Virus record (IMG/VR): IMGVR_UViG_3300037434_000044
Location: 1 to 28,276 of that record
Length of the DNA stretch: 28,276 nt
Reading direction: 5' to 3' (one strand)
From: a virus
Positions 1-28,276 of the stretch are shown in pieces. Position 1 is the first letter of the stretch, and each line of letters starts with the position of its first letter. Under the pieces are notes generated by a model. The model was not told where the DNA came from, ran no database searches, and worked only from the letters and a program-made list of their open reading frames with translations. A program made the translations under genes and the position numbers.

Positions 1-1
1 A

Positions 2-1249
2 TATGAGCTCAAGAAAGGCTTAGAATTCGATCCGTTTGTGAGTACGTTCTACGATGGTCGCTACACTACAGAGACCCGCACAAAGTGGACTGTTAATCTA
101 GCGATCGTTGCAGGCCCTCTAGTCATTTATAATGGTTGGAACCCATTGCAGATCGACCGATACCCATTTACTCCATTCATGGCCTATTTTGAGCCTTCCT
201 TTAACGAATGGGGCTATCGATGGCAGGCTGTGACGCGCATTCTTAGAGATCCGCAGTTTCTCTACAACAGGCATAAAATTATTGAATTGGACGCCATGGA
301 ATCTCAAATAAATTCTGGTGAGATTGTCAAGGAAAGTTATTATAAATCACCTGATGAAATGAAGAAAGTGGGTCAAGGCGCTATCAGAATCGCGAATGAT
401 AACGCAGACTTACACGCAGACCGTGTTTCTATCAACGTTCCAACGATTCAAGGCGATCGTCAAGCGCTTACTGAGGGTCTAGGCAACGCAGTTTCGGAAG
501 TATTCGGCATGAATGAACAGGCTATGGGCATGGCTGATCAGGATATTTCGGGCTTAGTTAGCATGATTCGTCAAAAGTCTGCTCTTGTAGGCAAGGAAGA
601 CCTGTTTGACCACCTAGACCGCTCTCAAGGTGAGATGGCCGAGGTAGATTTAGCTATTATGGAAGCCAACTGGTCAGAAGGTAAGTGCGAGCGTATCTTA
701 GGTCGCAAGCCTAGCGAGGGACTGCTTAACCCATTTGTAGACAAGTTCAGCGTTGCTATTGAAGCGGGCGCTATGACAGAGACACAAAGACAGTACGAAG
801 CATTGCAAGTCGTCGAACTGATCAAGCTAGGGGCTCCTATCAGTTGGGATTTTGCTATCAGCAAGATGAACATCCAAGGCAAGAACGAACTCATGGCGAA
901 CATGAAAGCAGCCCAACAGCAACAACAGCAAATGCAGCAGCGTGACTTCGAACAGAACCAACACAATATGCAAGTTGAGAACATGACGTTGCTAGCTAAA
1001 GCAGAGAGCGACAAATCACTTGCAAGAGAGAGATTAAGCAAGATACTCACTGATCAAGCTATGGCTGAGCTAGATATAGCTAAAGCAGGCCATGAGCGCA
1101 CAAGGTCATTCCTAGATCTAGTTATCGCTGCACAAGAGATCAAGGGTAACAATATCTCTCACGTTCAGCAAGTAGCCGATATCATGGGCACTATCGACGA
1201 GATAGGCCGCAGAGACGAAGTAATTGAAAAAAGTACTGCTAAAGTATAG
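2..1249 (+). CDS. Portal protein, C-terminal part (5' end cut by window edge)
   Basis: The frame is open from base 2, so the GTG at 38 is internal and the true start lies upstream; 415 residues are visible. A portal is the dodecameric ring at the capsid vertex through which DNA is packaged and ejected. The middle part, with the tyrosine/proline-rich stretch IDRYPFTPFMAYFEPS followed by a helical RDPQFLYNRHKIIELDAMESQ segment and a later MGMADQDISGLVSMIRQKSALVG segment, reads like P22-type portals. A glutamine-rich QQQQQMQQ run and a long charged helix follow near the C-terminus, consistent with the barrel or helical tail of portals. Position directly upstream of scaffold and capsid genes supports the call. 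Family assignment is by recall of the fold pattern, not by search. Confidence 0.8.
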   Translation, partial: YELKKGLEFDPFVSTFYDGRYTTETRTKWTVNLAIVAGPLVIYNGWNPLQIDRYPFTPFMAYFEPSFNEWGYRWQAVTRILRDPQFLYNRHKIIELDAMESQINSGEIVKESYYKSPDEMKKVGQGAIRIANDNADLHADRVSINVPTIQGDRQALTEGLGNAVSEVFGMNEQAMGMADQDISGLVSMIRQKSALVGKEDLFDHLDRSQGEMAEVDLAIMEANWSEGKCERILGRKPSEGLLNPFVDKFSVAIEAGAMTETQRQYEALQVVELIKLGAPISWDFAISKMNIQGKNELMANMKAAQQQQQQMQQRDFEQNQHNMQVENMTLLAKAESDKSLARERLSKILTDQAMAELDIAKAGHERTRSFLDLVIAAQEIKGNNISHVQQVADIMGTIDEIGRRDEVIEKSTAKV

Positions 1250-1276
1250 TGTGGGACTGCTCCCTAGGAGGGCAAA

Positions 1277-1489
1277 ATGAACAATTACAAAGTAGAAACG
1301 GGCATGAAATCACCTATCGCCGTCAAACGCGGTGGTAATGATGCTCACCCATCAGCCCCAATCAAAGCTATGGAAGGTTATGGCCGCACTGGTTATATCG
1401 AACCTCGTGGTTATGCTGAGCATATGGCAAAAGCACAAGCTCATGACAAAGGCGCAAAATCTGCGTCTAAGTACAAAGGCGGAAGGTAG
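1277..1489 (+). CDS. Small basic Gly/Lys-rich protein of the head cluster, unknown function
   Basis: A 70-residue protein preceded by a good ribosome binding site (AGGAGGG about 7 bases before the ATG). It is rich in Lys, Gly, Ala and His, has no membrane segment, and ends in a basic KYKGGR tail. Small proteins of this type are often found between portal and scaffold genes in podovirus-like genomes, but I do not know a function. Its stop codon overlaps the GTG start of the next gene by one base (TAGTG), so the two are probably translated together. Composition suggests a disordered, nucleic-acid-compatible peptide; this is inference. Confidence 0.7.
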   Translation: MNNYKVETGMKSPIAVKRGGNDAHPSAPIKAMEGYGRTGYIEPRGYAEHMAKAQAHDKGAKSASKYKGGR

Positions 1490-1968
1490 TGGCTAACCCC
1501 CAATTACCTAAAGGGGATGTAATAGTCCCCCTTATGTCTCAAGAGTACGGCCAGCTTGTCAAAAAGATGAGTGATAAAGGCAACCTTGAGCTACTAAACC
1601 ATGGCCAGAATGCGCTTGATACAGGCGAGGCTATGCACGCCGGCTCTATGCGCAATGTAGAAGCCGCTCTTAATCAAACGATCGCTAAAAATCCAGGCGT
1701 GAGTTTTTACCTTCTGCGATGCATGAGGCGAGACTTTAAAGCGTTTAATACCTTTCATGAGGCCATACAAGTTAGGCCCATGCACTGCCCCGTCCCTCAG
1801 ACACCAGGCATGACATTATTCCAGTGGGACGCACCATCTCAGAAACTCACTATGTTGTGGAGCCTTCCAGTATCCAATCTGTTGGAAGCTACCGCATCGA
1901 GCGACCTAGACAAAGACTTGCAGAAAGCAACTCGTCAATATCTCCACGACACAAAGAAATTTAAATAG
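1489..1968 (+). CDS. Hypothetical head-cluster protein, 159 aa
   Basis: Starts at GTG 1489, overlapping the previous stop by one base, with GGAAGG just upstream as ribosome binding site. The predicted protein is soluble and mixed alpha/beta, with no signal or membrane segment. Residues in the middle (the LLRCMRRDFKAFNTFHEA stretch) are helical, followed by a proline-rich strand region (MHCPVPQTPGMTLFQWDAP). I do not recognise the family. Its fixed place between portal and scaffold suggests a head-assembly or virion role. No other reading frame across the region is as long or as well spaced. Confidence 0.65.
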   Translation: MANPQLPKGDVIVPLMSQEYGQLVKKMSDKGNLELLNHGQNALDTGEAMHAGSMRNVEAALNQTIAKNPGVSFYLLRCMRRDFKAFNTFHEAIQVRPMHCPVPQTPGMTLFQWDAPSQKLTMLWSLPVSNLLEATASSDLDKDLQKATRQYLHDTKKFK

Positions 1969-2034
1969 TTGAAGCTATTGCGTCTTACGTATATGTATAA
2001 GCATGTTGTAAGAGCATCAACCCCTCATAGGTAA
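1969..2034 (+). promoter_or_regulatory. Possible promoter and leader before scaffold/capsid genes
   Basis: This 69-base gap is one of the few non-coding gaps in the structural cluster. It holds a TTGAAG hexamer (1969-1974) and TATATG (1990-1995) 15 bases later, a weak match to a sigma70 promoter with a short spacer. TCTTAC and GTAAGA arms flanking the second half could form a 6-base-pair hairpin. Both readings are weak. A promoter here would raise expression of scaffold and capsid genes. Confidence 0.2.
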
Positions 2035-2037
2035 AGC

Positions 2038-2814
2038 ATGGATGATTATTCCGACATTAACGATCAGCTAGTCACTGATCAAGTCCAAGGCGACCAACAG
2101 GCAAACACCCAAGACGAAGCGCCGCCGAGTCAGGGTATGCGCCAACTCCGAGAAGCTTACCAACGTGAGAAGAACGAGAAGATTCAGAAAGATCTAGAGA
2201 TTGCTACGATGAAAGCTAGGCTCGAGATGATCGAGCAAGGCTACTCCAAAGCACCCGTTCATAGACAAGAAGACGTCGAGACTGATTATCAGGGCGAAAT
2301 CGACTCTATGGATGATGACCTTCCAAGCGGCGCACAAGTGAAAAAGGTAATGGGTGGTTTAGTTGGCGAGATAAAGCGTTTGAAAGCCGAAGCTCAAAGT
2401 GCAAAGAGCCAAGCGAACAACTCGACTTTATCCCCCATTGAGCGCGCTAGATTGAAATATGAAGACTACACTCGAGTCGTAAACAAGGAAGCTATCGACA
2501 AATATCTTACCAATTCAGCTATCCGAGAACTAATCGACGCTACAGAGCCTAATAAGCAGCCTGAGCTAGCGTATAGGATTATCAAAGGCGAGATTGAGAA
2601 AGAAGCATCAGGCCAGAAGCGCGCGCAAACAAGTGCGACGATTCAAGTAGCTAATACAAAGCCTGCTTCTATCAATCAGACTGGACGTAATCTAACCATG
2701 GGCGAACAGTCGAAAGACATTTCACGCATGAACACTAGCGAGAAATCCGATTTAAGAGCGCGAGCTATGGATCAGATCAGGCAGTTTGTTAGGCAAGCTA
2801 ATAGCGTAGGCTAG
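2038..2814 (+). CDS. Putative scaffolding protein
   Basis: A 258-residue, highly charged, Gln/Glu/Lys-rich protein with an acidic disordered N-terminus (about residues 1-35) and a coiled-coil-forming region (about 36-70) with REAYQREKNEKIQKDLEIATMK-like heptads, shortened here. A second helical part around 100-130 and a basic helical C-terminus (RARAMDQIRQFVRQANS) follow. Scaffolding proteins guide capsid assembly and are usually encoded immediately before the major capsid gene, as here. Size and composition fit; sequence identity to a named scaffold family is not claimed. The weak AGG-type ribosome site (ATAGGTAAAGC) supports the ATG at 2038. Confidence 0.7.
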   Translation: MDDYSDINDQLVTDQVQGDQQANTQDEAPPSQGMRQLREAYQREKNEKIQKDLEIATMKARLEMIEQGYSKAPVHRQEDVETDYQGEIDSMDDDLPSGAQVKKVMGGLVGEIKRLKAEAQSAKSQANNSTLSPIERARLKYEDYTRVVNKEAIDKYLTNSAIRELIDATEPNKQPELAYRIIKGEIEKEASGQKRAQTSATIQVANTKPASINQTGRNLTMGEQSKDISRMNTSEKSDLRARAMDQIRQFVRQANSVG

Positions 2815-2827
2815 TGACAGTAGCTGG

Positions 2828-2843
2828 ATGGAATCGATTCCAT
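2828..2843. repeat. 16-base perfect palindrome overlapping the capsid start codon
   Basis: ATGGAATCGATTCCAT is its own reverse complement. Its last two bases are the first two of the ATG of the capsid gene. In RNA it can fold as a 6-base-pair stem (AUGGAA/UUCCAU) with a UCGA loop that would cover the start codon and part of the GGAUGG ribosome site. It may also be a protein-binding site or chance. Confidence 0.6.
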
Positions 2844-3792
2844 GTCAGCAGTTACAATCAATAACCTTCAGGCGCAAGTACCAAACAGCGCGAACCAGCT
2901 CTTGCTCCTCACCGAGCGTCCAGATCTGATCTTCAACCTGTTTGCTACTCAAGACGAACACCCTGAAGGTGGCGGCGATATTCATACTTATCGTCACTAT
3001 CAACGCTTACCGTTGAACCTTACACCGCTACCACAAAACGGTCAGAACCCAGCTCCAATCCAAAGCCAGGTCAACGACTTTAACGCACAGCTTCAGCAGT
3101 ACGGCGCTTATACACTCATCACAACGTTTGTAAGCTCTATCTCTCAAGAAGACGTCGTTACTAAGTATTTTGACCTTTATGCTCAGTGGACATCTGAGAT
3201 GTGCGATCAGCTCCTTAAAAACGTGCTTATTGCCTCTACTTCAACTTACTACTGCCAGTATGGCGTATCACAAGATGACCCGACTGAAATCACTTCACGT
3301 GATATTCAGGAAGTTACAGCTCGTCTACGTTCAAACTCAGCGATCCCAATCATGAATGGTAAGATCGGCGAACTACGAATCGGTTCTTCACCTGTTCGTA
3401 ACTGCTACGCTCTTCTTTGCCATACAGACCTTGAACCTCAGTTCAACCAGATCGGCAACTTCACATACACTTACAACTACCCTAACTACGACGGGGTTCT
3501 TGAAAGTGAATATGGAGCAGTCTTAAACGCTCGTGCCTTCACTAGCCAACTTGGTTCTTACATTGATAACGCTTCAGCCCTTGGCGAGCGTGTCTATCTA
3601 AGTCCTATGGTGTCTATGGAGTCGTTCGCTCATATCAAAATGAACGGACAAATGGCGCAGTACATTTATACCCCAGCTGGCTCAGGTCAAGATTATCTCC
3701 GACGCACACAAGCAGTCGGCGCGATCTTTACTCAAGCTCAAACCATCCTCAACCAGTTATGGGTTGATACAATGCGTTGCACGCTGAATTAG
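2842..3792 (+). CDS. Major capsid protein, N4-gp56 family
   Basis: A 316-residue protein with the pattern typical of the N4 gp56 major capsid family: a strand carrying THTYR-like residues, here DIHTYRHYQRLPLNLTPLP, then a QLQQYGAYTLITTFV strand, and a helix leading into QWTSEMCDQLLKNVLI, where the family has a conserved Q..d..d..l...l pattern. These proteins have the HK97 fold and form the icosahedral shell. Placement directly after a scaffold-like gene agrees. The ATG at 2842 has only a distant GGATGG ribosome site and lies inside a palindrome, unusual for an abundantly made protein. The stop lies 8 bases before the likely start of the next gene. Confidence 0.85.
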   Translation: MSAVTINNLQAQVPNSANQLLLLTERPDLIFNLFATQDEHPEGGGDIHTYRHYQRLPLNLTPLPQNGQNPAPIQSQVNDFNAQLQQYGAYTLITTFVSSISQEDVVTKYFDLYAQWTSEMCDQLLKNVLIASTSTYYCQYGVSQDDPTEITSRDIQEVTARLRSNSAIPIMNGKIGELRIGSSPVRNCYALLCHTDLEPQFNQIGNFTYTYNYPNYDGVLESEYGAVLNARAFTSQLGSYIDNASALGERVYLSPMVSMESFAHIKMNGQMAQYIYTPAGSGQDYLRRTQAVGAIFTQAQTILNQLWVDTMRCTLN

Positions 3793-3800
3793 GTAATAGC

Positions 3801-4775
3801 ATGTTTCAAGATCTAACTTTCGGCACATACGTATCAAACGGCGTTTCTCAGTTCATTCCTCTTGCATGGGTTCCAAGCAAGTTCGCAGTGAACGTCCGAG
3901 GCGACGTATCAGGCTCTAACTGGAATAGTGTGGCTAACCCAGGCGTTGTTAAAAGCGCTTTTGCTTACTCAGACACTCCAGCAGGAAGCGCTTACGCTGT
4001 AAAAAACACTGACGGCGCAGCTACTAATCAGGATATTTACTTCACATCAGGCGGCTTTAGCTTCTACGATGCAAGCAATCCTCCTGTTTACCCTACTGTA
4101 GCTATCACTAGTGTTTCACAAGCAGCGGCAGCAGTTGTTACAACTAGCGCAGTCCATAACCTATTGACTGGGGATTATGTCCGCTTTCAAAACGTGACTG
4201 GCATGCATCAGTTGGACACTCTTGTTTTTCAAGTAACTGTTCTAAGCACGACTACTTTTAGCATTACGCTAGATACGTCTGCTTTTGCAACAGCTGGTTC
4301 AGGGGGCAAAATCCTCCAGTTGTCACAACTTAACCCAATGTTCCCTCGCAATCTGCTTATCACAAGCATTACGCAAGCTACTAACGCGGTTGTTACAACT
4401 TCATTTGATCATGGTATTCGTATCCCAGCGCCAGGCGTAGGCGTTTACGCGTTCCTAACATTTACCATCACTTCACCGTATGGAATGGTTCAATTGAATG
4501 ACAAACTAGTAAAAGTACTAAGCGTCACAGCTAACACTCTTACTCTTGATCTAGACACAACAGGCTTTACAGCCTTTGCTTATCCTACAGCAGGTACAGT
4601 TATCGTTGATAATACACCTCCTCAAGCGACTCCATCAGGTGAGATCGGTCAACTCTTCAATGCAGCTACTAACACAAGCCAATACGGTATTTTGTTAGGC
4701 GCAAGCATTGTAGGCGCATCCGGTGTCTACGTGAACTGGGAAGCTTATTTAGGCTCACCGCCAGTAGGCAGCTAG
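3801..4775 (+). CDS. Putative capsid decoration/fibre protein with FCCH-like domains
   Basis: I place the start at ATG 3801 (324 aa): TTAGGT lies about 8 bases upstream, whereas an ATG at 3777 would lie inside the capsid gene without a ribosome site. The N-terminal 90 residues (VSQFIPLAWVPSKFAVNVRG) are unlike a known enzyme. Two beta-rich repeats follow, each beginning with an ITSVSQA/ITSITQA strand and a VVTTS..H turn, then the LLTGDYVRFQNVTGM pattern (shortened in the second copy). This resembles the E1 FCCH-like domain common in phage structural proteins. Location right after the capsid gene and before a terminator suggests a surface protein made in high copy. Role is inference. Confidence 0.6.
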   Translation: MFQDLTFGTYVSNGVSQFIPLAWVPSKFAVNVRGDVSGSNWNSVANPGVVKSAFAYSDTPAGSAYAVKNTDGAATNQDIYFTSGGFSFYDASNPPVYPTVAITSVSQAAAAVVTTSAVHNLLTGDYVRFQNVTGMHQLDTLVFQVTVLSTTTFSITLDTSAFATAGSGGKILQLSQLNPMFPRNLLITSITQATNAVVTTSFDHGIRIPAPGVGVYAFLTFTITSPYGMVQLNDKLVKVLSVTANTLTLDLDTTGFTAFAYPTAGTVIVDNTPPQATPSGEIGQLFNAATNTSQYGILLGASIVGASGVYVNWEAYLGSPPVGS

Positions 4776-4789
4776 TAAAATAGCAAATA

Positions 4790-4814
4790 AGGGCGTCATT
4801 TAGGCGCCCTTTTT
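4790..4814 (+). terminator. Rho-independent terminator after the capsid/decoration genes
   Basis: AGGGCG (4790-4795) pairs with CGCCCT (4805-4810) across a 9-base loop and is followed by TTTT. It lies 15 bases after the stop of the decoration gene and before the next ribosome site, so it can uncouple the highly expressed head genes from downstream connector genes. Confidence 0.75.
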
Positions 4815-4830
4815 AATTTAAGGTATAAAA

Positions 4831-5496
4831 ATGGCAAAATCCAAAGTAAACACAAGTGACCTAGATGCCATGGGCGTCGAAATGACTCCTATGATTAACG
4901 ATAGCGTGCTTCGTGATGTAAGTGAGAAAACCAAAGAGCTGCAAGAGCGTGACCGCGAGTCAGAAGCTAAGATTGCAAGACTACCTGAAAAGGAAAGACC
5001 TAAAGACTTCACGTCTAAATCTCAGTCAGTAAAGGTGCGCGTAGGCAATGACGAACCGCATCAAGCCTCATTGATCCATCGTTGGGTAGCTAAAGACTAC
5101 GACAAGAACAAACTGCACCCGATTGTTAAAGCGAAAATGGAAGATGGAATGCAATGGGTTACTGGCAAATTTCTATCTATCGAAGATAACAAGAAGATCA
5201 AGAACCCCGTCACGTTTGAAATATCACGATGGGGAGTGACTGAACAGCACACTTTGATTCACAATATGCAGTTCACAGTAAGGAAATTCGTTGCTGATCA
5301 CCTCAACTCTCTAACCTATATGGTCATGGATGATGAGATCAAACAAGTTAGTGCTGATTCTCGCTTTGGCGGAAAGGGATTAAACTTCGATCAAAGCGTC
5401 GCAGGACACTATCCGAAGTATAGTTTTAACTGGACATATGCCGAGGGCAGCAATAAAGTAAGCATGCACACTCCAACACGTCTAGTAGGTATCTAA
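4831..5496 (+). CDS. Hypothetical virion-cluster protein, 221 aa
   Basis: Starts at ATG 4831 with AAGG upstream. The first 80 residues are strongly charged and helical (SEKTKELQERDRESEAKI), followed by a globular part with aromatic residues (LIHRWVAKDYDKN, then VTFEISRWGVTEQHTL) and a C-terminal YSFNWTYAEGSNKV strand region. I do not recognise the family. The gene begins right after the terminator and its stop overlaps the next start in TAATG, so it is co-translated with the connector candidate. A head-completion or minor virion protein is plausible from position only. Confidence 0.6.
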   Translation: MAKSKVNTSDLDAMGVEMTPMINDSVLRDVSEKTKELQERDRESEAKIARLPEKERPKDFTSKSQSVKVRVGNDEPHQASLIHRWVAKDYDKNKLHPIVKAKMEDGMQWVTGKFLSIEDNKKIKNPVTFEISRWGVTEQHTLIHNMQFTVRKFVADHLNSLTYMVMDDEIKQVSADSRFGGKGLNFDQSVAGHYPKYSFNWTYAEGSNKVSMHTPTRLVGI

Positions 5497-6596
5497 TGAG
5501 CCAGGGAAATCTTGAGTCTATTCGCTTAATGACGAGAGAATTGACGGGTAGAGATCCCTCGCAGATGCCAGATAGCGAGATAGATGATCGTATCAACGAT
5601 TACTATCAGATCGATATGCCAGCAAACTTGAGGATATTGAAGTTGAAAGACTTCTATATCTTCAATACCCAGCCCAACATCGACGTTTATAAGTTTGACG
5701 ACGTTGATTATTTCTATGTGGAACCTCAAGCAGAGGTAGACGACTACAACTGTTTCCTTACTACTGAGCCGACCACATTCTTTAATCAGCTTCCAAGAGC
5801 GCAGATACACCAGATTATTGGGCAGGGTAACGGTACTCAGGGGCCTTTTACAGGTACGCTTAATGCGATGCCCGTTTACCGTTCTTACAATATGCAGAAC
5901 CTCAATGGTGAGTTCCCCAATGATTACAACATTGGCATTAACCAAATGGTCATGTTCAACGCTAAGATGTCCGGCGAGCTGCCAGGTAATGGTAGCCTTG
6001 CTCAAGTAGTCGTTGATAGTCCCAATGTAATCACTGATCCAGCTTATCTCCCTATCTTCAACCCTCCCATATCTACCGCTACGGGCACTCGTTATTTAGA
6101 TACGGGTACTCTGATCGGTGAAGTTGCAGCGGGTTCTAATTCGTTTATCAACTACATTACCGGTCAGTACAGCGTTACTTTTAGTCGCCCAGTACCTCAA
6201 GGCATGAACGTAGAAGCTGTTTATACGACTTATGCGCCTACTCGACCTAGCTCGATGCTCTTCTTTCAGGATCAATTCTATCTAGGAAATCCTCCTGATA
6301 GAGTCTATAAAGTGAAACTCACTGTCTATAGACGTCCTAGCGCTTTGATCAACTCCACTGATAAGCCAGAGCTTCAAGAGCTATGGCAGCTATTAGCGTT
6401 CGGAGCAGCTCAGAAGATCTTCGAAAGGAATGCAGACTGGGGACAGTGGAATGATATCCAACCAGCTCTAAAGAAATACGAGCAAATCTGTATGGCAAGA
6501 AGCATGTTGCAGAATGCAGCTACACGAATCGAAACCATCTATAGCATCGGTGGCGGCTCTTTCAGTGCAGCAAATCAACCTACGACGTGGTATTAA
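5496..6596 (+). CDS. Putative head-tail connector/adaptor protein
   Basis: A 366-residue protein whose N-terminus (SIRLMTRELTGRDPSQMPDSEIDDRINDYYQIDMP, shortened to key residues: SEIDDRINDYY) forms helices typical of head-to-tail adaptors. A beta-rich insert (about residues 60-260) follows, with a VTFSRPVPQGMNVEAVYTTY strand pair, and a helical C-terminus (LQELWQLLAFGAAQKIFERN) where adaptor proteins usually dock on the portal. It lies between head and nozzle genes, as adaptors do. Coupled to the previous gene by a TAATG overlap. I infer the role from layout and secondary-structure pattern; a P22 gp4-like or T7 gp11-like assignment is not supported by a specific motif. Confidence 0.55.
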   Translation: MSQGNLESIRLMTRELTGRDPSQMPDSEIDDRINDYYQIDMPANLRILKLKDFYIFNTQPNIDVYKFDDVDYFYVEPQAEVDDYNCFLTTEPTTFFNQLPRAQIHQIIGQGNGTQGPFTGTLNAMPVYRSYNMQNLNGEFPNDYNIGINQMVMFNAKMSGELPGNGSLAQVVVDSPNVITDPAYLPIFNPPISTATGTRYLDTGTLIGEVAAGSNSFINYITGQYSVTFSRPVPQGMNVEAVYTTYAPTRPSSMLFFQDQFYLGNPPDRVYKVKLTVYRRPSALINSTDKPELQELWQLLAFGAAQKIFERNADWGQWNDIQPALKKYEQICMARSMLQNAATRIETIYSIGGGSFSAANQPTTWY

Positions 6597-6606
6597 GGAA
6601 TTATAA

Positions 6607-7212
6607 ATGAGCAACACTTTTAAACCTTCGATTCCTCAGCCCTCCGACCCTCAAGACGTTAGCCAGGGCGATCTATTAGCTAACAATCAAAGCTTGCAAT
6701 ATGTCTATGGTATTGATCATTGGCCTCTATTTCCCAGCAGTGCTAACGATGGATTTCATGAGCAAGTAACGCTGCCCACGTTCCCAAATAGCATTGGCGC
6801 TCTTCCAGCTCAACCTTCAGCTATCACTCCCTCGCTTAGGCTCTTTAGTCAAATAGTAGCGTCAGTTCCTACTTTATTTGGTATTAGCTCGGCTAGTGCA
6901 ACACCTTTCCCAATTGGAGCTATCTCTGTTAATGCTAATCCAGGCGCCTTACAGCTCGGGAATATCATTATCAACTTTGGTTCTATTACGGTTAATGCAG
7001 GTGGTGGTACAGGAACGGGTACTGTTACTTATGCGCAAGCTTTTGGATCGGTACCCTATTCAATAGTTGTTACTCCCATGAGTGGTGGTGGTGTTGCCGC
7101 TGATAACTTTTGGGTGTCTAGCTCAACGGCTGCAGGCTGCGTAATTAACCAGCAGGGCGTTAATAACATCGCACCGCGAATCTTTAGTTACGTGGCCATT
7201 GGGTCAGTTTAG
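6607..7212 (+). CDS. Structural protein with C-terminal gp53-like/receptor-type beta domain
   Basis: A 201-residue protein. The N-terminal half is Pro/Ser/Asn-rich with little structure. The C-terminal 75 residues begin near LQLGNIIINFGSITVN, pass a TVTYAQAFGSVPYSIVVTP stretch and end with FSYVAIGSV. That order (aromatic strand, F-x-x-x-P-Y turn, a final aromatic-rich sheet and a terminal AIG) is what I know from the C-terminal domain of tail-fibre gp53-like proteins and H-type-lectin-like folds. It may therefore be a small receptor-binding or virion-surface protein encoded within the connector region. ATG 6607 has AAGGA upstream. Confidence 0.5.
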   Translation: MSNTFKPSIPQPSDPQDVSQGDLLANNQSLQYVYGIDHWPLFPSSANDGFHEQVTLPTFPNSIGALPAQPSAITPSLRLFSQIVASVPTLFGISSASATPFPIGAISVNANPGALQLGNIIINFGSITVNAGGGTGTGTVTYAQAFGSVPYSIVVTPMSGGGVAADNFWVSSSTAAGCVINQQGVNNIAPRIFSYVAIGSV

Positions 7213-7220
7213 GAGTACAA

Positions 7221-7379
7221 ATGCCTCTCAAAAAAGGTAAGTCAAAGCAAACTTTGCAATCTAACATCCGTAAAGAAGTAAAAGCTGGCGAGCCAGTTAA
7301 GCGCGCTGTGGCAATTGCCTATTCAGAACAAAGACGATCAGGACTGCGTAAAGCTGGCGTACGTAGAGCGCGAGGATAA
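7221..7379 (+). CDS. Small basic conserved phage protein (MPLKKGKS type), 52 aa
   Basis: A 52-residue gene with a strong AGGAG ribosome site 5 bases before ATG. The sequence begins MPLKKGKSKQTLQSNIRKEV and continues with a KRAVAIAYSEQRRS helix. I recognise this as a very common short phage protein type (starting MPLKKGKS, with a conserved AIAY motif), found in many environmental podoviruses and siphoviruses; no function is known to me. The C-terminus is Arg-rich. Its stop overlaps the next start (TAATG), so it is coupled to the nozzle gene. A nucleic-acid-binding virion component is possible, unproven. Confidence 0.8.
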   Translation: MPLKKGKSKQTLQSNIRKEVKAGEPVKRAVAIAYSEQRRSGLRKAGVRRARG

Positions 7380-9991
7380 TGACACCTTACACCCCCTTTG
7401 TTGTAACCAATTTCTCCGATGGAATTAGAACCGATACCGAATCGTTTCTGATCCCCGATGACGCGACACCTCAAATGTTGAACATGACGCATTTTAGAGG
7501 GCGTATCGTTGAAAAGGGAGGCAACTCGCTTCTTTGCAACCCGTCTAATATAGGCGAGTATTTCAGAGGCAGATTAGGAGTTCGCAACCCAACGGGTACT
7601 ACAACAAACGTTGCGGGTCAGGCAGTCATACCAGCAGGTACACTTATCCAAGCAGGCCCTTTAGATCCAGGCACTGTTAGGATTACCGTTGGATCTTTAA
7701 CGGTCATTGATAACGCTATTGACGGCACTTTTGAAGTGTATACTGGCGGCCCAGCTACTGTTACAGGCCAGATCAACTATTCTACGGGTATAATTTCCAC
7801 GGCAGTAACAGGCTTTGGAGCATATGGCGTTAGTACAAATAGCTGGTCAGCTCTTGTTATCCTTACTCCAAGCTCAATATCTCCTGTTATGGGTGCGGAT
7901 AATATTGACGTAACAGGAAGCACATCAGAAAACATGATGGCCTTTGATACGGTTAAGCCTTACATATTCAACGTTAGCGTCGATCAGTTTCAGATAGCCG
8001 ATAAGTACGACTCAACATCAGCTGATAGGCCAGTAGTTACATTTAGCGGTTCCGATAGCGACTTCTTTTGGTGCTTAAACTATGCCGATACATTTTGGGT
8101 AACAAATAACACGCCAGGCTTTCAAGCCCTTTACCCAATCAATGTGGTGGTTGGAGCTACGACCACGATCACCTTTCCTGCTTCAACTACCTTTGCGGTT
8201 AACGATTGGGTTTTCCTATGGGATCTAGGCAATATAACGATCACTCAAGCTAGTGACATTATCCAAGCTTATGGCCAAGTAACGGCTGTCTCTACCACTA
8301 CTTTTGCTAATGACACCATCACAGTTAACATTGCTACGAGTTATACCGATGGTGCATCGACTTTCTCAGGTGGTGGAACGGTTCAAGCGATCAATAGGCA
8401 GCTGAATACTAGCGGAGATGGAATCAAATACTATTCCGTTTCAGGATGGCATAACTTTGCTCCACCTCTAACGGGCGTTTACAATACTCCTAACGGTGGT
8501 GGTGGTCAGGCAACCTATCTTTTTGGAGCGCGTTTTATCGTGTCCTACAAGGGATATCTGCTCTTTTTCAATACCGTTGAGGGTAAAACACTAGCTTCCG
8601 CTCAGCACTATCAGAACAGAATGAGACGCAGCGCAGCAGGTACGCCTTATTACAGCCAGCCGCTTCCTTCTACTCAAGGCACTAACGCTAATTCGTTCAG
8701 TCAGTTTCCAGGATTTGGCGGTTTTTATACCTCACCTGTTAATCAAGACATGGTAAGCGCGCGTTTTTGCCGTGATGAGCTGATTGTATCGCACGAAACG
8801 CACGACTTAAGACTAGACTTTACAGGAAACATCGCTCTTTTGTTCACATGGGCGAGGGTTAACGATGAGTTTGGCGCAGAGTCTACGTTCAGCATGATCA
8901 ACGCCGACACTAAAGCAGTTAAGATCTCTCAGGATGGATTCACCGAATCTCAGGGTATCGACACTGTTAAGATGGATATGAAGGTTCCAGACCTAGTCTA
9001 TCGCTTGTCTAATACGGACGATGGCAAGAAGCGCGTTCATGGATACCGTAACTTTGTCTCTCAGCTATTTAAATGGACTGCGGTTATCCCTCAAGGCTAC
9101 CCTTCCTATCTCAAATTTCCTAATGTGGAAGTGGTCTACAACTACGCATTAAAGAGCTGGTCACTGAATAAGACGTATAACACTGTTTACAACAGTTTTA
9201 AGCTTTTCTACGACAATACATGGTCTAACGCTAAGCGCACATGGGCAGCGTCGCCTATGCCATGGAATACGCTTCAGTCTCGTAACGGTGAACAGATTTC
9301 TGTAGTAGGCAATTCCCAAGGCTTCTTTCACAAGACGGAAGAAACCCAGATCACATCACAGGCTTACAATGATCGCGGTTACAGAATAACCGATATTACG
9401 AGTTTCTTTCTTACCGTTCCCAACCATAGCTTTAAGAACGGCGATTACGTCTATATGACACTTATGAAGGCTCCTAACGCAGCTTTCAATAATGCAGTTT
9501 ATCAAGTTCAGTTTGCTACAGTTAACGGCTTCAATTTGGTCAATCAGGCTGGAAACGTCATTCAGTTTACCAACTCATCGGCCACCTCTCCACCATCTGG
9601 CTTTCTAGCTGTAGTGGACAATATAGAGTATTGGACTAAGAAGTTTTATGTCGGCGGTAACGCAGGACTTCAAACTCGTCTAGGTTATGTGGATGTGTTC
9701 TTTGAGTCGCAAGACGTAGCAAGTGAGATGTCCGTAGACGTCTATTTAGACGATAATAATGAGCCTAGCTTTACAAAAGTCTTCTCCTTAGAGAAACCGG
9801 TTAGTGGCAATTCAGGCAAGATCATCCGACGCGTTTACATTAACGCTATGGCTCAAGCGGTTCAGCTAAGGTTGTACTACTCTAACGCTCAAATGTTCGA
9901 CTACAACACGGGCTACAAGCAGTTTATCCTACACGGCTACACGATCTACATTAAGCAAAGCGGCCGAATCGTCAACTACTCGGCGGTATAG
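7379..9991 (+). CDS. Putative tail nozzle / DNA-stabilisation protein, 870 aa
   Basis: The N-terminus (FSDGIRTDTESFLIPDDATP, then LNMTHFRGRIVEKGG) matches the pattern seen at the start of podovirus tail nozzle and P22 gp10-like proteins: a DG.... strand, a PDDA turn, then an R-G-R strand with a terminal GG. The rest is beta-rich, consistent with the ring-shaped propeller assembly that closes the tail tube and keeps DNA in. A region near residues 680-740 with the VPNHSFKNGDYVYM pattern resembles the FCCH-like repeats in the decoration protein at 3801-4775. Large size, tail-cluster position and immediate abutment with the next gene (stop at 9991, start at 9992) support it. Possible alternative: a large tail-hub protein. 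Confidence 0.65.
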   Translation: MTPYTPFVVTNFSDGIRTDTESFLIPDDATPQMLNMTHFRGRIVEKGGNSLLCNPSNIGEYFRGRLGVRNPTGTTTNVAGQAVIPAGTLIQAGPLDPGTVRITVGSLTVIDNAIDGTFEVYTGGPATVTGQINYSTGIISTAVTGFGAYGVSTNSWSALVILTPSSISPVMGADNIDVTGSTSENMMAFDTVKPYIFNVSVDQFQIADKYDSTSADRPVVTFSGSDSDFFWCLNYADTFWVTNNTPGFQALYPINVVVGATTTITFPASTTFAVNDWVFLWDLGNITITQASDIIQAYGQVTAVSTTTFANDTITVNIATSYTDGASTFSGGGTVQAINRQLNTSGDGIKYYSVSGWHNFAPPLTGVYNTPNGGGGQATYLFGARFIVSYKGYLLFFNTVEGKTLASAQHYQNRMRRSAAGTPYYSQPLPSTQGTNANSFSQFPGFGGFYTSPVNQDMVSARFCRDELIVSHETHDLRLDFTGNIALLFTWARVNDEFGAESTFSMINADTKAVKISQDGFTESQGIDTVKMDMKVPDLVYRLSNTDDGKKRVHGYRNFVSQLFKWTAVIPQGYPSYLKFPNVEVVYNYALKSWSLNKTYNTVYNSFKLFYDNTWSNAKRTWAASPMPWNTLQSRNGEQISVVGNSQGFFHKTEETQITSQAYNDRGYRITDITSFFLTVPNHSFKNGDYVYMTLMKAPNAAFNNAVYQVQFATVNGFNLVNQAGNVIQFTNSSATSPPSGFLAVVDNIEYWTKKFYVGGNAGLQTRLGYVDVFFESQDVASEMSVDVYLDDNNEPSFTKVFSLEKPVSGNSGKIIRRVYINAMAQAVQLRLYYSNAQMFDYNTGYKQFILHGYTIYIKQSGRIVNYSAV

Positions 9992-10447
9992 ATGAGCAGT
10001 TTCGTAAAACTCAATATCACGCTACCAGACGAGGAAGACTTTCGCATCTATCTGCAAAGTATTCTGAATGCCCATGCTGCGGCGATCAATCAGAGGGATA
10101 TAGCTATCTATGACACAGCAGAGAACCCCACTGGTCAGTTATGGCCCAACCCCTCCGTTTCGCCTGATGCCACAAATACTACCTATCGTGTGTTTGTGCC
10201 TGTTACTTTGTCGGCTTATCCAGCACCTAATGTCTTTCCTCACGGGTTAGATATCAAAGGCTATGTATTTACATTGATTACAGGGACTATTTGCAATAGG
10301 GTAAATAGGGCGTTGGCTATTCCATACCCAGGCACGGATCAAGTTTTACTAGATGTAAACGCTACAGACGTAATCATACAGTGTAGTACAAATGCTTTTG
10401 ACGGCTTTGTGGGCGAAGTAGTTTTGGAATATCTCAAATTAGTGTGA
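9992..10447 (+). CDS. Hypothetical small tail-cluster protein, 151 aa
   Basis: The ATG directly follows the stop of the nozzle gene, so translation is probably coupled. The protein is soluble, with an N-terminal helix (DEEDFRIYLQSILNAHAAAI) and a beta-rich rest that includes TYRVFVPVTLSAYP and a C-terminal FVGEVVLEYLK strand. No membrane segment or catalytic motif is seen. Position between nozzle and ejection-protein genes suggests a tail or virion component; the family is unknown to me. Confidence 0.6.
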   Translation: MSSFVKLNITLPDEEDFRIYLQSILNAHAAAINQRDIAIYDTAENPTGQLWPNPSVSPDATNTTYRVFVPVTLSAYPAPNVFPHGLDIKGYVFTLITGTICNRVNRALAIPYPGTDQVLLDVNATDVIIQCSTNAFDGFVGEVVLEYLKLV

Positions 10448-10453
10448 GGCTAT

Positions 10454-11023
10454 ATGGCAGATTTAGGCGGATTTTTATTTGGCAATAGTGCGAAGACTGA
10501 GAAGTTAGACACCAAATCGCCCGAAGTAAACAAGTACCTACTCAATGTACTTAACAATTTAGATCCTGAATTAGTGGCCAACTTACAAGCTGATCCGACT
10601 TTTGCAGCTGGTAGCGACTGGCTTCAACAGGTGTTAGGTGGAGATACCGACGCAATAGAGGCGCCAATCAAGAACGACTTCTATAAGAACATCCTACCTA
10701 GCATTTATGCGCAGTATGGCGGAGCTAACGGCCTTCAATCATCAGACTTTATGAACGCTCAAGCAGGCGCAGCAGGTGACTACTCAAACAAACTAGCAGC
10801 CACACGCTGGGGTGCTCAGAACCAAGCCGCTCAAACAGCTGGTAAGTATGGTAAGTTTGCAGGCGATCAAGCCCTTGGAGCTTCAGCCCAGGGTACGCAA
10901 AGCACGTTTGGTTATCAGCATACGCCAGCTAACAATGGGTTTGTAACTTCTGTAGCTTCAGCCGCAGCAGGTGGAGCAGGTCGAGGCTTTGGTAACTATG
11001 CAGCTAATAAGGTGTTTGGCTAA
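10454..11023 (+). CDS. Putative small ejection (internal virion) protein, 189 aa
   Basis: Alanine- and glycine-rich, with a helical centre and a C-terminal SVASAAAGGAGRGFGNYAAN stretch that is a glycine-zipper type amphipathic segment. Podovirus ejection proteins (P22 gp7, gp20 and gp16 are the classical set) have this composition because they insert into or cross the cell envelope with the DNA. The gene is first of three adjacent genes of this style and overlaps the next start by one base (TAATG at 11021-11025). The role is inferred from composition and order, not from a family match. Confidence 0.55.
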   Translation: MADLGGFLFGNSAKTEKLDTKSPEVNKYLLNVLNNLDPELVANLQADPTFAAGSDWLQQVLGGDTDAIEAPIKNDFYKNILPSIYAQYGGANGLQSSDFMNAQAGAAGDYSNKLAATRWGAQNQAAQTAGKYGKFAGDQALGASAQGTQSTFGYQHTPANNGFVTSVASAAAGGAGRGFGNYAANKVFG

Positions 11024-12129
11024 TGAGTTTCTTTACTACAGTACCCGCTAAAACAAATCCTATCGGCGATTCATTCTTAGGTGGATTTAATGAAGGCATC
11101 GAATCAGTCTCTAGAGAGCGTGATCTAGCCTCCGCTACTAAGCGCCAGCACTATTTGCAAGAAGAGCTCTACAAAGAAGACTATCAGAAAGCAAAGCCTT
11201 CGCTAGATGCCATCATCAATAACGAAGCATGGTCACCCTCTCAGAAGCAAATAGAGATCGAGCGTTCGGCTGAAATCCCTCTTTCGGTGAAAGACAGGGC
11301 TACTAAGGCTTATAATAATCAGGTCGCTGAGCAGCAAAAGGCAGTTACTCAAAAAACTGTTCAAGCTTTTAATAAAGAATCGACTGAATTTGTAGCGAAT
11401 GCTCTTGGAATTATCACAGATCTAAAAGGCGACACTATTCCGACGCCAGGACTTACCAACCTACGCGATCTTGACGAAGAAGGATTGATAAAATTTAGCA
11501 CACTTTCCGATCTATACCGAAACAATTTGCTTCAGGGTGATTCTCAGGCGACAGCATGGGCAAGAGCTAAACAGGATTTTGACAAGAATAAATCTGCACT
11601 TATGGCCGAAGCCCAAGAAGAAGCAAAGCTTTCTAACGATCTCAAGATGCAAGAGATCAGAGACTATGAAGCAGCGGATAAAGCGGATAAAGTTAAGCTG
11701 ATCATGGACAACCCTAACTTTAGCGATCGCCAAAAGATCATAGCTCTCAAGGGCGAGGGTATTGAAGCTAAAGAAGCATTGAACATCATTAAGAAAAATG
11801 ATCAAGCGCAACAGTCTTTAGCGAAGATAGAAAACGAAACAAAAGCTCTTTCCTTACGCAAAGCCTCTCAGAATGCTTATAAACATCTGATCGATTATCG
11901 CGGCAATGTCCCACGCAAAGCTTTAGAGTACGCTTCAAGAAACGCGGATGATCTTCTATCACCAAAGTCATTAGCTAAGCTCAAAGATCTAGGTGTAAAC
12001 GATGAAGTTCTTCGCCGCATGAAAGGCGAGAAGCGTAAAGCGACTCAAGAAGAATTGGGTGAGGCTTATCAAAATGCCGATGAAAAATCCATTGTGAAAT
12101 GGTTAAAAGATAACGAACTGGAAGAATAA
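11023..12129 (+). CDS. Putative ejection protein, coiled-coil rich, 368 aa
   Basis: Almost wholly charged and helical, dominated by Lys, Glu, Ala and Asp with long heptad-like stretches (AEAQEEAKLSNDLKMQEIRD, EIRDYEAADKADKVKLIMDN). The first 40 residues contain FLGGFNEGIESVSRERD, a short amphipathic head common in internal virion proteins. It lies between the small Ala/Gly-rich protein and the large polyprotein-like gene, with one-base TAATG overlaps on both sides, so all three are likely made together. Most likely an internal virion protein released with DNA; a second scaffold is unlikely, since one precedes the capsid gene. Confidence 0.55.
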   Translation: MSFFTTVPAKTNPIGDSFLGGFNEGIESVSRERDLASATKRQHYLQEELYKEDYQKAKPSLDAIINNEAWSPSQKQIEIERSAEIPLSVKDRATKAYNNQVAEQQKAVTQKTVQAFNKESTEFVANALGIITDLKGDTIPTPGLTNLRDLDEEGLIKFSTLSDLYRNNLLQGDSQATAWARAKQDFDKNKSALMAEAQEEAKLSNDLKMQEIRDYEAADKADKVKLIMDNPNFSDRQKIIALKGEGIEAKEALNIIKKNDQAQQSLAKIENETKALSLRKASQNAYKHLIDYRGNVPRKALEYASRNADDLLSPKSLAKLKDLGVNDEVLRRMKGEKRKATQEELGEAYQNADEKSIVKWLKDNELEE

Positions 12130-15100
12130 TGGCCCTCACACCCGAAGAACTCATTCTAATCCAACGCGGACGCAATAGAGGGGCTGGCACTAGCTTTGCT
12201 CGCGGTTTACGCGGTTCATCAGCTGGTATCCTTACAGGTCAAGGCTTGTCTAAGGAAGAACGCCAAACAGGCGCCGCTCAACATGGTGAGAGCTTTACGA
12301 ATGATACGATTGAGGGTTTCGGTCAGTTACTAGGCGATCTTCCTGCTATGGCCGCTGGTGGTACTGCGGGTACTGCGGCAGGTGGAGCATTAGGATCAGT
12401 AGCTGGGCCAGGTGGAGCAGCGGTAGGCGCAGCCCTTGGCGGTGGTGCTGGTGCTTTTGCAGCTCCAGAAGTTATCAAAGCCATGTATGAAGAATACCAA
12501 AATGCTCGTAATGACCTTGGAGATATATCCTTTATGGATTACCTCAAGGCTGTAGCATCTAGAACAGGCAAAGCAGCTGGTAAAGGTGCTATCTTTGGTG
12601 GAGTTGCTAAGGCACTCATTCCATTTTTGCATGGCACTGCGGCTCAAGCAGTGCTAAATAAGCTTCCTAAAGGCGCTGCTATTGCAGGGTCTCATGCTGT
12701 AGAAGCTATCACAGAAGCTGGCATTCTAGGCGCTCTAGACACTGCTTTCGATGATGCGGTTCCACTAGAAGCTTTTCGCGATAACCTAGTCATGGTACTA
12801 GGCGCAAAGATCAGTATGGGGCTAGCTGCTACTCTTAAGAAGTCTATGCAGAAGCACCCAGGCGCTAAAGAGAAGATCGCCAAGCAGCTATTGCTTGAGT
12901 ACAAACCATCTCTACGCGAGAGAACAGAGAAAGCCCAAGCAGAAGCCAAGCCAGAAGAATCGGGCAAGTCTATGGTTCTTCCTCAAGAGCATGAATTAAC
13001 GGGGGAGTCTCAACCCTTATTAGAACATAAAGAGGGGGGTAAAGCTGGTTATACCGAAACGCCTATCACTCCTGAGCAAGAAGCTAAGGCCGCCGCCATC
13101 TCACGCAATCAAGCAGAAGGCATAGCTGAGAAGCCTGTAACCAAAGAGCAGCGCGCGCTAAGAGAAGCCAATACAAAAGAAGCTAAAGAAGTTCGCGAAG
13201 CTAAAGAGCACAAGGCTTTCGAGAAAGAGCAAGCCATCAAAGACGAAGCTAAGAAACGTAAAGAATCAGAAGCTAACGTCAAAGAGAAACCTCCTGAGAA
13301 AAAGAAGCTTAACGAGCGAGAAGCTGCTGAAGTAGAAGCCAACCCAGCGATCAAGCTCCTCAAGGACAAGATCAGCGAAGCCGAAGACAATATTGAATCG
13401 CATCGTAAAGCTCTTAAGAAAGATCCCACTAGCGACATAGAGCACGCACGCCTTGAAAAAGAGAAGGCAAAGCTAGCCGATCTCAAAGAGCGCCTCAACT
13501 CCATATCCAACAAGCTTTCTCAGCAGTACCGCAAGAAAGAGTCAACTCAGTACAACAACGAAGCGATTGTTGAAAAGATAGCTCGCGCCTTCAAGATTCC
13601 TATCCGTTCAGGAAAGATTAGCCATCAGAATATCCATGGTATTTATAAGCCCCATGAACGCGTTATCAGGCTACAAAGTCCAGGTGATTATGTTACGGCG
13701 TCTCACGAGATTGGTCATGACCTAGAGCGCAACCTATTCCCTAACGGCGACTATTCATCTATCGAGAAGTTCCGAGGCGAGCTAGAACCTATCGCTACCC
13801 AACCTTTGCCAGGTCAAGACACAATTAGTGAAGGCTTTGCTGAGTTTGTAGCGGCATATACTACCGATCCGAGAGAAGCACGCAGAGTAGCTCCTAAGTT
13901 CTTTGATCATTTTGAAGAGACTTTGAAAGCAAAAAACCCTCATGCACTAGAGATCCTACGTCGAGTGCAAGAGGACGCCCAATCAGTTGCTAACCAGAGT
14001 CCGCTTGATTATGTTGAGTCTAGGAATGGCTATAGCGATTCCAATTCCAAATGGGCTCAATTAAAGCGATATTCTGGAAAACTTTACGAGTCATTCAAAG
14101 ATGATCCTCGTAAGTTTCTTCAGTCTAAATGGTCAGGTTTTTACGCTAACTGGGTAGATAGAGCCGCTCCTATCTATGGTTTTAGCCCAGAAGCTTATCG
14201 AGAGCTTCGCAACCATGCAGGCGTTGACGCTAAGGTGATGTCGTTTATCCATGGGCAAGGCGTTACAGACTTCAAGGAGACTAAAAAAACTTCCGAATCA
14301 CTTCAAAAGATCCTCGAACCGATCGGCAAAGACTTTAAGAAGTTCGATGCCTATCTAGTAGCTATGCGAACTCTTGATCTTGCAAAAAGAGATATCATTA
14401 CAGGTGTTACTCCTGAGCAAGCTAAAGCAGCCGTCATTCAAGGCGATAGCACATATCCTCAATTTAAGAAGGTAGCCGAGCAACTTCAACACTATCAAGA
14501 CGCCGTTCTTCAGTATTACCGTGATAGTGGAATGCTTTCTCAAGAATCCTATGCTGCTATTAAGGATAAGAACCCGTTCTATGTTCCCTTGAATAGAGTC
14601 TTTGAAAACACCGTCGATATGTTTTCTCCAGGTTCAGTCCGTCAGCTAACCCATAAGATTCTAGGTAGCGAACGTAAGATCATGAGTCCGCTCGAAAATA
14701 TCTCTAAGAACACTGCTATGATGACGCGCATGGCTAGTCGCAACGATGTGCTTAAGACGTTTATTGCTGATACGGCACATAAGCCAGGAATCGGTTCCAT
14801 ATTAGAGTTTAATGGTATCCAAGAAGCTAAAAGAGAGAACCTGATTAGTCTAGCAGCTGAACGCAGTGGATTAGATCCGGCTCTCTTTGAAACCGTTTCT
14901 CCTGAAATTCTTCAAGCCATGGCCGATCATTCTCGATGGACTAAAGATGGTAACGATATCAAAGTCTTTATCGATGGCAAGGCGCATCTCTATAACGTTG
15001 ATCCATTGATCTATCAAGGTTTAGGAATGCTAGGACGATCAGAAGTGCCTATGGCCGTTCAGATGATGTCTATTCCTACTCAATCCTTGCGCTCGCTTAC

Positions 15101-16535
15101 TACTCACTCACCAGATTTTGTTGTTAAGACATTCCTAAAAGACGTCGTTGAAGCCACAATTAAGACTCAGCACGGCATTACCATGGGGGATATCACCCGT
15201 GGAGTAGCTAGCGCTCTTAAGCAAGACGATCTTTATTGGAAATGGATGAATGCCAAGGGTGGTTACGTCTCCCCTGCAAGCTTAAGCCGCAAATCCATGC
15301 TTGAAAAATCGTTGAGACTGGAAAAGTCCGGTATCTACGAAAACTATAAAGAATACGCTCAAGCTTTAGAAAGTGGGGCAAGGATCGCCGAGTTTAAGGC
15401 TGGTGTCGCAAAGTATGGAGACACTAAAGAAGGCCGAGCTAAGGCCGCTTATGAGTCTAGGGAGATCACACTAGACTTTGCTAAGCAAGGCGTGAAGATG
15501 CAAAACATCAACCGATTGGTAGCCTTTTCAGCAGCACACATCAACGGTGTCGATAGTTTCGTAAGATCGTTCAAGCCGCGTTATCTTGAAAACGGCCACG
15601 TGGATATGAAGCCTTACTACCGTATGGCTCTTTGGGTAGGCATGCCTTCCGCTGTATTAGCTGCCATGAATAGTGGTGAGCAATGGTACGAGCAGCAGCC
15701 GGCTTACATCCGCGATTTATTCTGGCTAACAAAGGTAGGCGATAAGGTCATCCGTATTCCCAAGCCTCATGGTTATGGACAGTTGTTAGGTAACTCCATC
15801 GAGAAATTCGTTTCCTATACGAACGGTCATAATCCAAACGCTATCAAAGAGTGGAAAGATCAACTCGTTGATCAATTTAACGTCACCATAACACCTAACG
15901 CTTTAGCGCCTTTCATAGAGTCTCACTTCAATAAGACTCTATTTACTGGAAGAACGATCGTTCCTGAGTATCGTAAGGAAATGAAGAAGTACCTTCAGTA
16001 TTCGCCTTACACCACTGAGCTCAGCAAGAAGACAGCAAGAGTGATTGCAGACATTTTTGGTGATTCTTTTAGCCCTGCCCTTGCTGAGAACTATATTCGC
16101 GCTTGGACGGGTACTGCAGGATATAACGTCCTTCAGACGATCGATAAGGCTTTCATCAAGTCAGGAGCAGTTAAAGCCCCTGCTATTCCAGCATGGAAGG
16201 ACGCAACAGAATGGCCTCTATTTAGATCATTCTTTGCTAAATACCCTATGCTCAACTCTCGCGACCTTGAACAATTCTGGACTAAGCATCGCCAACAGAT
16301 AGCCCTTGAATCAAGCATTCGCTCACTCATGAAAGAAGGCGACATAGAGCAAGCTAAGAAGCTCATGAACGAAGGAACTGGCAAGAATCTTAAGCCCGCA
16401 CACCTAGCCATGAGACGAATGCTGCAATCAGTGAATGCTATTCAAAACTCAGATCAATATGAAGCCGACGAGAAGCGCTATCTGATCGATCAAATCTACT
16501 TACAAATGATGGCTATCGCACAAAAAAATATCTAA
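12129..16535 (+). CDS. Large ejection/polyvalent protein with HEIGH zinc-peptidase motif and LPD38-like region
   Basis: A 1468-residue multi-domain protein. Residues 72-112 form a glycine/alanine zipper likely to enter membranes; about 270-460 is a charged coiled coil rich in Lys, Glu and Ala. Residues 526-530 read HEIGH, a zincin HExxH motif, with E568 and E572 in EGFAEFVA as candidate third metal ligands, so a metallopeptidase-like domain spans about 480-610. From about 625 to 1050 the sequence follows the pattern I know from large polyvalent-protein-associated domain 38 (helical, with a N-P-F-Y-V-P-L-N-R turn near 817). The C-terminus is helical. It follows two ejection-type genes with an overlap at 12129. 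I infer an ejected virion protein that may cut proteins or peptidoglycan cross-links in the target cell. Domain limits are approximate. Confidence 0.7.
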   Translation: MALTPEELILIQRGRNRGAGTSFARGLRGSSAGILTGQGLSKEERQTGAAQHGESFTNDTIEGFGQLLGDLPAMAAGGTAGTAAGGALGSVAGPGGAAVGAALGGGAGAFAAPEVIKAMYEEYQNARNDLGDISFMDYLKAVASRTGKAAGKGAIFGGVAKALIPFLHGTAAQAVLNKLPKGAAIAGSHAVEAITEAGILGALDTAFDDAVPLEAFRDNLVMVLGAKISMGLAATLKKSMQKHPGAKEKIAKQLLLEYKPSLRERTEKAQAEAKPEESGKSMVLPQEHELTGESQPLLEHKEGGKAGYTETPITPEQEAKAAAISRNQAEGIAEKPVTKEQRALREANTKEAKEVREAKEHKAFEKEQAIKDEAKKRKESEANVKEKPPEKKKLNEREAAEVEANPAIKLLKDKISEAEDNIESHRKALKKDPTSDIEHARLEKEKAKLADLKERLNSISNKLSQQYRKKESTQYNNEAIVEKIARAFKIPIRSGKISHQNIHGIYKPHERVIRLQSPGDYVTASHEIGHDLERNLFPNGDYSSIEKFRGELEPIATQPLPGQDTISEGFAEFVAAYTTDPREARRVAPKFFDHFEETLKAKNPHALEILRRVQEDAQSVANQSPLDYVESRNGYSDSNSKWAQLKRYSGKLYESFKDDPRKFLQSKWSGFYANWVDRAAPIYGFSPEAYRELRNHAGVDAKVMSFIHGQGVTDFKETKKTSESLQKILEPIGKDFKKFDAYLVAMRTLDLAKRDIITGVTPEQAKAAVIQGDSTYPQFKKVAEQLQHYQDAVLQYYRDSGMLSQESYAAIKDKNPFYVPLNRVFENTVDMFSPGSVRQLTHKILGSERKIMSPLENISKNTAMMTRMASRNDVLKTFIADTAHKPGIGSILEFNGIQEAKRENLISLAAERSGLDPALFETVSPEILQAMADHSRWTKDGNDIKVFIDGKAHLYNVDPLIYQGLGMLGRSEVPMAVQMMSIPTQSLRSLTTHSPDFVVKTFLKDVVEATIKTQHGITMGDITRGVASALKQDDLYWKWMNAKGGYVSPASLSRKSMLEKSLRLEKSGIYENYKEYAQALESGARIAEFKAGVAKYGDTKEGRAKAAYESREITLDFAKQGVKMQNINRLVAFSAAHINGVDSFVRSFKPRYLENGHVDMKPYYRMALWVGMPSAVLAAMNSGEQWYEQQPAYIRDLFWLTKVGDKVIRIPKPHGYGQLLGNSIEKFVSYTNGHNPNAIKEWKDQLVDQFNVTITPNALAPFIESHFNKTLFTGRTIVPEYRKEMKKYLQYSPYTTELSKKTARVIADIFGDSFSPALAENYIRAWTGTAGYNVLQTIDKAFIKSGAVKAPAIPAWKDATEWPLFRSFFAKYPMLNSRDLEQFWTKHRQQIALESSIRSLMKEGDIEQAKKLMNEGTGKNLKPAHLAMRRMLQSVNAIQNSDQYEADEKRYLIDQIYLQMMAIAQKNI

Positions 16536-16607
16536 AAATGATCCGTTGGAGCATTTAAAAGGTAGTTCATAGAGCGATATCCAAGATTTGATTTACGTAG
16601 GTTCAGC

Positions 16608-16961
16608 ATGACTTCATATTCAATCCAAGCAGTAAGGCCACCCTTGCTAACACTAGCTGCAGCGTCTATCACGACCTCGTACTTGTTAGTAGGAACCCTG
16701 ATCAAGCCTGCGCGGAAAATTAAGTTCAAAAACAACACTAACGGCGACCTCTTACTTACCTACACGCTAGGTGAAGATATGATCTCGCTATCAGCTGGTG
16801 AGAAAGACGGAGACGACCTAACAGGTAACGCTCCTTCAAACGCCGATATTTTTGACGAAGTACAAGGCCGTTCCTACTACGTTAAATGGAAGGGATCAGC
16901 TCCAGGATCACCAACAGGTGACATTACCATCGAATACATTAGCGCTTCATACGGAGCATAG
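16608..16961 (+). CDS. Hypothetical virion-cluster protein, 117 aa, beta-sheet type
   Basis: The protein starts at ATG 16608, after the one 72-base gap of this stretch. It is a small beta-rich protein: a hydrophobic N-terminal segment (PPLLTLAAASITTSYLLVGT), then PARKIKFKNNTNGDLLLTY and a C-terminal ITIEYISASYGA strand. This order of strands is common in small phage proteins encoded just before tail fibres, and I have seen the IKFKNNTN-type pattern there, but I give no named family. It could be a fibre-attachment or virion-surface protein. No good ribosome site is seen in the final 12 bases, only GGTTCAGC. Confidence 0.55.
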   Translation: MTSYSIQAVRPPLLTLAAASITTSYLLVGTLIKPARKIKFKNNTNGDLLLTYTLGEDMISLSAGEKDGDDLTGNAPSNADIFDEVQGRSYYVKWKGSAPGSPTGDITIEYISASYGA

Positions 16962-16970
16962 AGAAAAAAC

Positions 16971-17651
16971 ATGTCTAATAACGGAAACTTTGCTCCTTTA
17001 GTAGCTTCAAGAGATGGCAGCTTTGTCACCTTTTTAACCCCCTGTATCGCGGTTCCCTACAATCCGACCTCGAACGATTCTAACGTCCAGCTTTTTCAAT
17101 CATGGCAAAACACTGTAACAAAGAGTTTCTTTGTTTATTCAGGTGCTGGCGCATGGGTACAAGTAACCAGCGGAACGGGCGGAGATATCACTTCCCTCAC
17201 AGGTGACACAGGCGGAGCGCTTTCTCCCGTCGCAGGCAACATTAATATCGTTGGCGGCTCAGGCGTAGTTGTAGCTGGATCAGGCAACACGCTCACTATT
17301 GACGTGTTTGGCACTAACGAAGGTACTGTAACTACTGTAGGCGCTACTACTGGAAACGTTATCACTTATGATCTAGGCGCTGCAGGTGTCTACTCGCTTG
17401 ATATCTTTATCGAAGGCTATGACGCAGCAACCCCTGCTGGTGTGGCTTATGCGATCACTGGTGGTGTTAGGACTACAGGTTCTGCTGGAGTGCTTATCGG
17501 TGCTCCTATGATCGACGCATTTGAAGAAGCTGCTCTATCAGCCGCAGATGTGGCTCTAGCCATTAGCGGAAACAGCCTTCAGATTGCAGTTACTGGTGTA
17601 GCTGGCAAAACCATCGTGTGGAAAGCACGTCTTGAATTTATTCGCTCATAG
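16971..17651 (+). CDS. Fibre-associated beta-rich protein, 226 aa
   Basis: The protein begins with SNNGNFAPLVASRDGSFV and has a central low-complexity glycine/threonine part (TGGDITSLTGDTGGALSPVA), where DITSLTGD recalls the SLTGD/IVGDSG hinges that start each module of the two long fibres downstream. The C-terminal 120 residues form a compact beta domain ending in KTIVWKARLEFIRS. It is encoded directly before the long fibre genes with no terminator between them. I read it as a short fibre or fibre adaptor protein; a purely structural role is equally possible. Confidence 0.6.
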   Translation: MSNNGNFAPLVASRDGSFVTFLTPCIAVPYNPTSNDSNVQLFQSWQNTVTKSFFVYSGAGAWVQVTSGTGGDITSLTGDTGGALSPVAGNINIVGGSGVVVAGSGNTLTIDVFGTNEGTVTTVGATTGNVITYDLGAAGVYSLDIFIEGYDAATPAGVAYAITGGVRTTGSAGVLIGAPMIDAFEEAALSAADVALAISGNSLQIAVTGVAGKTIVWKARLEFIRS

Positions 17652-17663
17652 TACAGGTAACTT

Positions 17664-17777
17664 ATGTCAGTCCACGGTTTCTCTAATTCCACGCTCTATG
17701 CAACTAACGTCGATTTTCGCGGCGTAACTCCAGTCGTCGATCAGATGACAGCAGATGGCCAACTTCTTATTGGTTCA
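17664..17777 (+). repeat. N-terminal fibre anchor, copy 1
   Basis: Encodes the same first 38 residues as 19611-19724, but 22 of the 38 codons differ between the copies and every difference is synonymous by my count. This is a protein-level repeat that is strongly diverged at the DNA level. Confidence 0.9.
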
Positions 17778-19607
17778 AGCGTTGCTCCATTTATTCGATC
17801 TGGTTTGCTTACAAGTGTAGGGTCTACGGTTGATATTACCGTGGGTCATGGCACGATCAACCTAGAGACTATCGGCGGCGTTACAACAATCGTTGGCGAT
17901 TCTGGCCAAAGCGTTACAGGTGCAGTTACCCTTTATGCTGATCAAGCGGCTCTAAATTGCGGCTCAAGCGTAACCTTCACGACAGACGGTGCTCAGACAG
18001 CTACTTTCAATGTAACTGACTCAAGCAATAACACCCTTCTGGGCATCAATACAGGCAATCTTTCTCTTACTGGGTCTACGAACACTGGGCTGGGAGCGGG
18101 GGTTTTAACCGCACTCACGAACGGGATATCCAATTGCAGTTTCGGTCAAGGATCTTCAACCTCCATAACATCAGGGACTTATAATAGTTGTTTTGGAACC
18201 CTAGGTTTGAGCAGTCTTTCAGGTTCCTCATACTGTTCAGCTTTTGGAGCACAAGCCCTAGCCAATTTGTCCTCGGGAAACTATACGACTGGCCTTGGAT
18301 ACAATGCTGGGATCTATCTAAACGGTGCGGAATCAAGCTCAATTTGTATCAACAGCTACGGTGATACAGGGGTTAGTAATCGCCTTAAAATTGGGCAGGC
18401 TACAGGGACTGGCACTGGAGAATTATCGACATCCTTTATTTCTGGCATCAATGGCAATACAGCCTTAACTACCCCTCTCATGGTGGTTATCAATAGTTCT
18501 GATCAGCTTGGAACAATGCCACTTCCAACTAGTGGAGTTACATCACTAGTGGGTGATTCTGGAACGACTGTAGATGGTGCAGTAACCCTTACCACAGGCA
18601 ACTCTACACGAAACTGCGGTAGTACAGTTAAATTTGTCTCAGGGACTACGACAGTTACTCTAGATGTGATGGACTCAAGTAATAACTTGTTTTTGGGTAC
18701 CAACGCTGGAAATGCTGCCGATACAGGCCAAGACAATACTGCGGTAGGCTGGGGGGCGATGAGCTCAAATTCATCCTCAGCATATTGCGTAGCCATTGGA
18801 TATGGTGCTCTGGGTACATCCTCAGCGTCCTTGAACCACGTAGCGGTAGGCCTAGGGGCACTTGGTGCTGCACAAGGTTCTTCAGACTGCACAGCTCTAG
18901 GATTTGGCGCCTTAAATCAATCTGCGCACGGCATCCAAAACACTGCGGTAGGCAGCAATTGTTTGAATGTTCTTAACAATTCTTTCAATGCTAATGGCAA
19001 CGTGGGTATGGGGTATCAATGTTTTTCTTCAATGACAGGTGGCTCTCGCAACGTAGGGGCAGGTACTACCACAGGTAGTGCTTATACAAGTACTGAGAGT
19101 GACAACATCCTCATCAATAGTGCTGGGGTGGTCTCAGAGTCTAACACCCTAAGAATTGGCCATGCCACAGGCACAGGCAACTATCAATTAAACAAAGCCT
19201 ATATCCAAGGTATTGCAGGAGCTACCCTCTCAGCAGGTTCTCCTACTCCTTACCTAACCCTTACAGATACATCAGATGGTCAAATTGTTTGTCCTACGCC
19301 AGTTCAAGCTAGTGCAGCGTCTACTACCTATGGTTCCCTATCTGTAGGTACAGCCCTCCAGAACACTGCCAACTACCCTATCCTTGTGCATGTGCAGATG
19401 GTTATCTCTGCTGCGATTACAGGTGTGGTTAGTGTGGGTGTAGGTTCTACTAACAGCCCAACAGCTAGAGCTATCACTCCAACTCTTTCAGGTGCTTCAA
19501 GTCAATACTTTAGCTTTGTAGTCCCTGCTAAGTTTTATGCACAGATAACAACTTCTGGAACAGTAACAGTCACTTCTACAACTACATTTGCATCACAAAT
19601 AGGCTAA
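17664..19607 (+). CDS. Tail fibre / adhesin 1, 647 aa, with YadA-head-like repeats
   Basis: Residues 1-38 form an N-terminal anchor identical to that of the next gene, including the MTADGQLLIGS motif known from phage and giant-virus fibre-like proteins. Two modules follow, each opening with GDSG (about 78-81 and 297) and N-C-G-S strands, then tandem short repeats of the form N-x-x-x-G-x-x-A-L like trimeric autotransporter head repeats, and closing with an ININSxG-type and RIG..TGT strand. The last 100 residues, with GSLSVGTALQNTANYPILVH, match the C-terminal domain of many phage fibres. No peptidase S74 chaperone end is present. Trimeric fibre that binds the host is the likely role. ATG 17664 follows an ACAGGTAAC ribosome site. 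Confidence 0.8.
   Translation: MSVHGFSNSTLYATNVDFRGVTPVVDQMTADGQLLIGSSVAPFIRSGLLTSVGSTVDITVGHGTINLETIGGVTTIVGDSGQSVTGAVTLYADQAALNCGSSVTFTTDGAQTATFNVTDSSNNTLLGINTGNLSLTGSTNTGLGAGVLTALTNGISNCSFGQGSSTSITSGTYNSCFGTLGLSSLSGSSYCSAFGAQALANLSSGNYTTGLGYNAGIYLNGAESSSICINSYGDTGVSNRLKIGQATGTGTGELSTSFISGINGNTALTTPLMVVINSSDQLGTMPLPTSGVTSLVGDSGTTVDGAVTLTTGNSTRNCGSTVKFVSGTTTVTLDVMDSSNNLFLGTNAGNAADTGQDNTAVGWGAMSSNSSSAYCVAIGYGALGTSSASLNHVAVGLGALGAAQGSSDCTALGFGALNQSAHGIQNTAVGSNCLNVLNNSFNANGNVGMGYQCFSSMTGGSRNVGAGTTTGSAYTSTESDNILINSAGVVSESNTLRIGHATGTGNYQLNKAYIQGIAGATLSAGSPTPYLTLTDTSDGQIVCPTPVQASAASTTYGSLSVGTALQNTANYPILVHVQMVISAAITGVVSVGVGSTNSPTARAITPTLSGASSQYFSFVVPAKFYAQITTSGTVTVTSTTTFASQIG
18080..19075 (+). repeat. 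Tandem YadA-head-like repeats in fibre 1 (two blocks)
   Basis: Protein-level repeats of about 14-19 residues with pattern small-C/N-x-A/S-x-G-x-x-A/S-L, in blocks near 18080-18310 and 18730-19075, separated by a hinge (GDSG near 18553). Examples are CSAFGAQALANL, CVAIGYGALGTS and CTALGFGALNQS. The extent is approximate. Confidence 0.7.
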
Positions 19608-19610
19608 CCT

Positions 19611-19724
19611 ATGTCAGTCCACGGTTTTTCCAACTCTACGCTTTATGCTACCAACGTGGATTTCCGCGGTGTTACACCCGTTGTCGATCAAATGACGGCC
19701 GATGGCCAGCTTCTAATCGGGTCG
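19611..19724 (+). repeat. N-terminal fibre anchor, copy 2
   Basis: Encodes the same 38 residues as 17664-17777 with 22 synonymous codon differences and no amino-acid change. The proteins diverge beyond residue 38 (for example the SSVAPFIRSGLLTS versus SATAPFIRSGFLTS stretch). Confidence 0.9.
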
Positions 19725-22418
19725 GCAACGGCCCCTTTTATTAGGTCTGGGTTCCTTACAAGCGTTAACAATACTATTTTGTTTAATCTTGGTAACGGGA
19801 CGATCGACCTAGCTGCTAGTGGTGGCACTATCATCAATGGTGACACAGGGGTTCCAGTCTATGGCCCTAACATCTATGTCTATGCGGATCATGGCGACAA
19901 CTACTGTGGTAGCACAGTCCTCTTTGAGGGTATATCAGGCAATACAGATCTTCAGCTTCAGCTTTCTGATACCAATGGAAACACCTGCCTAGGCCAACAA
20001 AGTGGCAATGCTAGTAATCTCCTTACAGGGATACAAAACACCCTTGTGGGCACACAATGTGGATACTCACTGGTGGGTGGTTCTGGCACAGTAGCAGTTG
20101 GAAATCAAGCTCTACGCTCAAGTGTCAATGATAGTTATTCAACAGCAATTGGCACCTCAGCTTTATATAGTCTTAATGGCTCTATAGGCTTAACAGCTTG
20201 TGGTTACACTGCGCTAAGTGGAACTGTAAGCGATACAGGCTGCTCAGCTTTTGGGTATCAATCACTCGCTCAGCTCAATGGTGGGGGTAGCGCTAATAAC
20301 TGCTCAGCATTTGGTTACAACAGCTTATTTGCTTCTTTTACAGACAGCGACAATAGTTGTTTTGGTTTTAACACGCTCACAAATACCCAAGGGGGCAGTT
20401 TCAATTGTGCTTTTGGTTCACAGAGTATGCAAGGCACCTCGCCAAGCCATGCCACACGAAATTCTGCATATGGATACCAAAGCCTTTTTACATCAGGTAC
20501 TAACTGTAATTCAAACGTAGCTGTAGGGGCACAAAGCCTTTATAGCACAGCTGGCGATAGCTATTGTGTAGCAATTGGTGACGGAGCTTTACAGAATCTT
20601 AATGGTGTTAGTGGTATAACTGCTGTAGGATGTCAAGCTCTCTTTAGTAGTGTTCAGGACGCCCAGAATACTGCTCTAGGCTTTCAAGCTATGTACTCAA
20701 CTAACTCTGGGGGTATGGGAGGCAATGCTAACGTAGCGACAGGCTATCAGGTGATGTATTCCAATATCTCTGGGTCACAGTGCTTAGCTTCAGGTTTTCA
20801 GGCTCTGTTTAGTGCGACTACACCTAACTCTACAGTGGCAGAAGGCTACCAAGCCATGTATCAAAGCTTGACCTCTGTAGGCTGCACAGCAACAGGATTT
20901 CAAGCTCTCTATAGCTCACAAAATGACCAATACCATTGTGCTTATGGTGACAGCGCTCTCTACTCAATAAATGGCTCTAACAACTGCTCAGCTTTTGGTA
21001 CTGATTGCTTTGGCTCGCTAGTTACAGGGCAGAACTCATCAGGGCTGGGAGCATTTGTTTTTTCAAATATAACTACAGGGGAGGGCAACCTAGGGCTTGG
21101 CTATAGTGCTGGCTCAAGCTGCACTTCCAGCGACTCTTTCAACGTCTGCATAGCCTCCAATGGTCTTTCAGGGGACAATGGGGTTATCAGAATTGGTGAC
21201 ATTACAGGTTCTCCAGCTCAGAACCAGTTTCAAGCTGCATATTTCTGTGGTATTAATCAATTCACTCAAGACCCTCTATTAGCAGGGCCTCAAGTTGTTA
21301 CGATCAGCACATCCAACCAACTTGGAGTGACTAGCCTTCTATCTGGCGCTATCCAGACAATCGTTGGCGATTCTGGAAGTATAACAGGTAACACAGTTCA
21401 AATTTTCGCTAATCAAGCCATTCTAAATGCAGGTAGCACAGTTTCTTTTAGCAATAGTGGCACAACTAGCACGCTAAATTTAAGCGATAACAACCAAAAC
21501 ACCATCATAGGAAATGGCTCTGGAGTGGTTGCCCCTTTATTTGGGAGTGGTAACACTATTCTTGGAAGTGGAAGTTTTAATAATGCTGCCTCAGCTCATC
21601 AAAACGTAGGAGTTGGTGCACAGGTACTTGTAAATTGTGTTTCGGATGGTGGACTAGTCGCCATTGGTTATCAGTCAATGTATGCAGCTAATGGTGTAGG
21701 TCAATCAACAGCTACAGGTTTTTTAAGTCTGCAACAATCTGTTTCTGATAGTGGCAATTCAGCTTTTGGGTACCAATCTTTAACCTTTCTTAATGGAGCT
21801 GGAAGCGCAATTAATAACAGTGCTTTTGGTGTTAATAGTCTTCCCAACCTAGTAACAGGTTCTTTTTGCGTAGGTATAGGAGCCAACAGTGGTGAAGGGT
21901 ACACATCTAGCGAATCTAGCAATATTTGTATCAACAGCTATGGTGTGGTTGGTGAGTCCAATGTTGGAAGGATAGGGGCAGGAACAGGAACTGCCAACCA
22001 ACAATTAGCAGAGTTCTTCCTAAGTGGGGTGAATGGCAACACTCTAGGTGGCACTCCTCTAATGGTGGTCATAGATAGCTCTACAGACCAACTAGGTGTT
22101 CAGGCTATTCCTACGACTAGCGTTCAAGCGTTGACCCCTGTAACTCATGGAGCTTCTCCTTACACTGTCCTCACAACAGATCAATTTCTATCGTGTGCGA
22201 CTAGCGGTGGTGTGATTACTCTCCTCCTCCCTAACGCTCCAGTGACTGGTCAAGTTTGGACTGTCAAAGATGCCTCTGGTGCAGCAGCTACTAGCAACAT
22301 CACTGTAACCACAGTGGGTGGAGCGGTGACTATCGATGGGGTAACTTCCTATGTGCTCAACGTCAACTATCAATCAATCAGCGTTATCTTTGATGGCGCC
22401 TCATACTCGGTATTTTAG
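19611..22418 (+). CDS. Tail fibre / adhesin 2, 935 aa, with about 20 YadA-head-like repeats
   Basis: Starts 3 bases after the stop of fibre 1, with the same first 38 residues. Module 1 opens with GDTG near residue 77 and carries about 20 tandem short repeats (CSAFGYQSLAQL, CVAIGDGALQNL, CTATGFQALYSS). Module 2 opens with GDSG near 585 and carries a shorter set. Many repeats have Cys in the position where related repeats usually have Thr or Asn. The last 94 residues, with SPYTVLTTDQFLSC, NAPVTGQVWTVKDASG and a terminal YSVF, match the compact C-terminal domain seen in phage and giant-virus adhesins, so the gene appears intact. A trimeric, beta-prism receptor-binding fibre is likely. Confidence 0.8.
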   Translation: MSVHGFSNSTLYATNVDFRGVTPVVDQMTADGQLLIGSATAPFIRSGFLTSVNNTILFNLGNGTIDLAASGGTIINGDTGVPVYGPNIYVYADHGDNYCGSTVLFEGISGNTDLQLQLSDTNGNTCLGQQSGNASNLLTGIQNTLVGTQCGYSLVGGSGTVAVGNQALRSSVNDSYSTAIGTSALYSLNGSIGLTACGYTALSGTVSDTGCSAFGYQSLAQLNGGGSANNCSAFGYNSLFASFTDSDNSCFGFNTLTNTQGGSFNCAFGSQSMQGTSPSHATRNSAYGYQSLFTSGTNCNSNVAVGAQSLYSTAGDSYCVAIGDGALQNLNGVSGITAVGCQALFSSVQDAQNTALGFQAMYSTNSGGMGGNANVATGYQVMYSNISGSQCLASGFQALFSATTPNSTVAEGYQAMYQSLTSVGCTATGFQALYSSQNDQYHCAYGDSALYSINGSNNCSAFGTDCFGSLVTGQNSSGLGAFVFSNITTGEGNLGLGYSAGSSCTSSDSFNVCIASNGLSGDNGVIRIGDITGSPAQNQFQAAYFCGINQFTQDPLLAGPQVVTISTSNQLGVTSLLSGAIQTIVGDSGSITGNTVQIFANQAILNAGSTVSFSNSGTTSTLNLSDNNQNTIIGNGSGVVAPLFGSGNTILGSGSFNNAASAHQNVGVGAQVLVNCVSDGGLVAIGYQSMYAANGVGQSTATGFLSLQQSVSDSGNSAFGYQSLTFLNGAGSAINNSAFGVNSLPNLVTGSFCVGIGANSGEGYTSSESSNICINSYGVVGESNVGRIGAGTGTANQQLAEFFLSGVNGNTLGGTPLMVVIDSSTDQLGVQAIPTTSVQALTPVTHGASPYTVLTTDQFLSCATSGGVITLLLPNAPVTGQVWTVKDASGAAATSNITVTTVGGAVTIDGVTSYVLNVNYQSISVIFDGASYSVF
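20035..21120 (+). repeat. Tandem YadA-head-like repeat block in fibre 2
   Basis: About twenty protein-level repeats of roughly 14-20 residues following the pattern C/N-x-A-x-G-x-x-A/S-L/M-Y/F-S. They are diverged at the DNA level, so this is an old expansion and not a recent slippage array. A shorter block follows at about 21555-21900. Confidence 0.75.
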
Positions 22419-22426
22419 GTGTTCTA

Positions 22427-23014
22427 ATGGCATATGATGGCCCTCTTCCTCTAGTAGAAAAAGCTGGTGGAACTAATCAAGCTACCTACACAACAGGCGA
22501 CACACTCTACGCTAGTGCAGCTAACACTTTGTCTAAGCTTGCCATAGGTACTGCTGGGCAAGTGATGACTGTTGCAGGAGGTGTGCCTTCTTGGGCTGCT
22601 TCTGGTGGTGGTGGAGGGGTTGTGGGATTTGCTTCGACTGTTTCGACGACTGCGACTAGCACGGCAACTCTTGTTGATACATTTACAACGCCAACAACCA
22701 CCAATAGTGTGTTTGTGATTAGTATTACTTACACACCAACCTCATCTACTAGTAATTTAGTTTTTGATTTTTGTTGTCCTTATAATGGCCCTATGGGAGT
22801 TTTCTTGTTTCAAGGAACAACTCTCCTTAATTCATATCCAATGGCTCCAGCAAATGGTACTGCGATATTTAATTTTGTTAAAACCTCTGGAACCACTTCA
22901 TCAACAACCTATTCTGTTTACTATGCTTCTAACATTGCATTAAGCAACGCTTCTTTATTGGGTTCATATAATGGAACTGAATCAATGACCTTCTCTGTGA
23001 CAGAGATCGCCTAG
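22427..23014 (+). CDS. Short tail-fibre-like protein, 195 aa
   Basis: The N-terminus (LVEKAGGTNQATYTTGDTLY, then SKLAIGTAGQVMTVAGGVPSW) is the G-G-T..T-Y-T-x-G-D-x-L-Y segment found in phage tail fibres and collagen-like adhesins. A glycine hinge (ASGGGGGVVG) follows and then a globular beta domain of about 120 residues that ends in TESMTFSVTEIA. It is the last of three fibre-like genes in a row, starting 8 bases after the previous stop. It may be a short tail fibre or a distal fibre subunit. Both functions are inferred. Confidence 0.7.
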   Translation: MAYDGPLPLVEKAGGTNQATYTTGDTLYASAANTLSKLAIGTAGQVMTVAGGVPSWAASGGGGGVVGFASTVSTTATSTATLVDTFTTPTTTNSVFVISITYTPTSSTSNLVFDFCCPYNGPMGVFLFQGTTLLNSYPMAPANGTAIFNFVKTSGTTSSTTYSVYYASNIALSNASLLGSYNGTESMTFSVTEIA

Positions 23015-23062
23015 CCCCTAAATCACCCTTTTGCTACTATCCCCTTAACCCCACAGGTACCC

Positions 23063-23347
23063 ATGCCAGAAGCCCTTAAGCAAGCACTCCTCAAAGTCCT
23101 ACACTCAGCATTGCGCTCAGAAGGTCTTACTATCCTACAAGATGCCCAAATTGTGATTGGTCACCTACTAACTCCTGCTCAAGCAGCTCCATTAGCTCCA
23201 GCAGTTGCAGCAGCACAAGCAGCAACTCCAGTGGTTGCTCCAGTGGTTGCTCCAGTAACTCCAGTGGTTGCTTCAGTAACTCCAGTGGTTGCAGAAGCAG
23301 CTCCAGTGGTTGCTCCAGCAGCATTTTCAGAAGCTGTAATGGACTAA
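23063..23347 (+). CDS. Small protein with Pro/Ala/Val repeat tail, 94 aa
   Basis: The first 37 residues form an amphipathic helix region (MPEALKQALLKVLHSALRSE then a DAQIVIGHLL strand/helix); the rest is low-complexity A-P-V-V repeats (TPVVAPVVAPVTPVVASVTP). The frame is open with a clear stop, and the repeats are underlain by CCAGTGGTTGC units. The composition resembles flexible linkers or cell-wall-spanning regions. I do not recognise a family. The start has only a CAGGTACCC upstream, a weak ribosome site. Following the fibre genes and preceding a small membrane protein, it may belong to a lysis or surface group, but there is no direct evidence for that. Confidence 0.55.
   Translation: MPEALKQALLKVLHSALRSEGLTILQDAQIVIGHLLTPAQAAPLAPAVAAAQAATPVVAPVVAPVTPVVASVTPVVAEAAPVVAPAAFSEAVMD
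23228..23313 (+). repeat. Short tandem repeat CCAGTGGTTGC, 5 copies
   Basis: CCAGTGGTTGC starts at 23228, 23240, 23261, 23282 and 23303, spaced 12, 21, 21 and 21 bases. It encodes P-V-V-A units in the preceding gene, and is nearly unchanged at DNA level, so this is probably a recent, slippage-prone repeat. Confidence 0.85.
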
Positions 23348-23379
23348 AAAAGCACTTTGCATAGTAGCAGAGTAATACT

Positions 23380-23398
23380 AGGGGGAGCAATCCCCCCT
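23380..23398 (+). other. GC-rich hairpin with GCAA tetraloop before the last rightward gene
   Basis: GGGGGA (23381-23386), GCAA loop, TCCCCC (23391-23396): a perfect 6-base-pair stem closed by a GNRA-type tetraloop, 15 bases before the ATG at 23413. No T-run follows on either strand, so it is not a normal intrinsic terminator. It may protect the RNA 3' end, act in cleavage or slow translation of the next gene. Confidence 0.55.
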
Positions 23399-23412
23399 AA
23401 CCTAGAGGCCAC

Positions 23413-23577
23413 ATGAGCATTACCCTAATCATTGTTGTAGCAGCATCCCTAATCGTTGGCTATGTCAGCTCAAGGTTCCTGCCTCCCAATAGTCCCATCG
23501 AGCAGCTAGCTGAAGAAGAGATCAAGGCAGAGACAGGTGTGAGTGTAGACTTTAGCGCAGACAAGACTCAGAAGTAA
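23413..23577 (+). CDS. Small N-terminally anchored membrane protein, 54 aa
   Basis: ATG 23413 with AGAGG 5 bases upstream. The first 22 residues are a single hydrophobic helix (SITLIIVVAASLIVGYVSS), followed by RFLPPNSPIEQLAEEEIKAE, an acidic soluble tail with ETGVSVDFS. The S-P-x-E-x-x-A-E-x-x-I-K-x-E-T-G pattern is one I know from short phage proteins of unknown function; some are annotated as possible holin partners, but that is not established. It is the final gene of the rightward block. No transmembrane partner or endolysin is visible nearby. Confidence 0.7.
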   Translation: MSITLIIVVAASLIVGYVSSRFLPPNSPIEQLAEEEIKAETGVSVDFSADKTQK

Positions 23578-23580
23578 CAG

Positions 23581-23673
23581 CTATTTCCTCAACAAGTCCT
23601 TAGCGATCCCAACGATGATGCCTATTGCCGCCGCAGTTGCTATGGTGAACAGGATTGTTTGCGCGACGATCAT
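23581..23673 (-). CDS. Tiny single-helix membrane protein, 30 aa
   Basis: The minus-strand ATG at 23671-23673 overlaps the stop of the upstream gene in an ATGA (23670-23673), which argues that this short frame is real. The peptide is MIVAQTILFTIATAAAIGI then IVGIAKDLLRK: one hydrophobic segment of about 20 residues and a basic end, the topology of small holin-like or membrane-regulating peptides. It is the last gene of the leftward operon, ending only 3 bases from the last rightward gene. There is no clear ribosome site of its own, so it probably depends on coupling. Confidence 0.5.
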   Translation of the reverse strand: MIVAQTILFTIATAAAIGIIVGIAKDLLRK

Positions 23674-24056
23674 TTGTACAAAAACTCAGAGGTGAGCAAA
23701 TCGTAGTTAGGGAGCCCAAGAGCTCTCCATTCCGCAAACTTTTCGGACTTGCTGAGTATGTTATCTATTACGAGAGTGTCTTCGACTCTAGTGCAAATAT
23801 GTATCGCTTCAAGAGGGGCAGCATTGATAAAGAAAGGATTGTTGCTACAAGCGACTACCTCAAAGTCAAACAATGAGAAGTAATCCTTAGCTCTAAGTTC
23901 CTGAGCTTCTTGATCATCAACACAAAGCTCATTTAGAAAACAAATTGAATATTCATCACCTAACCATTTTAAGTGATCGACATATTCACGCTTGCGACTA
24001 GAGTCTTTACCTATGTAAAGAGCTTTTTGCATCTTAGGGGGTTCAATTACTTTCAT
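23670..24056 (-). CDS. Hypothetical early-operon protein, 128 aa
   Basis: The start at 24056 overlaps the previous stop in ATGA and has GAGG about 7 bases upstream. Soluble alpha/beta protein with a KALYIGKDSSRKREYV segment at the start, then a central SICFLNELCVDD strand and an FEVVACSNNPFFINAAP segment. The order (strand, basic residues, acidic residue-rich turn, strand) could fit a small nucleotide-binding fold, but no Walker or HAD motif is clear, so I claim no function. Genes in this position in phages often encode early host-takeover proteins. Confidence 0.6.
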   Translation of the reverse strand: MKVIEPPKMQKALYIGKDSSRKREYVDHLKWLGDEYSICFLNELCVDDQEAQELRAKDYFSLFDFEVVACSNNPFFINAAPLEAIHICTRVEDTLVIDNILSKSEKFAEWRALGLPNYDLLTSEFLYK

Positions 24057-24394
24057 TCCACAACCTCAGCGGCCTTCAGCAGCTCTTCCTCATTGTAGAG
24101 ACCCTTCTTAACGTCATCACAAACGCTATTGTGACCAGCTAATGCTTCTTTAAGCGATCTATACTTGAGTTTCCATTTTGAGAGATCGTGGGTATGTCCC
24201 TGCACGAATACGCGTGTGCCGAAGACCTTTGCCTCGCCGCCCATATCGTAGCCAACCCAGATCGTTACAACCTCAAAGTCTTGGCGCTTGCTAGACGACA
24301 CGCAGGTTTTAGCTACGTTCGCATACTCAGGGAGGCCAAGCAGGAGCTCCCATTGCTTTTGATTAAGCTTCTTAAGCTCTTTGTCTAGGTACAT
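24053..24394 (-). CDS. Conserved-type phage hypothetical protein, 113 aa
   Basis: Residues about 42-95 read FEVVTIWVGYDMGGEAKVFG, then a spacer and KYRSLKEALAGHNSVC. The combination of a VxTxWxGxD strand, a G..xxFxTxVF strand and an EALAGHxxxC/V helix matches a small phage protein family I remember as very common in unrelated phages; its function is unknown. The N-terminal 30 residues (MYLDKELKKLNQKQWELLLG) are an added helix. The gene overlaps the upstream stop by 10 bases and the downstream start in ATGA, so it is inside a tightly coupled operon. Confidence 0.65.
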   Translation of the reverse strand: MYLDKELKKLNQKQWELLLGLPEYANVAKTCVSSSKRQDFEVVTIWVGYDMGGEAKVFGTRVFVQGHTHDLSKWKLKYRSLKEALAGHNSVCDDVKKGLYNEEELLKAAEVVE

Positions 24395-24696
24395 GCGGCG
24401 TCTTTTTGGGCTTTGAGCTTCACAAACAGACCTTTCATGCTCACGAGATTGTTGTCGAAGTCTTCTTCGCTCAGGTTGCTATTGACCATGGTGCTGATAG
24501 ATACGCCTAGCATAGCGCGGATAGCTGCTTCAATATTCATATGACCTTCGTTGATAAACTTGCAGAACGCTAGCTCGGCCTCTTGCACGTCCTTCTCAGT
24601 AGGACGAACTATCTCGATAGGGTAGCTCGTCTCTAGGACAACAGGCTCGTTGATATCGATGACTTTTTCGATCGGTTCTTTTTTAGACTTTTTCAT
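24385..24696 (-). CDS. Hypothetical early-operon protein, 103 aa
   Basis: I choose ATG 24694-24696 (MKKSKKEPIEKV). A further upstream ATG at 24729 would add 11 residues and overlap the previous gene by 47 bases; the shorter start overlaps it by 14 bases, more like its neighbours. The N-terminal part is basic then acidic and disordered (about 1-35), followed by helical residues (EAELAFCKFINEGHMNIEAA) and a C-terminal FVKLKAQKDAA helix. No family is recognised. It may be a small DNA- or RNA-polymerase-targeting factor, a guess based only on placement. Confidence 0.6.
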   Translation of the reverse strand: MKKSKKEPIEKVIDINEPVVLETSYPIEIVRPTEKDVQEAELAFCKFINEGHMNIEAAIRAMLGVSISTMVNSNLSEEDFDNNLVSMKGLFVKLKAQKDAACT

Positions 24697-24853
24697 AGGG
24701 ATCTCGTATGGGGGTAAGGGGTTCCTCATCGCCGTCCAGCATTTTCTCTAATCGATTGATTCTTTTCGATTGCAAGTAGACCACATATAGCAAAAACAGC
24801 AAAGTGGCCATCAGAGCGCCAATGGTTGTATGGCAAATAGCGCTGTCAGTCAT
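24683..24853 (-). CDS. Small single-pass membrane protein, 56 aa
   Basis: A short frame from ATG 24851-24853 to TAA 24683-24685. Residues about 8-28 are a hydrophobic helix (TTIGALMATLLFLLYVVYLQ) preceded by MTDSAIC and followed by a basic-to-acidic SKRINRLEKMLDGDEEPL tail. Its start overlaps the upstream stop by 8 bases and its end overlaps the start of the next gene, as is usual in this operon. It has no clear strong ribosome site. A membrane regulator, antiholin or early membrane-targeting peptide is possible; none is proven. Confidence 0.55.
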   Translation of the reverse strand: MTDSAICHTTIGALMATLLFLLYVVYLQSKRINRLEKMLDGDEEPLTPIRDPYEKV

Positions 24854-25022
24854 CTTTAGGCGCCCATTTTTCTATAAACGTATTCATGTTTTGATCAAAG
24901 ATTATATTAGATTGCTTGTACATAGGACTTTCATTTCCATAGACTCGATAATCAGACACAACGCGAGCCATGTCGTCCAATACCATCTTTAACTCACTTT
25001 TAAACTCTTCTCTAGGTGTCAT
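24846..25022 (-). CDS. Small hypothetical protein, 58 aa
   Basis: ATG 25020-25022 overlaps the upstream stop (ATGA). Soluble, mostly helical (EEFKSELKMVLDDMARVVSD), then a tyrosine/asparagine-rich part ending MNTFIEKWAPKDD. No family is recognised. The overlaps on both sides, and the lack of competing frames, support it as real. Confidence 0.6.
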   Translation of the reverse strand: MTPREEFKSELKMVLDDMARVVSDYRVYGNESPMYKQSNIIFDQNMNTFIEKWAPKDD

Positions 25023-25246
25023 AATTGCGGCCCATATTGCGTGGAAAAAGTATCGAGATAAACTCTAAATCGTCCGCCATACTCAATTAGCGTCTCTTCT
25101 AACGTAGGATCAACGTCTGCAACAAGGCATCTCTTTATATATTTCTCATGAGCCTCAAGCAGTTTAGCCATTTCTCCAAGATACTCCATGTGGAGATAGC
25201 GCTTTCGATCGCGTTCAATTGTGTATTCGTTTGGTTCTTCTTTCAT
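25019..25246 (-). CDS. Small hypothetical protein, 75 aa
   Basis: I place the start at ATG 25244-25246 (MKEEPNEYTI). A TTG start at 25267 is also open, but ATG 25246 overlaps the stop of the tiny upstream gene (ATGA) and has GGAG about 9 bases upstream. The protein is highly charged and helical, with basic and acidic runs (RDRKRYLHMEYLGEMAKLLE) and a CLVADVDPTLEETLIEYGG part. It contains no known motif. Being between small coupled genes suggests an accessory early role. Confidence 0.6.
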   Translation of the reverse strand: MKEEPNEYTIERDRKRYLHMEYLGEMAKLLEAHEKYIKRCLVADVDPTLEETLIEYGGRFRVYLDTFSTQYGPQL

Positions 25247-25317
25247 TCTTTGAGGCTCCAGCAGCAATAGATTAGGGTTGCGACGGTGACGACCGCGGCG
25301 ATTAGGAGGGTGAGCAT
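25243..25317 (-). CDS. Tiny membrane peptide, 24 aa, with strong ribosome site
   Basis: ATG 25315-25317, preceded by AAGGAG at 7 bases (overlapping the stop codon region of the upstream gene), the best ribosome site in the operon. The product is MLTLLIAAVVTVATLIYCCW followed by SLKE: one transmembrane segment, Cys-Cys near the end and almost no soluble tail. The stop overlaps the next ATG in ATGA. The strong site plus the coupling is good evidence that this very short frame is translated. The function is unknown; such peptides are often early membrane effectors. Confidence 0.65.
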   Translation of the reverse strand: MLTLLIAAVVTVATLIYCCWSLKE

Positions 25318-25321
25318 GGGG

Positions 25322-25531
25322 CTACTCCTTAGGAATTTCATCTATTAGATTGTTATAAATAGTTTTTGCTACAATTTTTAAAAACTTTTTATCCCCTCTC
25401 ACGCATAAGATTCGAAACGACCCAACAAGAAGTCGGTGGTAAGCGTTAAAACAAGGTATAGTGTCTTGATCTTTTGTTAATGTTCTTACGTCATTGACGA
25501 TTTGATTCTCTAAAATATCATAGCCATCCAT
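25322..25531 (-). CDS. Small hypothetical protein, 69 aa
   Basis: ATG 25529-25531 follows the exonuclease stop directly (stop 25532-25534). The protein is alpha-helical, with a central FNAYHRLLVGSFRILCVRGD region and a C-terminal VAKTIYNNLIDEIPKE. No membrane segment or catalytic motif is visible. Direct adjacency to the recombination gene suggests a recombination accessory or another early factor, without direct support. Confidence 0.6.
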   Translation of the reverse strand: MDGYDILENQIVNDVRTLTKDQDTIPCFNAYHRLLVGSFRILCVRGDKKFLKIVAKTIYNNLIDEIPKE

Positions 25532-26458
25532 CTAGCTCACTCTCACATTCGTAGTAACGATAGGATCCTTCCTGTATTGGTCAACCTCATGCGAGCTAAT
25601 ACACTTATCCACACAAAGTTGCTTGTAGTCTACAGGCCCACTTCTGATCGTTTGATAGTATTTTAATCCGCATCCTACAAGCCTAACTCTTCCGTTAGCG
25701 ATCTTTTCCATTCCAGCTTTAGCCGCTTCTATCTGGTTTTCAGCTTGGCGTTTCTGTTCTAGAGCTTCTTTGTATATCTGAGCTGCAAAAGCCCAGTCCT
25801 CAGACTCTTCAACTGCCCAGTCAGCATCGCTAATATCAGGTTCGCGAAACTCGTCAATCATTTCATGGAACTTTGCGCAGGCTTGAAGGACACGTTTAAG
25901 TTCTTCGGGTGGAAAAGGCTCAATGCGATGAATGATTCCGTCTATTCCGTCGAAAGCAACAAGCAAACCGTATTTAGCTCCCGTTACAAAAATCTGCCAT
26001 TTGATTTGAATTGCATAATGCTCAGGTATCTCACCGCTTAAAATCTTGGCATGATTAGCAGCTCCAAGAACTTTGATTTCTACGACGGCTTCAACTAAAT
26101 AAATCCAAGGCCCTTCAACGGGGGTATCAAAAACCCGCATCCCAATGCAACCGTCTAAGCTGGCAGCGTAAAGGGGATTTAAATAGTGTTCTACGCAGAT
26201 AGGCTTATCAATCTCACAGCCTAGCTTTTGTTCAGCCCATAGGCGCGCGGGTGTCTCGAGAGCCTTGCCCCTATCCAAAGCAGGCTGAAACATCTCACGC
26301 TTCTCCCCAAGCACCATCTCTCGCCATAGCTGATTAGCGGTGCAGTAAGGAGACTTACCCATGATAACGGCTGGCATAGTAGCTGTAGTGCGACCGTGTT
26401 TCTTGCGCCATGCTAGCCACTCATCGGAGCCTTGCTGACAATCAAATAGCCTAAACAT
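25532..26458 (-). CDS. YqaJ-family phage exonuclease (lambda-exonuclease-like)
   Basis: I place the start at ATG 26456-26458 (308 aa), which overlaps the annealase stop by 8 bases; a start at 26515 would overlap by 65. Residues 9-18 (QGSDEWLAWR) match the opening of the YqaJ viral recombinase domain, then MGKSPY, then the acidic residue in SLDG (D102) and the E-x-K pair in VEIK (E127, K129), together the PD-(D/E)xK nuclease core. The C-terminal part is coiled-coil-like (EALEQKRQAENQIEAAKAG). Such enzymes resect double-strand ends so the partner annealase can load on single-stranded DNA; the neighbouring gene encodes that partner. No key residue looks missing. Confidence 0.9.
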   Translation of the reverse strand: MFRLFDCQQGSDEWLAWRKKHGRTTATMPAVIMGKSPYCTANQLWREMVLGEKREMFQPALDRGKALETPARLWAEQKLGCEIDKPICVEHYLNPLYAASLDGCIGMRVFDTPVEGPWIYLVEAVVEIKVLGAANHAKILSGEIPEHYAIQIKWQIFVTGAKYGLLVAFDGIDGIIHRIEPFPPEELKRVLQACAKFHEMIDEFREPDISDADWAVEESEDWAFAAQIYKEALEQKRQAENQIEAAKAGMEKIANGRVRLVGCGLKYYQTIRSGPVDYKQLCVDKCISSHEVDQYRKDPIVTTNVRVS

Positions 26459-27260
26459 TTTCGCCGTCCTGAGCTGCTCGGAAAGCTTCTGCTTTATCTG
26501 CGAGCTCTTTCTCAAAGCGTCGTTTGACTACTTGGTATTGATTACGCTTTAACTGATTCCATCCAGTTACTTTGTAATGATTCTGAAAGTTTTTGGAGAC
26601 TTCAGGAAATTTAACGCTGATAGCATATAGATCATCAAGTTCTTGCTGGGATATTTCATCAATTGGAGAAACGTCTATTGCCCCTTTCGAATCTTTGTCA
26701 AACTCACCGTCGACATAAAGTTTGCCCATCTCGTTAGGAAAGCCCTTTCGTAAACAAGCCATTTCTGTACATTTAGAGATCATGACGTGACCCTTAGTGG
26801 CCCAGAGACCTGATACTTTGCTCTCACCCGTTTTCTTATCTGTAAACGTTTGAACGTACTCATCAAAAAAGCATGTATGCTCTATCTCGTGCCAAGTTCC
26901 GTCGCTCGTAAGTTTTTTTACATACGCGGTACAAGTTAGGATTAATCCATCAGGTTTGTAAGTAAACGTTGCGCTTCGACCAGGCGCATACTTACCAGTT
27001 CGATCAGCAATGAGCCTTGCGCCGTCGATCGACACTTGAGGCGTGTAAGCGTTCCGTCCAAGCTTTGAATCCCATCTTGGGATCATCCAAATCTGCTTAG
27101 CTATAGGATCTAATCCCGTATGTCTAGCAATGTTCAAAAAGACGGCTATTTCATCAGGGCTTGCTTCTTTACAGAGAATTTCTCTAATAAGCTTCTCTTG
27201 CTCAGGACTCATTCCGCCAAGTACGGGCGCAGGTGAATTAGTGTGGACGGTAAGGCTCAT
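26451..27260 (-). CDS. bet: Bet/RecT-family single-strand annealing protein
   Basis: I use ATG 27258-27260 (269 aa), with GGGAG 5 bases upstream; the ATG at 27287 lies in the leader and has no ribosome site. Residues about 45-95 (TGLDPIAKQIWMIPRWD, then a spacer and SIDGARLIADRTGKY) are the signature of phage recombination protein Bet. It anneals complementary single strands after resection by the YqaJ exonuclease encoded next; the two genes overlap by 8 bases. Together they form a phage homologous-recombination pair. The C-terminus is acidic and short (AQDGENV), where a host single-strand-binding protein partner may interact. Distant members of the same superfamily are called RecT; the sequence pattern here fits Bet best. 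Confidence 0.93.
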   Translation of the reverse strand: MSLTVHTNSPAPVLGGMSPEQEKLIREILCKEASPDEIAVFLNIARHTGLDPIAKQIWMIPRWDSKLGRNAYTPQVSIDGARLIADRTGKYAPGRSATFTYKPDGLILTCTAYVKKLTSDGTWHEIEHTCFFDEYVQTFTDKKTGESKVSGLWATKGHVMISKCTEMACLRKGFPNEMGKLYVDGEFDKDSKGAIDVSPIDEISQQELDDLYAISVKFPEVSKNFQNHYKVTGWNQLKRNQYQVVKRRFEKELADKAEAFRAAQDGENV

Positions 27261-27312
27261 ATAGGCTCCCAAAGCAATAGTTATCATTGCTGTATTTTAC
27301 GTATTGGTTTAC

Positions 27313-27341
27313 AGTATATCTTAAGTAACAAATACAAACAA
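27313..27341 (-). promoter_or_regulatory. Candidate promoter for the leftward recombination operon
   Basis: On the minus strand a TTGTTT -35 (27336-27341) lies 17 bases from a TATACT -10 (27313-27318), giving a start near 27306 and a leader of about 45 bases to the annealase ATG. The -10 match is five of six; the -35 match is poor. Confidence 0.4.
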
Positions 27342-27350
27342 GTGATACGT

Positions 27351-27527
27351 ATGATCAATGAAGATTACAATTCGTTTCAGCTGAAAATCACAGTGAGCGT
27401 CCTCAACAAATTCCGCAAATGCCGTGAAATTTTACAGCAGGAAGCAAAGCAAGGCATGAAAGTCATGAATGCTTACGTTTTTGAGCAAGCGCTAGACGCT
27501 TTTTTATCTGGAAAGAAGACGAAATAA
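27351..27527 (+). CDS. Small putative ribbon-helix-helix regulator, 58 aa
   Basis: The frame runs from ATG 27351 to TAA at 27525-27527; it is open further upstream, but ATG 27351 gives the compact protein. Residues about 9-15 (FQLKITV) form a likely strand, then a helix with basic residues (LNKFRKCREILQQEAKQG), then a second helix (MNAYVFEQALDAFLSG) near the end. Strand-helix-helix order and the QALDAFL ending recall Arc/MetJ-type ribbon-helix-helix proteins, although the first helix is longer than usual. It is divergent to the Bet gene, with 90 bases between the starts, where it could act as its repressor. A TGATACGTATGATCA imperfect palindrome covers its own start codon. Confidence 0.45.
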   Translation: MINEDYNSFQLKITVSVLNKFRKCREILQQEAKQGMKVMNAYVFEQALDAFLSGKKTK

Positions 27528-27553
27528 AAAAGGCCGCTTTAATCCAGCGACCT
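27525..27553 (-). terminator. Minus-strand rho-independent terminator
   Basis: On the minus strand AGGTCGCT pairs with AGCGGCCT (seven Watson-Crick pairs and one G-U) and is followed directly by TTTTTT. On the plus strand the same pair would be an A-C mismatch and there is no T-run, so the element acts leftward. It terminates an RNA from the promoter at 27636-27663. Confidence 0.8.
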
Positions 27554-27629
27554 AAAAACACAACCTGAGAAAACACAATTGAGGTGCCCGAACAGTGAAG
27601 CTCGGAGGTTTTGAGTAAGTATAGACATA
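27526..27629 (-). ncRNA. Candidate small RNA, about 104 nt, leftward
   Basis: This is an inferred RNA between a strong minus-strand promoter (27636-27663) and the minus-strand terminator (27525-27553). It can fold a 5' hairpin: on the minus strand CCGAGC (27605 to 27600) and GTTCGG (27593 to 27588) pair across a 6-base loop, with one G-U that would be an A-C mismatch on the plus strand. It then has an open A/U-rich centre and the terminator. The only frame inside is a 29-codon ATG frame with no ribosome site and a stop inside the terminator stem. The 3' end is convergent with the regulator gene at 27351-27527, just outside it. Targets cannot be predicted from the sequence alone. It could also be a leader fragment of nothing, that is, a transcription dead end. 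Confidence 0.55.
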
Positions 27630-27643
27630 CGTAGAATTATACT
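27611..27643 (+). promoter_or_regulatory. Weak candidate rightward promoter
   Basis: TTGAGT (27611-27616), then AATTAT or TATACT between 27635 and 27643, could serve the small coiled-coil gene at 27699. Spacing is 18 or 21 bases and the matches are partial. It overlaps the leftward promoter on the other strand. Confidence 0.2.
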
Positions 27644-27663
27644 GCAAGTGCCTAAAGTGTCAG
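27636..27663 (-). promoter_or_regulatory. Minus-strand sigma70-type promoter
   Basis: CTGACA (-35, plus coordinates 27658-27663) and TATAAT (-10, 27636-27641) separated by 16 bases. Five of six and six of six consensus matches make it the best promoter seen in this window. The expected start is near 27629. Confidence 0.75.
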
Positions 27664-27698
27664 GACTAGTGTAAAACGATTAATCAGGAGATGTGGTA

Positions 27699-27863
27699 AT
27701 GGACTTAAGGCAGCAATTGGCAGACGCCTACGCAGATTTAGCGGCGACTCTTCAGCGAGTGAAAGCTTTAGAGGAAAGAGAGCAGCAACTTATTGAGATG
27801 AACGATCAACTGAAAGTTAGAATACACAGCTTCTTGAACGTCATGCTTAGTAAAAACGATTAA
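27699..27863 (+). CDS. Small coiled-coil protein, 54 aa
   Basis: ATG 27699 with AGGAG 8 bases upstream. The sequence is one long heptad-pattern helix (LADAYADLAATLQRVKALEE then EREQQLIEMNDQLKV) and a short basic end. Such short coiled-coil proteins occur in phage early regions without a known role. It is followed by an imperfect terminator at about 27898. It is not related in sequence to the regulator upstream. Confidence 0.65.
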   Translation: MDLRQQLADAYADLAATLQRVKALEEREQQLIEMNDQLKVRIHSFLNVMLSKND

Positions 27864-27877
27864 GATTTACAGAACTC

Positions 27878-27894
27878 ACATATGTTACATATGT
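27878..27894. repeat. Two tandem ACATATGT palindromes
   Basis: ACATATGT at 27878-27885 and again at 27887-27894, 9 bases apart, each its own reverse complement. Spacing close to one helical turn fits side-by-side binding of a small dimeric regulator such as the candidate at 27351-27527. No protein is shown to bind. Confidence 0.5.
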
Positions 27895-27897
27895 CAC

Positions 27898-27926
27898 AAG
27901 GACCCCTACAAGGGCTCTTTTTTGCT
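27898..27926 (+). terminator. Imperfect rightward terminator
   Basis: AAGGACCC...GGGCTCTT can form a stem with a two-base internal mismatch around the CCC/GGG core, followed by TTTTTT. It lies about 35 bases after the stop of the coiled-coil gene. Its score would be modest. Confidence 0.5.
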
Positions 27927-27965
27927 TTCTACACTATTCAAGAAACAGGCGACTGGATTAAGGTA

Positions 27966-28002
27966 AAAAGAAGCCCTTCTCAGGAACTAAGTGAGAAGGG
28001 CT
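27966..28002 (-). terminator. Minus-strand terminator with 11-bp perfect stem
   Basis: AGCCCTTCTCA (27972-27982) pairs fully with TGAGAAGGGCT (27992-28002) across a 9-base loop. On the minus strand the stem is followed by TCTTTTT; on the plus strand no T-run follows. It would end transcripts running left out of the replication region. Confidence 0.75.
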
Positions 28003-28004
28003 AG

Positions 28005-28089
28005 GTGGCTCGAAAGCTAAGACAAAATGAACTTAACAGGTTCCGCCATATTTTTAAAGAAAATAGGCCAAAATCTTAGCTCGAGCCAC
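28005..28089. repeat. Interrupted inverted repeat, 16 bp with 51-base spacer
   Basis: Arms at 28005-28022 and 28074-28089 are complementary at all sixteen facing bases, except for the AA bulge at 28014-28015. See the structured-RNA entry for the predicted fold. Confidence 0.85.
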
Positions 28090-28124
28090 TGATTATTTTC
28101 AATACTCAGCAATAAGACTCCGCT

Positions 28125-28276
28125 ATGAGCAGCACTCAGCCAACATATCAATTCACCTCAATTTCGATCCCAGCACCTATCTACTGCGACAAATCATTGT
28201 CACCTGTAGAAATCCTATTGTGGTCAGAAATATGCGCTCTTTCTCAAAGCACGCCTTGCATAGTTCGCAATTCTCA
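28125..28276 (+). CDS. Replication-initiator-like protein, N-terminal part (cut by window edge)
   Basis: Starts at ATG 28125, frame open to the last base, 50 residues visible. The N-terminus (FTSISIPAPIYCDKSLSP, then VEILLWSEICALSQS and PCIVRN) has the order of the winged-helix domain of phage replication initiators and replisome organisers: a PaxVxxDxxLSPxxKLLYxEI-type strand and helix and a cysteine before an N residue. These proteins bind the origin and load the helicase. Its C-terminal part lies outside the window. No strong ribosome site is seen. The structured region just upstream fits a role as origin or leader control. Confidence 0.6.
   Translation, partial: MSSTQPTYQFTSISIPAPIYCDKSLSPVEILLWSEICALSQSTPCIVRNS

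Follow-up and report, generated by a model that had tools for sequence, protein, structure and literature searches.

The coat-protein operator of phages MS2 and R17 is a hairpin on the replicase start, and its hallmark is the specific binding of a protein. The T4 gene soc codes for a capsid protein. Translation-start hairpins are described for the T4 genes e, soc, 49 and I-TevI in section 29 of PMC3014915; the same section deals with the split ribosome sites of T4 genes 38 and 25, in which a hairpin lies between the Shine-Dalgarno (SD) sequence and the AUG and helps initiation. Tandem pseudoknots are represented by the STAXI motif, which, in the part of PMC2864571 that treats it, is found in two or three copies near DNA-handling genes.

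The locus compared here with these systems is the start of the major capsid gene in a 28,276-nt IMG/VR virus sequence (the window, by which we mean the whole stretch analysed). The following features of the window are concerned:

2038–2814, + strand: putative scaffold gene, 258 aa, with its stop codon at 2812–2814, 27 nt upstream of the capsid ATG
2814–2818 with 2851–2855, + strand: outer stem (predicted), GUGAC with GUUAC, one G-U pair, enclosing the inner hairpin
2823–2849, + strand: inner RNA hairpin (predicted), 11 pairs, one of them G-U (2827–2845), with a bulged G2844
2828–2843, + strand: perfect 16-nt palindrome, as RNA a stem AUGGAA/UUCCAU of 6 pairs with a UCGA loop
2830–2833, + strand: weak SD candidate GGAA in the 5′ arm, 8 nt before the ATG, read from the sequence
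2842–3792, + strand: major capsid protein gene, 316 aa, PHROG 1357 major head protein (E 5e-25)

The head genes are arranged in the order portal (cut; Pfam P22_portal), two small genes, the 258-aa gene and the capsid gene, which is uninterrupted. The nearest annotated relative of the capsid protein belongs to phage vB_Pun_Y3 (25% identity) and is annotated as a member of the N4-gp56 family. No PHROG or Pfam match was obtained for the 258-aa product, which is called a putative scaffold by its position only. Downstream of the capsid gene, gene 3801–4775 matches both Pfam E1_FCCH (PF16190, E 2e-17), a domain whose name derives from ubiquitin-activating enzymes, and PHROG 584, major tail protein. 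Further along, two adjacent long genes, 17664–19607 and 19611–22418, begin with an identical stretch of 38 residues (MSVHGFSNSTLYATNVDFRGVTPVVDQMTADGQLLIGS), as though their front part had arisen by duplication.

The capsid start is supported by the absence of any ATG, GTG or TTG between an in-frame TAG at 2821 and the ATG at 2842–2844 and by alignment of the capsid N-terminus with those of relatives. A second in-frame start, which the earlier note had suggested looking for, was not found: no ATG, GTG or TTG occurs before a TTG at 2902. The same note had pointed to a perfect 16-base palindrome over the capsid start. The sequence bears this out, the A and T of the ATG being the final two letters of the palindrome, ATGGAATCGATTCCAT. 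It is the longest palindrome of the window, the next longest being three of 12 nt. Since 0.54 palindromes of at least 16 nt are expected per dinucleotide-shuffled window (83 of 200 shuffles contained at least one), its length alone is unsurprising.

In the predicted folds, the RNA hairpin extends past the palindrome, which had been missed before. GCUGG (2823–2827) pairs with UCAGC (2845–2849), skipping G2844, the bulged third base of the start codon, with A2842 and U2843 both paired. The first base of the outer stem is the last base of the upstream gene's stop codon, and this stop thus lies within the hairpin's reach. As there is one G-U pair in each of the two stem extensions, an RNA structure suits them better than a DNA dyad does. 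The only SD-like stretch seen at normal spacing, GGAA, is mostly paired, and bases −14 to −10 and −3 to −1 are nearly always so. The proposal that the folded form hides the start and part of the (weak) ribosome site is therefore supported by folding predictions, which place the SD candidate and the AUG in a local helix. Predicted energies are −12.4 kcal/mol for 2821–2850, −13.8 kcal/mol for 2814–2855 and −15.3 kcal/mol for the 60-nt leader 2807–2866. Shuffled versions of the latter gave −9.74 kcal/mol (sd 2.37; z −2.35), and 5 out of 200 were as stable. On the + strand of the window, 27-nt folds of equal or greater stability occur at 24 places, the palindrome site being one of them.

We compared the capsid start with other gene starts, 25 starts in all being chosen by us from the window's ORF list. 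Opening of a ribosome-sized stretch (−20 to +14) at the capsid start was predicted to cost 16.6 kcal/mol with 35-nt flanks and 15.8 kcal/mol with 50-nt flanks, the highest of the 25 starts in both cases; 5.0% and 13.3%, respectively, of 1127 random sites were at least as closed. By plain folding energy, 18% of random sites match or exceed the capsid start. Opening of −15 to +4 costs 5.9 kcal/mol (rank 13 of 25; 63% of random sites are no cheaper to open), an average value that is due to an alternative outer helix that remains. Of the 24 other gene starts, 20 were less closed than the average random site when 35-nt flanks were used. The opening cost at the window's capsid start also lies above that of 120 of 124 capsid starts of the relatives described below. 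The capsid start is an outlier among gene starts and no extreme one among sites.

Comparison with close relatives had been proposed, to look for a palindrome that is preserved while its bases change. Five IMG/VR contigs with 100% capsid identity, the same five that an exact 20-nt pattern search retrieved, carry 0–4 differences in 1348 positions and none in the hairpin. The palindrome is unchanged in all of them, there are no changed bases to compare, and conservation among contigs so nearly identical tests nothing. Among the matches listed, IMG/VR holds no capsid relative whose identity along the entire protein falls between 36% and 100%, which leaves the window's hairpin without a covariation test. 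A genome_contigs scan gave one match, L170 (CAIPPE010000153.1), whose capsid fragment is 89% like that of locus L050 and is uninformative for the window's hairpin; its contig is binned as Methylococcaceae, a weak hint at the hosts of the capsid clade considered next.

More distant relatives were reached by a portal gene search that led to phages of mostly 30–37% portal identity (among the matches listed) and from there to a large capsid clade. Its loci were collected by pattern-based scans as the best 80 of 349 confirmed (ranked by L050) and the best 80 of at least 568 (ranked by the window). In set 1 (128 loci, L043–L170), an N-terminal motif search yielded 90 capsid starts, of which 71 leaders were kept after removal of those at least 85% alike; 70 have a recognised SD and L060 has none. 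Set 2 (77 loci, L171–L247) yielded 70 starts and 53 kept leaders (below 80% identity to any kept leader), 48 with an SD; L173, L189, L191, L201 and L243, which have none, were omitted from the SD test. Control genes were taken from the same contigs, with starts picked by a script that preferred SD-bearing ATGs, so that some of them are wrong starts.

According to the earlier note, relatives that lack the palindrome and keep the capsid start would refute its significance. Taken literally, this is what we found: none of the 124 distinct distant-relative leaders contains a perfect palindrome of at least 10 nt between −30 and +15. Many of them, however, occlude the SD by hairpins made of other letters, and loss of the palindrome is too narrow a criterion. 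In many relatives the SD forms the 3′ arm of a hairpin, and the 5′ arm varies along with it, as in L177 (TTCCTA/TAGGAA), L182 (TTCCT/AGGAA), L166 (CGCTCC/GGAGCG), L162 (CCCC/GGGG) and L144 (TTAACTC/GAGTTAA); loop lengths differ widely.

Opening of the SD costs 3.89 kcal/mol in set 1 against 2.65 kcal/mol with shuffled upstream sequence (23 of 70 leaders at p ≤ 0.05; Wilcoxon 2.7e-5) and 3.50 against 2.40 kcal/mol in set 2 (14 of 48; p 0.004). Pooled, 37 of 118 leaders, about a third, reach p ≤ 0.05. For control genes the cost is 2.11 kcal/mol against 2.22 in shuffles, with 28 of 359 at p ≤ 0.05. Costs of 5 kcal/mol or more are found for 39 of 118 capsid leaders and 34 of 359 control genes (Fisher 7e-9), and a stricter choice of starts left the direction unchanged, with p ≤ 0.05 for 12 of 39 capsid starts and for 16 of 196 controls. 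When upstream arms were swapped among leaders, permuted arms paired the SD arm as well as a leader's own arm did in 0 of 5000 permutations for set 1 (67 of the 71 leaders) and 1 of 5000 for set 2 (48 of 53). The leaders are related, and they were therefore thinned by gapped identity: at 75%, 100 leaders were left, 28 of them at p ≤ 0.05 (Wilcoxon 4e-5), while the excess was not significant at 65% (29 leaders, 6 at p ≤ 0.05; Wilcoxon 0.51) or at 60% (16 leaders, 5 at p ≤ 0.05; Wilcoxon 0.10). Judged by eye, the SD looks mostly plain and open in a further set of 20 capsid loci that are more distant (21–26% identity); L023 is among the exceptions. SD occlusion thus seems to be a feature of the capsid clade, predicted in about a third of the leaders tested; since the window's lineage is 30–36% identical to this clade, we extend it to the window by analogy.

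An upstream stop codon 23–40 nt before the ATG, the layout of the window, was listed for 23 leaders. Eighteen were tested, and eight reached p ≤ 0.05 (L124, where the upstream ORF has only 103 codons, L144, L155, L162, L166, L177, L182 and L228). By eye, SD-covering stems are also present in L158, L164 and L187 (p 0.07–0.12) and in L189 and L191, which are outside the SD test. Hairpins at p ≤ 0.05 are as frequent in leaders without a nearby upstream stop (26 of 74) as in those with one (11 of 44), so coupling to an upstream gene cannot be the family-wide role.

We propose that the palindrome hairpin is a translation gate on the capsid start that would be opened mainly by ribosomes finishing the upstream gene, a reading to which we assign a probability of about 0.5. 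The hairpin would close the start by pairing both the weak SD and the AU of the AUG, and free initiation by 30S subunits would be poor. Ribosomes on the putative scaffold gene would terminate at the hairpin's foot, melt the lower stems and open the gate, and coat synthesis would thereby be tied to scaffold synthesis. A terminating ribosome, given its footprint, would leave free roughly the stretch 2826–2860, for which the predicted folding energy is −5.0 kcal/mol, compared with −13.8 kcal/mol for 2814–2855. Lowered initiation in vivo, opening by upstream ribosomes and the action of any bound factor are what we infer. Given the hairpins in leaders without a nearby stop, a regulator or simple rate-setting is likewise possible. 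Few virion proteins are needed as much as coat protein, and still the start of its gene seems closed in about a third of those members of this large uncultured phage group that were examined. Should the gate be real, it would offer a simple example of the way in which phages adjust the relative amounts of scaffold and coat and the time at which they are made.

The earlier note had left the choice between translational control, a regulatory-protein site and a local accident. Translational control is favoured over accident by the enrichment of SD-occluding hairpins in relatives' capsid leaders relative to genes of the same contigs, and the hairpin is probably a modest control device. A neutral origin would mean that a chance inverted repeat fell on the capsid start and that 30S or coupled initiation suffices regardless. 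The shuffled-window expectation of 0.54, the 24 places with 27-nt folds no less stable, the 5 of 200 leader shuffles that fold as well and the uninformative close relatives all suit such an accident; that the capsid start is the most closed in a window where 20 of 24 other starts lie on the open side of the random-site mean (35-nt flanks), and that occluding hairpins are enriched at relatives' capsid starts, makes it the less probable explanation, though one with some weight. It is also conceivable, but unlikely, that the hairpin is an RNA operator to which coat protein, scaffold, another factor or a ligand binds (in relatives, to pseudoknots) and so sets capsid translation. T4 genes 32 and 43 are precedents in the portion of PMC3014915 that concerns them, relatives that lack an upstream stop close by have hairpins just as often, and a pseudoknot strand of relatives doubles as an anti-SD; yet no loop or stem sequence common to the window and its relatives was seen, and the window's + strand has no pseudoknot unit with both stems.

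A mechanism of the T4 gene e type, documented in section 29 of PMC3014915, would keep the start closed in long early transcripts, while open transcripts would come from a late promoter located in the 5′ arm. We consider it very unlikely here, as no σ70-like promoter was found on the + strand from 2290 to the capsid ATG; phage-specific promoters may differ. Least probable of all is a DNA-level dyad for a dimeric protein. The DNA palindrome is indeed perfect and free of a spacer, but it occurs once in the window (one match with 3 mismatches, at 14785, lies within a gene), no promoter-like site is nearby, the stem extensions require G-U pairs, and loop lengths vary widely in relatives' hairpins; the regulatory-protein site on DNA that the earlier note had considered thus finds little favour. 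A repeated DNA operator was rejected on account of the single copy. A split ribosome site as in T4 38 and 25 was also rejected, the AUG being inside the stem and no strong SD being seen upstream of the hairpin. An Rfam search of the window at gathering scores returned no match.

Long leaders of the relatives contain repeated H-type pseudoknot units of ~28 nt, such as GACGTATTAAAGGTTCGTCACCTTT (L053). In many relatives tandem arrays precede the capsid gene, for example at the following positions:

L053, 4945–5030: tandem pseudoknot array
L096, 2845–2970: tandem pseudoknot array
L101, 2894–2975: tandem pseudoknot array
L129, 2904–2970: tandem pseudoknot array

Units defined by stem 1 only occur at 3.33 per kb in the 420 nt before the capsid ATG and 0.26 per kb in the rest of the contigs (13-fold), a post hoc figure because the motif was written after inspection of the leaders. 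At least one unit is present in 40 of 71 leaders and at least two in 28. Stem 2, the loop-to-tail pairing, was not used in selection, and in 98 units it is better than in all 5000 permutations. The last unit before the capsid gene was analysed in the 54 of 124 leaders that remained after filtering. Pairing of its tail gives −4.37 with the loop (−2.44 in permutations) and −4.18 with the SD arm (−2.62 in permutations), neither value being equalled in 5000 permutations; in 34 of the 54, the tail pairs the SD arm better than the spacer does. With strict thinning, permutations did as well in 32 (tail-loop) and 119 (tail-SD arm) of 5000 for 11 leaders, and in 153 and 143 for 6 leaders. One tail cannot pair with the loop and the SD arm simultaneously, which implies a switch architecture. 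No credible Rfam family was found for these pseudoknots (8 loci at gathering scores and at E ≤ 10, one leader at E ≤ 5), and the STAXI model gave no match in 8 loci up to E 10. The window's + strand contains two stem-1 matches, both within gene 7379–9991 and without stem 2.

We tentatively suggest, as a possibility weaker than the gate itself, that the capsid leaders in this phage group are translational switches belonging to one family, of which the window's hairpin would be a minimal, sensorless form opened by upstream ribosomes. In long leaders, the switch would consist of tandem H-type pseudoknots with stem 1 GRCG/CGYC and stem 2 formed between loop and tail. The final strand would pair either within the pseudoknot or with the capsid SD, in mutually exclusive folds, and a signal, be it coat protein, scaffold protein or some small molecule, would stabilise the pseudoknot and turn capsid translation on. 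The arrays, which lack an Rfam match in the loci tested, could represent a new class of phage RNA switch.

A separate observation concerns the relatives' capsid genes, several of which carry one or more stop-filled insertions at varied places (L052, L053, L061, L069, L072, L074, L076, L084 and L085). The L061 insertion (12022–12309) has a full-model match to the Rfam group I intron (RF00028) of 40.1 bits, E 9.5e-7, below the curated 50 bits, and L069 scores 17.8 bits. No RF00028 match was found at gathering scores in 8 loci, nor at E ≤ 1 in L052 10900–12250.

In the portion of the literature surveyed, no capsid-start hairpin or pseudoknot array is reported for this phage group. The nearest described kind that we found for the relatives' arrays is STAXI, as presented in the relevant part of PMC2864571: its pseudoknot is likewise repeated two or three times, a likeness that concerns the relatives alone, but it lies near DNA-handling genes, whereas the relatives' arrays precede the capsid gene. 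The MS2/R17 operator resembles the window in having the start codon within a hairpin of a phage mRNA; the gene is different, and no sequence likeness is claimed. In section 29 of PMC3014915, T4 38 and 25 also have a hairpin at the translation start, but there the SD and AUG flank it, while in the window the SD candidate and the AUG are inside the stem. T4 e, soc, 49 and I-TevI, as described there, come closest, being phage genes in which a local helix sequesters the SD and/or AUG. In T4 e, late promoters remove the 5′ arm, and none was seen in the window. Start-occluding hairpins in phage genes are thus a known kind, which the window's feature, with a function that we infer, would join in a gene that differs from the T4 set: that of the major capsid protein, directly behind an upstream gene.
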